This document shows positions 1 to 64,000 of a stretch of 64,000 nt of DNA, in pieces. Location: assembly GCF_002000055.1 (NCBI RefSeq), contig NZ_MVBD01000007.1, forward strand, positions 124,001-188,000, read 5' to 3'. How positions within the stretch are numbered: the stretch's first letter is position 1; the number at the start of each line of letters is the position of its first letter. Origin of the DNA: Marinicella sediminis. Lineage in GTDB: Bacteria; Pseudomonadota; Gammaproteobacteria; Xanthomonadales; Marinicellaceae. A program made the position numbers and the translations under genes. A model generated the notes under the pieces. It saw only the letters and a program-made list of their open reading frames with translations. It did not search any database and had not been told where the DNA came from.

Positions 1-46
1 ATGATGATTCCTCCTTGAATAAAACAGTTCAGTTGATTATATGCCG

Positions 47-84
47 ACAGAAAGCCGCTGTGAATCATTCCGCGCGCTTTCTGT
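47..84. repeat. Inverted repeat downstream of the RHS toxin/immunity pair
   Basis: ACAGAAAGC at 47-55 is exactly mirrored by GCTTTCTGT at 76-84, separated by 20 bases. The arms can be extended by three further pairs (CGC with GCG) if one base is bulged. Neither side is followed by a run of T, so a rho-independent terminator is not well supported. It lies in the AT-rich flank beyond the last minus-strand gene and could be a fold-back RNA, a recombination remnant or chance. The rest of 1-286 shows no convincing gene. Confidence 0.4.
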
Positions 85-286
85 ATTGTTCTGGCTCAGA
101 ATTGAAGCATTGACATGTATTTCTGAACAGAACTTTTATTATAAAACTCATTTAAACCTAGGTATTCAAATAACAATGCAGTTTGATGATTCATGCTCAT
201 TTAATTGCTTTTTTTACAGGGTCTAACATACTACCCAATTATTAGAAATACAAAACGAGCTTATCCGTTTACAACCCTCGAATTGT

Positions 287-736
287 CTATTCCTTAATTG
301 TGTAGCAAGATTCAACCAATCCATCATTTATTGATTCAACTCTTGATACATCTGTTAAGTAATAGTTTTTAGTATTATATTTTTCAGGCTTCTTTAATAC
401 AGCTGTAATTCCAACATATTTATTAAAACAATTAACCGAGCTTACCAGATCACCATTTTTGGTTGAGTCTTGGATAGAAACACTGATGCCTCCTAATGAA
501 AAATCAGACTGCTCTTTATTAAGATATAACATCAGTGGAAATTCAATTAGATATCCAGTTACATATACTCTTTTATTCTCATATAGTTCAGGCTTTTGAG
601 TGATATTAACAATATTTGCCTCCAAAAATGCACTACTGGAAAATTCGCTCGATCTGTCTCCTGAGATAAAAAAGACAGTGAAAAAAATCATAAACAGTAA
701 TATCAAACAATTAATTACTTTCTGGACGGTACCCAT
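287..736 (-). CDS. Small membrane-anchored protein, candidate immunity protein for the RHS tip
   Basis: 149 residues. It starts with a hydrophobic segment (about residues 7-25), which is a signal anchor or uncleaved signal peptide, followed by a small periplasmic domain. The domain carries a 'PELYENKRVYVTGYL' stretch that looks like the first strands of an OB-fold, plus two cysteines (in VNCF and ESCY). I do not recognise a named family. Its ATG lies 26 bases inside the end of the giant RHS gene and is preceded by GAGAGG eight bases upstream, so translation is probably coupled. The gene is strikingly AT-rich, like the adjacent RHS tip and unlike the RHS body. In RHS and other polymorphic toxin systems a small gene right after the toxin tip normally encodes the cognate immunity protein. 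A membrane-anchored exported immunity protein would imply that the toxin acts in the periplasm or at the membrane. Presence is seen directly; the role is inferred. Confidence 0.75.
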   Translation of the reverse strand: MGTVQKVINCLILLFMIFFTVFFISGDRSSEFSSSAFLEANIVNITQKPELYENKRVYVTGYLIEFPLMLYLNKEQSDFSLGGISVSIQDSTKNGDLVSSVNCFNKYVGITAVLKKPEKYNTKNYYLTDVSRVESINDGLVESCYTIKE

Positions 737-3700
737 ATACTTTACCTCTCAATATTAAAAAACTAGGTGCATTCGCACTGTTTGCTAAATTTTGTAGATG
801 ATTTGAAAACGAACTTAACGGATTTCTGCTATTTATAGTCGGGGCTATAACCACCACGCCAAAGTAGTCATATTGACCAGATGAGAGATAAGTTCTATTG
901 GTTCCAAACATTTCCCACTGTCCGCCATGTTGATAAGGGAGAAAATCTGTTTCACTTTTATTATAAACGATTCCACTTTCAGCAGTTTCTGGCGAAACAA
1001 AAGACATAGTAGCATCAACTTTTTTCCAATAAAAAATATGTTTATGAGCAGAAATTAATGCCACACCTAAAGGGCGGTTATTCCATTCATCAGAATAATT
1101 TAAAAAGTCATCTTCGGCTACTTTTAGCTCAAATTTCAGTTTTTTAATGGCTTTGTCAAAAATTTCTCTCTCCTTAACAGACATTCCCTTTCTCTCTGCT
1201 CTTGAGATACTGAGCCTTCTCTTTTCTTCACGATGGAGCTCTGCATTGAAAGCACGGGAAAAAGCTCCAGTTACCGCACCATTGACAAACTTACCTCCGG
1301 TGGCCTCTGAAATGGTGCCGCCGACAATGGCTGCCACCGCAATCCTCATTGGGGCACCTCCTGTTTCTATGTTATCGATGCCAGGGGATAGGGCCTCAGT
1401 GGCACCTGCTGATGCAAAGCCATGACCAAACTTACCACCCTGTAGCACCGAAGAGGCGCCACCCACCATGCCATGCATGGCCACTTTACCGGCAAACTGT
1501 CCGGCTGACAATCCGGTGTTGGCAAACTCCTTAAAATCAGCCGCTTTGACGTTCTTGGCCTTCACTTTATCAAAGGACTCACCGATGCCATGGAATGCAG
1601 CAGCGGTGAAGGCGCCAATCAGGGCCCCTTTGGTGCCACCGGTGATGGCTCCAGAAACCGCTCCTTTGAGCATGATTGCCAGGTACTGACCGCCCACCGG
1701 GATAAAACTCACAGCGATTGAAGCCAGCGGTCGTCCCCAGTTTTTCAGGAACACATCCATGGACCAGTATCCGGTTGGATCGTTCAATGACAGTGGATTA
1801 TTACCCACATAGGAATAGCGGTTCAGGCTCTGCGTGTCAAAAGGATCCTGGATGTGCGGATCAGCCTGCAAAAAGCGACCCAGGGTGGGATCATAAATCC
1901 GGCCATTCATATGAATGATGCCGACATCATCCAGATGCTCATGCCCGGTAAACCCGCGGGTGGTGGTGGCAATGAACACATCAAAGTCAGGGTTACTCAA
2001 GTCATCAGAACCAGAATAACGGCGTTGCCCCCAGGCATCGAAAGATGGTCGCTGCACATTCCCGGCGAGCACGCCTTCACGATTCACCGTTACCGTCACT
2101 TGCGCCGACCCCAAGTGATCCTTGAACTGGTAGCTGTAATCCCAGCTGTTCTGGAAAGCCAGTCTGGCCGGCAGATCAATGATCAGATTTCCAATGTAAC
2201 GTTTGTATCGCTCAGCCCTGCCAACCTCACCGCCGCGGATCATTTCGACATTACCGATGTAGTGGGTGGTGGTGTCCACCACACCATCGGTCAGGTCTTT
2301 TCTGACGTACCTGGAGTGACCGTTGTCGTACTGGAAGTAAGCCGACTTGTTGTTGTCACTGTTGTGGATCAGGTACGCCTTGTTCAGCGCCGTGTACTGA
2401 ATGGCCTTGTTACCCTCACCATTCGGGTTGATGCTGGAGGTCATATTGCCAACCGCATCATAATGATAACTGATACCACCAAATCCGGTCACCGCGTGCG
2501 GGCCTGCCCCATTGATCTGGTCGTATTCCAACAACGTCCCATCTTTATGCCACAGATTGCCGTTGGCGTGGTAGTCGTGTGACTTCAGGATTGCCGGACC
2601 ACCATTGATTTGTCTGGACTCTTCACGCAGGCGATTGAGTGCATCATATTCAAAGGTTTCGGCGTTTTCAGCATCGGTTTTACTGACCAGATTACCCAAC
2701 ACATCAAAGCCAAACTGAACCGAGAAATTCATGGGCCCGTTGCTGGCACAGTCAGGTGTACTGCCTTCAGCAAAACAAGTGTTTTGCATGAAACCATTTT
2801 GTTTGTGGTAATTCTTCACCGTGGTCAGGGTGCCATCATGATGGGCTTCCTTGATCACATTCCCAAAGGGATCCATGGCCAGTGCCTGATAATACGACCG
2901 GTATTTGCGGCCCTGATAGTTCACACAGGTGCTGCTGCTCTGGTTCATGCATTCCGCGGCTTCAAGGATGCGGTCCTGATAGCCGTAGCTGTTATACAAT
3001 GCCATGGTACCGAAGCCTGTTGGATCAATATTCTGGAATACCCGCCCATATTCATCAAAGGTGGTTTTCTGGGTATAAACCGAAGTATCATTGCCCTGTT
3101 CACCATCTGCTATATAAGTGGTTACTTCATTGACCCGACCAAAAAAGTCATGTTGGTAAACTTTATCAATCCGCTCACGACCATTGACGGCATCAGCCTG
3201 ATCCTGGATCACAGAATATTCACTGGTCAGTTTGCCATAGCGACCAGCAGCACCATAAACCCAGTGGTTTTCCAAAGGCTGTTCGCCAATCACATTGATG
3301 GCCGTTTTTTGTACCAAACGCCCTTTAAAATCATAGGTGTTGATCACTTCCTGGCCCAGACCATCTTGCTGAGTCAATTGCTCACCCACGGCATTGTACG
3401 TGTAGCTCCAATTACCTTTATCCGGATCACTCATGGTCCGTTTGCGGCCCAGATCATCATAGGTGATGGTGGTGGTGGCACCATTGGCGGTCATTTGGAG
3501 CAAGTTTCCTGAGGCACCGTAAATGTATTCAATGGTGCTGTACACCGTGTTGTGGTCATCCAGGAACTGCTCTATTTTTACCACTTTGCCACTGACATCT
3601 GAGTATTCCACACGCTTTTGATTTTTGGCATTGATGGTGGTGGTTTTCAATCCATCACGAGTGATGGTGGTGATGGCTGAACCACCGGTGTGGGCTGGTG

Positions 3701-6700
3701 TGCTGGTCAACTCCAACCGGCCAAAAACATCATAAAGATTGACCGCTGAGTACATGCTGCCAATTCTGCTGCCATCGCTGTTCTTCCTGAAATACGGCAT
3801 GCTGGTTTTCACTGAACGACCCACATCATCGTACCAGGTATCAATGGTGGTCCAGGCACCTGGGTTGGACGCATCACCCATTGACTGGGTTTGTGCCCGC
3901 ACCACGCGGCCCTGGGCATCTTTGTATTCTCGCTTATCAGGAGCTGAAGGCGAATGAGTGACACTGACGATCGCTGCGGATGAGGGACAATGCAGCGAAG
4001 AATTACTCACACACCAATAATTATGCGATTCTGAATAAGCACCGGTGTTCGACTTGTTGGCTTGTTCTTCACCAAATAGACCAAACACAGATTCAACGGT
4101 GGTGTTGTTGAGCAGGTCTGATGATCTCAGGGCGTTGCCAAACACATCACGTGAATTGACCTGACCGGTTTGCACTTTGATGACGGCTTGTTGGCCATCA
4201 TCATGGTACAGGCCATAAGTGCGGTCGGGGTACATGTGCCATTGATTGTCATAACTCATCTCCGAGTACCTGAACACATCCAATTGACTTGGCATGATCT
4301 TCGCTGGACGGTAATCCTTATGGCAATTCTGGGCATTGACCACAGCGCGAGAACAGGCCAGCTTATGGGTTTCGTTGCCATAGCTGTCATAATAGTGCCG
4401 GGTCTTCAGGTAGAGGCTTTGATCAGCTTTATCTTCATGAATCACTTCCTCAAGAACCTGTCCGGTGACTGGATCATAACTGAAACCAGTTTGGGTGGCA
4501 TCGGTCAGCCAACCTGTACCTGTGATCAGGTTCCTCCTGCCGTTGGTGGTCACGCTGGTCGTCAGACGGCCCAGAATCCAGTTGTCCGGATCCTGCTCAG
4601 CTTCGGCATAGGTATTGTCTACCTCGACATAGGTTAATGCATCACAACTTGCGACATTGTAAGCGGTACAGGTTTTGCTGATGGTGCGACTGACATTGCC
4701 ATAAAAGTGAGCTGGATCTGTGGTGTTTTCATAGTTCATTTTGGTGACCACAAAAGCATGGGCTTCGGTGGCTCCAAATTCAAATTGTTCCTCAACTGAT
4801 TTGAACAAATACACAAATGAACTGCCGGCAGTGCTGGCTGGTGATACCTCATTGTAAGTGTTCAAGCTGCTGGTCATTGGAGCAAAGTTCTGACCATCAA
4901 TCATCGGATCCATACAGCTGTCTCCAGATGAACAAACCGAGTAACTGCAATCATCCTCACCCACCGCACAACTGAAAGTGGTTTGTGCGGCATTGTTCAG
5001 CGCACTGTGATAGTTTTTCATGGTCCATTCAGGATTGCCCGTAAACGGGTAGTCCTGACGATAAGCCGTTTGTGTGCTGATCTGATTCTGATAATCAATG
5101 CTGGAAATCTCTGCAAATCCCAATGATCCACGACCGCCGCCCTGAACCCGCAGGCCTTTGTAATGGTACAACACCTTACTGTAGTTATTGGCAAGACCCT
5201 CAGTCGGAGATTTTTGTTCAACCTGGCGCACCAGATACATCGGTGATTTCACATCAAATACAAAAGAACCATTGCCCCAATTGGCCCCATAGCCATTGGT
5301 TCCACGGGCATATACCGTGGGCAGGGTCGCTGATTCATAACTGATGATGGTTTCATCAAATAAACCATTCGGTGCGGTTTTGCGGATGCTGACAATCTTG
5401 TCTTTGGCTTTCCAGGAATCATTGCCGATGAAGGTGTGTTTTTCCTGAGCTGTGGAATTGCTGTCACCACGCTTGAGGTAAAAGTGATCAACAAAAGAGT
5501 CACCATTCAAATCAGCAAACATGTGAACCGTGGCCTCTGCCTTGGAGTTCGATTTTCTGGCCAGAATGCTGCTGGGGGGCGTTTTCGCCGCTGACATGTG
5601 GTAACCACTGGTTGCGGTGTATTCCAGGGTTTTGTAGCGGTAATTCACCCGGCCATTGTTTGAATTGTTATCAGCAGACGGATACAACACATCCAGGTCC
5701 CCGTCGTAATCCACATCAACATACTGGGTCAGGTACTTGAAATCATCATCGCGTTTTTCTTCGTTGTAACCTGGGTTGGTTTGAATCGCTGCAGCGTATG
5801 ACGCATCGATCAAATCAAAAGGCACAAAGGTTTCAAACAATCCGTGCTGATTCAGGTAAAAACCTTCGGTGGTCACCACATCGGCCTGGAAATCACCATT
5901 CATGTCCATCATCTGAATATCCTGATCAAAACCAAAGTTAATCAAAGAACCAAAATCAAAGTCCTGAATCGTTGCCCCCTGGTCTGTTGACGTCTGGATG
6001 ACATATCCAGGACTGGTTGAATAACCAATGTTACTGATGAATTTGAGGTGTCCAGTCAGGTTGCCCTTGGCTCCCTGGCCTGGCTCAAACGAATGCACCG
6101 ACCAGAACTTAACCCAACAGTAATTATCCTCATTGATGATGCTGCGGTTGGTCCCGTCCAGACAACGCTGGGTGTCATGAAGGTACTGAAATGCCACCAA
6201 AACATCATTCAAACCATCTCCATTGACATCGGCTGGCAGCGGACTGATCGAAGCAATTCTGGGTATAAACACGCCGCCATTTTCAAATTCGGGACAACTG
6301 ATGTAAGGGTTGTCGAAAGGCGGTCCGGAATTTGGATCCAGATTTTCACAATACATTTGATATGTGTTTATCGGGAATCCAGAGGTATCCAAAGTCACCG
6401 GAACAGACTGGGTGAACTCCACCCGATCGCTACCGGCCACGTAGTCACTGATATGCAACTGGGCTGAATCATAGATACTGGTATACAATCCGCGGCCACC
6501 CTGGTCTTGTACTTCGCCGCTGACATCAAAGGCCAACAGGTCTGGTAAACCATCACCGGTGAAATCCGCAAAGTTCTGTGAATTGGCATTAGGAAACCAG
6601 CCGATTTGGGTATCCATCTGATTCAGACAGCCAATACCTGATGTAGCAGACTGGCATATTTTAGAACCGTTAGAGAAACTCACGCGCCAGGTCATGTTGT

Positions 6701-9700
6701 TTTTCACCGGGGTTAACAGATCATCAAACCCATCACCATTGAAATCAAACACATAAAAATCATTGTTGTTGATGGTGTAATCTTCCGGCTCAGCGGGTTG
6801 AATCTCGGTATTACAGGTGCGGTTGTAGAAGCTGCCGTTGTTGGTGTCGGCACAGAAAGCGCCACCATTGAATTCCGGTGTGTCTGGTGGGAACAAATTA
6901 CCGTTACCCTCGAGGTCAATGGTTCTCGAATTTCCGGCCAAAGCAAACCGCACTTCCGGATTATTACCATTGTCTTCAAAGTAGAAAGCAAACACCATTT
7001 CACTGACCCCGTCACCATTGATGTCAATCGGCTTTGGACTGCCCATCATGTCTTTGAAACGAAGGATGTTACCGGTGGCTGTGTTATAAGGTTTGAACCA
7101 ATCTTCACTGCCATCACTGCTCCAGGTGAATACCACCGGTTGTAAACAATTGGTGTTTCCGGCATCAGCACATTCAGTCACACTGTTCAACTGAGACTGA
7201 CCGGACAACGGCGAATAGGCATAGGTTAAATCCAGCTTGCGGATGGTTTGCAGGCTAGAAGCCGGTGTGATTCTGCGTTTGGTCTGTATGTTTGAAAGGC
7301 GCTTGTGTCGTTTATTGACCGCTTCCTGAGAATAGTGAGCCGCCTGATCAGATCGGGTTTCATAATTAAATTCAATCACATTTTGTGGGGTCAGCATGTT
7401 GCTGCGCAGGGTGTATTCCACTTGCTCCAGATAGGATTCTCCAACCAATGAATTATCCCAGATAAAACGCATGCTGTTGCCATTGCGATCGGCGATCTCA
7501 TTCATCAACCAGGTCATCACTGCGGTTCCGTCGGCACTCATCACCTGAGCATCGTAAACCCCGCTGGCTCCATAAGTGCGGATCTCACCATTCTTCAGAT
7601 AAACGCTGAACTGTGTTGGACCAGACGCATCAGCGGCAGCCACCACAACTTTACTGAATGATTCCATTTCAGTGCGGTATTCTGCTCCCACTGTTCCATG
7701 TGTGTTGCCGTTGGGAACCTGTAATAACTTTTGACCATCCAGACAAAACGCATCAGCGTTTGTCAGCGAGATGGGCTGGTACTGTTCCAGCGTGATGCCA
7801 TCCTGTTCGACATTTCGCAAACAGCGGCTGATGGCAGAGGTCCCGCTGATGTTCCAGCCTTGACCGGCCACATCATTGCCGCCGTTGGAGTTGTAGTTCA
7901 ATGACAATTGTGGTGACAGACCACCGGTGCCTTTGGGGGTGAACACAGGAATTGAATAGGTGCTGGCACCACTCATGTCTATATTCAATGCACCTGAAGT
8001 GAAACCCACCAGGCTGGAAGCATCATTGCTTGCCAAAGTGTGCTGGGCCGGGTTGGGCGCAGTCGCATATTGAGGGTCATTGCCGGTGCTGCACAATCCA
8101 GACACACAGTCTTCAATGATCAGGGGTTTGGATTCGGCAATCGCCACTGTCTGAGTGGGCGAAAGGTATTTGTCTTTGTGTAACTGGAACACATAGGTTC
8201 CTGGCTGTTCGATGGTGCATTGGTATTCTCCGGTTACCACATATCCACCTGGTACGTTGGAGGAACATCCTGGCAGGTTTTCCAGCGGCTGGAAGCCACC
8301 ACCATTGAAAGAATATTGGGGGTGTATGCTGTCAAAATTGTCATCCGTGTACCAACTGAAGCGGATGTCGCACTGGCCCTGCACATTGGGATCACAGGTT
8401 TGTAAACTGATGTCGGCATCATTGATTTGGTAAAAAATACCATGCAGATTGGCCCGTTTTTCATACGTTTGCATGCTTGACTGGCCGGTTCCATGAGCTC
8501 CAAATGTGGCAATGTTTCGGTACTCCAACACCCCAGCTCGTTCCACGTCAAACCAGAATTTTGCTTCTCTGAAAGCGGTGTCACCATCAGATTGTTCAAA
8601 AGACCGCCCTGCATACCCAACACCAGTCAATGCATCGCCTACCCAACCTTCAGCAGGACGTTGGGTCAGTGGATTGAAGCCATTGGGAATGGTGATTAAA
8701 TTGTAATCGTTGGCGTCATCATTTTGATCAAAATCATCGAAGTAGCCTGCCGGCGCATTTTCACACAAAGGATTGTCGGTAAAGCACACGTAAGCACTTT
8801 GTAACCACACCGGTTGTCCGTCGCCATCAAAATACAGGAAGAATTCAGTCTCCACACCACCATCGATCCAGGTCAGCACCGAGACTTCGGCTGAACTCAG
8901 CGGTGATGACATGTCGGTGATGTTTTTTTGCCACAAACCCATGTAATGATCAGCATCATTGGGCGTGTTATTGGTTTGGTTGATGTTGAAGACTGAAAAG
9001 TCTTCTATTTCCAGCATCAGACTGCCGGTTTCAATGCCATTACATCCAGCAGCGATATCACAAACGGTGTAAGGGTGGATGTTTTTACTGATGTCTACTT
9101 CTGTGAAATGGCCCAGGGCATAATCCAGGTTTAAAGCCATGGTTGCCTGGCTGGATGAATTGGGGTCAAAGCGCAACATGATGTTACCGGTATCAATTGA
9201 ATTGATTTGTGTTTCACCAGAAACCGGATCCGTTATGCGCTCGTGATAGTAGATGTCGCCCTGAAAGAGTTGATTGCCACCACTGGTGTTTTGCATGAAT
9301 TTCAATCGTGCCTCAAACCAGGCCGGCGTCCAGTTTTCTCCCAGTTTTTTGTACGACAGCCAATACCCCACCAAATCATAGGCTTCGCCATACCGACCAT
9401 GTTGTTCAGTAAAGCGCAGCCCATTGGCCCAGAAAAAATTCCAACCGGTGCCTGCCAGGTCCCGGTGCCACCAATGTCCGGGGCTGAAATCACCAGGCCC
9501 CCCACTGACTGAATTGCGTGAGCTGTTACTTTGTGGTGGGTTGCTGTTGGGAGACGGTTCCCGGAAATCAATGCCAACCGGCTCGGTACAACCCACACCG
9601 TTTTTACAGGTTTGTAAATAGAATTTTTTATGAAAGCTTGAATCAGCTGATGGCTTGATGTGCTCACAATATGTGGATGAACTCCATTGCGTATTGAATG

Positions 9701-12590
9701 TGATGTCACCTGACGGGTCCTTGAAATCAGACCAGTTGATTCTCACACCGGTCACAGCTTCGTATTGAATCTCATAGTTATTACCAGCGTCATTGACGAC
9801 TCGCTTTTTCAACAAACAATAACCGGAATGTATGTTGTTAGGCGTGCTGAGCAAAAAATAGTCGGGCTCAACAGAACCGCCTTGTAATTCCCAGAACAGT
9901 TCGTCGACCACAGGGTTGCCAAATTCATCAACCGTCCAGGTCCAGCCTATGTTGGATGGTTGTTTCATCGTCACGGCATTCACTTCAGACCGGGACACGG
10001 TGACCGTAGAATGAGGCAGTGACCAGGCTGAACAGCGGTCACCGGCATCATCGTCACGCTGACATGTACGAATTTTATAATCATAATCACCCTTACCGAT
10101 GCGATTCAGTACCAGGGGTCCTTCAACCAGATGACTGGTGAACAACAAGGGTGCCAGTTGATCGGTATTGGGGTTGGCGGAAATCACTTCGCCTTCCTGT
10201 TGAGCCGGCTTGATTTCACTGACTTCAATATAATCAACAGCTGAAGAATCATTGCCACCAAAATGCCAATTAAGCGTCATGTTCAGTTCACTGGCGTCAT
10301 AACTGACACCACTCCAGATGGGCCGGGGTAATGACGCATCAATCACCGGATCATTTACGGATACTGAAGCTGCTTTGGAACAGCCCAACAAAGCGTTACA
10401 AGCCACCACCTGAAACGCCGTGCCTACCACATCTTCACGATCACGAAATGCGGTAAACCAACCATTGAGCCGATGCTGGGTTCCAATGTTGGTAAAATCA
10501 ACCACCAGAAAATCACCATCAGATTGAGGGAATGTTGAGTAAATCCTGAAAGAATCAGGTCTGCCTCCAGGCACCTGATTAAACGCATTGGCTTCATATT
10601 TCACATTGAATTTGAAGCGCAGATTATTCGGATCTGACGTATCAAAAATCACCGCACCATCATCCAGAGTGGGTCGGGTCAAACCCCGGTCAAAGCTGGA
10701 AACAGTTCTGGTGTAACCACAGCTGTTTGGATTACAGGCTGCGACCGTGTACTGGACTGCCTCTAATGAGTCAAATCGAGCCGCCTGAAATTCAGCATTC
10801 AACAGAACATTCCGACTGTCAATCACTTCGTCATTGCTGTTCAATGCCAGAACCTGATGATGCGTCACACCCCAGCGTTGATAAATGTCATCAACCGCAG
10901 CGTGGTTCAGTGTCCAGGTGATGTAGCGGGTTTGTGTTGTGATGTCTTCATAACCTGAAGCCGTCTCAACTTTGTGCATCATACAGTCTTCTGCCTGATT
11001 AAACACTCCAGGCCAATTGATCATTGGACAGGTGGGTAAGGTGGCCGGGTCCAGACCAGATACGCCCATGCTGGTCAGTAATGGGAACGCATCAGGTGGC
11101 GTGGTGAAATCGATGAAGTTGTAATAATTACCACATTTCATGGCGTTGGAACCACTCAGATCGACGTGCAATGGCCAGAAGTTTTGCGGTTCAGCCAAGC
11201 TCTGATTGAGGGCTTGGACCTTATACATATCGGGGTTGTTGCTCAGGTTCAAAAACTGTATGGGTTTCATGGTGCCATTGAAGTTTTTAACCGGAGTGTT
11301 ACTCATCGAAAAACCACAAAAACCACCAAAATCAGTGATGTCCTGGGTGGTACTCAATTGACTCGCACCATTCAGATTGACATGCTTCAGCCCATTGGTG
11401 TCCACCAGGTCATTAACGTCCTGAATGTCTGTTTGGCTCAGATCAATCGCATCGATGAACTGTCCGGTGACTGCGGTTTTGAAACCCGCAGGATCTGTTG
11501 CCGTGACCACTGGGTTTCCAGACAGGTCCAAAGCCTGAATCGCTTCACTGCGATTGGGCCTGAACAACTCTGAATAGGCTCCGGTGATGTTGTTGTTACT
11601 CAGGTCTATGTAACTGGCATTCCAAGAAGCCCCTTGTACGCTGGATAGGTTCAAGCCGGATAATATGATGCTGTCAATGTCACCCGCACCACGGGCACCT
11701 GCGACATTCATCTGCGGATTGTCAGACAAATCCAGCCACGACAAATGAGTCATGGAGCCCAGACCACCCCATTTGGTTAATTGGTTGTTGTTTGATAAAT
11801 TCAAATAGCGCAGACTGATCAGATTGTTTTTCAGTTCTGTGACAGAATTGTCTGTTAATCCGCTGTTGGCACAGTCCAGTTTTTCCAAATCCTTCAACAA
11901 GTCAGATTGGCTGTGGCCATTGGCCAGGATACAACTTTTCAGTTGGGGGTCTGCAAGTTCAGCCACAACCTTTTCAAATGCTGTTACGGTAAAGGATTCA
12001 AAACTTGTAAAGTCTGTGTAAGAACCTTGTCCGTTGATGTAGTAGTAGCTGGCCAGATGAATTTCATAATTACCAGGTTGCAGGTTTCTGATTCTGGCAA
12101 ACTGCACTGCTGGCAGACCGCCGTCAGCCGTTCTCAAAGCATTAAAACTGTAGTCTTCATAGTAAGCGCCATCCTTCACAATTCTGATCACATAGGCATT
12201 CAGGCCCGCTTCTGTTTCTGCAGTGTGTTGCTCATTTCTGCCAGAAAACTTCAGCCGGATGTTGGGCATGTTCATTTTATTGAGCAATGTCCCTTGTACT
12301 TTTAAGGGATTTGGCACTGGATATGAGAATGGTTTGGTAATCGGATAACAAGGTACCGTGTTGCACTGGCCACTGCCTTGTTTTTTACCAGGTATGTCAG
12401 GAATTGGCTGATCGAGCAAATGCAGTCTTGCTCTTTTTTCCACCTCCATGGCGTCATAAAAACCCAATTCATTGATCACTTCCTGGGCTTTCTGTATGCG
12501 CAAATCATCACTGACTCTGACCACTCCATGAGCGGTGGTGGCCATCAGTAAAATCCAGGTTGATACCATTAATCCAATTATTCTTTTCAT
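711..12590 (-). CDS. Giant exported LRR-SpvB/FG-GAP-RHS repeat protein with variable C-terminal tip
   Basis: 3959 residues. A Sec signal peptide covers about 1-22 and ends ATTAHG. Leucine-rich repeats with LxxLxLSxN patterns follow at about 220-465, then fibronectin-like sheets. At about 1036-1400 are paired modules of the kind 'HWWHRDLAGTGWNFFW...GYW'. An SpvB/TcdB-type N-terminal module covers about 1520-1600, and seven FG-GAP/VCBS-like motifs (NGDGxxD types) run from about 1855 to 2365. YD/RHS repeats run from about 2700 to 3500. The RHS core ends with GRFLQADP and NDPTGYW at about residue 3604. A glycine-rich pretoxin stretch runs to FSRAFN, followed by about 177 residues of unfamiliar tip. 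RHS proteins form a sealed shell that encloses and releases the tip. There is no PAAR, VgrG or T6SS adaptor nearby, and the signal peptide points to Sec export. The tip DNA is more AT-rich than the body, a sign of modular exchange. The target of the tip is unknown. Confidence 0.93.
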   Translation of the reverse strand: MKRIIGLMVSTWILLMATTAHGVVRVSDDLRIQKAQEVINELGFYDAMEVEKRARLHLLDQPIPDIPGKKQGSGQCNTVPCYPITKPFSYPVPNPLKVQGTLLNKMNMPNIRLKFSGRNEQHTAETEAGLNAYVIRIVKDGAYYEDYSFNALRTADGGLPAVQFARIRNLQPGNYEIHLASYYYINGQGSYTDFTSFESFTVTAFEKVVAELADPQLKSCILANGHSQSDLLKDLEKLDCANSGLTDNSVTELKNNLISLRYLNLSNNNQLTKWGGLGSMTHLSWLDLSDNPQMNVAGARGAGDIDSIILSGLNLSSVQGASWNASYIDLSNNNITGAYSELFRPNRSEAIQALDLSGNPVVTATDPAGFKTAVTGQFIDAIDLSQTDIQDVNDLVDTNGLKHVNLNGASQLSTTQDITDFGGFCGFSMSNTPVKNFNGTMKPIQFLNLSNNPDMYKVQALNQSLAEPQNFWPLHVDLSGSNAMKCGNYYNFIDFTTPPDAFPLLTSMGVSGLDPATLPTCPMINWPGVFNQAEDCMMHKVETASGYEDITTQTRYITWTLNHAAVDDIYQRWGVTHHQVLALNSNDEVIDSRNVLLNAEFQAARFDSLEAVQYTVAACNPNSCGYTRTVSSFDRGLTRPTLDDGAVIFDTSDPNNLRFKFNVKYEANAFNQVPGGRPDSFRIYSTFPQSDGDFLVVDFTNIGTQHRLNGWFTAFRDREDVVGTAFQVVACNALLGCSKAASVSVNDPVIDASLPRPIWSGVSYDASELNMTLNWHFGGNDSSAVDYIEVSEIKPAQQEGEVISANPNTDQLAPLLFTSHLVEGPLVLNRIGKGDYDYKIRTCQRDDDAGDRCSAWSLPHSTVTVSRSEVNAVTMKQPSNIGWTWTVDEFGNPVVDELFWELQGGSVEPDYFLLSTPNNIHSGYCLLKKRVVNDAGNNYEIQYEAVTGVRINWSDFKDPSGDITFNTQWSSSTYCEHIKPSADSSFHKKFYLQTCKNGVGCTEPVGIDFREPSPNSNPPQSNSSRNSVSGGPGDFSPGHWWHRDLAGTGWNFFWANGLRFTEQHGRYGEAYDLVGYWLSYKKLGENWTPAWFEARLKFMQNTSGGNQLFQGDIYYHERITDPVSGETQINSIDTGNIMLRFDPNSSSQATMALNLDYALGHFTEVDISKNIHPYTVCDIAAGCNGIETGSLMLEIEDFSVFNINQTNNTPNDADHYMGLWQKNITDMSSPLSSAEVSVLTWIDGGVETEFFLYFDGDGQPVWLQSAYVCFTDNPLCENAPAGYFDDFDQNDDANDYNLITIPNGFNPLTQRPAEGWVGDALTGVGYAGRSFEQSDGDTAFREAKFWFDVERAGVLEYRNIATFGAHGTGQSSMQTYEKRANLHGIFYQINDADISLQTCDPNVQGQCDIRFSWYTDDNFDSIHPQYSFNGGGFQPLENLPGCSSNVPGGYVVTGEYQCTIEQPGTYVFQLHKDKYLSPTQTVAIAESKPLIIEDCVSGLCSTGNDPQYATAPNPAQHTLASNDASSLVGFTSGALNIDMSGASTYSIPVFTPKGTGGLSPQLSLNYNSNGGNDVAGQGWNISGTSAISRCLRNVEQDGITLEQYQPISLTNADAFCLDGQKLLQVPNGNTHGTVGAEYRTEMESFSKVVVAAADASGPTQFSVYLKNGEIRTYGASGVYDAQVMSADGTAVMTWLMNEIADRNGNSMRFIWDNSLVGESYLEQVEYTLRSNMLTPQNVIEFNYETRSDQAAHYSQEAVNKRHKRLSNIQTKRRITPASSLQTIRKLDLTYAYSPLSGQSQLNSVTECADAGNTNCLQPVVFTWSSDGSEDWFKPYNTATGNILRFKDMMGSPKPIDINGDGVSEMVFAFYFEDNGNNPEVRFALAGNSRTIDLEGNGNLFPPDTPEFNGGAFCADTNNGSFYNRTCNTEIQPAEPEDYTINNNDFYVFDFNGDGFDDLLTPVKNNMTWRVSFSNGSKICQSATSGIGCLNQMDTQIGWFPNANSQNFADFTGDGLPDLLAFDVSGEVQDQGGRGLYTSIYDSAQLHISDYVAGSDRVEFTQSVPVTLDTSGFPINTYQMYCENLDPNSGPPFDNPYISCPEFENGGVFIPRIASISPLPADVNGDGLNDVLVAFQYLHDTQRCLDGTNRSIINEDNYCWVKFWSVHSFEPGQGAKGNLTGHLKFISNIGYSTSPGYVIQTSTDQGATIQDFDFGSLINFGFDQDIQMMDMNGDFQADVVTTEGFYLNQHGLFETFVPFDLIDASYAAAIQTNPGYNEEKRDDDFKYLTQYVDVDYDGDLDVLYPSADNNSNNGRVNYRYKTLEYTATSGYHMSAAKTPPSSILARKSNSKAEATVHMFADLNGDSFVDHFYLKRGDSNSTAQEKHTFIGNDSWKAKDKIVSIRKTAPNGLFDETIISYESATLPTVYARGTNGYGANWGNGSFVFDVKSPMYLVRQVEQKSPTEGLANNYSKVLYHYKGLRVQGGGRGSLGFAEISSIDYQNQISTQTAYRQDYPFTGNPEWTMKNYHSALNNAAQTTFSCAVGEDDCSYSVCSSGDSCMDPMIDGQNFAPMTSSLNTYNEVSPASTAGSSFVYLFKSVEEQFEFGATEAHAFVVTKMNYENTTDPAHFYGNVSRTISKTCTAYNVASCDALTYVEVDNTYAEAEQDPDNWILGRLTTSVTTNGRRNLITGTGWLTDATQTGFSYDPVTGQVLEEVIHEDKADQSLYLKTRHYYDSYGNETHKLACSRAVVNAQNCHKDYRPAKIMPSQLDVFRYSEMSYDNQWHMYPDRTYGLYHDDGQQAVIKVQTGQVNSRDVFGNALRSSDLLNNTTVESVFGLFGEEQANKSNTGAYSESHNYWCVSNSSLHCPSSAAIVSVTHSPSAPDKREYKDAQGRVVRAQTQSMGDASNPGAWTTIDTWYDDVGRSVKTSMPYFRKNSDGSRIGSMYSAVNLYDVFGRLELTSTPAHTGGSAITTITRDGLKTTTINAKNQKRVEYSDVSGKVVKIEQFLDDHNTVYSTIEYIYGASGNLLQMTANGATTTITYDDLGRKRTMSDPDKGNWSYTYNAVGEQLTQQDGLGQEVINTYDFKGRLVQKTAINVIGEQPLENHWVYGAAGRYGKLTSEYSVIQDQADAVNGRERIDKVYQHDFFGRVNEVTTYIADGEQGNDTSVYTQKTTFDEYGRVFQNIDPTGFGTMALYNSYGYQDRILEAAECMNQSSSTCVNYQGRKYRSYYQALAMDPFGNVIKEAHHDGTLTTVKNYHKQNGFMQNTCFAEGSTPDCASNGPMNFSVQFGFDVLGNLVSKTDAENAETFEYDALNRLREESRQINGGPAILKSHDYHANGNLWHKDGTLLEYDQINGAGPHAVTGFGGISYHYDAVGNMTSSINPNGEGNKAIQYTALNKAYLIHNSDNNKSAYFQYDNGHSRYVRKDLTDGVVDTTTHYIGNVEMIRGGEVGRAERYKRYIGNLIIDLPARLAFQNSWDYSYQFKDHLGSAQVTVTVNREGVLAGNVQRPSFDAWGQRRYSGSDDLSNPDFDVFIATTTRGFTGHEHLDDVGIIHMNGRIYDPTLGRFLQADPHIQDPFDTQSLNRYSYVGNNPLSLNDPTGYWSMDVFLKNWGRPLASIAVSFIPVGGQYLAIMLKGAVSGAITGGTKGALIGAFTAAAFHGIGESFDKVKAKNVKAADFKEFANTGLSAGQFAGKVAMHGMVGGASSVLQGGKFGHGFASAGATEALSPGIDNIETGGAPMRIAVAAIVGGTISEATGGKFVNGAVTGAFSRAFNAELHREEKRRLSISRAERKGMSVKEREIFDKAIKKLKFELKVAEDDFLNYSDEWNNRPLGVALISAHKHIFYWKKVDATMSFVSPETAESGIVYNKSETDFLPYQHGGQWEMFGTNRTYLSSGQYDYFGVVVIAPTINSRNPLSSFSNHLQNLANSANAPSFLILRGKVYGYRPESN

Positions 12591-12967
12591 GTCTGTATTC
12601 CAATACGTTTATTGCTGTCAATTGCTTGAGTGACTCACCAGATGTACTTCATAAAACCCCGCTTCTATGGCTTACGACTGATGTGCCAAGTTCTGAAAAA
12701 TCAAACTCATGTCATCATCCGGCCTAACCTCAAAAGGTGTCTGGTCGGACGTGGATGGTTTCAGCGCCCATCTTAAATTGGCATGTGTTTGATTTTTTTT
12801 TAACTCAGGACTGTTTTTTTTAATTTGAGGACTCAAGGCCCGGATCATGAGGTTTTCCGGCACTTAGCTCTCAGTAAAAAAAATGGTCACCGGTTTCCTA
12901 AACGGAGTTCACCGGCAAAGCTTGTCAAAATAATTGAATATTTTCAGTAAAGAAGATGATTGAGGGG
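12591..12967. other. Intergenic region upstream of the giant RHS gene
   Basis: 377 bases between the RHS start and the end of the GT4 glycosyltransferase gene, both on the minus strand. It should hold the RHS promoter. I see TTGACA at about 30 bases before the RHS start codon on the minus strand, but no good -10 at proper spacing. Long T/A runs occur around 12795-12825. A 63-codon minus-strand frame (12672-12863) has no recognisable protein features and is not called. Confidence 0.5.
12876..12915 (-). terminator. Possible weak rho-independent terminator after the GT4 gene
   Basis: Read on the minus strand, CCGGT and ACCGG arms with a small inner CC/GG pairing are followed by a run of eight T. 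The stem is short and imperfect, so this is a weak call. The same segment also contains the direct repeat CCGGTGA twice. Confidence 0.3.
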
Positions 12968-14101
12968 TCAGTCAGCCCGATAAGCTGAGAGGGTGGTTTG
13001 GGCACAGCGTTGCCAACTGAAGGATTGGGCGTGTGACAGGCCCTTCTGAGTCGCCTGGTTTAACCAGGTGGTGTCTTCCAGAGCGGTTTGCAGTTGCAGT
13101 TGGATGTCACTGACATCAAGTGGATCACAGAGTCTGGCATGACCGGCAGCCACTTCGGCCATGGCTGAATGGTTGGCCGTGAGCACGGGCGTACCAGAGG
13201 CCATGGATTCGATGATCGGCAAACCAAAACCTTCATACAAGGAGGGCAATGCCGTCAGGCGGGCACCGGCATACAGTTCCTTGAGTTGATCCTCAGGTAA
13301 GTAGCCTGGCACCCTGATTTGACCCTCATTGAGCATGGTTTTTATTTGGCGGTTGAGGTCACTGTTGAGCCAGCCTTTGGCACCGACCAAAACCAGCGGA
13401 CAGTCAGCCCGCAGGCCTGCCGGCAATCCGGCATAAGCGCTGAGCAAGCGGGACAGGTTTTTGCGCGGTTCTGTGGTGGCCACCGCCAGCACATACTGCT
13501 TATGCACCAATTCAAGCGGAGCCAATGTACCCCGGGTTTGCTGTTCATCGCGGGGCTGAAAACCAGGGTCTACACCCAGAGGCGTGACCTGAATGCGCTT
13601 TGCAGGAAAGCCATAATGACTGACGATTTCCTGTTTGACATATGCACTGGGAGTGATCAATGCAGTCGCCTGTTCCAGGGTCCTGGGAATTTCCCGGTCC
13701 AGGAATCGCAACCGGTATGCCGGCTGTGTATCCCGGTAATGAACGAAGCTCAGGTCATGAAAAGTGGCCACCGAACGGCCGAGAAAAGGCATCAGGATGA
13801 AATTCGGGCTGTGCAATACATGGTCGCTGAGGTCCTGGGTTAACCGGCTGAAGTGTCGGTTACGGCGGTTGGCATAAGCGGCCAGTGCCAGACCTTTGAA
13901 GGGCACCCACTGTTTGAATCGGCTCAACCAGGGGTTCACATCTCCACCCAGGTGTTCAGGGTTAACCCAGCGACTGGCCGAAAAACAACGCAGCTCATCG
14001 ATCATTTCAAGGGATTGTAATCCCCTCGCCAGTTGCAGCGTGTACTGCCCAATACCGGTCAGTGGCTGGGTGATGGCATCAACATTTAAAATGACTTTCA
14101 C
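12968..14101 (-). CDS. GT4-family (GT-B fold) glycosyltransferase
   Basis: 377 residues from a GTG start (VKVILNVDAITQPLTGIGQY). The glycine-rich GIGQY loop near the N-terminus is typical of the acceptor domain. The donor domain carries EPRKNL and later SLYEGFGLPIIESMASGTPV, the EX7E-type nucleotide-sugar signature of GT4 retaining transferases. An ATG 24 codons upstream (14173) is also in frame, but it would overlap the divergent VOC gene and add a tail unlike the family, so I prefer the GTG. It probably transfers a hexose in envelope or exopolysaccharide synthesis; donor and acceptor cannot be read from the sequence. It stands alone: no other sugar genes are adjacent. Confidence 0.85.
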   Translation of the reverse strand: MKVILNVDAITQPLTGIGQYTLQLARGLQSLEMIDELRCFSASRWVNPEHLGGDVNPWLSRFKQWVPFKGLALAAYANRRNRHFSRLTQDLSDHVLHSPNFILMPFLGRSVATFHDLSFVHYRDTQPAYRLRFLDREIPRTLEQATALITPSAYVKQEIVSHYGFPAKRIQVTPLGVDPGFQPRDEQQTRGTLAPLELVHKQYVLAVATTEPRKNLSRLLSAYAGLPAGLRADCPLVLVGAKGWLNSDLNRQIKTMLNEGQIRVPGYLPEDQLKELYAGARLTALPSLYEGFGLPIIESMASGTPVLTANHSAMAEVAAGHARLCDPLDVSDIQLQLQTALEDTTWLNQATQKGLSHAQSFSWQRCAQTTLSAYRAD

Positions 14102-14155
14102 AGAATGAGCTTGGACTGTTAAGATGACGTGGTTTGAATTATAACAAGGTTCATC

Positions 14156-14587
14156 ATGGTCAACCCCTTTCATTTAGCCATCCCGGTCAGAAACATTACC
14201 GAGGCCCGTGATTTTTACCTCCATACCCTGGGCTGCCGACAAGGTCGAAGTTCAGACCATTGGGTGGACCTGGATTTATATGGCCATCAGCTGGTATGTC
14301 ATCTTGATGAAACACTGGGCGATGAGGGCCAGGTCAGGCTGATCAAAAATGACGTCGATGACCACGGCGTTCCGGTACCCCATTTCGGCGTGGTACTGAA
14401 CATGACCGACTGGCAGGCGCTGGCAGATCGGTTGACCACAGCAGGTGTTGAATTTATCATTGAACCCTATGTGCGCTTCAAAGGACAGCCCGGAGAGCAG
14501 GCGACGTTGTTTTTTCTTGACCCTTCAGGCAATGCCCTGGAATTCAAAGCATTCAAGGACTGGTCGCAACTGTTTGCGGTTGATTGA
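14156..14587 (+). CDS. VOC (glyoxalase/bleomycin-resistance-like) family protein
   Basis: 143 residues with two beta-alpha-beta-beta-beta units. Likely metal ligands are His6 (FHLAIPV), His76 (HFGVVL) and Glu129 (ALEFK), matching the usual VOC pattern. The family covers glyoxalases, dioxygenases and resistance proteins, and the substrate here is unknown. AAGG lies eight bases before the ATG, and a TATAAC -10-like element sits just upstream. The gene is divergent from the GT4 gene. It converges on and overlaps the end of the ppx-like gene by 35 bases, an unusual tail-to-tail overlap that encodes the last residues of both proteins. Confidence 0.85.
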   Translation: MVNPFHLAIPVRNITEARDFYLHTLGCRQGRSSDHWVDLDLYGHQLVCHLDETLGDEGQVRLIKNDVDDHGVPVPHFGVVLNMTDWQALADRLTTAGVEFIIEPYVRFKGQPGEQATLFFLDPSGNALEFKAFKDWSQLFAVD

Positions 14588-16070
14588 TCACCAGTTCCAG
14601 GCCCATGTTGGCCCATTGTTTCTGTTCGTCTTTCAGGTCCGCTTTGATCAACGGGTGATCGCTGAGCCACTCCCGGTTGATGATCAACCGAATGCTTTGG
14701 TTTTGCCAACTGAGCCGCTCAATGGGTACTGGCTCAAAATGCCGGTTACGGGCAAACACCACCGACAGCCGCATGATGACCAGCAACTCCACAACCACCT
14801 CATACTGGCGCTCAGTAAGACCGGCCAGCACACTTTTGCTGATTTTGCGCCGATGCAGCCGGATCAGGGTGGCCATGATCAGCTTTTGTTGATTGGAAAA
14901 TCCCGGCATGTCAGCATGGTGGACCACAAAAGCACCGATTTTGTGGTATTGGCTGTGGGCAATTGACAAACCAATTTCATGCAGCTTGATGGCACCATTT
15001 AATAAATACAAAATGCGTCGTGGTATTTTCAGGTTCATGTGGTGAATGATGTCTTCACTGTAACGCTGTACATTGTCGGCATGTTGCAAATCAACAGTGA
15101 ATTGTTCGCTGAGTTTGCGAATGCTGCGCCGGGTCACTGAGGTGGTTTCGGGGCCGTCTGACATTTCATAGATCAAGCCCTCCCTGAGCGCTCCGGGTGA
15201 TACATCCATCTGCGCTATGTCAAAAGCTTTCATCAGGGCATAAACAATGGCCAGGCCGCCAATGAACACCGGTCGACGGTCCTCACTCAGACCACTGATT
15301 TGATTCAGCTGATCAATGTGGCCCAGTTCAATGCATTGCTTTTTGAGTAATTTCAGACCAGCCATGGTGATACCAACCACAGACCAATCATTGCTTTCCA
15401 GAATGGCAGCAGTCGCCCGTAAGGTGCCAGAAGCCCCAACACTGTGATCCCAGCCTTGTTTTTTGAAAGTCTGGATGTAGGGATTGAGTTCCTGCAAGGC
15501 ATGAATGACCGCCCTTTTCCAGTTGTGCTTATCAATGACGCCGTTTTTGAAGTACTTGCGGGTGTAGCTGACACAACCCATGTACAGACTTTCCCGTTTG
15601 GCCGGTTTCATACCATCCCCAATGATCAACTCGGTACTGCCGCCACCGATGTCCATCACCAGCTTGCGGGCCGGATTACCCCGGGTTGACTGGGCCACGC
15701 CGAGGTACAACATACGGGCTTCTTCCCGACCAGAGATGATCTCGATTTCATGGTTGAGGATTTTTTCTGCCTCTCGGAGGAACTCCGCTGAATTGCGTGC
15801 CACCCGCAGGGTATTGGTTCCCACTATACGGATGTTTTTATCCGGAATGTTCTGAATGCGTTCTGACATCAGCCGCAGTGATTCATAGGCTTTTTCCAGG
15901 TATTCAGGGCTGATGTTTTTGTCCTCATCCAGGCCCGCTGCCATACGCACCATGTGTTTCACTGAATCCAGTGGATAAATCTGGCCGGACTTAAATGAGG
16001 CCACCAGTAAATGGAAGGAGTTTGACCCCAGGTCTATGGCGGCGAAAGTGTTGCGCAATGAATCTGTCAT
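14553..16070 (-). CDS. ppx: Exopolyphosphatase / pppGpp phosphohydrolase (Ppx/GppA family)
   Basis: 505 residues, the full length of the long proteobacterial Ppx/GppA form. The N-terminal actin-like ATPase motif AAIDLGSNSFHLLV begins near residue 10, and the second phosphate loop MDIGGGSTELI is near residue 140. The C-terminal half contains an HD-like helical domain (residues about 310-500). The enzyme hydrolyses inorganic polyphosphate from the end and/or converts pppGpp to ppGpp; the sequence alone does not separate the two, so the symbol is provisional. It lies downstream of rho on the same strand, which is a common gammaproteobacterial neighbourhood (rho, trxA, ppx). Confidence 0.9.
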   Translation of the reverse strand: MTDSLRNTFAAIDLGSNSFHLLVASFKSGQIYPLDSVKHMVRMAAGLDEDKNISPEYLEKAYESLRLMSERIQNIPDKNIRIVGTNTLRVARNSAEFLREAEKILNHEIEIISGREEARMLYLGVAQSTRGNPARKLVMDIGGGSTELIIGDGMKPAKRESLYMGCVSYTRKYFKNGVIDKHNWKRAVIHALQELNPYIQTFKKQGWDHSVGASGTLRATAAILESNDWSVVGITMAGLKLLKKQCIELGHIDQLNQISGLSEDRRPVFIGGLAIVYALMKAFDIAQMDVSPGALREGLIYEMSDGPETTSVTRRSIRKLSEQFTVDLQHADNVQRYSEDIIHHMNLKIPRRILYLLNGAIKLHEIGLSIAHSQYHKIGAFVVHHADMPGFSNQQKLIMATLIRLHRRKISKSVLAGLTERQYEVVVELLVIMRLSVVFARNRHFEPVPIERLSWQNQSIRLIINREWLSDHPLIKADLKDEQKQWANMGLELVINQPQTVATSP

Positions 16071-16405
16071 GCAGCTATTTTACCCAATGGTTTGGGGCTT
16101 GTGTTCAAGTTATTGAGTTCTGCTGGGATGACAGGTGGAAATTCAAAGACACACCTGACCGGATGTTTGACGTGGGTTGAAGTCCATGTTCCGGATTAAG
16201 GGCTACCGACATGAACCCTCAGACAAACTCAGGAAACGTCAGGGCTGGAGGAATGGGGGACAACAGGGAATTGGCGAAGTTTGGTGGAGCCGTTGACTGG
16301 GCATCTCGGAAGCCTGCTTCAGACTGGCGATCTGGGTTGAGTGGTTTTTTAAGGCAAAAAAATCCCCGGGCTGGCCGGGGATTTGAAGCAAACAGTTGAA
16401 TCCGA
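16071..16405. other. Intergenic region between ppx and rho
   Basis: 335 bases. It holds the rho terminator at its right end and must hold any promoter for the minus-strand ppx gene. No gene is supported: the plus-strand 62-codon frame at 16211-16399 runs through the terminator hairpin and has no family likeness. Confidence 0.5.
16355..16385 (-). terminator. Rho-independent terminator of rho
   Basis: On the minus strand AAATCCCCGG-CCAG-CCCGGGGATTT forms a strong GC stem followed by a T run, 20 bases after the rho stop codon. Confidence 0.85.
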
Positions 16406-17662
16406 TCAGCGCTTCATCGAGGTGAAGAATTCTTCGTTGGTCTTGGTGTCTTTCAGTTTGTCCAGCAGGAATTCAATCGCCTGCAAATCATCCATGGGAT
16501 TGAGGATCTTGCGCAGGATATGGGCTTTTTGCAGGAATTCACTTTCCACAATCAGCTCTTCTCTACGGGTACCTGACTTGTTGATGTTCATCGCTGGCCA
16601 AATGCGTTTTTCTGCGGCACGGCGATCCAGGTGGACCTCCATGTTACCGGTGCCTTTGAACTCCTCAAAAATCACTTCATCCATTTTCGAACCGGTTTCA
16701 ACCAGACCCGTGGCAATGATGGTCAGTGAGCCACCCTCTTCCACGTTTCGGGCCGCACCAAAGAATTTCTTCGGTCGGTGCAAGGCGTTGGCATCGACAC
16801 CACCAGTGAGGATTTTACCTGATGCCGGGGTCACGGTGTTATAAGCCCTGGCCAGACGGGTGATCGAATCAAGCAGAATAATCACATCTTGTTTGTGCTC
16901 CACCAGGCGTTTAGCCCGTTCAATCACCATGTCAGCAACCTGTACGTGACGGGTGGCCGGCTCATCAAAAGTTGAAGCAATCACTTCACCTTTGACCGTG
17001 CGGCGCATATCAGTCACCTCTTCAGGACGCTCATCAATCAACAGCACAAACAGTTTGGCTTCCGGGTTGTTTTGAGCGATCGAAGTGGCAATGTTTTGCA
17101 GGATCATGGTTTTACCGGCTTTCGGTGGTGACACAATCAAACCGCGTTGTCCCTTACCAATCGGTGACACCAGATCTATGATCCGGGTTGTCAGGTCTTC
17201 ACGGGAACCATCACCACGCTCCATTTTGAGTTGTTCGGTGGCAAACAACGGCGTGAGGTTTTCGAAGATGATTTTGCCCTTGGTATTTTCGGGTGGCTCA
17301 TAGTTAATGGTGCTGACTTGCAGCAATGCGAAATAACGTTCTGAATCCTTGGGGGGCCTGATTTTACCAACAATGGTGTCACCGGTTTGCAGGCCAAATC
17401 GCCTGATCTGGCTGGGTGATACGTAAATATCATCCGGGCCGGCCTGATAAGAACCTTCCGGCGCCCGGAGGAATCCGAAGCCATCCGGCAATACTTCCAG
17501 CACACCATCACCAAAGATGTCTTCGCCTTTTTTGGCATGCTTTTTCAGAATCGAAAAGATGATTTGTTGTTTGTGAACACGGGATCTTGTCTCCACTCCG
17601 GTTTCTTTGGCAATTTGTGTCAACTGCGTGGTCGACATTTGTTTCAGTTCAGATAGATTCAT
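16406..17662 (-). CDS. rho: Transcription termination factor Rho
   Basis: 418 residues, the normal length. The N-terminal helical domain ([10 protein letters not shown] start) is followed by the cold-shock-like RNA-binding domain with GFGFLR at about 61-66. Walker A is SPPKAGKT at 178-185, and the Walker B stretch [12 protein letters not shown] is near 265. The Q-loop and R-loop residues follow in the [18 protein letters not shown] region. Rho is the hexameric ATP-driven helicase that ends transcription at unstructured C-rich RNA. The gene lies downstream of trxA on the same strand with a long leader of about 260 bases. Rho genes are often autoregulated through such leaders, but no specific site is visible here. 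Confidence 0.98.
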
Positions 17663-17926
17663 ATTGGATGTTTTGATTCATGGCAGAATGCCGGTCAGAT
17701 GGTTGTTGATAGATACGGGTTAATTAAACAGTTGCCCTTTTTCATCATGAGGTTTAACCGCAATTGACGCACATGAACCCGGCTGGATGATGTAAAAAGG
17801 ATTAAATTATTTTCGACAAAAGACTTGCCGGAATTGATGGGGTATAAACTACCATGTAAGTCAATGTGTGTCCAGTTGAAAATAAAAAAACGCCCGATTC
17901 TGCCGTGAATCAGGCGTTTTTAAGGA
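17663..17926. other. rho leader / trxA-rho intergenic region
   Basis: 264 bases. The trxA terminator occupies the right end (17889-17921); the remainder is the presumed rho promoter and untranslated leader. No confident promoter pair or open frame is seen. Confidence 0.45.
17889..17921 (-). terminator. Rho-independent terminator of trxA
   Basis: Minus strand: AACGCCTGATTC and GAATCGGGCGTT form a 12-pair stem with one mismatch around an ACGGCA loop, followed by T7. It begins a few bases after the trxA stop. Confidence 0.88.
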
Positions 17927-18253
17927 TCAGGCGGTGTGTTTGTTCAAAAACTCCAGCAGTTGACCTTTGGAAACCGCACCCACGTGCTGGTCAATGACCT
18001 CTCCGTTTTTGAAGACCATCAAAGTGGGTATACCACGAATGGCCATTTTCACGGCGGTTTCTTTGTTGTCTTCAATGTTCAGTTTTGCCACTTTAACCTG
18101 GCCTTGCAGCTCATCAGCTACTTCTTCCAGGATGGGGGCAATCATGCGACAAGGACCACACCACTCTGCCCAGTAGTCAACCAATACTGGAACGTCAGAA
18201 TTGGTGATTTCTTCAAAGGTGTCATCGGTGGCCTTGATAATATGTTCGCTCAT
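17927..18253 (-). CDS. trxA: Thioredoxin 1
   Basis: 108 residues starting [10 protein letters not shown]. The active site W31-C32-G33-P34-C35 and the cis-proline loop GIPTLMVF are intact, and the length is exactly that of TrxA. It is a cytoplasmic disulfide reductase that supplies electrons to ribonucleotide reductase, methionine sulfoxide reductase and others. The start is set at 18253 because ACGGAGA lies seven bases upstream; a longer in-frame reading adds 35 residues with no homology. It sits directly upstream of rho, as in Escherichia coli, and has its own terminator. Confidence 0.97.
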
Positions 18254-18513
18254 GTGTGTCTCCGTAAAATGCCTTGTGGTTAAGGTCAAATATTGAATGA
18301 TCTTGTCAACGCAATCACCGGTGTTTGTATCACCTGTAAAAACGACTGCAGCGATCATGTCGGGTCATTAATTACCCGTCACCCTGATTCACGCATGAAG
18401 GCCATTTGCATTGCCTGTCGTTCGCTCAGCAGCCATGACGGCGGATCGAACTGTCCAACAGTTCTCAAATTTTATTTTCACCCAATATGGGGCTATTCAA
18501 TTGTTTTTCAATC

Positions 18514-19236
18514 TCAATCGATGATTTCCAGAAAACTGTCATGGTCAATGATGGTGATCTGATGATCCGCAAGGGCCAGAATATTGGCTTTCTTCAGTTT
18601 GGAAAACACCCGGCTCAGCGTTTCTTCAGCCAGGCCCAGGTAATTGGCCAGATCACGTTGCGAAATCTGAAAAGGGAACTGATTGGCCGAAAATCCTCGT
18701 GAATAGTACAGATCAGACACGTCTTTGATGAAACTGACCAGTTTTTGTTTGGCGTTGTATTCACTGTGGGAAATCTCAAACTGAATGATTTTTTCGCTCA
18801 TCATTTTCATCAATCGGTTCTGGATGTCCCGGTGCTTATGAGCCAGCTCCTGCAATGGATAAAAAGGGATCACACAATAGGAGCCTGAACTGACGGCTTT
18901 GACAGTGGTTTTGTATTTGCCTTTGTGTATGCCATCAAAACCCATGATCTGGCCAGGAATAAACACATCCACAATCCGTTCATCCCCCTGCTGGGTGAGG
19001 TAAACCGATTTGAACATACCGGAATGGACAGTGAACAGATTCTGAAAAGTAGCGCCAGCTTCGTAAACTGTTTGGTTTTTTTCGATCAGGATGTGGGAGT
19101 CAATGATGGATTCAATGGCCGCAATTTCTTCTGACTGAATTCGGACCCGACGGTTTTCGACGGTTTGGGTACACAACTCACAATCGCCACAGTTACTGGA
19201 CTTAGGCTTTTGAAAATCGATGGATGTATTGAGCAT
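18514..19236 (-). CDS. fnr: FNR-type oxygen-sensing transcriptional regulator
   Basis: 240 residues. The N-terminus has C16-X2-C19-X2-C22 and the core has C121, the four likely ligands of an oxygen-labile [4Fe-4S] cluster. C121 corresponds to FNR Cys122. A cyclic-nucleotide-binding-like barrel spans about 40-150. The helix-turn-helix LANYLGLAEETLSRVF contains the E-xx-SR recognition residues of FNR, which read TTGAT half-sites. The spacing of the N-terminal cysteines (X2, X2) is shorter than the X2, X5 of E. coli FNR. The gene is divergent from ccoN, and the FNR box at 19269-19282 lies 33 bases before its start codon, so autoregulation is plausible as well as activation of the oxidase operon. 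Confidence 0.92.
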   Translation of the reverse strand: MLNTSIDFQKPKSSNCGDCELCTQTVENRRVRIQSEEIAAIESIIDSHILIEKNQTVYEAGATFQNLFTVHSGMFKSVYLTQQGDERIVDVFIPGQIMGFDGIHKGKYKTTVKAVSSGSYCVIPFYPLQELAHKHRDIQNRLMKMMSEKIIQFEISHSEYNAKQKLVSFIKDVSDLYYSRGFSANQFPFQISQRDLANYLGLAEETLSRVFSKLKKANILALADHQITIIDHDSFLEIID

Positions 19237-19268
19237 AATTTGTTTTTTTTTCGTTAACGGTGCGAATC

Positions 19269-19282
19269 TTGATCTATGTCAA
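19269..19282. promoter_or_regulatory. FNR box of the cbb3 operon
   Basis: TTGAT-CTAT-GTCAA matches the FNR/ANR consensus TTGAT-N4-ATCAA with one mismatch. Its centre (19275.5) is 41.5 bases upstream of the start site expected from the TATAAT at 19306-19311, the classical class II activator position. It also lies upstream of the divergent fnr gene. Confidence 0.88.
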
Positions 19283-19305
19283 TCTTCGCCTTCCTTTGGG
19301 GTCAT

Positions 19306-19311
19306 TATAAT
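19306..19311 (+). promoter_or_regulatory. -10 element of the ccoNOQP promoter
   Basis: A perfect TATAAT. Transcription should start near 19317, which leaves a leader of about 34 bases before the chosen ccoN ATG at 19351. There is no good -35 hexamer, as expected for an FNR-activated promoter. Confidence 0.75.
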
Positions 19312-19350
19312 TCATGGCAATCACTAAATGGGCAACAAAGCATTGAAAAT

Positions 19351-20769
19351 ATGATTGATTTTAACGATAAAGTAGTCAAGCAATTCACCATTGCGACGAT
19401 ATTATGGGGCATTGTTGGCATGTTGGTTGGGGTGTTTATCGCCGCTCAACTGGCCTGGCCGGCTTTGAATTTCGACATTCCCTGGCTGACTTACAGCCGT
19501 TTACGGCCATTGCACACCAACGCGGTGATTTTTGCCTTTGGTGGTAATGCTTTACTGGGAACGTCTTTATATGTCGCTCAGCGCACCTGTCAGGTCAAGC
19601 TGTTCTCAGACTCAATGGCCAGCGTGGTCTTCTGGGGGTTTCAGCTGGTGATTGTCGGTGCCGCACTGACCTTACCATTTGGTTTCACCCAGGGTAAAGA
19701 GTACGCCGAGCTGATCTGGCCTTTGGATGTATTGCTGACCGTTGTTTGGGTACTGTATGCCATCGTGTATTTTGGTACCATCGCCACCCGGACGGTGAAA
19801 CATATTTATGTTGCCAACTGGTTTTATGCTGCATTCATTATCACCATCGCCGTGTTGCACATCGTCAACAACCTGGCGATTCCGGTGAACTGGCACCTGT
19901 CTTATCCTGTGTTCTCAGGGGCTGTGGATGCACTGACCCAATGGTGGTACGGGCATAATGCCGTGGGTTTCTTCCTGACTGCAGGTTTCCTGGGCATGAT
20001 GTACTACTTTGTCCCCAAGCAAGCCGAACGCCCGGTTTATTCGTACCGTTTATCCATTGTGCATTTCTGGGCCCTGGTCTCCACTTACATGTGGGCCGGT
20101 CCCCATCACTTGCAGTACACCTCATTACCTGATTGGGCCCAGTCACTGGGTATGGTGTTCTCACTGATTCTGCTGGCGCCATCGTGGGGTGGCATGATCA
20201 ACGGCATCATGACTTTGTCAGGTGCGTGGGACAAATTGCGCTCTGATCCAATCATTAAAATGATGATCGTCGCCCTGTCATTCTATGGCATGAGTACCTT
20301 TGAAGGTCCGATGATGTCGATCAAAACCGTCAATGCCCTGTCGCATTACACCGACTGGACCATTGGTCATGTGCACTCAGGAGCCCTCGGGTGGGTGGCG
20401 CTGATGACCATGGCCTCCATGTACTCACTGATCCCAAGACTGTGGGGCCGTGATGGCATGTACAGCACCCACCTGATCAACGTGCATTTCTGGATTGCCA
20501 CGCTGGGCATCGTGCTTTACATCGCTTCCATGTGGATTGCCGGTGTGATGCAGGGTCTGATGTGGCGTGAAGTGGATGCCAATGGTTCCTTGGTCTACAG
20601 CCACGTGGAAAGTATTGAAGCCACCTATCCGTATTATGTCATCCGGTTAATTGGTGGTGTGTTGTTCTTCATCGGCATCCTGATCCAGGCCTATAACACC
20701 TGGAAAACCATCAAAGGTGAGAAAGCCGAAGTTAAATCAGCCTCTGAAGCTGTGGGAGTAGGCGCATGA
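19351..20769 (+). CDS. ccoN: cbb3-type cytochrome c oxidase subunit I
   Basis: 472 residues with about 12 membrane spans. Heme and copper ligands are visible: [12 protein letters not shown] (His55), [11 protein letters not shown] with the Cu-B histidine, the AGPHHLQY pair, and [11 protein letters not shown] with the two heme histidines. It is the catalytic subunit of the high-affinity, proton-pumping cbb3 oxidase. A frame open from 19276 would add 25 residues, but that start overlaps the FNR box and lies upstream of the predicted transcription start. Family members begin close to the KVVKQF segment, so MIDFNDKVV at 19351 is chosen. It is the first gene of the cco operon. Confidence 0.95.
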
Positions 20770-21380
20770 GCAAGCATGAGAAAATTGAAAAGAACATCGG
20801 TCTGATGGGTGTACTGGTGGCCGTGGTCATCAGCTTTGCCGGCATCATCGAGATCGTACCGCTGATGTCGCAAGCCAGTGTGGTCGAACCGGTTGAAGGC
20901 CTTGAACCACGCAACCCGCTGGAACTGGCTGGACAAAACCTGTACGTCGCTGAAGGTTGTTACAACTGCCACTCACAACAGGTCAGGCCTTTTGTTGATG
21001 AAACCCTGCGCTATGGTCATTACTCAGTGGCCGGTGAATCGGTATACGACCGTCCATTCCAATGGGGTTCCAAACGCACCGGTCCCGATCTGGCCCGTGT
21101 CGGTGGCCGTTATTCAGATGAATGGCACCAAATTCACCTGATCGATCCACGGTCAGTGGTGCCCACATCCAACATGCCAGGTTATCCATGGTTGGCAGAA
21201 AATGAAGTCGACATCGAGGAAACCGTGGCCAGTATGAAAGTTTTAAAAATGCTGGGTCATCCATACTCTGATGAAGAAATTGCTGCTGCCGCCGCCAGCC
21301 TTGAAGGCAAGACCCAATTGGACGCCCTGGTCGCTTATCTGCAGGATCTGGGCACAGCCATGCCAAGGAGTTACCAATGA
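20766..21380 (+). CDS. ccoO: cbb3-type cytochrome c oxidase subunit II (mono-heme c)
   Basis: 204 residues. One N-terminal membrane anchor (about 13-35) precedes a periplasmic cytochrome c domain with C65-Y-N-C68-H69. SNMPGYPW near residue 137 supplies the methionine axial ligand. It passes electrons from CcoP to the CcoN heme. The start codon overlaps the ccoN stop by four bases (ATGA), and its own stop overlaps ccoQ the same way, so the subunits are translationally coupled. Confidence 0.96.
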
Positions 21381-21541
21381 TCAGCGGCCTGTACACCGGT
21401 TTGCTGCTGGTCGTCTTCCTGGGCATCATCGCCTGGGCCTGGAGCAAACAGAACAAAGCAAAATTTGATGAGTTGTCACGCACCGCTTTAAAAGAAGACG
21501 AACAAATCAAAGCAGAAACTGAGGAGAAAAACCATGAGTAA
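21377..21541 (+). CDS. ccoQ: cbb3-type oxidase small subunit CcoQ
   Basis: 54 residues ([11 protein letters not shown]...), with one membrane helix at about 5-23 followed by a charged tail. It overlaps ccoO by four bases and ccoP by eight. Position, size and the WSKQNK sequence after the helix are typical of CcoQ/FixQ, which stabilises the oxidase complex. It is short enough to be missed by many gene callers. Confidence 0.9.
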
Positions 21542-22415
21542 TTTTTGGCATTGGACAGTAATCATTGTGGTGGTCCTCCACTTGATTGCTTATTTATGGT
21601 TGTTGTTTTCGACTTCGAAAAAGAAAACCGAAAAACGGGCTGACAACACCACCGGACATGTCTGGGATGGTGATTTAAAAGAATGGGACAACCCCATGCC
21701 AAGGTGGTGGTTGTGGCTGTTCATCATCACCATTGTGTTCTCTGTAGGCTACCTCTACCTGTACCCGGGTATGGGCAACTACAAGGGCAGCAAGGAGTGG
21801 ACCTCAATCAACCGTTTTGAAGCCAACTACAAAGCCAACACCGAAGCACGGAATAAATCCTTTGCCGGATTCATCAACAAACCGGTTGAAGAGTTGATCA
21901 AAGATGATCAGGCCATGTTAATTGGCGGACGAATCTTTGCCAATAACTGCGCCCAGTGTCACGGTTCAGATGCCGGCGGTGCGGTGGGCTTTCCCAACCT
22001 TCATGACGATGACTGGAACTGGGGCGGTGAATTCAATGACATCCTTACCACCCTGAACAATGGCCGCATGGGCGTGATGCCCGCTTTTGCACCGGCGCTG
22101 GGTGAAGACGGAACGGTTCAGGTAGCCAACTATGTACGCAGCCTGTCAGGCATTGAGCATGATGCCGCACTGGCCGCGGAAGGGCAGAGTAAGTTTGCCA
22201 TGTTTTGTGCCGCCTGTCATGGACCGGATGGCAAAGGACAGGACATGTTTGGCGCACCCAATCTGACTGATGACATCTGGCTGTATGGTTCACATGACAT
22301 CATTGAAACCGCATTGTATGAAGGCCTCAACGGTAACATGCCGGCGCAACAAGAGATCCTTGATGAAAACCGCATCAAGCTGGTTGCCGCCTATGTTTAC
22401 TCATTGAGCCAATAA
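21534..22415 (+). CDS. ccoP: cbb3-type cytochrome c oxidase subunit III (di-heme c)
   Basis: 293 residues. The first hydrophobic helix is at about 5-25. The FixP N-terminal segment HVWDGDLKEWDNPMPRWW leads into a second helix. Two cytochrome c domains carry CAQCH (about 138) and CAACH (about 224). It receives electrons from periplasmic cytochrome c. It is coupled to ccoQ by overlap and followed after 12 bases by a small membrane protein gene. Confidence 0.96.
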   Translation: MSNFWHWTVIIVVVLHLIAYLWLLFSTSKKKTEKRADNTTGHVWDGDLKEWDNPMPRWWLWLFIITIVFSVGYLYLYPGMGNYKGSKEWTSINRFEANYKANTEARNKSFAGFINKPVEELIKDDQAMLIGGRIFANNCAQCHGSDAGGAVGFPNLHDDDWNWGGEFNDILTTLNNGRMGVMPAFAPALGEDGTVQVANYVRSLSGIEHDAALAAEGQSKFAMFCAACHGPDGKGQDMFGAPNLTDDIWLYGSHDIIETALYEGLNGNMPAQQEILDENRIKLVAAYVYSLSQ

Positions 22416-22427
22416 GGAGTGACCACC

Positions 22428-22742
22428 ATGGGTACTGAACCAATCGTTAAAAACCGGGACTTCAATGATCGTCAGATCAAACGCATCTTCTTACGGCGCA
22501 TGGGCATTGTGCTGTGGGTGTCCTTTTTTACCGCAGCGGTTGAATCCATGGTGTTTTTTGCCCTGTTTGACCCTGCCTACCTGGGACAGTTGTCCAGCTT
22601 AGCTGTCGACATCACCCGCTGGCAGGGTTACGCTTTGGGCTTTGTGTTTTTCTGGGCTTTCACTTTTTCAGCGGCGCTGTTCGCCGGGGTGGTGATGGCC
22701 CTGCCCAGGACCCGGCTGGCCAAACGCAACCCACACTCATAA
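22428..22742 (+). CDS. Small two-helix membrane protein in the cco operon, unknown
   Basis: 104 residues from the ATG at 22428, which has AAGGAG eight bases upstream. A GTG three codons earlier lies inside that Shine-Dalgarno site and is rejected. Two hydrophobic helices are visible: MGIVLWVSFFTAAVESMVFF and a second around YALGFVFFWAFTFSAALFAG. The N-terminus is basic and the tail short. I do not recognise a family. Its place between ccoP and ccoG suggests a role in oxidase assembly or stability. That is inference from location. Confidence 0.75.
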   Translation: MGTEPIVKNRDFNDRQIKRIFLRRMGIVLWVSFFTAAVESMVFFALFDPAYLGQLSSLAVDITRWQGYALGFVFFWAFTFSAALFAGVVMALPRTRLAKRNPHS

Positions 22743-22775
22743 CCATAACCACACCCACCAACTGGTTGACCACAC

Positions 22776-24164
22776 ATGACTGACCAAGAAACCAAGCCGA
22801 TCGAATTGAGCCTTTACAAGGCCCATGAAAAAATCTATCCACGAGAAATCAAAGGCCGCTTTCAGTACAAACGCAAACTGGCGGTGTTGGTTTTACTGGG
22901 TTTGTTTTACATCCTGCCCTGGATCAGTTGGGAGGGGCAACAGGCGATCCTGTTTGACCTGCCTCACCGGCGTTTTCATATTTTTGGTCTGACACTGTGG
23001 CCTCAGGACTTTATTTTTCTGGCGCTGATGCTGATCATCGCTGCCTTCTCGCTGTTTTTCTTCACCGCTCTGGCAGGCCGGTTGTGGTGTGGATTTGCCT
23101 GTCCGCAAACCGTCTGGACCGAAGTGTTTATCTGGATGGAGCAGCTAACCGAAGGCAACCGCAACAAACGGATGAAGCTCGACAAAGCACCGTGGAGTAC
23201 GGAAAAAGTCCTGCGCAAAACCAGCAAACAATTTCTGTGGATTACTTTTGCCTTGTGGACTGGTTTCACTTTCGTGGGGTTTTTCACGCCCATCAAAGAA
23301 CTGGCCGCTCATGTCTGGAGCTGGCAACTGGGCCCTTGGGAAACCTTCTGGCTGTTTTTTTATTCCCTGGCCACCTACGGTAATGCCGGATTCCTGCGTG
23401 AACAGGTCTGCCTGTACATGTGTCCATATGCCCGCTTCCAAAGCGCCATGTTCGACAAGGAAACCCTGATCATTTCCTATGATGGACAACGCGGCGAACC
23501 CCGCATGCGCGGTAAAAAGCGACGGGAAGCAGAGGCCCCGGGGGACTGTATCGACTGTACCTTGTGTGTGCAGGTGTGTCCCACCGGCATCGACATCCGT
23601 GATGGCCTGCAGTATGAATGCATCGGTTGTGCTGCCTGTATTGATGCCTGTGATGAAGTGATGGAAAAAAGTGGCATGCCCAAAGGCCTGATCAAGTACA
23701 CCACAGAAAATGCCCTCAATGGAAAACCCACCCACATCATCCGCCCGCGAACATTGGTATACTTCACCATTCTGATGTTACTGGTCAGTTCTTTTGGCAT
23801 TGCTTTACTGAGTCGCAGTTCGATTGACATGAATGTGATCCATGACCGCAACAGCTTTTACCGGGTGGTCAATGCACAGACCATTGAAAACGTGTACACT
23901 TTAAAAGTCATGAACAAAGGCAAGACCACCACCGGATACAAATTGTCTGCCACTGGCCTGGAAGGACTTGAGGTGTTGCTGGGAATGAATGAAACCGAAA
24001 TCGTGGCAGAACCCGGCCAGTTGGTCGAAGTACCGATCAAAATCAGGGCTGCAAAAGCTGTGGCCAACAAGAAGATACATACCATTGAAGTTACCGTTAC
24101 TGCCCTGGATGAAACAGGTGATGCGGCTTCAGAAACCGTCAAATATTTTGGATACAACAAATGA
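22776..24164 (+). CDS. ccoG: CcoG/RdxA-family cupric reductase for cbb3 assembly
   Basis: 462 residues. Several membrane helices lie in the N-terminal part, including an FACPQTVW motif. Two 4Fe-4S ferredoxin clusters follow: CIDCTLCVQVCP and CIGCAACIDACD. A C-terminal periplasmic Ig-like domain (about 340-460) completes the family architecture. CcoG reduces Cu(II) to Cu(I) for insertion into the Cu-B site of CcoN, in concert with the CcoI copper pump encoded downstream. The stop overlaps the next start by four bases. Confidence 0.95.
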   Translation: MTDQETKPIELSLYKAHEKIYPREIKGRFQYKRKLAVLVLLGLFYILPWISWEGQQAILFDLPHRRFHIFGLTLWPQDFIFLALMLIIAAFSLFFFTALAGRLWCGFACPQTVWTEVFIWMEQLTEGNRNKRMKLDKAPWSTEKVLRKTSKQFLWITFALWTGFTFVGFFTPIKELAAHVWSWQLGPWETFWLFFYSLATYGNAGFLREQVCLYMCPYARFQSAMFDKETLIISYDGQRGEPRMRGKKRREAEAPGDCIDCTLCVQVCPTGIDIRDGLQYECIGCAACIDACDEVMEKSGMPKGLIKYTTENALNGKPTHIIRPRTLVYFTILMLLVSSFGIALLSRSSIDMNVIHDRNSFYRVVNAQTIENVYTLKVMNKGKTTTGYKLSATGLEGLEVLLGMNETEIVAEPGQLVEVPIKIRAAKAVANKKIHTIEVTVTALDETGDAASETVKYFGYNK

Positions 24165-24346
24165 CCCAACAAACCACTGAGAAAGCCGTAAAACTACCCT
24201 GGTACAAATACCCCTGGGTGTGGTTCATCATCTCCCTGCCCGCCAGTGCGGTGGTGGCCGGCCTGTACACGGTGTATATAGCCCAGCAAAATGCCCCGCA
24301 GGTGATCGTCAAACAGAATAAATTTCAGATCGATAAAGAAGACTGA
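24161..24346 (+). CDS. ccoH: Short FixH-like protein
   Basis: 61 residues: a short cytosolic lead, WYKYPWVWFIISLPASAVVAG as the single membrane helix, and a short periplasmic tail. The helix closely resembles the start of FixH/CcoH, but full-length FixH has a further domain of about 100 residues that is absent. Overlaps of four bases with ccoG and one base with ccoI keep it in the operon. It probably acts with CcoI or CcoG in oxidase assembly. Gene symbol assigned by position and similarity. Confidence 0.75.
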   Translation: MTQQTTEKAVKLPWYKYPWVWFIISLPASAVVAGLYTVYIAQQNAPQVIVKQNKFQIDKED

Positions 24347-26733
24347 TGACCCGCTGCTTTCACTGCGGTGAAACGGTGCCAGCGAATGTCCGACTCACAG
24401 CACGGATTGACGGCCGGGATGAGCCCATGTGCTGCATTGGCTGTCAGGCCGTGGCACAATTCCTCACCAACCATGACCATGAAGTGTTTTATCGCTACCG
24501 CCAGGATCAGTTGCCAGGCGAACAGGTCATGGCAACCAGCGATGATCAATGGCGCTTTCTCGATGCCCCTGAAGTATTCGACAGCCTGACCCGGGACGCT
24601 GGAGATGGGTACCGCCAGGTCACCATCAAAGTCGAGGGCATGTATTGCAGTGCCTGTGGCTGGTTGTTACAAAAGGTGATACAGGACCTGGACGGTATCA
24701 AAGACCTGCAAATCAACACCGTCACCCAAAACCTGCAACTGGTGTTTGATCCACAGATCATTACACTCAGTGATGTTTTTGCCCGGATCAGTGCCCTGGG
24801 CTATCAGCCCAGACAACACCAGCAACTCGGTTCAGCTGCTGACGATGACCGCAAGTCACAACTCAAACGCATCGCCGTAGCTGGGTTTGGCATGATGTTC
24901 ATCATGACCCTGGCCGTGCCACTTTATTCTCCTGAACAATTCACCGTGGCACCTCACATTCAGCGCTTTTTTCTGATGATCAGCCTGTTGATCGCCACTG
25001 TGGTTTATTTTTATTCGGGTCAGGTGTTCGTCAGCAATGCCATCCGCGATCTGAGAAACCGCCACCTGGGGATGGATGTACCGGTGGCTTTATCGATATC
25101 GCTGGCTTACTTTGTCAGCCTGTACCTGAGTTTCAAACAACAAGGCCATGTCTATTTTGACTCCATGACCATGTTTGTTTTTTTCCTCCTACTGGGCCGC
25201 TTTGTCGAATCCCAGGTCAGACACAAGGGCATGAATGTCAGGGATTCCTTGTTTGCCCTGATTCCGGTCAGTGCCCATCAGTTACAAGCCGATGGCTCAG
25301 AGAAAACCATTCCATTGGAACAGGTCAGCAAAGGTCAGCAGATCATCGTCAAGAACGGTGAGGTCATCCCCTGTGATGGGCGGGTTCTTCGTGGTGAAGG
25401 TCAGGTCGATGAGGCATTGCTGACTGGAGAATCCAGGGCCATCAACAAATCCACTGATCACCTGGTATTCGCCGGTTCGACCTTAATTGGCGGCCAACTG
25501 GTGCTGGAAACCACGGCCAATAACGAACACAGCTTTCTCGCCCGACTGGCTGAATTGATGGAGCGGGCACAAAGTCAGAAGCCCCGCAGCCTGCAACTGG
25601 TTGATCAACTGGCCAGCTATTTTGTCGGTACCGTGTTGTTACTGGCCGCAGCAACGGCTACCTGGTATCTGCTGTACCAGCCATCGGGTTTAATGACAGC
25701 CTTGCTGGCGGTGTTGATTGCCACCTGCCCCTGCGCTTTGTCACTGGCCACCCCAACTGCCCTGACCGCAGCCGGCATCCGTATGTTGAAGGATGGTATT
25801 CTGGTGAACAACACCGAAGCGATCACCCAACTGGCGCCAATTGACCATTGGTTTTTTGACAAAACCGGCACCTTGTCCAATGAGCAACTGAGCATTGCCA
25901 GGCAACTTGTACTGAATCCGCATGACAATTTGCCTGACATCACCACCACCTTGCAGCACATCAGCAACCACCCCATCGCTTCGGCTTTCGCCGAAGGTCA
26001 GCTGTTGCCCTGTTCGGCTGCCGAAGAGTTTCCTGGCTTGGGCGTCAAAGCCACCATTGAACAAAGGCACTGGATGATGGGCAGCCGGGATTGGTTTGAC
26101 CAACACGGCATTGACACAGAGCAGCTACAGGCAGACCCACAACACACCGTGGTTTACCTGGCCTGTGATGGGCAATTGATTGGGGCGTATGAACTGACCG
26201 TGCAGGTCAGGGACGGTGCTCAGGACTTACTTGAACACCTCAAAGCAGCGGGTAAATCATTGACCATACTCAGTGGAGATCAGCCGGACACCGTTAATAA
26301 CTGGGCACAAAAGCTGGGCACAGACCAAGCCCTGGGCGGCTTGTCTGCAACTGACAAAATCAATCACCTGGCAGCCAAACAACAAAAACACCGCTGCGTG
26401 ATGGTCGGTGATGGGGTTAATGACGCCCCGGTGTTATCACAGGCTGATGTGTCGGTCAGTCTCAAACAGGGCGCGCATCTGGCACATTCGGCATCAGACC
26501 TGATCATTCTGGGTCAATCATTGGGGCCACTGAAAGCAGCCCTGGCAACATCACAGAAAACCCAGCGGATCATTAAGCAAAATCTGAGCTGGTCACTGCT
26601 GTATAATCTGAGCATCACACCGGTGGCCATGATGGGTCTGTTGGCCCCATGGATGGCTGCCATTGGTATGTCACTGAGTTCCTTGCTGGTGGTCTTGAAT
26701 TCCCGGCGTTTATTGGGTCAGCAGGAGGTTTAA
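24346..26733 (+). CDS. ccoI: Copper-exporting P1B-type ATPase for cbb3 assembly
   Basis: 795 residues. The N-terminal cysteine-rich segment (C4, C7, C29, C30, C33) is typical of FixI/CcoI. A heavy-metal-associated domain has C101-x-x-C104. TGES lies in the actuator domain, C461-P-C463 in the metal-transport helix, and D505-KTGT is the phosphorylation site. Then come the NHPIASA nucleotide-binding motif and GDGVNDAP. It moves Cu(I) out of the cytoplasm for cbb3 maturation rather than for detoxification. It starts on the last base of the FixH-like stop codon. Confidence 0.96.
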   Translation: MTRCFHCGETVPANVRLTARIDGRDEPMCCIGCQAVAQFLTNHDHEVFYRYRQDQLPGEQVMATSDDQWRFLDAPEVFDSLTRDAGDGYRQVTIKVEGMYCSACGWLLQKVIQDLDGIKDLQINTVTQNLQLVFDPQIITLSDVFARISALGYQPRQHQQLGSAADDDRKSQLKRIAVAGFGMMFIMTLAVPLYSPEQFTVAPHIQRFFLMISLLIATVVYFYSGQVFVSNAIRDLRNRHLGMDVPVALSISLAYFVSLYLSFKQQGHVYFDSMTMFVFFLLLGRFVESQVRHKGMNVRDSLFALIPVSAHQLQADGSEKTIPLEQVSKGQQIIVKNGEVIPCDGRVLRGEGQVDEALLTGESRAINKSTDHLVFAGSTLIGGQLVLETTANNEHSFLARLAELMERAQSQKPRSLQLVDQLASYFVGTVLLLAAATATWYLLYQPSGLMTALLAVLIATCPCALSLATPTALTAAGIRMLKDGILVNNTEAITQLAPIDHWFFDKTGTLSNEQLSIARQLVLNPHDNLPDITTTLQHISNHPIASAFAEGQLLPCSAAEEFPGLGVKATIEQRHWMMGSRDWFDQHGIDTEQLQADPQHTVVYLACDGQLIGAYELTVQVRDGAQDLLEHLKAAGKSLTILSGDQPDTVNNWAQKLGTDQALGGLSATDKINHLAAKQQKHRCVMVGDGVNDAPVLSQADVSVSLKQGAHLAHSASDLIILGQSLGPLKAALATSQKTQRIIKQNLSWSLLYNLSITPVAMMGLLAPWMAAIGMSLSSLLVVLNSRRLLGQQEV

Positions 26734-26734
26734 T

Positions 26735-26923
26735 ATGAACATGGTTTTTGTTTTGGTGCTGTTGTCTCTGGTACTGGCTGGCGTGGCGGTGTGGGCGCTC
26801 TTCTGGGCCATTAATAAGAATCAGTTTGATGACCTCGACAGTCCTGCATATTCAATCCTGGATGATGACAATGAACCGCACAAACGCAGTCCTGAAAAAT
26901 CTGAAGACAAAGGCCAAAGCTGA
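26735..26923 (+). CDS. ccoS: cbb3 oxidase maturation protein CcoS
   Basis: 62 residues: an N-terminal helix, then WALFWAINKNQFDDLDSPAYSILDDD, whose FDDLDxPAxxIL core identifies CcoS. CcoS is needed for cofactor insertion into CcoN. It begins one base after the ccoI stop; AGGAGG lies seven bases before the ATG. Confidence 0.94.
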   Translation: MNMVFVLVLLSLVLAGVAVWALFWAINKNQFDDLDSPAYSILDDDNEPHKRSPEKSEDKGQS

Positions 26924-26926
26924 CCC

Positions 26927-27643
26927 ATGATGTCTGCCATTACGCCGCTGCTGATTGGCTTTTTTTCGGGCTTTCACTGCATCGCCATGTGTGGTGGTTT
27001 GTGTGCCGTCATCTGTCAGCATCAAAACCAACAGCAGGTATTGCTCACCAACCTGGGCCGCGTACTCACTTATACCCTGCTGGGAGCGCTGTTTGCAGGC
27101 CTGCTGCAAGGCGCCAGCCTGCAATTAAACCTCACTGGCATCGGTCAATTTCTCCGACTGATGATGGGATCAATGCTGATCCTCACGGCCCTGGTGCTGT
27201 TCTTTAAAAACAAATCGCGGTGGCTGACGGTTGCCAAACCCCTGCCATTCTGGCCCAAGGTGTCTGGGCTGTTACAACGTCTGCATCAGCACAACAACAC
27301 AGGGGCGGCCTTACTCAAAGGCATGTTGTGGGGGCTGATACCCTGTGGCTTGCTGTATGGCATGCTGGTGATTGCAGCGACCACCGCAGAGGTCAGCAGG
27401 GGCGCATTGTTCATGTTGTTTTTTGGTCTGGGTACCCTACTGCCGCTGATGTTTTCACAAACCCTGATCAGACGCTTTGTTCAGTCTGGCAGCGCCTTGT
27501 GGTTGCGCCGTCTGTCTGCGGTTTTTGTCATGCTGCTTGGCCTGTGGGTGCTGTTGGCTCCTTATTTTGCCCACCAGCTAATCCCTGAAGACAGTCGTTT
27601 TTTCACTGAATTGAGCGCCGTGCTCAGCCTCTGTATCCCCTGA
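26927..27643 (+). CDS. Sulfite exporter TauE/SafE-like membrane protein (cco-associated)
   Basis: 238 residues with about six membrane helices. The N-terminal GFFSGFHCIAMCGGLCAVI motif with His and paired Cys is typical of the 'sulfite exporter TauE/SafE' proteins that sit at the end of cco operons and are thought to help copper or oxidase biogenesis. A second copy of the half-motif, GLIPCGLLYGML, occurs near residue 135. It follows ccoS after three bases. A Met one codon later is an alternative start. Confidence 0.88.
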   Translation: MMSAITPLLIGFFSGFHCIAMCGGLCAVICQHQNQQQVLLTNLGRVLTYTLLGALFAGLLQGASLQLNLTGIGQFLRLMMGSMLILTALVLFFKNKSRWLTVAKPLPFWPKVSGLLQRLHQHNNTGAALLKGMLWGLIPCGLLYGMLVIAATTAEVSRGALFMLFFGLGTLLPLMFSQTLIRRFVQSGSALWLRRLSAVFVMLLGLWVLLAPYFAHQLIPEDSRFFTELSAVLSLCIP

Positions 27644-27808
27644 TGATCTCAACCTTTCACAGGAATCTGACAACACAGGCTTAGAATAACTGAACTTTCG
27701 TCATCTTTTGTGGTTTAAACTGTGGTTGTGACAAAACTGACTTTTGACACTGTCTCAGGGTGGTGAGATCACCTAATCTGACATCACGCTTTATGGGAAT
27801 ATGATTGC

Positions 27809-28474
27809 ATGCTGGAGCTATCCAAAATCACCAAAATATACCAGACTCAGGGAGAGACCATCACCGCACTGGCGGGGGTGGATTTATCGATAGCATCCGG
27901 AGAGTTTGTCGCCATCATGGGCCGGTCTGGCTCTGGTAAATCTACCATGCTCAACATCCTCGGATGCATGGATAAACCGACTTCCGGGACCTATTTACTG
28001 GCCAACAATGACGTCAGCGTCATGAACGATGATGCGCTGTCGCAAATACGCAATGATCACATCGGGTTTGTGTTTCAGGGTTTTCACCTGCTGCCCAGAT
28101 TAACAGCGCTGGAAAATGTCATGGTGCCGCTGCGTTTTGCCTCACCTGAAAAGCAACAAGGCGGCAAAGAACGGGCCATTGACCTGCTGCATAAAGTCGG
28201 TCTGGGCGAACGCCTGAATCACATGCCCAACGAAATGTCAGGCGGACAAATCCAACGGGTGGCCATCGCCCGGTCACTGGTTAATCAGCCCGCCGTGTTA
28301 TTGGCTGACGAACCCACTGGTAACCTTGACAGTGCCATCTCACAGCAAATCATCGACTTATTGAAATCACTGAATGAAGCCGGGCAAACCATTGTCATGG
28401 TGACCCATGAACCCGACATTGCGGAAAACGCCGGGCGCACCATTCATTTTCTTGACGGGCAGATCATCTCATGA
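27809..28474 (+). CDS. ABC transporter ATP-binding protein (MacB/LolD-type)
   Basis: 221 residues. Walker A is GRSGSGKST at 38-46, the Q-loop is in FVFQGFHLLP, the signature is MSGGQIQR, Walker B is VLLADEPTGNLD, and the switch His is in MVTHEP. It belongs to the family that powers FtsX-fold, mechanotransmission exporters (MacB, LolCDE). It is the first gene of a five-gene operon, with a four-base overlap into the first adaptor gene. The upstream 165-base gap presumably holds the promoter. Confidence 0.93.
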   Translation: MLELSKITKIYQTQGETITALAGVDLSIASGEFVAIMGRSGSGKSTMLNILGCMDKPTSGTYLLANNDVSVMNDDALSQIRNDHIGFVFQGFHLLPRLTALENVMVPLRFASPEKQQGGKERAIDLLHKVGLGERLNHMPNEMSGGQIQRVAIARSLVNQPAVLLADEPTGNLDSAISQQIIDLLKSLNEAGQTIVMVTHEPDIAENAGRTIHFLDGQIIS

Positions 28475-29409
28475 AAATCCTCATCTACATCACGCTTCTT
28501 CTCATCCCATCACTGGGCCTTTCACAAATGTTCACCGGCATGGTGGAATCCAGTCAAACTCAAGTCGTTTCGATGCCGCAAGTCAGATCCTGGCAAGGCA
28601 AAATCAGTGAAATGGTTGACGAAGGGACTTTTGTCAAACCCGGGGATTTCCTGGTACGCATCGATGGCAGTGAACTGGACAGCACCATTGAAGGGAAAAT
28701 TGAACAACTGGATGTGTTCAAAGCCAGCTCAGAAAGGGACATCATCCAACTGCAAATCGACCTGAACAATGCCAACCTGAACTTTGAGAAAGCCAAGGTC
28801 ACCCGCAAAGTGGCCCAACTCAAAGCCGATGTACCTGTAAATTTCATCGGCGAACTGGAATTCAAGGAACGTCAGCTGGCGTTACAAAAAGCCATCAAAG
28901 CCCTGGACGAAGCAAACAACGACCTGGGCGCCATCAAGAAAAAAATGGTTGATAAGCGCAGTGAAATAAAATTGGGACTGGAACAAAAAGAAAAGGACCT
29001 GGCCCACTGGCAGAACCGCTTGAACTCACTGACCATCAACGCCACTCAAGAGGGTTATGTGGTCTTTGCAGCACATCCCCAGACTGGCAGCAAATACCAG
29101 ACAGGAGACCAGGTTTCAACGGGGATGGAGATCCTCAAAGTATCAAAAAAACAGAACATGAAAGTCACCGCCTGGGTCAACGCCATCGACATCCCTGAGT
29201 TGACTGTAGGCAAATCAGTTGACGTGGCATTCGATGCCTTGCCTGAGGTGCGTGTGGCAGGCCGGATCAAGACTGTTTCCAGCGGTGGCAGAGACAAAAA
29301 AGACTGGGGTTCCGGTTTGTATTATGAAATTGAAATTGCCCTTGAGAACGCAGATCAGGTTCCTTTGTTACCTGGTATGAGCGCCCTGGTCAGTATGCAG
29401 GAGGTATGA
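28471..29409 (+). CDS. HlyD/RND-type periplasmic adaptor, first of three
   Basis: 312 residues. A signal peptide covers about 1-19. A split biotinyl-lipoyl domain flanks a coiled coil of about 100 residues (roughly 80-180), followed by a beta-barrel domain ending in LLPGMSALVSM. Such adaptors bridge an inner-membrane pump to a TolC-type channel. Less typical is the short N-terminal segment before the lipoyl domain. It overlaps the ATPase gene by four bases, with one base to the next adaptor. Confidence 0.85.
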   Translation: MKILIYITLLLIPSLGLSQMFTGMVESSQTQVVSMPQVRSWQGKISEMVDEGTFVKPGDFLVRIDGSELDSTIEGKIEQLDVFKASSERDIIQLQIDLNNANLNFEKAKVTRKVAQLKADVPVNFIGELEFKERQLALQKAIKALDEANNDLGAIKKKMVDKRSEIKLGLEQKEKDLAHWQNRLNSLTINATQEGYVVFAAHPQTGSKYQTGDQVSTGMEILKVSKKQNMKVTAWVNAIDIPELTVGKSVDVAFDALPEVRVAGRIKTVSSGGRDKKDWGSGLYYEIEIALENADQVPLLPGMSALVSMQEV

Positions 29410-29410
29410 C

Positions 29411-30358
29411 ATGAAACCATTAATGATCTTATTGTTGTTCCTGGCCGCCCCGGTTCAGGCCAATCAAATCAGCTCCAGTGGCGAGTTGAAAGCAGTGGAA
29501 ACTGACAACATTTCACCACCTAAGATTCGCCGTATCTGGCAATACACCATCGCCTTCATGGCACCCGACGGCAGTCAGGTGAATCCCGGCCAACCTGTGT
29601 TGATGTTCAAAACTGATCAACTCAAAGAGCGCCTGTTGGAAAAAGAAGGCGAACTGAGCGTCAAACAATCAGAGCTGAAAAACACCGAGGTCGGGAAAGT
29701 AGAAACCCTGCAGAACAAAGACCTGGCAGTGGAAGAGAAAAAAATGCTGCTGGACAAAGCCCGCCGCAAAGCCGAGTTACCCAAAAGCGTCATTGCCCTG
29801 AATGAATATGAAGAAAACCAGCTGAATCACGAACTGGCTAAACTGGAATATCAGCACGCCCTGGATGACCGACGCCTGAATGAAGAAAAGCTGGCCACTG
29901 AAGTTTCCATCATCAACAGCAACATCACCAAGCTCACAGCTGAAGTGAATGAACTCAAAAGCTCGATCAAAAGAATGCGTATCATGGCCAAGCGCAAAGG
30001 CATCGTGATGCATCAGACTGACTGGCAAAACAACAAGTTTTCAGTGGGTGATAACATATGGGGAGGCATGCGGGTGGTCGAAGTGGCTGACCTCGATCAG
30101 ATCGTTGCCCAGTTGGAAATCAAAGAAAATGACATGTCCCGGGTCTCTGAAGGCCAACCGGTTAAATTCACCCTGGATGCATACCCTGATCTGGAATTCA
30201 CTGGTCACATTCAGTCATTGTCCAAAGTGGTGCGCACCAAATCAAAAAACCAACCCTCCAAAATTTTGGATGCCGTGGTGGCGATTGACGAACTGAATCT
30301 TGACATCATGCGACCAGGCATGAGCATCAAAGCCACCATCATCACGGAGTCATCATGA
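29411..30358 (+). CDS. HlyD/RND-type periplasmic adaptor, second of three
   Basis: 315 residues. A signal peptide (about 1-17, ending VQA) is followed by an N-terminal lipoyl half and a long, highly charged coiled coil (about 75-185). The remaining lipoyl half starts at IMAKRKGIVMH, and the barrel ends IMRPGMSIKATI. It is only distantly similar to its two neighbours, so this is not a recent tandem duplication. Its stop overlaps the third adaptor start by four bases. Confidence 0.85.
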   Translation: MKPLMILLLFLAAPVQANQISSSGELKAVETDNISPPKIRRIWQYTIAFMAPDGSQVNPGQPVLMFKTDQLKERLLEKEGELSVKQSELKNTEVGKVETLQNKDLAVEEKKMLLDKARRKAELPKSVIALNEYEENQLNHELAKLEYQHALDDRRLNEEKLATEVSIINSNITKLTAEVNELKSSIKRMRIMAKRKGIVMHQTDWQNNKFSVGDNIWGGMRVVEVADLDQIVAQLEIKENDMSRVSEGQPVKFTLDAYPDLEFTGHIQSLSKVVRTKSKNQPSKILDAVVAIDELNLDIMRPGMSIKATIITESS

Positions 30359-31551
30359 ACCGGTTATGGATTTTACCCGTGGGGATCTTCATACTCAGCG
30401 CCTGTCAGCAGAGTGAAGAGCTCAGCACACCAGTGATTCAGATCAATCAGGATAAGGTGCTGTTTGAAATTTATGCCGAAGGTGAACTGGAAGCCGTTAA
30501 ATCCACCCCGATTACCGCACCGGCCACTTCCCGCAGACCACAAACACTGGCCTGGATCATGCCACAATTTTCACGGGTGAAAGCAGGTGAAGTGGTGGCT
30601 CGTTTTGATGGCAGCAACTTTCAGATTGAAGTCGATGAAACCAGTTACGAAATTCAGAAGCTGATGTACTCAATGATGGCCAAAGACCGGGAAATAGACA
30701 ACAGTAAATTCAGCTTTAATGCCGAATCACAGGTCATAGACTATGAATATGAACTGGCCAAACAGTTCAACATAGACGACCCACTGTTGTACACCAAGAT
30801 CGAAATGATCGAGGCCGGCGACAATGAAGATTTTCTCAAAGCCAAAGCCGATCACATCGACAAAGTAGAAGACAACTTTGAGGAAAAATCCGAAACAGAA
30901 ATCGCCGTTCTGGAAAGTTCCAAGAAAGTTCAGGAAGCCAAGCTGGCCATGAACAACGCCAGCCTCAGTGCGCTCGAAGTGGTGGCTCCACATGACGGCT
31001 TATTGGTTCTGGAGCCCAGTTGGGATGGCAGTTTACCGGAACCAGGGAAATCGATATTCCCAGGCGGTAAATTGGCCTCTTTACCCGACCTGAGTCAAAT
31101 GCAAGCCAAGGTATTTGTTCCTGAAGTCGAAGCCATTGGCATCAAAGAAGGGGTAGCAGTTGAAGTGTCATTGCATGCCTATCCCGGCAGCATGTTCAGT
31201 GGTACGGTCAGCTCGATCAGTCAGACCGCACAACCACGAGAGCGGGATAATCCAGTCAAGTACTTCACGGTAGAAGTGGCTCTGGATGCCACCGGCACCG
31301 AACAACTGAAACCCGGGCAGAGGCTGACCGCCAGCATTCATGTGGTGAAGCAGGATCAAGGATTGGTGGTCCCCATTCAAACCGTTTTTCGTGAAGAAAA
31401 CAGCACCTGGGTGTATGTGAAGAGCACCGACGGTTTCCAACAAAGACCCATCACCACAGGCTTCTGCAGTGCCACACTATGTACCATTCAGGAAGGCCTG
31501 AACAGTGGTGAAATCATCGCCCTCAGCCAACCGCCGGAGAATAAATCTTGA
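30355..31551 (+). CDS. HlyD/RND-type adaptor lipoprotein, third of three
   Basis: 398 residues. Lipobox LSAC with lipidated Cys17 at the end of a short signal peptide, so it is membrane-anchored by acyl chains. Lipoyl, coiled-coil (about 95-195), barrel (to about 325) and membrane-proximal C-terminal domains (VPIQTVFREENSTWVYV...) are all present, making it the only full-length adaptor of the three. It overlaps both neighbours by four bases. Confidence 0.88.
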   Translation: MNRLWILPVGIFILSACQQSEELSTPVIQINQDKVLFEIYAEGELEAVKSTPITAPATSRRPQTLAWIMPQFSRVKAGEVVARFDGSNFQIEVDETSYEIQKLMYSMMAKDREIDNSKFSFNAESQVIDYEYELAKQFNIDDPLLYTKIEMIEAGDNEDFLKAKADHIDKVEDNFEEKSETEIAVLESSKKVQEAKLAMNNASLSALEVVAPHDGLLVLEPSWDGSLPEPGKSIFPGGKLASLPDLSQMQAKVFVPEVEAIGIKEGVAVEVSLHAYPGSMFSGTVSSISQTAQPRERDNPVKYFTVEVALDATGTEQLKPGQRLTASIHVVKQDQGLVVPIQTVFREENSTWVYVKSTDGFQQRPITTGFCSATLCTIQEGLNSGEIIALSQPPENKS

Positions 31552-32786
31552 ACACCCTCACCATCAACTTAAAACATGCAATATCTGAAATGTTGCATCA
31601 CAAACTGCGCACCCTGCTGACCTTGCTGGGTATGGTTTTTGGGGTTGGTGCAGTGATCGCAATGCTCAGCATTGGCGAAGGCGCACAGGCAGAAGCCACC
31701 CGACTGATTGAAAAAATGGGTTTGCGTAACCTGGTCATTGAAGAAAAGAAATTTGATCAGGAAACCCTCAAGGAAATCCGTGAAGACACCTTGGGACTGT
31801 CAATCAATGATGTTCGCGCAATTCGCAAAAGCCTGCCTTTCGTGGAAAGAACCTGTGGTGAAAAAACCCTGAAAACCTGGAGCTTGTTCTCAGTCAATGC
31901 CAATTCAGACGGTTCAGTGAAATCCGTATCACCCAGCTGTTTTGACATGACCAACCTGCAGGTATCTGCGGGTCGCCTGTTCACTGAAGCTGACAACAAT
32001 CAATTTGCCCAGGTTGCAGTGATTGGTTCAGAAGTGGCCGACCAGTTGTTTCCCCAGGGTAACGCGATTGGCGAACTGATCAAAGTCAACCACCTGTGGG
32101 TGGAAGTCATCGGTGTGTTGGAAAAAGATGAATTGAGCAAAGATGAAATACAGGGTATCAAGCTGGGTGCCGAACACAACCAGATATTCATCCCTGTTGA
32201 AACCGCCTTCAAGCGGTTAAAACTCGAATCGCTGGAAAGTCAACTGGACACCATTCGCGTGGGCCTGGATGAAAGTGTCAAACCACAAGTGGCATCTGTG
32301 GCCATTGATCGCTTACTGAAAAGACGACACGGCAACATTGATGATTATCAGATTGTGGTACCGGCATCATTGTTAAACCAACAAAACCAAACCCAGCAGA
32401 TATTCACCATTGTGATGTCCAGCATTGCAGGGATCTCTTTGCTGGTTGGCGGAATCGGCATCATGAACATCATGCTTGCCACGGTTCTGGAACGCACCAA
32501 AGAAATTGGTTTATTGCGTGCTTTGGGCGCCCGCAAGTCAGACATCAAGAATCAATTCCTTATTGAAAGTGCCACCATCGCTGCGGTGGGTGCGGTACTG
32601 GGGATTATCATGGGGGTGGCGTTGTCTTTCCTCATCCAGTCTTTTGCCGCCTGGCCTGTGGCCTGGAGCCTGTTCTCCATCATCCTGGCGGTCGGGGTGT
32701 GTCTGCTCACCGGCATTGCCTTCGGCTATTATCCGGCCAAACAAGCCGCTGAACTGGATCCGATTCAGGCTTTACAGAAAAATTAA
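31548..32786 (+). CDS. ABC transporter permease (MacB/FtsX fold)
   Basis: 412 residues. The first helix (about 20-42, LTLLGMVFGVGAVIAML) is followed by a large periplasmic MacB_PCD-like domain to about 280. The last three helices form the FtsX domain with the GIGIMNIMLATVLERTKEIGLLRALGA signature region. With the ATPase and adaptors it should form a tripartite exporter of MacAB type. No outer-membrane channel gene is in the operon, so a TolC encoded elsewhere is assumed. Substrate unknown. Confidence 0.92.
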   Translation: MNTLTINLKHAISEMLHHKLRTLLTLLGMVFGVGAVIAMLSIGEGAQAEATRLIEKMGLRNLVIEEKKFDQETLKEIREDTLGLSINDVRAIRKSLPFVERTCGEKTLKTWSLFSVNANSDGSVKSVSPSCFDMTNLQVSAGRLFTEADNNQFAQVAVIGSEVADQLFPQGNAIGELIKVNHLWVEVIGVLEKDELSKDEIQGIKLGAEHNQIFIPVETAFKRLKLESLESQLDTIRVGLDESVKPQVASVAIDRLLKRRHGNIDDYQIVVPASLLNQQNQTQQIFTIVMSSIAGISLLVGGIGIMNIMLATVLERTKEIGLLRALGARKSDIKNQFLIESATIAAVGAVLGIIMGVALSFLIQSFAAWPVAWSLFSIILAVGVCLLTGIAFGYYPAKQAAELDPIQALQKN

Positions 32787-32793
32787 CCCATTG

Positions 32794-32817
32794 ACTGCAC
32801 CCCTCTTGGGGTGCAGT
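32794..32817. terminator. Perfect 10-bp hairpin between convergent genes
   Basis: ACTGCACCCC-TCTT-GGGGTGCAGT sits eight bases after the permease stop and 15 bases before the end of the convergent secreted-protein gene. There is no T run on either side. It probably serves as a transcription end or 3' RNA stabiliser for both operons. The call as a rho-independent terminator is uncertain. Confidence 0.55.
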
Positions 32818-32831
32818 TACTTCGTCACAGC

Positions 32832-34370
32832 TTATTCGAAACCATTACCAAAGAGCACTTCGATCAGACGAAACACCGCCAGGGTGCCAGTGTCTTCATA
32901 GCTCACCACCAACAGGTCTTCTCCACTGGCATTGTCAGCAGCCGGAATAAACAACAGACCTTCAGGAGCCACATCACCATCGGTGGCAGTGACGAAACTT
33001 TCAAAGGCTGCCAGCGCAGGCGTTCCGATGTCGTAGACCATGATGCCACCCACCCGTTCAAGGCCAATGAAGGCCAGGACTTTGTCTTTCGCCCGGGCTA
33101 CGGTGATGCCTTCCGGTTCGGCACCTTTGTTGTCACTGCGCTCATCAAACTTGGCCGCTGTTGAATCATTGGCATTGAACAATTCCGGGTTCAGTTCAGC
33201 CACTTTCATGGCGATTTCACTGCCCGAATCGAATACCTGGGCACCACTGCCGGCATCCCAGATTGAGAAAGAACGTCCGCCATAAACATACAACTCAGTG
33301 AAACCATTGGGTCCGGTTCCGAGGTTGGTCTGGGCATCCAGGCGACCCAACTGGGCATCCTGTTGCAGGGTCGCTGCCTGTGGGAAGGCCACCGGATCCA
33401 GGGTCAGGTTTTTGATGCGGTCATCTTCATCACGGGCATCACCTTCATTGGCGGTCAGGTAATAATGGCTGCCATTCAAACTGGCCGCGGCGATGGCATC
33501 GGGCATGTAAATGCCTTTGACCGGCCAGGTGTTCAGGTTGATGGCGCCGGTGCCACCGGTCCCATCGCGGTCACTGGGGTCCAGTTCATTCCCTGCCAGA
33601 GAGTGATCTTTGAAGCCGAGCGCCTGGATACCGGTGATGGTTTCATTGTTGAGGTTGATCACCGCCACGGCGTTGTTTTCCTGCAGGGTCACATAAGCCT
33701 CGGCATCGTCCTCACTGATCGCGATGTATTCAGGTTCCAGGTCTTCGGCCACGGTCACGGTATCCAGCAGGATGATTTCTGCCGGCAACTCACCATGACG
33801 CGGCTGACCCACATTGAATGCACTGAACGACAGCGTATTCACCGTGGCATTGGCCACCCCCTGACTGAGGTCAATGATGCTTACTGAGCCCTCTGGGTTG
33901 ATGCCGGCGTCCGGTTCACCTTCGTTGGCCACCAGCAACTGATCACCGGCTTGGTTGAAGGTCAGCATATCCGGCAAGGCGCCCACGGTCAGGGTTTTGA
34001 GGTGGTTGCCATTGCTGTCAAACAATTCCACGGTGCCCGGATCGGTCACGGTGCTGGCTTCAACTGCCACGGCCACCAGGCCATTGAAGCTGGCGATGCT
34101 GTTGGGGCCGGCACCGAATGAGCTGAGGTCAACCGTGGTTGGCGCCGGTACATTCAGCGGATCGGAGAAATCAAAGACCGAATACGAGGCAAAGCCGGAA
34201 TTGATGACAAACAACTGCTCACTGCCGGCATCAAAACTGCTGATTTCAGCAGAACCCTCACCCAAACCGGTACTGAGGTGATTGATTTTTTCCAGTTCAA
34301 TGGCTGCCTGACTGCTGCCGGTCATGGCCAGCATGGCCAATAATTTCAGTGAATGGCGAATTTTTGACAT
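32832..34370 (-). CDS. Secreted beta-propeller protein, choice-of-anchor I-like
   Basis: 512 residues. A signal peptide covers about 1-22 (ends SSQA). The rest is a repetitive all-beta protein with motifs such as GALPDMLTFNQAGDQLLVANEGEPD, EYIAISEDDAEAYVTLQENNAV and LTANEGDARDEDDR, characteristic of the choice-of-anchor I / phytase-like propeller family. The chain ends LFGNGFE. Many secreted proteins of Marinicella- and Lysobacter-like bacteria end with a similar xFxxGFE tail, possibly a sorting or attachment signal (recollection of a pattern, not a named family). The start has GAGG before the ATG. Probable location is the cell surface or outside; enzymatic activity unknown. Confidence 0.85.
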   Translation of the reverse strand: MSKIRHSLKLLAMLAMTGSSQAAIELEKINHLSTGLGEGSAEISSFDAGSEQLFVINSGFASYSVFDFSDPLNVPAPTTVDLSSFGAGPNSIASFNGLVAVAVEASTVTDPGTVELFDSNGNHLKTLTVGALPDMLTFNQAGDQLLVANEGEPDAGINPEGSVSIIDLSQGVANATVNTLSFSAFNVGQPRHGELPAEIILLDTVTVAEDLEPEYIAISEDDAEAYVTLQENNAVAVINLNNETITGIQALGFKDHSLAGNELDPSDRDGTGGTGAINLNTWPVKGIYMPDAIAAASLNGSHYYLTANEGDARDEDDRIKNLTLDPVAFPQAATLQQDAQLGRLDAQTNLGTGPNGFTELYVYGGRSFSIWDAGSGAQVFDSGSEIAMKVAELNPELFNANDSTAAKFDERSDNKGAEPEGITVARAKDKVLAFIGLERVGGIMVYDIGTPALAAFESFVTATDGDVAPEGLLFIPAADNASGEDLLVVSYEDTGTLAVFRLIEVLFGNGFE

Positions 34371-34475
34371 AGAGAACCTCTTTATATGTGTCTATAAAAT
34401 TCGCCGATCTTAGTGTGCTGGTGTTGCCGTATTGTGTCAGTTTTATGAAGCTTTGATGAAGGCGCCCTCTGCGAC

Positions 34476-35075
34476 TCAGCTGCGGTCAATGATGGCTTGA
34501 ATGTTGGCCCGGGCATCGATGAAACCCGGATCAATCTGATTGGCAATCCAACCGTGGTATAAATGGGTGTCTTGACGGATCCGGTCAATGGTCAGTAAGC
34601 TGTGATTGATACACCCCAAACCAATCCGGGCGATCATCACCACTGGCAGGTTAATTGCCAGAACCAGGTCTTTCAACATCAACTCTTGGCTCAACGGCAC
34701 ACACCAGCCACCCACGCCTTCGACCAACACCCGGTCATACCTGTTGAGCATGTCCCCGAATCGCCGAAGACAATCCTGCAAATCAAAAACGCCTCCGGTA
34801 TCTGCAATGTGGGGTGAAGCAGGTGCTTCGAAGGTATAGGGGTTGATTTCATCCAGCGGCTGACCGGTCACAGCGGCCAAAGCCAGGGCATCTTCACTGA
34901 CCCATTGGTCTTTTTGCCAAATGGCTCCCGAAGCCACAGGTTTATAAGCCCCCACTGTGAAACCCGCTTGCTTCCAGGCCGTGAGGATTTCAGCGGATAC
35001 AAAAGTTTTACCGGCATCGGTATCGGTGGCGGTGATAAAACAGGATGGCAATTGGTCAAATTCAGTGATCAGCAT
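34476..35075 (-). CDS. bioD: Dethiobiotin synthetase
   Basis: 199 residues, slightly short for BioD (about 220). P-loop TATDTDAGKT near residues 16-25; PVASGAIW and VEGVGGW supply diaminopelargonic acid and magnesium contacts. It closes the ureido ring of dethiobiotin from DAPA, CO2 and ATP. Its start overlaps the rsmA stop by 14 bases, so it is the last gene of the lptD-surA-pdxA-rsmA operon rather than part of a bio cluster; apaG/apaH commonly occupy this position. Confidence 0.92.
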   Translation of the reverse strand: MLITEFDQLPSCFITATDTDAGKTFVSAEILTAWKQAGFTVGAYKPVASGAIWQKDQWVSEDALALAAVTGQPLDEINPYTFEAPASPHIADTGGVFDLQDCLRRFGDMLNRYDRVLVEGVGGWCVPLSQELMLKDLVLAINLPVVMIARIGLGCINHSLLTIDRIRQDTHLYHGWIANQIDPGFIDARANIQAIIDRS

Positions 35076-35823
35076 CTGTCAATAGCAGAGTCAGTTGTTC
35101 AAATTGTGTCAGCTCGATGGTTTCAGCCCGCTGACCCGGATCGATCCCCACTGCCTCCAACTGGGCTGTTGTGACGATTTTCTTTAAGTTATTGCGAATG
35201 GTTTTACGACGCATTGCAAAGGCTTGTTTAACCAGTTGTTCCAGTTCAGGCAGGGGCACCTGTTTGGGGTTGACTTTGGGCACCATCACCACAATTTGCG
35301 AATCCACTTTTGGTTGAGGGATAAAGGCTTCCGGAGGAATGTGTAAATGGGCAGAACAATCAAACCGGTGCTGTAGCATCACCGACAGGCGTCCAAACAG
35401 CTTTTGTCCCGGAACGGCACAAATCCGCTGCACCACTTCTTTCTGCAACATGAACACCATTTTACTGACCTGGGCAGACTGATAAAGCATCTTGATCAGC
35501 AAGGGAGTAGAAATGTTGTAAGGCAGGTTACCCACCACTTTGACCGGTTCTCCGGTCAGTTCAAGCTGCAAGGCATCCATGTGATCAATGCGTACGTTTG
35601 CGGCCTGAGCATAACGGCTCTCCAGTTTGGGAATCAGATCGGTGTCCAGTTCAATCAGACGCAATTGTGCCCCACTGGCCTGTAAGTGGTCGGTGATGGC
35701 ACCTTGTCCTGGACCAATCTCAATGATGGGTTCATCCGCCTGAGGGTTAATCAGGCGCACGATGTTGTGTATCACTCCCTCATCCTGCAGAAAATTCTGC
35801 CCCAGGGATTTTTTAGCCCTCAT
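35062..35823 (-). CDS. rsmA: 16S rRNA (A1518/A1519) dimethyltransferase
   Basis: 253 residues from MRAKKSLGQNFLQD. The SAM motif EIGPGQGAIT and the catalytic VGNLPYNIS are intact, and the C-terminal helical domain contains MRRKTIRNNL. It dimethylates two adenines in helix 45 of 16S rRNA. The start at 35823 forms an ATGA overlap with the pdxA stop and has CAGGAG before it; the seven-residue longer frame is less likely. Confidence 0.97.
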   Translation of the reverse strand: MRAKKSLGQNFLQDEGVIHNIVRLINPQADEPIIEIGPGQGAITDHLQASGAQLRLIELDTDLIPKLESRYAQAANVRIDHMDALQLELTGEPVKVVGNLPYNISTPLLIKMLYQSAQVSKMVFMLQKEVVQRICAVPGQKLFGRLSVMLQHRFDCSAHLHIPPEAFIPQPKVDSQIVVMVPKVNPKQVPLPELEQLVKQAFAMRRKTIRNNLKKIVTTAQLEAVGIDPGQRAETIELTQFEQLTLLLTDADH

Positions 35824-36737
35824 GAAACGCTCCTGCTGATGCATTCCCGGGCCAGTTTCAGCGCCGCCCGCAAACTACCGGCATCGGCTTTACCTTGTCC
35901 GGCAATGTCAAGCGCTGTACCATGATCCACACTGGTGCGAATCACCGGCAAACCCAAAGTGATGTTCACGGATTCTCCAAAACCGGCGTATTTGAGTGGC
36001 GCCAATCCCTGATCATGATACATCGCCAGGATGGCATCGAACTGTTTTACTTTGTTCGGGGTGAACAGGGTGTCTGCTGGAATCGGCCCACTTAAATGCA
36101 AACCCTGTTCCCGCAAGGCATCCAGGGTGGGAATGATGACCTCCAGCTCTTCATTGCCCAGGTGACCATCTTCGCCGGCATGCGGGTTCAAACCACACAC
36201 CCCGATGTGGGGTTGGGCAATGCCAAATTTATCCTGCATGTCCTGGTTCAGTATGGTGGTTACTGTACTGAGCAATTCCGGGGTGATCTGTGCCGATACA
36301 TCTTTCAGTGGCAGATGGGTGGTGACCAGTGCCACCCGCATAACCTGGTTCAATAACATCATCACCACCTGCCGGGTACCGGTCAATTCTGCCAGGTATT
36401 CGGTGTGACCAGAAAAAGTGATGCCCGCATCATTGATGATGCCTTTGTGGATTGGACAAGTTACCATCGCCGAAAACTGTCCTGACAGGCAACCCATGGT
36501 CGCGGCTTTGATGGTGTTCAGTACATAGCCGGCATTGGCCACATCAAGCCGGCCCAATGTAACCGGCCGGGCCAGTGGAACATGGTGGATGTTGAGCTGT
36601 TGTGCCTGAGGGACATGTGCTGAAATGAAAGACTCATCTCCAATCAACACACAATCATCGAGCTCCTGTCGGTCAGCCAGTTGGGCCACCAGTTCGACAC
36701 CGATACCGGCCGGCTCTCCCACCGTTATGGCAATCAT
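35820..36737 (-). CDS. pdxA: 4-hydroxythreonine-4-phosphate dehydrogenase
   Basis: 305 residues. The N-terminus ITVGEPAGIGVEL is typical, and TCPIHKGIINDAG, SGHTEYLAEL and MYHDQGLAPLK carry the metal-binding histidines of the active site. It acts in pyridoxal 5'-phosphate synthesis (DXP-dependent route). It lies between surA (21-base gap) and rsmA (four-base overlap) in the conserved gammaproteobacterial order. It is slightly shorter than E. coli PdxA but no motif is missing. Confidence 0.97.
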   Translation of the reverse strand: MIAITVGEPAGIGVELVAQLADRQELDDCVLIGDESFISAHVPQAQQLNIHHVPLARPVTLGRLDVANAGYVLNTIKAATMGCLSGQFSAMVTCPIHKGIINDAGITFSGHTEYLAELTGTRQVVMMLLNQVMRVALVTTHLPLKDVSAQITPELLSTVTTILNQDMQDKFGIAQPHIGVCGLNPHAGEDGHLGNEELEVIIPTLDALREQGLHLSGPIPADTLFTPNKVKQFDAILAMYHDQGLAPLKYAGFGESVNITLGLPVIRTSVDHGTALDIAGQGKADAGSLRAALKLARECISRSVS

Positions 36738-36758
36738 GAAAACACCGGCCGACTGAGT

Positions 36759-38015
36759 TTAAATGCGGATATCAACGAAGGCTTCGCCACGGATCTCACG
36801 GATCCATGAATCGATGATTTCCTGCACTTTACGTTCTCTGATGGCATTGGAAGCCTGAGTTCGTTTGAACTCCTCGGTCACATCGGCTTCTTTCTTACCC
36901 AGGTATTTGATGATGTGCCAGCCCACGTCAGTTTGAAAAGGACGGGAAATTTCACCTTCATTAAGGCTGCGGATCACATCAGCCATGCGGGGGCCAAATT
37001 TGTTGATTTCGAACCACCCCATGTCGCCACCCAATGGGGCAGAACTGTGGTCATCAGAATGCTCTTCGGCAATGGTAGAAAAGTCTTCACCAGCGATGAT
37101 TTTGTCATACAGGCCATTGGCAATATTCATACCGTCTTTGGGCGAAACCACTTCATTGGTTTCCACCATGATGTGCAACATATTGTACTGATCCTGGGTT
37201 TTCACAGTGTTGCTCTTTTTGTCCAGTAACTTCAAGATATGAAATCCACTGGGCGACCTGATCGGATGTGTCAATTCTCCGGCCGTCATGCTTTTCACCT
37301 GCTCTGCAAACAGCGGTGGCAGTTGATTCACCGGGCGCCAGCCCAGACGACCACCTTCCAGGGCTTTTTGACCATCCGAAAATTGGGTGGCCATCACAGC
37401 GAAGTTTTCTCCGGCGACAATCCGATCATACAATTCAGTGGCTTCCTGAAAAGCCGCTTCGGTGGCCGCTGCATCGTTTTCACTGCTGGTGGCGATCAGT
37501 ATATGCTGCAATTCAACTTCTCCCTGATCAAGTTCATTGTCAGCCAGGAACAGGTCTATTTCATGATCACTGATTTTGACATTTGAATTGGCATAGGCAT
37601 AGCGCACCCTTTCTGCCTGCATATCACGCCGCATATCACGACGAAACTCAGAAAAATCAAAACCATCTTCTTCAATGGTTTGGCGCATTTGTGCCAGGGT
37701 CAGGCCGTTTTGCTGAGCGATGTTGCTCAATGCAGCATCAAGTTCGGCATCGGAAATCTGAATACCAACCATTTTTGCCCGCTCAAGCTGAATTTCCTGA
37801 ATGATCATTCGCTCCAGTACCTGCTCATTGAGAATTTCAGCCGGTGGCACCTGATTGCCGCTGGCTTCAATCTGGCGTTTAATGGAATTGACCGAACGTT
37901 CCAGTTCTGACCTCATGATGACTGAGTCATCAACCACTGCGACGATCTCATCCAGCAGTTCCTGTGCATACAGCTGGCTGGAAAACAGCAAACTAAAAAT
38001 CATGAATTTTTTCAT
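36759..38015 (-). CDS. surA: Periplasmic chaperone and peptidyl-prolyl isomerase SurA
   Basis: 418 residues. A signal peptide ends LYAQ (about residue 17). The N-terminal chaperone domain starts LLDEIVAVVDDSVIMRSEL. Two parvulin domains follow: one beginning around VELQHILIATS and the other at NMLHIMVETNE, each with the GGxLGW / GGDMGWF motif. A C-terminal helix completes the core. It escorts outer-membrane proteins, LptD above all, to the BAM complex. It follows lptD by two bases. Confidence 0.96.
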   Translation of the reverse strand: MKKFMIFSLLFSSQLYAQELLDEIVAVVDDSVIMRSELERSVNSIKRQIEASGNQVPPAEILNEQVLERMIIQEIQLERAKMVGIQISDAELDAALSNIAQQNGLTLAQMRQTIEEDGFDFSEFRRDMRRDMQAERVRYAYANSNVKISDHEIDLFLADNELDQGEVELQHILIATSSENDAAATEAAFQEATELYDRIVAGENFAVMATQFSDGQKALEGGRLGWRPVNQLPPLFAEQVKSMTAGELTHPIRSPSGFHILKLLDKKSNTVKTQDQYNMLHIMVETNEVVSPKDGMNIANGLYDKIIAGEDFSTIAEEHSDDHSSAPLGGDMGWFEINKFGPRMADVIRSLNEGEISRPFQTDVGWHIIKYLGKKEADVTEEFKRTQASNAIRERKVQEIIDSWIREIRGEAFVDIRI

Positions 38016-38017
38016 AC

Positions 38018-40225
38018 TTAAAAGGCCTCTTGGTATCCTGATATTGATTGTTTAAGAATGCGCCTTGGGTTTCTGCCCAGAGAACCCAGCCCATTCAGTT
38101 GTATTTCAGCATAAATGCCGTTGTTGGACTGACCCAGCTCATCATTGATATAATGTCTGGCCATCAGTCGAAATGCCCAACAACAATTTTTTCTTTCATA
38201 GCCCAGCAAGGCTTCAATGGTTTTGTCTTCCCGGGTGGAATAATTCCACCTGCCGATCAGACGATGCTGGTCTTTGATGGGTAAGACAAAAGATGTGTCA
38301 AACTGTTCCAATTGATTGCGTCTGAAGCGGTATGCAAAATTAAACAGACTCTGGTTGGCCCCTTTTCGTTGCACCCGAAACAAACCCCGCTCCACCTCCG
38401 ATGCACTCTGATCATAATGCAAACTCAACCCGGCGTTCCAGTACCGGCTGAGGAAGTGATTGTATTCAATGACCAATGGGGATTTCGTTAAATTTTCCGG
38501 TTGATTATTGATTTGTACCTGCTGATCAGTGAAATATTTGATCTGCCCAATGGTCAGGTTCCATGATTCCTGTCCCTGGGCGGTGAAACTGCGGTGGGTC
38601 ATGGCCACCGCCACCTGATTCATGTCCGCTTGCCGGTCTGCACCGGAAAAACGATTGGTCTGAAACAACAAAGCCGATCCAAAGGTCAGTTCGCGACTAT
38701 CAAAAACCGGAATGTCGGTTTGATCACGATCAGGCGCATACACATAAAACAAACGGGGCTCCAAGGTTCGGAAACGGCCGTCAGCAAGATTTTTTTCAAA
38801 ACTCATACCCATATCCACTGAGGCAATAGGCAGATTCCTGCTCAGATCAGGGCGGTCATCATCAAACTGATAATGGGTGCTGCGGTATTGCAACCTGGGT
38901 TTCAGATAACCCCAGGCGTTGGACCATCGTTTTTCAACCCAGGGAGTGATGTCACTGCGCCAGGCTCCCAGCGAATCTTCACGATAGAAATTGATCAGCT
39001 CGGAATTGACGCCATAATTCAATTGTTGAGCCGGGTTGTAGCGATACCAGTTAAAATCAATTTCGGGTAAAGTTTGATATGGTTCCTGATCATCACTGAT
39101 GGCCTGACTGAGGACCTGAAAGTCATTGATGCCTGCAAAAAACTGCCACCCTGCCCCTTGTCCCCGGACATTGATTGTGCTCCGCAAAAATGGCGTAGAG
39201 GTGATGTAAGAGCTGGAAGAAAAATCTTCATAGTACTGTGAATCTGTCACATGATTGAGGTTGCTGTTGAACAACCAACCACCACCCAGGCGTGTTTGAT
39301 GAGCGTATTGAATCAATCCCCGGTCACGGTTGCGCAAATCATCATCAGGTAAATAGGTACCCTCGAAAACCCCACTTGAACGACTGCCCAGGTAACGGAA
39401 TTCAGCACCCAGCATCAAGCCATGCTCCTGCAAATAACGCGGCGTCAGGGTGGCGTCCATTTGAGGTGCGATGTTGATGTAATAAGGCAATGACAAATCC
39501 ACGCCGGTGTTGTCAGAATATGAGAACCCAGGGACCAGCAATCCTGTACGGCGGTCATCATTCAGGGGTAATTTTGCCCATGGCAGATATAAAATCGGCA
39601 CGTTTTTAAACCGCAGGCTGACGCCTTTAAATGTGCCAGTGCCCTCTTGATGATCCAACCTGGCTTCACGGGCCACCACTTCCCAGTCACGCTGCTCAGG
39701 AGAACAGGTTGAAAAGGTCAACGCCTTGAGGGTGGATTGATCTTCATCGAACCACAACACATCGGCTTTGCCGTTGATGTCTGATTCCCGCAGAAAATAA
39801 TCCACTGTTTGTAAGGTCGCACTCATTTGACCCGAATCGAAACTGGCGCTGGCGGCAGCGATGCGTTGATTGCTGTCTTGCAGCATCACCCCACCGGTGG
39901 TGTCAAATGTCTGTTGTCCCTGATGGTAATTGATTTGTGGTGTCATCAGACGTAAGTCATTCTGCATGATACACACCTCACCATCCAGCAAAAACTCATT
40001 GGCATTGAGCATCTGAGAGCGATTGGCCATCACCCCAATGCGGTTGTCAGGTGCCGTTTGATTCACACAGCGTAGTTGTGACTCATTGAGCAACACATCC
40101 ACAGCCGGACATTCACTGAGGTCAGCCAGGGCTGACTGCCATAATGCCGTCAGCATCAAACCGGCAAGCAAGGCTGGCTTCTGTTGGTTATTTAAATTAT
40201 TCTCAGGCAAAATGAACTCGGACAA
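38018..40225 (-). CDS. lptD: LPS-assembly protein LptD
   Basis: 735 residues. A hydrophobic signal (about 15-35, ending SALA) precedes an OstA-like jellyroll (about 45-190) and a large beta-barrel (about 200-735). The conserved cysteines for the inter-domain disulfides are present: Cys in the mature N-terminus, STCSPEQRDW, and the neighbouring pair in KNCCWAF near the C-terminus. LptD with LptE inserts LPS into the outer leaflet. The start codon appears to be TTG at 40225; no in-frame ATG upstream of the signal peptide was found. It is the first gene of lptD-surA-pdxA-rsmA-bioD. Confidence 0.95.
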   Translation of the reverse strand: MSEFILPENNLNNQQKPALLAGLMLTALWQSALADLSECPAVDVLLNESQLRCVNQTAPDNRIGVMANRSQMLNANEFLLDGEVCIMQNDLRLMTPQINYHQGQQTFDTTGGVMLQDSNQRIAAASASFDSGQMSATLQTVDYFLRESDINGKADVLWFDEDQSTLKALTFSTCSPEQRDWEVVAREARLDHQEGTGTFKGVSLRFKNVPILYLPWAKLPLNDDRRTGLLVPGFSYSDNTGVDLSLPYYINIAPQMDATLTPRYLQEHGLMLGAEFRYLGSRSSGVFEGTYLPDDDLRNRDRGLIQYAHQTRLGGGWLFNSNLNHVTDSQYYEDFSSSSYITSTPFLRSTINVRGQGAGWQFFAGINDFQVLSQAISDDQEPYQTLPEIDFNWYRYNPAQQLNYGVNSELINFYREDSLGAWRSDITPWVEKRWSNAWGYLKPRLQYRSTHYQFDDDRPDLSRNLPIASVDMGMSFEKNLADGRFRTLEPRLFYVYAPDRDQTDIPVFDSRELTFGSALLFQTNRFSGADRQADMNQVAVAMTHRSFTAQGQESWNLTIGQIKYFTDQQVQINNQPENLTKSPLVIEYNHFLSRYWNAGLSLHYDQSASEVERGLFRVQRKGANQSLFNFAYRFRRNQLEQFDTSFVLPIKDQHRLIGRWNYSTREDKTIEALLGYERKNCCWAFRLMARHYINDELGQSNNGIYAEIQLNGLGSLGRNPRRILKQSISGYQEAF

Positions 40226-40264
40226 ATTGATTTCAGGGCAATTGTAAACTTTTATAATATCTGT

Positions 40265-40293
40265 TTTACATTCTCAACCGCCTATTTTAATAT
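40265..40293 (+). promoter_or_regulatory. Possible sigma-70 promoter of the yegP-like gene
   Basis: TTTACA at 40265-40270, 17 bases, then TAATAT at 40288-40293. It predicts a leader of about 90 bases containing the hairpin at 40344-40361. Confidence 0.4.
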
Positions 40294-40343
40294 GGTTGAA
40301 GGCAAATGTCCTCAGCGGATGTTTATTTTTACGATGTGGTCAT

Positions 40344-40361
40344 TGGTTCTTTTCAGAACCA
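40344..40361 (+). other. Hairpin in the 5' leader of the yegP-like gene
   Basis: TGGTTCT-TTTC-AGAACCA forms a perfect 7-pair stem 28 bases before the start codon, outside the Shine-Dalgarno region (GAGAG). It may stabilise the mRNA or bind a regulator; no riboswitch family is recognised. Confidence 0.4.
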
Positions 40362-40389
40362 TCAGCCACCAAAATGAGAGCAAATCAAA

Positions 40390-40725
40390 ATGGCAGGAAA
40401 ATTTTGTATCACTAAAGGTAAAGACGGTAAAGATTATTTTGTATTGAAAGCCGGTAATGGTGAAGTCATTTTACAATCACAGGGCTACAGCTCAGCTTCC
40501 GGTTGTGAGAACGGCATCGAATCAGTCAGAACCAACGCCGCTGATGAATCTAAATTTGAGTGCAGAGAAGCCAAAGATGGTCGCACCTATTTCGTTCTGA
40601 AAGCCAGCAACGGCCAGGAAATTGGACGTTCACAAATGTACAAAACCAACAGTGGCTGTAAAAACGGCATGGCTTCAGTGGCCAAAAATGCCAGCGATGC
40701 AGCCGTGGTTGACGAAAGAGAGTAA
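40390..40725 (+). CDS. yegP: DUF1508 (YegP-like) protein, two-repeat form
   Basis: 111 residues made of two similar DUF1508 repeats: KDGKDYFVLKAGNGEVILQS ... GCENGIESVRTNA, then KDGRTYFVLKASNGQEIGRS ... GCKNGMASVAKNA. Each is a short three-stranded sheet plus helix. The family includes E. coli YegP; its molecular function is not established. It is a single gene with its own terminator, divergent from lptD. Confidence 0.93.
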   Translation: MAGKFCITKGKDGKDYFVLKAGNGEVILQSQGYSSASGCENGIESVRTNAADESKFECREAKDGRTYFVLKASNGQEIGRSQMYKTNSGCKNGMASVAKNASDAAVVDERE

Positions 40726-40747
40726 TCAACTCAAACGGTTAACCATC

Positions 40748-40780
40748 AAGGACACTTTTACGTTAAAGTGTCCTTTTTTT
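40748..40780 (+). terminator. Rho-independent terminator of the yegP-like gene
   Basis: AAGGACACTTTTACG-TTAAAGTGTCCTT: an 11-pair stem with a small loop followed by T7, ending 13 bases before the methyltransferase start. Confidence 0.9.
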
Positions 40781-40792
40781 ATGTGAGAATCA

Positions 40793-41530
40793 ATGAGCTG
40801 GTTTGATGACAACAGCATGTGGGAAGTGTTTTACGACTGCATGTTTGACGATGACAGTTTTGCCTTGGCAGACGAGCAGTGTGCACAGGTATTGCGGTTG
40901 ATCGGCCAAACGCCCGGATCCATCCTTGATCTGGCTTGCGGGCCTGGCCGGCACGTACTGGGATTTGCCCGCCGGCAATTGCCGGTAACTGGCGTTGACC
41001 TGAGTGGTTATTTACTCAATCAGGCAGCCAATCTGGTTTCCCAACAGGAACTCACCGCCAATCTGGTTCACAGCGACTTGCTGGACTATCAGCCAACAGG
41101 TCGTTTTGACCTGATCACCAACCTGTTCACTTCTTTTGGTTATTATCCGGATGCTGAACAAAATCAACAGGTCTTGAACAATGCCTGTACCTGGCTCAAT
41201 ATAGGCGGTACTTTGCTGATAGACACCTTTGGCAAGGAACAGGCAGCCCGGGACATTGAACCGGTTCATTGCACGGAATATGACAACGGAGACCTTCGTT
41301 TTGAGCGCCCATTATTGATTGACCAGATGCGTATTTATGCCAACGAATGGACCCTGGTCAGGGGCAACAAAGCCTACCGTTGGGAATACCAGCATTATGT
41401 CTATTCGGCCGATGAAATCACCGCCATGTTGAAGCTGGCAGGGTTCTCAGAGGTGATGATTTATGGTTCACTGGACGGCGCCGATTATGACCTGGAGGCA
41501 GACCGACTGGTGGTGCTGGCCCGCAAATAA
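40793..41530 (+). CDS. Class I SAM-dependent methyltransferase
   Basis: 245 residues. Motif I is SILDLACGPGRHVLGFAR near residue 43, with VTGVDLS as motif II (acidic ribose contact). FDLITNLFTSFGYYPD follows as the post-II region. The family acts on small molecules or lipids; the substrate is not visible. There is no Shine-Dalgarno of note before the ATG. It converges on the MscS gene. Confidence 0.85.
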   Translation: MSWFDDNSMWEVFYDCMFDDDSFALADEQCAQVLRLIGQTPGSILDLACGPGRHVLGFARRQLPVTGVDLSGYLLNQAANLVSQQELTANLVHSDLLDYQPTGRFDLITNLFTSFGYYPDAEQNQQVLNNACTWLNIGGTLLIDTFGKEQAARDIEPVHCTEYDNGDLRFERPLLIDQMRIYANEWTLVRGNKAYRWEYQHYVYSADEITAMLKLAGFSEVMIYGSLDGADYDLEADRLVVLARK

Positions 41531-41531
41531 A

Positions 41532-41555
41532 AAAGGCCCGCAAGCGGACCTTTCT
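41532..41555. terminator. Bidirectional terminator between methyltransferase and mscS genes
   Basis: AAAGGCCCGC-AA-GCGGACCTTT hairpin with T-rich 3' side on plus and TTTT on minus, in the 44-base gap between two convergent genes. Confidence 0.75.
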
Positions 41556-41574
41556 GAAAAACTTCTGAATGCGA

Positions 41575-42432
41575 TTACCCGGCGTTGACCTGATGTAAAT
41601 GCACATCGGTTTGCGGGTATGGAAAAGCACAACCTCCGGCTTCGATATTGAGCTTGATTTGTTCCATTAACTCCCCGTAAACCGTCCAGTAGTCTTCGGT
41701 TTTGACCCAGGGACGCACCACAAAATCCACACTGGAAGCACCCAGATCTTTGAGCATGACCACCGGGGCAGGTTCTGACAACACCAGCTCATGACTCGTA
41801 ATGGTGTCCTGTAAAATTTTCTTTGCTTCCCGGATGTCATCGTCATAACTGACACCAATGACCAGATCTATGCGACGTTTATCTTCAGTGGTGTAATTCA
41901 CAATGATGTCTGCGGTGATTTGCCCATTGGGTATGATCATCTCCTTGTTATCAGGTGAATGTAAGATGGTGCTGAACAAACGAATGCCAGTGACTTTTCC
42001 GGAAGTGCCTGCCACTTCGACAAAGTCACCTTTCTTGAAGGGTCGGGTCAGCACCAACATAACCCCGGAGGCCAGATTGGACAATGAATCTTTCAACGCC
42101 AGGCCGATGGCCAGACCGGCTGCACCCATCACCGCAATCAGTGAGGTGGTTTGTACGCCCAACTGTCCCAGAGCCATCACAATGACCACCGTCAACAGGA
42201 TGTAATAAACAATGTTTTTGATGAAATTAACCAGAATCGCTTCATTGCCAGTACGGGTCAGGCCTTTACCGGTCATGTTACTGACCAAACGGGCAATGCG
42301 TTTTCCCACCCAGTAAATGGCCAGTGCCAGTAACAACGACTGAGCCACATCAAGCAACATTTCCGGGTTGGACATGTAATCGGTTAATTGGTTTTTGATC
42401 TGTTGAAACAGGTTTTGATTTTCTTCTGCCAT
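41575..42432 (-). CDS. mscS: Small-conductance mechanosensitive channel (MscS family)
   Basis: 285 residues from MAEENQN, with AGGGAA seven bases before the ATG. A TTG five codons upstream is less likely. Three membrane helices span about 30-130; the pore helix TM3 lies in GAAGLAIGLALKDSLSNLASG, the MscS hallmark. A beta domain begins FKKGDFVEVAGTSGKV and an alpha/beta C-terminal vestibule follows. The length matches E. coli MscS. It opens under membrane tension and releases solutes on osmotic downshift. Confidence 0.94.
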   Translation of the reverse strand: MAEENQNLFQQIKNQLTDYMSNPEMLLDVAQSLLLALAIYWVGKRIARLVSNMTGKGLTRTGNEAILVNFIKNIVYYILLTVVIVMALGQLGVQTTSLIAVMGAAGLAIGLALKDSLSNLASGVMLVLTRPFKKGDFVEVAGTSGKVTGIRLFSTILHSPDNKEMIIPNGQITADIIVNYTTEDKRRIDLVIGVSYDDDIREAKKILQDTITSHELVLSEPAPVVMLKDLGASSVDFVVRPWVKTEDYWTVYGELMEQIKLNIEAGGCAFPYPQTDVHLHQVNAG

Positions 42433-42499
42433 GTGATTTCCCTGCAAATAAAAAATCCCATTTTAACAAATTATGCAGTCAGTTGATTGTGAAGAAAAG

Positions 42500-43132
42500 T
42501 CACAATGCCGATTCATCTGAATCCATGACCGGACTGAGAAAGTCGAGAGCCAATTGCATGGCTTGTCGGTTCATCAGTAACCCAAAATGACTGGTGTGAA
42601 CCTCGCGGTGCTCATCAATCCATTCTGCACGGGTTTCTTCGACTGAAACGGTGCCATCTCCATGACCCAACTGACGCTCAATCACTCGCCCAAGGCCCAC
42701 AGGTGAAGTGCCGGCAATCATCAAACTGGGTCTTTTGAACTGACTCTGACTGACACCAGTGGTCAGCGGGCTGGTGGCATGCTTCAGTAACCGGCGGTGC
42801 CAGCCAAGCCGATGCAGTTTTCTGGCCACCTGAGAACCCCTCACCGGAGAACCCAGCATCAGTAATTTGCCTGTTTTGATGATGTTGGGCATGGCCTGCA
42901 TGGCCAACAACCCGCCCATGGAATGCACCAGCAAGTGAACCGTTGATTCTGGACGTGAATTGACAAAAGCCGCCAGCTTCATGGCGCTGCGCTCAAATGG
43001 TTGTTTTGTGGTTTTATAGCCAAACAGGTAAACCCGGAACCCCTGACTGTTGAAAAACCAACGATAAGCCGACCAGGTCCACCGTTTCATCCATAAACCG
43101 TGGACCATAACTATGGCAGCTTGATCAGTCAT
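42500..43132 (-). CDS. Alpha/beta hydrolase (lipase-like)
   Basis: 210 residues starting [14 protein letters not shown]. The oxyanion HG motif VHGLWM and the nucleophile elbow [12 protein letters not shown] are clear, and the later GDGTVSVEE and TSHFGLL segments hold the probable acid and histidine. The fold is that of small lipases or PGAP1-like esterases; substrate unknown. Its start overlaps the aspS stop by eight bases, and a longer frame reaching into aspS is rejected. It is probably co-transcribed with aspS. Confidence 0.85.
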
Positions 43133-44900
43133 CCTGCTCAGGTTCAATGACCTGAACATGCACATCCGCCAATTGGCTGGCATCAATGTTCGATGGCGCC
43201 GAAGTCAACGGGCAATGACCACTGGAAGTTTTTGGAAAAGCAATCACTTCACGGATGGAGTCCTCAGCACATAACAAAGCGGCCATGCGGTCAATACCAA
43301 AGGCAATACCACCATGCGGCGGACAACCAAATTGCAGGGCTTCCAGCAAGAAACCAAACTTCTCCTCAGCCTGTTCTTCACTGATGCCCAACAATTTAAG
43401 CACCGACGACTGCATTTGCTGGTCGTGAATACGGATTGAACCACCACCCAACTCAACGCCATTCATCACCATGTCGTAACCTTTGGACAAAGCATCGCCC
43501 GGGTTGGCCTGCAACTCATCAACAGTTCCGGTTGGCGCCGTGAAAGGATGGTGCAAAGCATCCCAGCGATCTTCATCGTCGTTGTATTCAAACATCGGGA
43601 AGTCCACCACCCATAATGGTTGCCAGGTATCTGCAACCCGGCCGGTGTCATGTCCAACTTTCAATCGCAGGGCACCCATGAACTGAGAAACTTCGTGGTA
43701 CTTGCCAGCACCGAAAAACAGCAAGTCACCATTCCCGGCTCCGGTGGCTGCCAAAATGCCTGTCAGGGCATCGTCACTGAGGAATTTCACAATTGGCGAT
43801 TGCAAGCCCTCTTTACCGGCATCTTTATCATTCACCTTGATCCAGGCCAAACCGCGTGCACCAAAACGACGGGCATATGGCTCATACTCATCAATTTGTT
43901 TGCGGGTGAAGTTGGCTCCGCCCTGTGGCACTTTCAATACCGCCACCCGGCCTTTGGGGTCATTGGCTGGTGCCGAAAATACTTTGAATTCAGAGTCTTT
44001 CACCGCATCAGCCACATCCACCAACTCAAGGTCGATGCGTAAATCAGGCTTGTCTGAGCCGTAGCGGCGCATGGCTTCGGCATAGGTCATGCGGGGAAAA
44101 GGATTGGCCAGCTCAACATCCATGACTTCTTTGAAGGTGTCACGAATCAGGGTTTCGGCCATGTTCAGCACATCTTCCTGCTCCACAAAAGCCATCTCTA
44201 TATCCAGTTGGGTGAATTCCGGCTGGCGATCAGCACGCAAATCCTCATCCCGGAAACATCGGGCAATTTGATAATAACGGTCCATACCCGACATCATCAG
44301 CAACTGCTTGAACAGTTGTGGTGATTGTGGCATGGCATAGAATTGCGTGGGATTCATTCTGGAGGGCACCAGAAAATCCCGGGCACCTTCCGGGGTGGCT
44401 TTGGTCAGTACCGGTGTTTCAATATCCAGAAAATCACGTTGATGCAAATGATGACGCAGGGCATGGGTCAGCTTTGAACGCAGACGCATGTTGTGTTGCA
44501 TGCGATCGCGTCGCAAATCCAGATAACGGTATTGCAGTCGGATGTTCTCGCCAGGATTTTCATCCAGCATGAATGGTAAGGGCTTGGAGGCATTAAGCAC
44601 GTGATACTCATCAACCACCACTTCAATCTGCCCGGTGGATAATTTATCGTTGCTTTGTCCGGCGGGTCGTTTCCTGACCTGCCCGGTTACCCGCAGACAA
44701 TACTCGTAGCGGGCACTGTCAGCGATCTGAAATGCCGCTTCATTGTCTGGCTCGACCACCACCTGAACCAGTCCTGTGTGGTCCCTGAGGTCGATGAAAA
44801 TAACGCCACCGTGATCCCTGCGATTGTTCACCCAGCCGCTCACTTCAACTTGTTGATCCAGGTATTTTTCCGTGACCTGACCACAAAACTCGTTCCTCAT
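43125..44900 (-). CDS. aspS: Aspartyl-tRNA synthetase, bacterial type
   Basis: 591 residues, the full bacterial length. The N-terminal OB-fold anticodon-binding domain ([20 protein letters not shown]) is followed by class II motif 2 ([20 protein letters not shown]), the bacterial GAD insertion (about 285-415), and motif 3 ([14 protein letters not shown]). It charges tRNA-Asp. From sequence alone I cannot say whether it is discriminating or also charges tRNA-Asn. Confidence 0.98.
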
Positions 44901-45005
44901 GATGAAAAAACCTAATTTACCGTAAAAAAGCAGGCAATTTTACCTAACCCATCCTTCAGATTACACCTATTTATGCGCTAAAGTGGCCAAATAAGGTGAT
45001 TTAAA

Positions 45006-45021
45006 AGTGACGTGCTTCACA
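45006..45021. promoter_or_regulatory. CRP/Vfr-like palindrome
   Basis: AGTGA-CGTGCT-TCACA matches the CRP consensus TGTGA-N6-TCACA at nine of ten half-site positions. It lies about 105 bases upstream of aspS and 225 upstream of the kinase. Whether this organism has a CRP homologue is not shown in the window. Confidence 0.4.
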
Positions 45022-45149
45022 ATTAGCGGTTTTTTGCGTTAAGCTGAGATTCAAACCCAATCATTACAATGGTAGTCTCATCAATGGGCTGTTGAACAGC
45101 CTGGCACCACTGAATAGGTTGAACACCAAGACCTTCAGCCAATCAGAGG

Positions 45150-45155
45150 TATAAT
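45150..45155 (+). promoter_or_regulatory. Likely -10 element of the kinase operon
   Basis: A perfect TATAAT 93 bases before the kinase ATG, without a good -35 hexamer at 16-18 bases. Confidence 0.4.
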
Positions 45156-45247
45156 ATTTGACAATGTGGCGGTCTGAATTTGATGAGGCTGTAACCACAA
45201 TGTCACCGAAACAGTAAGGCCTAGCGCCGTTGACCGGGGTAACAAAC

Positions 45248-47185
45248 ATGAAAAAGAAATTTGGTCATTATGAAGTGGTCTCTGAACTGGGCAGAGGCGG
45301 AATGGGTGTGGTCTATAAAGCCTGGGAACCTTCATTAAACCGACACGTGGCGATCAAGGCACTGGGTGAACACCTGCTTGAAGACGAAGGCCTGATTGAA
45401 CGATTCACCCGGGAAGCCAAAAGCATGGCTGCCATTAACCACCCAAATGTGATTCAGGTCTACTACATTGGTAAAGAGGATCGTCAGCCATTTTTTGCCA
45501 TGGAGTTCATTGAAGGCGTTTCGCTGGATGACCTGTTGCGCGGCAATCATGTGTTGTCCGTACCCCACGCCAAAGACATACTGCGACAAGCTTGTGCTGG
45601 TTTGGCCGTGGCCCATGACCAGGATTTGGTGCACCGGGATATCAAACCCGCCAACCTGATGTTGTGTGATGACGGCACGGTTAAAGTGGTTGATTTTGGC
45701 ATCGCGCAAACCCGTGAATATGGTGACAAACTGACCAACACCGGTGAGTTCGTCGGCACCCCTGGATACCTGTCTCCTGAAGTGTGTACCGGCAAAGAAG
45801 TGGATGCCCGTTCAGACATCTTCGCGTTGGGAATTGTGTTCTATGAGATGCTAGCCGGAAAAGTGCCCTTTGAAAACGACAGTCCGCTGGGGCTGATGCT
45901 GGAAGTGGTACAGGCCGACATTCCTGACATTCGTGCCATCAACAAAAAAGTCGACAAAAAAACCAGTTATATCCTGGAAAAAATGATTGCCAAGAATCCC
46001 GAAGAGCGTTGTCAGTCCTGTCAGGAAGTGATCAGGTTTTTGGGGCCATCATCTGGTACTGTAAGCCTGGCAGAGATAAAAAAGCAAGCCGTCTCTGTGA
46101 AACCCGAGAAACCCACTGCCAGGGTGTCACAACAGGTGACCCTGCAATCAGCTGCGATCGATACCGTGGTTCCCTCAGGTCGCAAGAAATCCAACAAAGC
46201 GGTGTGGAGTGTTCTGGTGCTGGCACTGGCGGTCGGTGTTGGCGCTGTGGGCATTCATGAAGGCTACATTCCTTCTCCATTCAAGGCTGATGACCGTCAG
46301 GCCATGACCTTGCTGGGCAACCAGCAAGATGACATGGAACTGCAGGATGTCAACCTCAAATCCAAAGAAGAATTGGCAGCCATCAGCGCCGATATGAATG
46401 CCGCCCTGGAAGACGCTCAGCCCCAGAAAAGCACTTCGACAAACACCGAAGCAGCTGAAGACAATGCCATCGCAACAGCACAAAAACCAACTGCCGAAAC
46501 TACTCCACTGACAGACAACACTGCCAAACCGACCGGTCAGCCACCGGTTGTCAGCAACCAATCTGACCAGCAACTGGCAACCACACAGACTACCACCAGC
46601 CAACAACAGCTCGACAAACAGGTCAGCAAACAGGTGATCAATGATGCCTCGCTGATGGCCTCGGTAGACAAAACCAGCAATGACAAGCAAGCATTCATTG
46701 AACAGCAAAGCAAACCTGTGGTGCGCAAACCCAAACCAGTGATCAAAAACAAAGGCGTTGCGGTGCTGGTATTTGGTGATCCAGCGGTGGCGAATCCGAT
46801 TGAAAAGATCCTTGAGTCAGAGCTCAAAAGGGCCAACATCAAAGTGCTCAATGAACAGTTTGTTCCTGGCCTGTCACAAGTCATGTCACAAGGCATCGAT
46901 CTGGCCATGATCAAAGAAAAACTCGATGCTTACGGTGGTCAGACAATGATCATTGCCAATGTCAACCATGTGGGAGAACAAACCCTTGAATATTACGGCC
47001 GCCAGTCCATCCTGGTCAATGCACAACTGGATGTGGACAGTTATGACCTGGCCACTGGTGACTCCATTGGCATGGGTTATGGCTCAGAGCTCAGTTATAC
47101 CAGCCTGAATGCCACCGATACCGCCCAGGAAGCAGTGATGGGCTTTGTTGAACGATTGAAACATGACCTGAAAAATCAACGTTGA
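45248..47185 (+). CDS. Membrane Ser/Thr protein kinase with LpoB/CsgG-like periplasmic domain
   Basis: 645 residues from MKKKFGHYEV; GGGG lies seven bases upstream of the ATG, while the longer frame starts at TTG. The Hanks-type kinase domain spans about 7-265: glycine loop GRGGMG (15-20), Lys37, HRDIKPANL near 130, VDFGIAQ and GTPGYLSPE. A membrane helix lies at about 317-336, then a low-complexity Gln/Thr/Ser linker. A C-terminal domain of about 150 residues (KGVAVLVFGDPAVANPIEK...) resembles CsgG/LpoB/FlgT folds that assist envelope machines. PASTA repeats, usual in PknB, are absent. It probably senses an envelope signal and phosphorylates cytoplasmic targets. It overlaps the next gene by four bases. 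Confidence 0.9.
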   Translation: MKKKFGHYEVVSELGRGGMGVVYKAWEPSLNRHVAIKALGEHLLEDEGLIERFTREAKSMAAINHPNVIQVYYIGKEDRQPFFAMEFIEGVSLDDLLRGNHVLSVPHAKDILRQACAGLAVAHDQDLVHRDIKPANLMLCDDGTVKVVDFGIAQTREYGDKLTNTGEFVGTPGYLSPEVCTGKEVDARSDIFALGIVFYEMLAGKVPFENDSPLGLMLEVVQADIPDIRAINKKVDKKTSYILEKMIAKNPEERCQSCQEVIRFLGPSSGTVSLAEIKKQAVSVKPEKPTARVSQQVTLQSAAIDTVVPSGRKKSNKAVWSVLVLALAVGVGAVGIHEGYIPSPFKADDRQAMTLLGNQQDDMELQDVNLKSKEELAAISADMNAALEDAQPQKSTSTNTEAAEDNAIATAQKPTAETTPLTDNTAKPTGQPPVVSNQSDQQLATTQTTTSQQQLDKQVSKQVINDASLMASVDKTSNDKQAFIEQQSKPVVRKPKPVIKNKGVAVLVFGDPAVANPIEKILESELKRANIKVLNEQFVPGLSQVMSQGIDLAMIKEKLDAYGGQTMIIANVNHVGEQTLEYYGRQSILVNAQLDVDSYDLATGDSIGMGYGSELSYTSLNATDTAQEAVMGFVERLKHDLKNQR

Positions 47186-48285
47186 ATGATGCACCAAAGG
47201 TGAGCCAGATAAACCACAGGCGGGTGCTGCTGTTGTCCGCCTATGATGCCGCATCACATCGCTACTGGCACCAGCAGTTGCGCCTGCAGTTCCCCAATTG
47301 GAATTGGACCCTACTTAGTTTGAAAGACCGTTATTTTGCCTGGCGCATGGGGGGTAATGCCCTCAGTTTTAAAGCCGCATATGACCGGCAACTGAGTGAG
47401 GCATATGATCTGGTTGTGGCCACATCAATGACTGATCTGACCTCCCTGAGAAGCTGGTATCCGCACCTGAGCCAGGTGCCCAACCTGCTGTACTTTCATG
47501 AAAACCAGTTTGCTTACCCAGTCAATCACAGGCAACAGGGGTTGCTGGAAATGCAATTACGCTCAGTACTCAGCGCCTGCAGCGCAGACCGCCTGGCGTT
47601 TAACTCCCACTACAACAGAGACACCTTCCTGGCAGGCCTCAGACAAATGCTTAACAGCATGCCTGACGGCACGCCTGATGATTTACCTGAACAATTGGCT
47701 GCTCGCTCGGTGGTGTTGCCGGTGCCGTTGACAGAAGACTGTCAGCCACTGACCAACAAAAACCAGAAAAACGAACTGCACATTATCTGGAACCACCGTT
47801 GGGAACATGACAAGGGCCCTGAGGTGTTACTGGCATTGTTGCAACACTGTCAGCAACATCCAAAAGCAAGCACATTTCGGTTTCACCTGTTGGGCCAGTC
47901 ATTCAAAAAAGTTCCACATGCCATGCAACAAATACTTGATCAGCACGCCGCACAACTGGAGCAAACTGGTCGATTGACAGACCGCTCTGACTACCTGGCC
48001 ACCCTGCAACAGGCAGATGTCGGCATTTCAACCGCTTACCATGACTTTCAGGGCCTGGCATTGCAGGAAGCAGTGGCTTGTGGCTGTGTTCCGCTGGCAC
48101 CTGACCGATTGGTTTATCCGGAATGGTATCCAGAGGACTGCCGCTATCCTTCCTGCCCCGACAACCCCCAGGAAGAGGCCAGGCACATGTTTCACAAACT
48201 GTTGGAACTGCCAACCCAATCGATCGATCTGTCGGCCTTGAAATGGCGTGCATTACATCAGGACTACCTGCAATGGCTGAGTTAA
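47182..48285 (+). CDS. tRNA-queuosine mannosyltransferase-like glycosyltransferase (DUF3524/GTDC1 family)
   Basis: 367 residues. The N-terminal domain carries LLLSAYDAASHRYWHQQL, LKDRYFAWRMGGNA and YFHENQFAYP, hallmarks of DUF3524/GTDC1, the family whose vertebrate member attaches mannose to queuosine in tRNA-Asp. The C-terminal half has the GT-B donor domain: IWNHRWEHDKGPEVLL, ISTAYHDFQGLALQEAVACGCVPL. The likely substrate is queuosine-modified tRNA with GDP-mannose; this is by family and unproven for bacteria as far as I can tell. The start is TTG at 47182 or GTG at 47200; the TTG overlaps the kinase stop. It lies two genes past aspS (the tRNA-Asp charging enzyme), which may be coincidence. 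Confidence 0.82.
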   Translation: MNDAPKVSQINHRRVLLLSAYDAASHRYWHQQLRLQFPNWNWTLLSLKDRYFAWRMGGNALSFKAAYDRQLSEAYDLVVATSMTDLTSLRSWYPHLSQVPNLLYFHENQFAYPVNHRQQGLLEMQLRSVLSACSADRLAFNSHYNRDTFLAGLRQMLNSMPDGTPDDLPEQLAARSVVLPVPLTEDCQPLTNKNQKNELHIIWNHRWEHDKGPEVLLALLQHCQQHPKASTFRFHLLGQSFKKVPHAMQQILDQHAAQLEQTGRLTDRSDYLATLQQADVGISTAYHDFQGLALQEAVACGCVPLAPDRLVYPEWYPEDCRYPSCPDNPQEEARHMFHKLLELPTQSIDLSALKWRALHQDYLQWLS

Positions 48286-48662
48286 CTCAGGCGCCCCGCT
48301 GGGCGATGGTCTCAGGCTGGATGATGCTTGGTGGACTGGTGGTGCTGTCACTGGTTTCTTTGCCTGCTGTCAACACCGGAGTACCTGACACTGATAAGTG
48401 GCTGCATTTGTTGAGTTATGGCTGGCTTGGGTTTTGGTTTTATCATCTCTACCCCCGTCATTTACTGAAGGTATTGACCGGTTTGGTACTGTTGGGGCTG
48501 TCCCTCGAGGCTTTACAGGCCCTGAACCCTGCGCGCAGTACCGAATGGCTGGATGCATTGATGAATGCCTGCGGTGTTGGGCTGGCCTGGGTGGTATACC
48601 AGGTATTCGGTTGGCGCTGGTTTTTTATCCGCCCTGTGCAATCAGATCAGGGTGGTGGTTAA
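48273..48662 (+). CDS. VanZ-like membrane protein
   Basis: 129 residues starting MAELTQAPRW. About three or four helices; PDTDKWLHLLSYGWLGFWFY is the typical VanZ signature (DKxxHxxxY), and EALQALNPARSTEWLDALMNACGV the second. The function of VanZ-like proteins outside teicoplanin resistance is not established; they probably act on envelope lipids or peptides. It overlaps the preceding gene by 13 bases; a frame open from further upstream is a shadow. Confidence 0.88.
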   Translation: MAELTQAPRWAMVSGWMMLGGLVVLSLVSLPAVNTGVPDTDKWLHLLSYGWLGFWFYHLYPRHLLKVLTGLVLLGLSLEALQALNPARSTEWLDALMNACGVGLAWVVYQVFGWRWFFIRPVQSDQGGG

Positions 48663-48826
48663 ACACCACCAGGAGACTGGACGACCAGCTGGCAGGTTCA
48701 ATACATATCCCGCTATGGGTCTACACCGATGAGTAAAATACAGAACGATTGTTGGATCAATTGCAGTAAAGTCCCAAGTTCATGGTTTTATTGGGTAAAA
48801 TACCCGTTTTGACCAACGCTTGATAC

Positions 48827-49756
48827 ATGCCAACAGTTGACATCATTGTACCTGTCTACAACGAACAAGACGTCATTCCTTTGTTTCAGGATCGCATCAC
48901 TGAGGTGATGGCCACCTGTGATGTCCAGTGGCGTGTGCTGTTTGTGGATGATGGTTCAGCAGATGACAGTCTGTCAACCATCAAAGGCATTCAAGAATCA
49001 GACAGTCGCTTTGGGTACCTGTCACTGAGTCGTAATTTTGGCAAGGAATATGCCGTAACAGCAGGTCTGGACCACGCTTCTGCTGATGCCGTGGTGGTGA
49101 TAGATGTGGACCTGCAGGATCCACCCGAATTGATTCCTGATATGATAGCCCAATGGCACAGTGGTTACGATGTGGTTTATGCCACCCGCAAAGCCAGACA
49201 TGGAGAATCGGCGGCCAAAAAGCTCACCGCCAACTGGTTTTACAACATCATCAATGTGATGAGCCAGATCGACATCCCCAAAGACACCGGAGATTACCGG
49301 CTGATGTCCCGCAAAGCTTATCAGGCAGTCAATCAATTGCGCGAAAACAACCGCTTTATGAAAGGTTTGTTTGCCTGGGTGGGATACAAGCAAAAGCAAC
49401 TGTATTTTGAGCGCGAGCCCCGGGCCGCGGGTGAAACCAAATGGAACTACCCGAAACTCTGGCGGTTTGCCCTGGACGGCATCACATCATTCAGTTATTT
49501 GCCCCTGAGATTCGCTACCTGGATCGGCATGACAGTGGCTTGCTTTGCCTTTATTTATGGTGCGGTAATCATTGTCAAAACCCTGATGATGGGCGCCGAT
49601 GTACCAGGCTATCCCTCCTTGATGGTGGTCATGCTGTTCCTCGGCGGCATCCAGCTGATGGCGCTGGGCATCATCGGTGAGTACCTGGGCCGCATGTTCA
49701 GCGAAAGCAAAAACCGGCCGTTGTATCTGGTCGATGAATACCAACCCCCAGAATAA
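48827..49756 (+). CDS. Family 2 glycosyltransferase, GtrB/DPM1-like
   Basis: 309 residues. A GT-A domain: VDIIVPVYNEQDVIP, LFVDDGSADDS, and the D-x-D-L-Q-D motif DVDLQDPPELI near residue 90. YATRKARHGES and KDTGDYRLMSRKAY follow the pattern of enzymes that load sugar on to polyprenyl phosphate. Two C-terminal membrane helices (about 232-290) complete the GtrB topology. It probably makes undecaprenyl-phosphate-sugar for transfer outside the membrane. It is the first gene of a seven-gene run to 57753, with two bases to the next gene. Confidence 0.92.
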   Translation: MPTVDIIVPVYNEQDVIPLFQDRITEVMATCDVQWRVLFVDDGSADDSLSTIKGIQESDSRFGYLSLSRNFGKEYAVTAGLDHASADAVVVIDVDLQDPPELIPDMIAQWHSGYDVVYATRKARHGESAAKKLTANWFYNIINVMSQIDIPKDTGDYRLMSRKAYQAVNQLRENNRFMKGLFAWVGYKQKQLYFEREPRAAGETKWNYPKLWRFALDGITSFSYLPLRFATWIGMTVACFAFIYGAVIIVKTLMMGADVPGYPSLMVVMLFLGGIQLMALGIIGEYLGRMFSESKNRPLYLVDEYQPPE

Positions 49757-49758
49757 TC

Positions 49759-51390
49759 ATGAAAACTGCTACCTTAATTTTATTGACCCTGATGTTGGTC
49801 GCTTGTAATGACGCGCCAGAATCCAATGAGCAGGACCACCGGGGCGGGCCATTCATCACCTCTGCCCACTACTTTTCATCCACCTGGCCAAAAACATTCT
49901 GGCAGGATTTTGAACGGGCTGATGTGGCAGCAGAGTTGCAGCAAATCAAAGCCGATGGTTTCAACACCATCGTACTGACCGTACCCTGGCGGGGGTTTGA
50001 AATCAATTTTCAAAACCCGGTCACTGATTCGGTGGAAACACTTTACGACCGCTTTGAGTGGCTGCTTGCCGCCATCACTGATCAACAAATGCAGTACATC
50101 CTGCGGGTCGGTTTCCCACATGACTACACACCCGATACGGGTATCACCGGCATGCAGCAATGTGTGGGCATTTACACCAAAGATCAGACCCGGGCACAAT
50201 GGCTGAATTACCTGGATAAAGTCAAAACAGCCACCGCTCCTTTCACCGACCATCTGGCCGGTGTTTTGATTTCCTGGGAGGATTTCTGGTGTCCACATTT
50301 TGTGTTTCCCCACCTGCCTGAGAATGACCGGCTGCAACATGCCAGACAAATGGGTTATGGCGAATGGCTGAAAAGCAAGGACAGCAATGTCTTGCGGGTA
50401 TTGCTGGGAGTGAACGAATTGAATCATCATGACATTCCAATACCCACTACTCAGGATGAGTCTTATGTGTTTTACATTGAATTCATCGACCAGCAGCTGG
50501 ATCAGATACTGGTCAATACCCAACAGGTGTTTCCACAGGCTGCACTGGAAATCAGGGTGGATAAAGACCCCGTCAAACAAGGTGAATCGTTCATTTGGGT
50601 TGGTCATGAGCTTTATTTGGACGAATCCAATCACCGAGGTACTTATTGGGCACCCTTTTGGGGCGCTGCCAATCAGGGAGAATTGTTAACCGCTGAACAA
50701 GCGCTGAAAAACTTCAGGTACTTCCTGAAATATGTCACCGCTGACGGGAACAACACCAATCATGTCATTGAACAGTTCAATTTCACCGACAACACCCCGT
50801 ACTTTCCCAACAATGCCAACATTCTGCCTGACGAAATTGATGATTTTCTGTTGGCATCAGCGCCACTGCTGAAGCAATACACCGCTGGAGCCGGGGTTTG
50901 GGCGTACCGTAATTATCATGACAATGCACTGTATAACGGCTCTTTCGAAATGGGCCTGAACGGCTGGCAAACCAGTGGCCAGACAGAACTACAGGGAGAT
51001 GAGTTTGACCGGCAGTTAAGCATGACCAATGGATCCACCATCAGCCAGTCATTCATCCCGGTCGACCATTTTATGCTGATCAGCGCCTATGAGACGGTTG
51101 ACTGGTGTTTTGTCGCCGATGCCCATGGTCAACTGGAACTGTTGATCAACGAGCAACCGCTTCACCTGGCCAAGGTCGTGCCTGGTGAGAACTGTTTCCC
51201 TGTTGATGCTGCACCACTGAAATCCTCAACCCCCGTACAAGTGGGTTTCATTGCCCACAGTGATCTGGTGGTGGACGAGTTTTCAATACACGGCTTTACC
51301 CAGGACCTGGGCTTATACCAGACCAATGGAGAACCAGGTCGCTACCTGCCTGCTTACCGGCAGTTAAACCAGCTGTTACTGGATGATTGA
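49759..51390 (+). CDS. Glycoside-hydrolase-like lipoprotein with C-terminal carbohydrate-binding-type domain
   Basis: 543 residues. Lipobox VAC (Cys16) ends a short signal peptide. A TIM-barrel-like body runs from about 30 to 390: FNTIVLTVPWRGFE, LRVGFPHDY, GVLISWEDFW, VGHELYLDE and FNFTDNTPY resemble the successive strands of family 2/5-like glycosidases, with acidic residues in WEDFW and HELYLDE as candidate catalytic pairs. A beta-sandwich with YNGSFEMGLNGWQTSGQ follows (about 395-520), like carbohydrate-binding modules. It presumably trims a surface glycan made by the neighbouring transferase. No family is confirmed. Confidence 0.7.
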   Translation: MKTATLILLTLMLVACNDAPESNEQDHRGGPFITSAHYFSSTWPKTFWQDFERADVAAELQQIKADGFNTIVLTVPWRGFEINFQNPVTDSVETLYDRFEWLLAAITDQQMQYILRVGFPHDYTPDTGITGMQQCVGIYTKDQTRAQWLNYLDKVKTATAPFTDHLAGVLISWEDFWCPHFVFPHLPENDRLQHARQMGYGEWLKSKDSNVLRVLLGVNELNHHDIPIPTTQDESYVFYIEFIDQQLDQILVNTQQVFPQAALEIRVDKDPVKQGESFIWVGHELYLDESNHRGTYWAPFWGAANQGELLTAEQALKNFRYFLKYVTADGNNTNHVIEQFNFTDNTPYFPNNANILPDEIDDFLLASAPLLKQYTAGAGVWAYRNYHDNALYNGSFEMGLNGWQTSGQTELQGDEFDRQLSMTNGSTISQSFIPVDHFMLISAYETVDWCFVADAHGQLELLINEQPLHLAKVVPGENCFPVDAAPLKSSTPVQVGFIAHSDLVVDEFSIHGFTQDLGLYQTNGEPGRYLPAYRQLNQLLLDD

Positions 51391-51474
51391 TCATTTCACC
51401 CAGTGGTTAACACATTGTGGTGACAAATCAGTTAAAATCCACGGATTTCAGAAACCACGCAGACAACCAGGCCG

Positions 51475-52797
51475 ATGATTTGGAAAACACCCCGGAAACT
51501 GATTGAAAAAATCCTGTTTTACAGCGCGCTGCTGAGTTTGTTGCTGGCTGGGTGTTTCGTCTGGCTCGCCGTCAGCTGGCCTGAGATGAAAGATCAGGTT
51601 CGAGATTATGACAAATCAATCAAAAACCAATTCGTGGTTTTAACCCAGAGAAAAAAAATTGCCCTGGATAAAACCACTGATGAAAACGAACAATTGCGCC
51701 TGCATCAGGAGATTCTTGAGTTACTGAAGGACAACACCAACCTCAATCATCACCAGGACCAGTTGGCAAAGAGTCACCTGTTCATCATTGAACACCACCT
51801 GAAAAACAACCAAACAGCCGAGGCGCTGGTAGCAGCTGAGCATTTTGCCAACACCCAGCCTTACCACATTCCTGCACAAATCAAACAGGTTGAAGTGCGC
51901 TTTCTGATTGATCAACAGGCTGCATTGACCGCAATGGAGGAACTGGCCCGCCGCTTTTTTGATGTCCCCCTGGTCCAAAGTGCTTACGTTCGTCTGTTAA
52001 TCCAAGCCGATCAATTTGATCAGGCCCGATCGGTGGCACAACAGTTCCAGGTACACCTCAAAGATTATCTGGAACCGACTTTCATGTTTTATCACGCCAA
52101 CCAGCAGCAACCCAAATACAGCCAGCAACGTATCATCCGGATCAAACAAGGTGATTACCAAAAAACCGGCGATCGTTACCGGGCTGAAGTGTCCATTCAG
52201 GTCAATGACCTGAGGCGGTTGCGGTTTGACCTGGACCTGCTGAATCCAGGTTCCCGGTTGGTTGAGTTACAATTCGCCGCCAAGCTCAACGGTCAAACCC
52301 ATCAACTGGCTTTTGAGGCCAGTCATCACTTGCAGCAACTGGCTGGTGATTGGGTCACCACCGGCACCGACCCCTATGTTGAATTGCTGTTACCTGCGGC
52401 GCTGAAAGGCACCAGTGAACCCCTGACATTGTTGTTTGACCTCGTCCTGGATCGCAAACAACTGAACCCCATTGATGAGTTGTTCGCCAATGGACTTTGG
52501 TCAGCTGAGCAGTCCGCTAGCACAATGAGTTTCCTGCCTGCCGGCAACAGTCGTTATGTTGCTCAGTGGACCCAACAAACAGACCAACTGACCATCATTC
52601 TGCCACCCATCAATGGGTTGAACTTCGCCGAACTGTCCCTGTCCGGACAAGGCGGTAATGTGCCCCCGCACACATACCAGGGACTGGAACAAATCAGTCA
52701 GGGCTGGGTCATCACTGATGATCAACCAAGTTTGCATTTTACTGATGTGGCAGGTCAATCACTGACTTTTCTGGTCGGGGTAAACAATGATGATTAA
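51475..52797 (+). CDS. Single-pass membrane protein with TPR-like and beta-rich domains, unknown
   Basis: 440 residues. One membrane helix (about 13-33), then a helical region with charged heptad-like segments and paired helices (about 45-200) resembling TPR repeats (KNNQTAEALVAAEHFANTQP). A beta-rich C-terminal domain (about 215-440) follows. I recognise no family. It ends 11 bases inside the CotH gene and lies in the surface-modification run, so it may be a periplasmic scaffold for the CotH protein. This is inference from position. Confidence 0.7.
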   Translation: MIWKTPRKLIEKILFYSALLSLLLAGCFVWLAVSWPEMKDQVRDYDKSIKNQFVVLTQRKKIALDKTTDENEQLRLHQEILELLKDNTNLNHHQDQLAKSHLFIIEHHLKNNQTAEALVAAEHFANTQPYHIPAQIKQVEVRFLIDQQAALTAMEELARRFFDVPLVQSAYVRLLIQADQFDQARSVAQQFQVHLKDYLEPTFMFYHANQQQPKYSQQRIIRIKQGDYQKTGDRYRAEVSIQVNDLRRLRFDLDLLNPGSRLVELQFAAKLNGQTHQLAFEASHHLQQLAGDWVTTGTDPYVELLLPAALKGTSEPLTLLFDLVLDRKQLNPIDELFANGLWSAEQSASTMSFLPAGNSRYVAQWTQQTDQLTIILPPINGLNFAELSLSGQGGNVPPHTYQGLEQISQGWVITDDQPSLHFTDVAGQSLTFLVGVNNDD

Positions 52798-55504
52798 GTC
52801 GATCAAAAAAATCATTACATTGAGTCTGATTGTGACTTTGCCAATCAATATTTTTGGCATCGTCTGGGCCATCAACACCTATCAGGCCTACCACCTGATG
52901 GATGAATTCACCACCACCCTGCCCAAAGGCCAGCGCCTGGAGCGCCTGGCTGAAGCTGAATACCAGGACCTGACAACCAAAACCCTTAAACTGTTTGGAA
53001 TCAGCCAGAGTTACGACGCAGAACTGATTCTCAAAGACAAGGCCATCAGCCAACTGAACAGCAATCTGCCATCCAGCGGTATGAGTTACCAGGGTGATGC
53101 CTGGCTGATCATGGATGGCCAGGCCTTGAAAGGCGACGCTCGTTACCGCGGTGATCACTACTTCCACTGGTCTTTCCCACAAAAATCCTGGCGATTCAAG
53201 GCCAGTAAAAAGAACATCGTCAACGGCATGCGTAAATACAATTTTATCTTGCCAAAAAACGCCCACATGTTGTCCAACAAAATGTCTTACGAACTGGCTC
53301 GCCAATTGGGACTGTTGGCACCAGAGGCCCGACTGCTGGAACTGGGCATCAACGGGAATTACTCCGGACCCAGGCTGCTGGTCGAACAAATTGGCGAAAG
53401 CTTTCTGCGAAAAAACCGGCGCATGCCCAATGATGTTTATGTCGGTGACAACATCGGCTCAGCCTATTATGAAGGGGTTCACCCATTCATTTTTAACCAT
53501 GCGTCAATCTGGGACAAAGCCTCCAGCAACAACCATTACCCAGATGACAGCAAGCGACCGTTGGAAGTAATGATCCAACAGCTTGAGCAGGATCGACATG
53601 ACCTGATAGACCTCCGCAAATTTGCTGCCAAAGGAGCTTTGATTGACCTGACGGCCAGCTACCACCATGACAATAAACACAACTGGAAGCTGTTGTATGA
53701 TGGCTACTATGAGCGCATAGAGCCGATTGTCTGGGACACCCTGGGCTGGATGGACTACACCGCCAGAATCCCGGAATTTAACATTGCCAATTCTAAACTC
53801 ATGGCCTCTTTGAACCGCAATTACGATTACCTGCGGGCCAAATCACATGTGTTGAAACAATTCTATCAGTCCGATCGACCACTCTTTGATCAGTCACTGA
53901 AAAACGCCGCTGAACAGGCTGTCGGTATCATCGAAAACAATGGCTTCGCCTACGAACTGGATGGCCTCAGAAGGACCGAAGATGAGGCCAAAAAGCAGGT
54001 ACAGTTATTCACAGATTTGGTTGATGAACGACTGAATATGGTCAAAGACCACTTCCTGGGTGATGTCGATCCTGCACATTTTGCCTATCAGGTTCTGGCA
54101 GCTGACCGGCTGCGGATACAATTTGCGGATGCCAAAATGATCAAAGCCATCCAATTGCAACTGCCCGCTGCCGAAATGACAGAGCCCGTTTCACTGGCCT
54201 GGCTACACAACGAGCAATGGCAACAACAAGACATCAGTCACCTGGTATCAAGGAATGACCAGCTATTGGTTTTGGAAGTTGAACTGCTGGCCAACAACCG
54301 CACCCGTTCTGGCTATGCCGGGGTTTACAGTGAACCGGTCATCACCACCATTGATGTATTGATTGAAGGCGCTGACCTCAAGCAATTAACCGGTATCAGC
54401 CTGGAACTGGCCAACCTCAGCGAACAACGTGTTTTAGCCGAGCCCCGTAATGACATCCGGCCGGCCGGGTATGATGATGGGCTGCAAAACATCATTCCGC
54501 CAGCACCGGTGCTTCCGACCACCCACCTGAGTGGTCTCATTGAGGTCAACAGTGACCTGACTTTTCATGAAGATGTGGTCATCGCCCCAGGCACCACGTT
54601 CATGATCGGTCCACAGATCAATCTGCGGTTTTTCGGGCACATCACAGCTCACGGGACGGCCGAACAACCCATTTCATTCCAACCTGCTGATCCCAAATCA
54701 CCCTGGGGCGCTGTGGCCATCAAAGACGAAGGTGCCAACGGCTCCCGCTTTTCACATTGTGAATTCATTGGCGGCAGTGGTGCCAAAGGCGACCTGTTTG
54801 AATACACCGCCATGCTATCCATACACAATGTCAGAGACATCGCTTTTGAACATTGCGGCTTTTATGACAGTAAAATCACCGATGACATGATTCATGTGAT
54901 TTACAGCGAAGCTTCTTTCAGTCATTCAGTGTTTGTCAGATCGCTGGCCGATGCCCTGGATGCCGATATTTCTGAGTTGACCATCAGTCATTGCGAATTC
55001 ATCGACAATGGCAACGACTCCATTGACCTGATGACGGCACGGGCCGTGGTACACAACACCCGCTTTTTGCGCTCAGCGGATAAAGGCATTTCAATTGGTG
55101 AAGGCAGTCAATTGCTGGCTTTTGACAACCACATAGAAGACAGCGAAATCGGCATGCAAAGCAAGGACACGTCATTGGCATACATCTTTAACACCGATTT
55201 CATTGGCAACAACAAAGCCATTGACGCTTATCATAAAAACTGGCGCTATGCTCAGGGTGGCCAGATCAACCTGCACCAATGTCGACTGGAAGCCAACCAA
55301 TCCAATGCCACGGTGGATAAAAAATCAAGCATCTCCCTGAACCAGTGTCAGATAGATGACCCCTCCAACATCGACCTGAAAGACCAGCAAAAACAACGCA
55401 TCCTGATCACTGATCAGCATGCACCAGCGGTGGACTTTACCCACCCGTTTTTTCAACCTTACCTGAGTGACTTTAACCAACCGGAGACTCATGGACGCCA
55501 TTAA
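52787..55504 (+). CDS. CotH-kinase family protein fused to a right-handed beta-helix
   Basis: 905 residues. An N-terminal membrane anchor (about 8-30) places the rest in the periplasm or at the surface. The CotH-like kinase domain (about 85-430) has GDARYRGDHYFHW, FPQKSWRFK, LSNKMSYELARQLG and the catalytic-region sequence LTASYHHDNKHNWKLLYD followed by PIVWDT. From about 580 to 860 a right-handed beta-helix carries repeated HCxF-type turns (FSHCEF, FEHCGF, ISHCEF, LHQCRL, LNQCQI). CotH proteins are atypical secreted kinases that phosphorylate surface proteins; the helix may bind a glycan or protein target. It overlaps the VTC gene by 14 bases. Confidence 0.85.
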   Translation: MMIKSIKKIITLSLIVTLPINIFGIVWAINTYQAYHLMDEFTTTLPKGQRLERLAEAEYQDLTTKTLKLFGISQSYDAELILKDKAISQLNSNLPSSGMSYQGDAWLIMDGQALKGDARYRGDHYFHWSFPQKSWRFKASKKNIVNGMRKYNFILPKNAHMLSNKMSYELARQLGLLAPEARLLELGINGNYSGPRLLVEQIGESFLRKNRRMPNDVYVGDNIGSAYYEGVHPFIFNHASIWDKASSNNHYPDDSKRPLEVMIQQLEQDRHDLIDLRKFAAKGALIDLTASYHHDNKHNWKLLYDGYYERIEPIVWDTLGWMDYTARIPEFNIANSKLMASLNRNYDYLRAKSHVLKQFYQSDRPLFDQSLKNAAEQAVGIIENNGFAYELDGLRRTEDEAKKQVQLFTDLVDERLNMVKDHFLGDVDPAHFAYQVLAADRLRIQFADAKMIKAIQLQLPAAEMTEPVSLAWLHNEQWQQQDISHLVSRNDQLLVLEVELLANNRTRSGYAGVYSEPVITTIDVLIEGADLKQLTGISLELANLSEQRVLAEPRNDIRPAGYDDGLQNIIPPAPVLPTTHLSGLIEVNSDLTFHEDVVIAPGTTFMIGPQINLRFFGHITAHGTAEQPISFQPADPKSPWGAVAIKDEGANGSRFSHCEFIGGSGAKGDLFEYTAMLSIHNVRDIAFEHCGFYDSKITDDMIHVIYSEASFSHSVFVRSLADALDADISELTISHCEFIDNGNDSIDLMTARAVVHNTRFLRSADKGISIGEGSQLLAFDNHIEDSEIGMQSKDTSLAYIFNTDFIGNNKAIDAYHKNWRYAQGGQINLHQCRLEANQSNATVDKKSSISLNQCQIDDPSNIDLKDQQKQRILITDQHAPAVDFTHPFFQPYLSDFNQPETHGRH

Positions 55505-56231
55505 AGAACATTTTCTGCGCTATGAGTTCAAGTACATCCTCAATGACGAGCTGCGCGACCAGGTGGAAGATGAACTGAACCATTTCATGCAACTCGACCC
55601 TTTTGTGGTAGGCCGTCCGGATCACAAATACCTGGTCAGAAGCCTGTATTTTGACGACCCGCATTACAGTTTCTACTACGAAAAAACAGATGGCCTGATG
55701 CACCGGCAAAAATTCCGTATTCGGACTTACACTGATCAGTATCAGTCTGACGTACCGATCATGCTCGAATTAAAAGGCCGGTACAATAATTTCGTCTATA
55801 AACACCGCACCGTGATCAATCATGATGCGGGTTCTAAAGATGACGTGTTTGCCCTGACCGAACAGATTGCCAACAAAGACAACAACCCGGTTTATGAACA
55901 ATTCATCTATGATCAATTCCGCAAGCAAATCAAACCGGTGATGCTCATTGATTACCAAAGAAGGGCTTATCAAAGTAAATTTGATTATGAATTCCGCATC
56001 ACCTTTGATGGTGAATTGTATGGCACTGAAACCACACGATTGTTTCCTGATACCGCGGTTAAAAGGCGAAAACTGATCGATGGTTTCACCATCATGGAAG
56101 TCAAGTTCCGTAAACACGTGCCGCCCTGGTTTCACCGCATCATGATAAAATATCAGCTGAAACGACTGTCAATTTCCAAGTATTGCACAGGAATGGAAAG
56201 CACCCAATTAATTGAAGACTTAGAAGATTAA
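55491..56231 (+). CDS. VTC-domain polyphosphate polymerase-like protein
   Basis: 246 residues from MDAIKEHFLRYEFKYIL, with CCGGAG before the ATG; the longer frame overlaps more of the CotH gene. The tunnel-fold motifs are RYEFKYIL, RSLYFDDP, KFRIRTY, LELKGR, IDYQRRAYQ, RITFDGE, IMEVKFR and ISKYC, matching the VTC domain that makes polyphosphate from ATP in yeast Vtc4. Basic and acidic residues at tunnel positions are retained. In bacteria the VTC domain commonly travels with CotH and DUF4956 genes, as here. The start-stop overlap suggests coupling to the kinase. Confidence 0.88.
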   Translation: MDAIKEHFLRYEFKYILNDELRDQVEDELNHFMQLDPFVVGRPDHKYLVRSLYFDDPHYSFYYEKTDGLMHRQKFRIRTYTDQYQSDVPIMLELKGRYNNFVYKHRTVINHDAGSKDDVFALTEQIANKDNNPVYEQFIYDQFRKQIKPVMLIDYQRRAYQSKFDYEFRITFDGELYGTETTRLFPDTAVKRRKLIDGFTIMEVKFRKHVPPWFHRIMIKYQLKRLSISKYCTGMESTQLIEDLED

Positions 56232-56242
56232 CAGGATCAAAA

Positions 56243-56929
56243 ATGGAAAATCAAATATTAGAAGCATTCGGCACCGGCTTTAACAGCTCCATCATTGAGG
56301 TGATGCTCAACAGTTTTGTGGCATTTGTGCTTTCACTGGTGATTGCCTTCACTTACAAAAAAACCCATCAGGGCTTATCTTACTCACAGTCATTTGTGCT
56401 GACCCTGATTTTTCTGACCATCATCATAGGTTTTGTGATGATGGTAATCGGCAACTCCCTGACCCGGGCATTTGCACTGGTCGGTGCGTTGAGCATCATC
56501 CGCTTCAGAACCGTGGTCAAGGATACCAAAGACACCGCATATGTGTTCATGGCACTGGCCGTTGGCATGGCTGCCGGTACCGCCAATTACTTCATTGCCC
56601 TGTATGCCACAGTGTTCCTGAGCACCATTGCCTGGGTGTTGTTTAAATTCAATTTTGGTTTACAGCGATCGAGTGATTTCATCCTGCGTTTTTTCTATGC
56701 CAAATCATCTGATAACGATGAGCAGTACGTCAATTACATCAACAAACAATCAGAAACCAATGCCTTGTTACACATGGAGCCATCCGGAGATGGTGACCGC
56801 TTGCATCTGACTTATGACCTGTCACTCAGGGAAGAAGTGGATGTGAATGATTTCATCAATCAGATTTCACAAATGGACGGCATCAGTGAAGTGGTGCTGG
56901 TGAGCGCCAAGAATGATGTGAATTACTGA
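56243..56929 (+). CDS. DUF4956 membrane protein
   Basis: 228 residues. Three or four membrane helices (about 20-140) with ALSIIRFRTVVKDTKDTAYVF, the DUF4956 core, then a cytosolic C-terminal domain. The family has no assigned function; its steady pairing with VTC-domain proteins suggests a membrane channel or partner for polyphosphate synthesis. It sits 11 bases after the VTC gene. Confidence 0.88.
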   Translation: MENQILEAFGTGFNSSIIEVMLNSFVAFVLSLVIAFTYKKTHQGLSYSQSFVLTLIFLTIIIGFVMMVIGNSLTRAFALVGALSIIRFRTVVKDTKDTAYVFMALAVGMAAGTANYFIALYATVFLSTIAWVLFKFNFGLQRSSDFILRFFYAKSSDNDEQYVNYINKQSETNALLHMEPSGDGDRLHLTYDLSLREEVDVNDFINQISQMDGISEVVLVSAKNDVNY

Positions 56930-56955
56930 CCGGCATAGGTCAGACCATCAGACTC

Positions 56956-57753
56956 ATGTTCAGTCAATACCGGATATTGTTCAGCACATTGATTATGGCC
57001 ATGGCTGTGGCCTTGTTTGTGCTGCGCAATGGATACCAGGGTCAACCCGAATTGATTGCCCATGCCGGTGGTGGAATTGAACGTGAAACATACATGAATT
57101 CACTGGAAACCATCAACCTGAATTATCAGTTAGGGCATCGCTATTTTGAACTGGACTTCAGCTGGACAGCGGATGACCAGCTGGTATTGATCCATGACTG
57201 GAAAAAATCCTATAAGCGGTTGTTCAATAACCACAGTGAGCAACCGCCTGACTCACAGGCTTTTGTGAACATGCCAATGCTTAACGATCACACACCCATG
57301 ACATTGGCCGATTTAGTAAACTGGTTAAAATCCCATCCTGACGCCCATGTGTTGGCTGACATCAAGGACCGCAATGTAGCCGGCCTGCATCACATCAAAA
57401 CCCATCATCCAGAGATCAGTCAACAGTTCATCGCCCAGGTATTTCACCCACGTGAATACCCGGAGGTCAGGGCCTTGGGATATGATCGGGTGGTATATTC
57501 ATTGTATAAAATCCGCATACCTACGGTGGAGATCAAAACTTTTATCAAGGAAGCTGAATTGTTTGCTCTGGCCATGAAAACGGTGCAGAAGGATTTTGAT
57601 GCCTTGCTACAGACCGCCAATGACCACCGGGTTTTTGTTTATGTACAGACCATCAATGACATCGAGCAGTTGCGTTCGCTGCAACAAAAAGGGGTGAATG
57701 GTATTTACACTGACTTTATATACGAAAAGCAGGGAGAACTGGTCTACCAGTAA
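56956..57753 (+). CDS. Divergent GDPD/PI-PLC-like phosphodiesterase
   Basis: 265 residues. A signal-anchor covers about 8-25. The catalytic region reads IAHAGGG ... NSLETINLNYQLGHRYFELDFSWTADDQLVLIHDW, following the GDPD pattern (H, ...E, x, D, H). However, the usual HRG is HAGGG and the first E-x-D is ELDF. DIKDRN supplies the later metal ligand. The protein would hydrolyse a glycerophosphodiester or similar phosphodiester in the periplasm, for example a teichoic-like or phosphoglycerol substituent. It ends the run; hfq follows after 90 bases. Confidence 0.8.
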   Translation: MFSQYRILFSTLIMAMAVALFVLRNGYQGQPELIAHAGGGIERETYMNSLETINLNYQLGHRYFELDFSWTADDQLVLIHDWKKSYKRLFNNHSEQPPDSQAFVNMPMLNDHTPMTLADLVNWLKSHPDAHVLADIKDRNVAGLHHIKTHHPEISQQFIAQVFHPREYPEVRALGYDRVVYSLYKIRIPTVEIKTFIKEAELFALAMKTVQKDFDALLQTANDHRVFVYVQTINDIEQLRSLQQKGVNGIYTDFIYEKQGELVYQ

Positions 57754-57800
57754 TTTCACAAAGCACCGACAGATAGCCATTTATTATGATCCCGGCCTTG

Positions 57801-57809
57801 TGCTAGAAT
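57801..57809 (+). promoter_or_regulatory. Extended -10 promoter element of hfq
   Basis: TGC-TAGAAT is a TGn extended -10 with five of six matches, 35 bases before the hfq ATG. The -35 region (TTATTA at 57781-57786) is poor, as allowed for extended -10 promoters. Confidence 0.45.
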
Positions 57810-57843
57810 ACTGTAAATAATAATAAAGAGTAAGGTAACCAAA

Positions 57844-58083
57844 ATGTCTAAATCACAAACTTTACAAGACCCATTTCTCAATGCACTCAGAAAAGAACGA
57901 ATTCCGGTTTCTGTTTTTTTGATGAATGGCATCAAATTGCAAGGCACCGTTGAGTCCTTTGACCAATTTGTGATTGTATTGAACAACACCACCAACCAGT
58001 TGGTATACAAACATGCCATTTCGACCATTGTGCCGGCCAAAAACGTCAGCACATATAAAATCCAGCAGGAAGGTGACGACTGA
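57844..58083 (+). CDS. hfq: RNA chaperone Hfq
   Basis: 79 residues. The Sm1 motif [26 protein letters not shown] and the Sm2 signature [10 protein letters not shown] are intact, including Gln8, Asp9 and Lys/His contacts of the proximal face. The C-terminal tail is short. Hfq is the hexameric matchmaker between small RNAs and mRNAs. AAGG lies nine bases before the ATG, and a strong terminator follows. Confidence 0.98.
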
Positions 58084-58110
58084 ACCCTGATTCAGTCCAG
58101 GCTGATCATC

Positions 58111-58143
58111 AAGCAGTTTCTGTTTCAGAAGCTGCTTTTTTAT
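58111..58143 (+). terminator. Rho-independent terminator of hfq
   Basis: AAGCAGTTTCTG-TTT-CAGAAGCTGCTT, 12 pairs with one mismatch, followed by T-rich TTTTATT. It begins 28 bases after hfq. The remaining bases to hflX (58144-58341) show no supported gene. Confidence 0.85.
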
Positions 58144-58341
58144 TGATGTCAGCACCAAAATTCAAACCCCAAACAGTAACCCAGCCGGCAATTCAGAGTA
58201 CAGACAACAATGACCACCATGAGCAACCGACCCATCGACAATGGGTGACGCATAACATGAACCAGAGCAGACCTCATCAAAGTTTGCGAGCGCAGCTTTC
58301 TTTTACCCAATGGGCAAAAGAAGGCATGGGAGCAACACCAA

Positions 58342-59682
58342 ATGTTTGACCGTTCCGAAAGAGGCGACCGTGCCGTTATCCTGTGCCCCACGCCAATGGA
58401 GCGAGATCTGCGAGGAGAACAGCCGGATCGCATCGCAGAATTCAAAGAATTGGTTACCACTGCAGGTGCCGATATCCTGGACGTCATTATCAGCACACGT
58501 CAAACCATTGACTCAAAATACTATGTGGGTAGCGGTAAAGCCGAAGAAATCAAGTTGGCGGTGAAAACCCATGAGGCCGACGTGGTGGTCGTAGACGCCG
58601 CACTGAGCCCCATTCAAGAACGTAATCTGGAAGCCCTGGTCAAAGCACGGGTGCTGGACCGGCGTACACTGATTTTGGATATCTTTGCTCAACGGGCAAG
58701 GTCTTATGAAGGTCAATTACAGGTTGAACTGGCTCAACTTAAACACATGTCCACCCGTTTGGTCAGGGGCTGGACCCACCTGGAACGTCAAAAAGGCGGA
58801 ATTGGCATGCGTGGACCTGGTGAAACACAGCTGGAAACCGACCGCCGGCTGCTAAACGCCCGGGTCAAGTCACTGAAGGCCAAACTCGATAAAGTCATGC
58901 GACAGCGTGAACAAGGGCGTAAACAAAGGAAAAAATCAGGGACCCGGATGCTGGCACTGGTGGGTTACACCAACGCCGGAAAATCCACGCTGTTTAATCT
59001 GCTCACCAATGCAGATGTCTATGCGGAAGACCAACTGTTCGCCACCCTGGATCCCACCGTACGACAATTCACTGCCATCCCAGGCAGCAGTGCGGTGATC
59101 AGTGACACGGTTGGCTTTGTTCGTGATTTACCTCATGAGTTGGTTGCCGCATTTCGGGCCACCCTGCAGGAAGCATTGGATGCCGATCTGTTATTACACG
59201 TCATCGACGACAGCAACCCGGAAAGACGCGACCACATCAATGAAGTGAATAAAGTCTTCAGGGAACTACAAATTGAAGATGTACCGACCATAGAAGTGTA
59301 TAACAAGATTGATCAATCCGGTCATCCGCCAGAGTGGCGACCAGGTGATGCTGATCATGCCGATAAAGTCTGGATTTCAGCACATCAGAACATCGGCATC
59401 GATTTATTGATAAAAGCCATTGAAGAAAGGCTGCATCGTACCCATCTAACACTCAAATTCAATTTGCCAATGTCGGAGGCTCGCTTGCGAGCACAGTTTT
59501 ATCAACTTGAAGCCATCAGAGAAGAACAGATGGATGACAATGGTCAGTGGCAGATTGAGGTAGAATTACCCATAGAAAAGTGGCGTCAGCTGGCCAAAAG
59601 CCAGCAGCCTGAAGCACGGTTTGTTCAGCAGCTTCTGAAAGAACATGATGTCGCCGTAGATGAAAACCCAAAAGACTGGTAA
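58342..59682 (+). CDS. hflX: Ribosome-associated GTPase HflX
   Basis: 446 residues, normal length. The N-terminal nucleotide-binding domain (ADVVVVDAALSPIQERNLE) is followed by the coiled-coil linker with RGPGETQLETDRR. G domain: G1 VGYTNAGKST, G3 DTVGF, G4 NKID. HflX splits stalled ribosomes under stress. It is read from its own promoter or from hfq read-through and is followed by hflK after 17 bases. Confidence 0.96.
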   Translation: MFDRSERGDRAVILCPTPMERDLRGEQPDRIAEFKELVTTAGADILDVIISTRQTIDSKYYVGSGKAEEIKLAVKTHEADVVVVDAALSPIQERNLEALVKARVLDRRTLILDIFAQRARSYEGQLQVELAQLKHMSTRLVRGWTHLERQKGGIGMRGPGETQLETDRRLLNARVKSLKAKLDKVMRQREQGRKQRKKSGTRMLALVGYTNAGKSTLFNLLTNADVYAEDQLFATLDPTVRQFTAIPGSSAVISDTVGFVRDLPHELVAAFRATLQEALDADLLLHVIDDSNPERRDHINEVNKVFRELQIEDVPTIEVYNKIDQSGHPPEWRPGDADHADKVWISAHQNIGIDLLIKAIEERLHRTHLTLKFNLPMSEARLRAQFYQLEAIREEQMDDNGQWQIEVELPIEKWRQLAKSQQPEARFVQQLLKEHDVAVDENPKDW

Positions 59683-59699
59683 ACCAGCTGGAGTGAAGT

Positions 59700-60860
59700 A
59701 TGCCCTGGAATGAACCTGGCAATCAAAATTCGGGCGGCAAAGGGCCCAACAACAACCGACCAGGTGGTCAGAAACCTCCTGAGTTTGAACAGATTCTGAG
59801 TGATTTTTTTAAGTCCATAAAAAGTGCGTTGGGCATGGGCAACAAATCAGGCGGTGGATCCGGGAATCAGGCTCCCATCCTGATACTGTTGATCGGCTTA
59901 CTTGGCTTTGGTGTCTACAGTGCGACTTATCAGGTCGAAGAAGCTGAACGGGGCGTGGTGCTGGTATTTGGTAAATATTCACACACCATGGAGCCGGGCT
60001 TGAGATTCACTCTTCCCAAACCATTTGCAGAAGTCTACCGCGTCAATGTGGAGTCCATACGTCAGGAAGACAACAGTGGGCAAATGTTGACGGAGGATAA
60101 GAATCTGATTGAAATAGACTACTCCATCCAATACCGCATTGACAAAGAAAGGGTGATGGATTATCTGTTCAGTGTGGCCAGTCCACAAAACACCGTTCGA
60201 CAAGTGGCTGAGTCAGTGATGCGACAGATAGCTGGTACCCGAACCCTGGATTTCATCATCAATGAAAACCGGACAGCGGTGAATCAGCAGGCCAGAGAAG
60301 AAATCCAGTCCATGCTTAACGATTACAAAACCGGCATTCAATTAACTCAAGTGAACATCACCGAAGTGCATCCGCCGATCAATGTCAAAGAAGCTTTTGA
60401 TGATGTGGTCAAGGCCAGAGAGGATCAAAAAACCTTTATCAATCAGGCCAACGAGTATGCCAACGGACGCATTCCAGAAGCCGAAGGTAAAGTACTGAAG
60501 ATTGTACAGGAAGCCGAAGCTTACAAAGAATCGATCATTGCCGAAGCAAGAGGTAAAGCCAACCGCTTCGATCTGTTAAGAACACAGTATGAGCTGGCTC
60601 CTGAAGTGACCAGACAGCGGTTATTTTTGGAGACCATGGAGTCCGTGATGGGGGATACCTCGAAAGTGGTGATGGACCAGGAAGCCGGTAACAACAGCAT
60701 GATGTACCTGCCTTTGGATCAGTTGATGAAGAATCAACCCCGCAATAACCAGCCATCGACCATTGACCTGGGTACCACTGTGGTCACCCCGGACCGCATG
60801 CCCTCGAATAACAATGAATCCTCATCATCCAGAACCACCAGACGTGGGAGGGGGAGATAA
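59700..60860 (+). CDS. hflK: FtsH protease modulator HflK
   Basis: 386 residues. The first 60 residues are glycine/asparagine/proline-rich (NEPGNQNSGGKGPNNN), then one membrane helix (about 57-80, LILLIGLLGFGVYSATY) and an SPFH/band-7 domain to about 330. The tail is Ser/Arg-rich. With HflC it forms the large membrane complex that encloses FtsH. Two bases separate it from hflC. Confidence 0.96.
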   Translation: MPWNEPGNQNSGGKGPNNNRPGGQKPPEFEQILSDFFKSIKSALGMGNKSGGGSGNQAPILILLIGLLGFGVYSATYQVEEAERGVVLVFGKYSHTMEPGLRFTLPKPFAEVYRVNVESIRQEDNSGQMLTEDKNLIEIDYSIQYRIDKERVMDYLFSVASPQNTVRQVAESVMRQIAGTRTLDFIINENRTAVNQQAREEIQSMLNDYKTGIQLTQVNITEVHPPINVKEAFDDVVKAREDQKTFINQANEYANGRIPEAEGKVLKIVQEAEAYKESIIAEARGKANRFDLLRTQYELAPEVTRQRLFLETMESVMGDTSKVVMDQEAGNNSMMYLPLDQLMKNQPRNNQPSTIDLGTTVVTPDRMPSNNNESSSSRTTRRGRGR

Positions 60861-60862
60861 TC

Positions 60863-63159
<2,297 letters not shown>

Positions 63160-63178
63160 TTCCACCGGAACTTGCCAT

Positions 63179-63207
63179 TAAAAAAAGCCCGTTACGGGCT
63201 TTTTTTA
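63179..63207. terminator. Bidirectional terminator between purA and def
   Basis: TAAAAAAAGCCCGTTACGGGCTTTTTTTAT: a GCCCGTTACGGGC core with A/T runs on both sides, so it can end both convergent transcripts. Confidence 0.9.
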
Positions 63208-63232
63208 TGTCAAAGGGATTTAAACGTCGCGT

Positions 63233-63727
63233 TCACACTTTGATTTTTTCCAGTTTTTTCATGGCCAGTTTGCGCTTTAAAACCGACAAATGGTCCAGGA
63301 ACACAATGCCTTTCAGGTGGTCCAGCTCATGCTGAATACACACTGCCAACAATCCTTCTGCACTGAGCTCCTGGGATGTGCCATTGAGGTCCTGGTAACG
63401 AACCTTGATCTGGTCGGCCCGTTTCACTTTGGCATAGATGCCTGGCACCGATAGACACCCTTCTTCATGGGTTTGCATACCATCCTTTTCAGTGATCACT
63501 GGATTAACCATCACCAGAGGTTCGGTGTTGTCCTCAGAAACATCAATCACCACCAAACGAATGTGCCGGTCAACCTGTGTAGCGGCCAGTCCGATCCCTG
63601 GAGCCGCGTACATGGTCTCCAGCATATCACTGGACAGTTGAGACAAAGCGTCATCAAACACCGTTACTTCTGCTGCTACTTTTTTCAGTCTGGGGTCCGG
63701 TAAAGTCAGGATTTCTAGGGTACTCAT
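63233..63727 (-). CDS. def: Peptide deformylase
   Basis: 164 residues from [14 protein letters not shown]. Three metal/active-site motifs are intact: [16 protein letters not shown] (Cys ligand) and QHELDHLKG (HExxH). The enzyme removes the formyl group from nascent N-termini. An open frame extends 25 codons upstream but family members begin near TLEIL. fmt, often directly downstream of def, is absent; instead the gene ends at a terminator shared with purA. Confidence 0.97.
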
Positions 63728-64000
63728 CTGTTGTTGCGGATCTTCATCATTTCCAAAGGCTGACATCTTATAGTTTTGCGGGTGAATTGAAAATAAAATC
63801 AAGTAAATATATCAACAACAGCCCCCTGAGATAGGTGGTTTTTGTGTTTTTCAGTTGAAATATCTCCCTTTTCCGTTAATTCCTGACGTCAATTGTTTCA
63901 TTTTTTCGTCCATTTTGCAGTTTGATTCACATTTTTGTTTAATTTTAACTTTAAAATAGATAAACTAAAGTTTTAGGAAAATCAAGAGTTTGCCGATGAT
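63728..64000. other. AT-rich upstream region of def with possible divergent promoter
   Basis: 273 bases to the window edge. It is rich in T/A tracts (63890-63975). AAGAG at 63984-63988 followed seven bases later by ATG at 63996 may be the start of a rightward gene cut off by the window edge; too short to judge. Confidence 0.35.

Follow-up and report, generated by a model that had tools for sequence, protein, structure and literature searches.

A CotH, VTC-type polymerase and DUF4956 gene block at a variable surface-glycan site in Marinicella sediminis

Introduction

Bacterial secreted kinases have no obvious supply of ATP beyond the inner membrane, and a group of genes in Marinicella sediminis raises the question of how a kinase beyond the cell membrane obtains phosphate. 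In the window analysed here (64,000 nucleotides, positions 124,001 to 188,000 of contig NZ_MVBD01000007.1), a probably extracytoplasmic CotH kinase lies beside two partners, a polyphosphate-polymerase homologue whose active site is intact and a dedicated membrane protein of family DUF4956, a combination that would provide a concrete and testable answer, and one in which DUF4956 gains a testable role. An initial annotation had placed these genes in a seven-gene surface-modification cluster and had suggested that it specifies a secreted phospho-glycan or phosphoprotein pathway not previously described.

Organization of the gene cluster

The seven open reading frames and the gene that follows them are:

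GT2, 48827..49756, forward strand: sll0501/GtrB-type polyprenyl-phosphate sugar transferase; a backbone gene that borders the cassette, outside the core
g2, 49759..51390, forward strand: lipoprotein, candidate glycosidase-like TIM barrel with a possible carbohydrate-binding C-terminus; accessory
g3, 51475..52797, forward strand: membrane-anchored, probably periplasmic, weakly TPR-like protein; core
g4, 52787..55504, forward strand: CotH kinase domain and C-terminal right-handed beta-helix with an N-terminal transmembrane anchor, probably extracytoplasmic; core
g5, 55491..56231, forward strand: VTC-type triphosphate-tunnel enzyme; core
g6, 56243..56929, forward strand: DUF4956, MgtC-like membrane protein with a soluble C-terminal part; core
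g7, 56956..57753, forward strand: GDPD-type phosphodiesterase with an N-terminal transmembrane or signal segment, probably periplasmic; accessory
hfq, 57844..58083, forward strand: backbone gene, named by eye, at the right border of the variable site

The seven reading frames lie where they were first placed, and the close packing initially described, with all gaps and overlaps below 90 bases, is confirmed; the spacings from GT2 to g7 are 2, 84, -11, -14, 11 and 26 bases when the VTC gene is started at the ATG at 55491 (the earliest possible start in that frame is a GTG at 55467). The domain assignments for GT2, CotH/beta-helix, VTC, DUF4956 and GDPD were also reproduced, with every Pfam score above its cut-off. 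GT2 matches PF00535 (E 2e-27) and, in the PDB, the solved enzyme sll0501 (E 1.2e-107), which we take to be GtrB-type; this homology and two C-terminal transmembrane segments (residues 232-250 and 265-283) place GT2 in that type. The GDPD protein matches PF03009 (E 5.3e-10; 40.3 bits against a cut-off of 23.6).

The description of g2 as glycosidase-like is a fair one, although the signal is weak and lies at the level of the family. The window protein has a lipobox (LVAC, recognised by eye) and no glycosidase hit, its only match being DUF4148 at 0.0071, below cut-off; three members of its family of six match GH35 weakly (best 8.6e-4), and the family profile finds an endo-beta-mannanase (E 9.7e-4). 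A weak CBM_4_9 signal is likewise seen in the family and is absent from the window protein itself. Invariant in all six members are H37, W77, R116, H121, W173-E174-D175, E264 and D268.

Scans for transcription signals yielded 10 promoter-like sites (shuffle mean 12.3) and 15 terminator-like sites (shuffle mean 10.4, sd 3.0, thus about 1.5 sd above); with counts this near to shuffled sequence, a single transcript is neither supported nor excluded. The longest stem-loop of the scan is located 3' of hfq (58111-58137), and none marks a border of the cassette. Base composition gives no signal of foreign origin either way (cluster GC 48.5%, window 49.1%).

A conserved four-gene core

The gene order CotH-VTC-DUF4956 is repeated in Gammaproteobacteria and in a Campylobacterales MAG, and is kept in distant taxa at VTC identities of 72-75%, in agreement with the proposal that these three form a conserved cluster. 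The samples comprised 369 genomes for the class and 398 for the phylum. VTC exceeds its cut-off in seven of the 398 Pseudomonadota genomes, and DUF4956 is present in all seven as against one of the 391 others (Fisher p 2.7e-14, with genomes treated as unrelated and no correction for kinship). DUF4956 lies on the same strand and within about 6 kb of every one of the 18 VTC genes examined, that of the window included, and CotH neighbours 13 of them; L013/L025, L008/L014, L004/L011 and L005/L012 each represent one genome and are counted once, and the VTC of L011, cut by a contig end, is excluded from the 18. The g3 gene is directly upstream of CotH at every locus where the upstream side is visible.

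Where the VTC-DUF4956 pair occurs without CotH it is mostly beside HlyD genes (L027, L028 and L048, with OEP in L027) or PHO4 phosphate-transporter genes (L028, L051 and L053). In L008 and L016 the gene immediately after DUF4956 encodes a pyrophosphatase, which has a hydrophobic N-terminal segment in L016 and a shorter signal-like stretch, below the threshold used, in L008. The window cluster lacks a pyrophosphatase gene, and in L013 no such gene was recognised behind DUF4956. There are several departures from the common arrangement: CotH falls below the Pfam cut-off in L030 and L031, it is split into two open reading frames in L029 with others between it and VTC, and G427 has g3 and a CotH that runs off the contig, with no VTC match. 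The proteins of G060 and G025 (L006 and L007) that match CotH weakly are other CotH proteins and were rejected as relatives of the locus; G060 has neither a VTC nor a DUF4956 match in the phylum sample.

The variable site between GT2 and hfq

The interval between GT2 and hfq, filled here by the cassette, is a polymorphic surface-glycan site. The neighbours read are aspS, STPK, QTMAN, VanZ and GT2 upstream, and hfq, hflX, hflK, hflC and purA downstream (aspS, hfq, the hfl genes and purA were named by eye). A GT2 homologue with 78-84% identity is present in all ten congeners examined, without a CotH match in any of them, and in G001, G002, G004, G012 and G013 the far end of the site is marked by an hfq homologue (91-97% identical); the interval between the two holds different genes in most congeners. 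These surveys of GT2, GDPD and OpgB covered 24 genomes (its own, 10 of 17 from the same genus, 10 of 15 from the same family, and three from the fetched loci), and the genomes left out, mostly more fragmented or less complete, enter none of their counts.

Variability at this site separates the genes of the proposed seven-gene unit, in that GT2, g2 and GDPD each occur in congeners without the core: a g2-type lipoprotein adjoins GT2 in G007 and G017, a GDPD gene in G003 and G014, and GT2 itself is found without the core in ten of ten. For this reason we reject the seven genes as one unit, and regard an obligatory association as largely refuted; a single pathway in which GT2, glycosidase, scaffold, CotH, VTC, DUF4956 and GDPD together build one secreted phospho-glycan is improbable. 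The spacing of the genes favours such a pathway, as do G023, in which a g2 homologue accompanies the core and a GDPD homologue (40-42%) follows DUF4956 at a distance of 3.3 kb, on the opposite strand, and L107, in which a g2-like domain is fused with a GT2-family domain. However, GT2 and the core of G023 are on different contigs, and BLAST finds no homologue of GT2, g2 or GDPD in the DNA retrieved around the cores of L013 and L016 (for L016 only 8.8 kb). GDPD homologues are in any case present in 18 of the 24 genomes searched, its own included. Free separation in relatives had been named as the observation that would refute the cluster; the claim for seven genes fails on it and one for four survives, and the conserved block is g3-CotH-VTC-DUF4956. 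The differing contents of the interval could also be taken to mean that the genes gathered by chance at a variable site and that even the core lacks a joint function, but this is very improbable and, for the core, already refuted by the gene order kept in another phylum; the co-occurrence of VTC and DUF4956 also argues against it.

In eight of the ten congeners an OpgB/LtaS-like phosphoglycerol transferase is encoded beside GT2, and the M. sediminis genome (G000) has no match to it. OpgB/MdoB and LtaS put phosphate groups on surface glycans, the donor being a phospholipid head group. Because the cassette occupies the site where congeners keep this transferase, it is probably an alternative means of adding phosphate to the same surface polymer. 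It is a counterpart of the transferase and no relative, with an unrelated fold and donor; it suggests that bacteria swap different phosphate-decoration chemistries at a single surface-glycan site. The exchange is not strict, since the core and an OpgB-like enzyme are side by side in G426; among 17 genomes of the family that lack the core, five also have no strong OpgB-like match, by a 200-bit line drawn after the scores had been seen.

Core proteins

The VTC protein matches PF09359 (E 2.8e-39), and its family profile finds yeast Vtc4 (3g3q, E 7e-23). The protein is 246-254 residues long and consists of the VTC domain alone, with no SPX domain and no transmembrane segment. Conserved in 18 of 18 are R10, K14, R76, R78, E93, K95, K104, E203, K205 and K230, and all 18 have equivalents of Vtc4 R196, K200, R264, R266, K281, E426 and K458, the tunnel fold being assigned by homology only. 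Lys458 is catalytic in Vtc4 (PMC4641920), and R264, R266 and E426 are residues changed to inactivate yeast VTC (PMC9911596). Triphosphate-tunnel enzymes also include hydrolases and a cyclase (PMC4641920); three of the four positions of their acidic patch carry basic residues in this VTC family, as they do in Vtc4 (R10, K104 and K205), with the placing of the Glu-90 position presumed, and the fourth stays acidic (E12, E or D in 18/18). Among 14 genomes searched for PPK1, that of M. sediminis has no match. The DUF4956 protein matches PF16316 (E 5.8e-15) and, below that model's cut-off, the MgtC/SapB model NF007431 (4.8e-6); hydropathy predicts three transmembrane segments, and three to four in 16 of 18 family members.

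In the g4 protein, a CotH kinase domain spans residues from about 119 to 332 (PF08757, E 1e-13, 51.9 bits against a cut-off of 23.8), and the beta-helix match is also above cut-off (PF13229, E 1.1e-7); beta-helix motifs, judged by eye on the alignment, are present in 14 of the 15 CotH proteins that these loci encode. D317 is kept in all 17 aligned CotH proteins, and D295 in six, which form the close clade only; their putative equivalence to D251 and D228, the two catalytic Asp residues of Bacillus subtilis CotH, is by spacing only. The g3 protein has a single N-terminal transmembrane segment (residues 13-31), and TPR_14 is found in five of six members of its family (best 1.4e-4; 0.14 for the window protein).

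Relationship to Gram-positive pel loci

Gram-positive pel loci have been described as carrying accessory genes for CotH, a polyphosphate polymerase, DUF4956 and an anchored TIM-barrel glycosidase that bears DUF4832, and in Streptococcus intermedius these genes are contiguous at SIR_1591-1594 and tied to surface polysaccharide (PMC7112168, PMC12345266). Combining the two accounts identifies SIR_1592 as the DUF4956 member and SIR_1591 as the DUF4832 member. The M. sediminis cassette is a Gram-negative variant of this gene set, with the same contiguous CotH, VTC-type and DUF4956 genes, and places the three outside Gram-positive pel loci. It differs in that the pel module adjoins pelDEADAFG, whereas no pel gene is among the neighbours read in M. 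sediminis; in that its CotH carries a beta-helix instead of FN3; and in having the extra g3 and GDPD genes. The g2 lipoprotein, with its weak GH35 and mannanase signals at family level, is a candidate counterpart of the anchored glycosidase; DUF4832 was undetected in it by Pfam, and kinship of g2 with DUF4832 was not upheld. The analyses in PMC12345266 did not find the three-gene arrangement outside a Pel locus, and the M. sediminis locus is, within the flanks read, such an arrangement. The initial view that the pathway is undescribed does not hold for the gene set as such. Among the literature matches listed there is no report of a Gram-negative version lacking pel neighbours, of the fusion to a beta-helix, of g3 or of an exchange with phosphoglycerol transferases.

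A possible extracytoplasmic phosphorylation module

The theme of surface phospho-modification suggested at the outset appears to be right as the likeliest one. From the observed gene order, conservation, catalytic residues, co-occurrence and site contents we infer, tentatively and with rather less than even confidence, that the four core genes, g3-CotH-VTC-DUF4956, encode a module for extracytoplasmic phosphorylation. In the cytoplasm, on the inner side of the inner membrane, the VTC tunnel enzyme would convert ATP to inorganic polyphosphate, and DUF4956, as its membrane partner, would thread the chain, or a shorter phosphate carrier, into the periplasm. There, where ATP is lacking, the anchored CotH kinase would draw phosphate from the chain and transfer it to a glycan or protein of the surface, with the beta-helix and the TPR-like g3 holding this substrate; a secreted pyrophosphatase, where encoded, could clear leftover pyrophosphate, and g2 and GDPD may trim the glycan or strip glycerophosphate groups.

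This reading is favoured by the intact Vtc4 catalytic set, including Lys458 and the positions that inactivate the yeast enzyme, by the co-occurrence of VTC with DUF4956 and of both with CotH, and by the company of HlyD, OEP, PHO4 and, in L008 and L016, pyrophosphatase genes. The presence of OpgB/LtaS-like enzymes beside GT2 in congeners, the lack of a match to them or to PPK1 in G000, and the altered polymer level and aggregation in S. intermedius that lacks the DUF4956 or CotH gene (PMC12345266) point the same way. Doubt is cast on it by the acidic E12, the restriction of D295 to six of 17 CotH proteins, the irregular loci L029, L030, L031 and G427, and the lack of a pyrophosphatase in the window cluster and of a recognised one in L013. 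DUF4956 resembles MgtC and no known channel, and this weakens the case for transport; similarly, the case for a polyphosphate donor is weakened by B. subtilis CotH, which in vitro takes its phosphate from ATP (PMC7821199). The S. intermedius polymerase mutant (SIR_1593) still aggregates and still has Pel, with no alteration reported in the available text of PMC12345266, which argues against dependence of CotH on VTC in that organism; its DUF4956 and CotH mutants, which are altered, shift Pel in opposite directions, and this too counts against the module. The fuller version, in which VTC and DUF4956 are a polyphosphate synthesis and translocation pair powering an ATP-free periplasmic kinase, polyphosphate is the CotH donor and the cassette, like OpgB/LtaS but independently of phospholipids, puts phosphate on surface glycans, is doubtful.

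Two other functions have to be weighed. DUF4956 could be an MgtC/ACT-type sensor in a regulatory module, in which a small phosphate signal is produced or removed by the tunnel enzyme, and a secreted protein is phosphorylated by CotH from another donor so as to tune glycan synthesis. The weak MgtC/SapB match, the description of the streptococcal counterpart as an MgtC transmembrane region with an ACT domain, and the hydrolases and cyclase among tunnel enzymes are all consistent with this, as are the opposite effects in S. intermedius, where deletion of the DUF4956 gene raised Pel and deletion of CotH lowered it while the polymerase mutant was not reported altered (PMC12345266). We nonetheless think it unlikely, with the catalytic set invariant and of polymerase type, three of four acidic-patch positions basic, and the pair found with export-type and phosphate-transporter genes. 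Those same associations would suit the export of polyphosphate itself, made by VTC and passed out by DUF4956 to become an anionic component of the surface matrix, which CotH/beta-helix and g3 would anchor to a glycan or cap there, without using it as a donor; HlyD accompanies the pair without CotH in L027 and L028, and yeast VTC couples synthesis to translocation (PMC9911596). With CotH beside 13 of 18 VTC genes and beta-helix motifs nearly constant, catalysis fits better than bare anchoring, and export alone seems quite unlikely.

Comparison with VTC and CotH of other organisms

The phosphorylation module we favour has partial parallels in two known systems. With the eukaryotic VTC complex (Vtc4 with Vtc1/Vtc3) it shares the tunnel-domain catalytic residues and a membrane partner at hand; the eukaryotic proteins have SPX and fused transmembrane domains that the M. 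sediminis VTC lacks, and DUF4956 may replace the Vtc transmembrane channel. With the Bacillus CotH spore-coat kinase it shares the kinase domain, the profile of three CotH homologues finding the PDB structure 5jd9 at E 3.3e-6, and the conserved D317, and it differs in its Gram-negative host, beta-helix fusion, membrane anchor and linkage to VTC-DUF4956.

A CotH, VTC and DUF4956 gene cluster

Seven plus strand open reading frames occupy positions 48827-57753, as the initial annotation had placed them, with intervals of 2, 84, -11, -14, 11, and 26 bases in order, and hfq begins 90 bases past the last. A domain scan assigns these, by gene order, to GT2 (a GtrB-type transferase), no domain for g2 and g3, CotH with a beta-helix, a VTC-type polymerase, DUF4956, and GDPD. 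Hydropathy indicates a single N-terminal membrane segment in each of g3, CotH, and GDPD, three in the DUF4956 protein, and none in VTC; g2 has a lipobox (recognised by eye), and g3 a weak TPR signal. The W-E-D and E-x-R-x-D motifs are invariant among six relatives of g2, a glycosidase-like candidate, and at locus L107 (3647-6955) a g2-like domain lies behind a GT2-family glycosyltransferase domain in a single 1102-residue protein, with a sub-threshold CBM_4_9 signal on the C-terminal side of the g2-like domain.

Of 60 other related genomes, three have near full-length homologues of the window CotH; these three belong to a single other genus of the family, and the 17 genomes of the window's own genus have none. 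Six loci were recovered from a scan of public genomes, including the three family genomes; the new ones are in a gammaproteobacterial symbiont, a Pseudomonadales MAG, and a Campylobacterales MAG (G425). The g3 gene is immediately upstream of CotH at every locus where that side is visible (the window, G023, G028, G029, twice in G426, and G427); the G425 contig starts within CotH. CotH is followed by VTC in the window, G023, G029, G425, and the second copy in G426, and VTC by DUF4956 in the window, G023, G425, and G426. Identities across these loci are 72–75% for VTC, 35–47% for CotH, and just 15–23% for g3. In G426 an OpgB-like gene takes the place of VTC after the first CotH copy; in G427, g3-CotH lies at the contig end, and that genome has no VTC match. 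At L013 (8561-19333) g3-CotH forms a tandem pair, and the opposite strand between the two copies encodes an OpgB-like phosphoglycerol transferase.

A variable site between GT2 and hfq

Of the 21 family genomes tested, own included, 20 have GT2 at 65% identity or more, and all ten congeners examined have it at 78–84%. Five congeners (G001, G002, G004, G012, and G013) show the whole run of aspS and a STPK gene, GT2, a variable part, and hfq; only the left part falls inside the fetched stretch in G007, G011, and G014, and his genes (recognised by eye) adjoin GT2 in G003 and G017. An OpgB/LtaS-like enzyme adjoins GT2 in eight of the ten (G001, G002, G003, G004, G012, G013, G014, and G017), including 5/5 sites with both GT2 and hfq visible; G007 has a different sulfatase-type enzyme, and neither type was found at the G011 site. 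Other contents include g2 homologues (53–56%) next to GT2 in G007 and G017, GDPD (34–35%) next to GT2 in G003 and G014, and MBOAT/AlgX-like pairs in G007, G011, and G014, whose names were mostly given by eye with L008 and L098 as references (of these, MBOAT is over cut-off in L008 and ALGX is below it). GDPD homologues are common across the family: a search of 24 genomes finds them in 18 (window genome counted). In the class sample g2 is rare (3/369, own included).

Because GT2 is kept in the congeners while the site contents differ, g2–g7 of the window count as one of the alternative contents of a polymorphic surface-glycan site. The proposal that all seven genes form one secreted phospho-glycan or phosphoprotein pathway is thus borne out in part: g3, CotH, VTC, and DUF4956 (the core) recur together, but GT2, g2, and GDPD are found at the GT2 site without them. 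OpgB-like matches above 200 bits occur in 0/4 CotH-core genomes versus 12/17 without the core among 21 family genomes (Fisher 0.021, with a threshold set post hoc and kinship ignored), and a search at E 0.001 finds no OpgB-like match in the window genome, which is 98% complete. Outside the family, G426 has both, adjacent to each other. Ahead of GT2, the window (45230-48662) encodes a PknB-like Ser/Thr kinase, a QTMAN tRNA-queuosine mannosyltransferase, and a VanZ protein, an order kept, with losses, in 8/10 congeners examined.

VTC and its partners

VTC homologues are present in 8 of 369 genomes of the class sample (own included), the seven others all having DUF4956 within 6 kb. In the phylum sample VTC is over cut-off in 7/398 genomes and DUF4956 occurs in eight, the same seven and G858; an eighth VTC match (G776) is below cut-off, and that genome gives no DUF4956 match. 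A 200-genome sample from the phylum of G425 has VTC in G425 alone. Genomes with two VTC genes carry two DUF4956 genes, and all 18 VTC genes examined (both samples, G023, and G425, own included) have a same-strand DUF4956 within ~6 kb. CotH is between or beside the two at 13 of the 18, counting L030 and L031 (CotH below Pfam cut-off) and L029 (CotH split). The five loci without CotH include two with HlyD-type adaptors (L027 and L028) and three with a PHO4 transporter (L028, L051, and L053); neither was identified in L050, where one neighbour was scanned. CotH and HlyD occur together in L048, phytase-like esterases in L026 and L051, and an inorganic pyrophosphatase gene directly after DUF4956 in L008 and L016, its N-terminus clearly hydrophobic in L016 and less so in L008.

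A profile built from 18 bacterial VTC sequences hits yeast Vtc4 at 7e-23. Counted off printed alignments, Vtc4 R196, K200, R264, R266, K281, E426, K428, and K458 correspond to window R10, K14, R76, R78, K95, E203, K205, and K230, invariant in 18/18. R264A/R266A/E426N served as the impaired yeast enzyme in PMC9911596, and PMC4641920 names K458 catalytic and places four basic residues of Vtc4 at the positions of the hydrolases' acidic patch; in the window protein three of these positions are basic and one acidic (E12). In CotH, D317 is conserved in 17/17 aligned proteins and D295 in 6/17; B. subtilis CotH D228Q and D251A are described as inactive in PMC7821199. The beta-helix region is over the Pfam cut-off, among those scanned, just in the window, L026, and L049. 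Its acidic motifs are conserved (by eye) in 14 of the 15 CotH proteins that these loci encode, the exception being L048, so the region probably has a function and is not just a spacer.

A possible polyphosphate-fed module

The likeliest role for the core is extracytoplasmic phosphorylation: VTC would make polyphosphate, which would pass through DUF4956 and feed the module. This reading is favored because VTC pairs with DUF4956, HlyD or PHO4 genes accompany the pair in 4/5 CotH-less loci, pyrophosphatase is present in two loci, and the core exchanges with phosphoglycerol transferases at the site. The strongest contrary fact, in our judgment, is from S. intermedius, where the polymerase mutant still aggregates, with no alteration reported in the available portion of the source, and CotH and DUF4956 mutants are altered (PMC12345266). 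PPK1 (PF02503) is present in 7/14 VTC-bearing genomes and has no match in the whole window genome; VTC may be its sole long-chain polyphosphate maker.

PMC7112168 places CotH, poly-phosphate polymerase, DUF4956, and DUF4832 genes beside pel genes in streptococci and clostridia, with a cyclase/phosphodiesterase gene in place of DUF4832 in bifidobacteria, and a C. perfringens locus includes CotH and polyphosphate polymerase genes (PMC11677781). The window locus is a Gram-negative variant of this known gene set. The literature searched (mostly open-access, bioRxiv preprints excluded) yielded no description of a Gram-negative version, or of polyphosphate as a CotH donor; the proposed mechanism of the window core is testable and possibly new.

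VTC, DUF4956, and HlyD also occur without CotH in L027 (9540-14313, with OEP too) and L028 (9857-15954), sets that are candidate phosphate-polymer export operons. A small protein is encoded divergently from the adjoining DUF4956-VTC at L050 10071-10499 and L051 10297-10704 (genome G712); that of L050 has EF-hand-like matches below cut-off, and its L051 counterpart is assigned by likeness to it.
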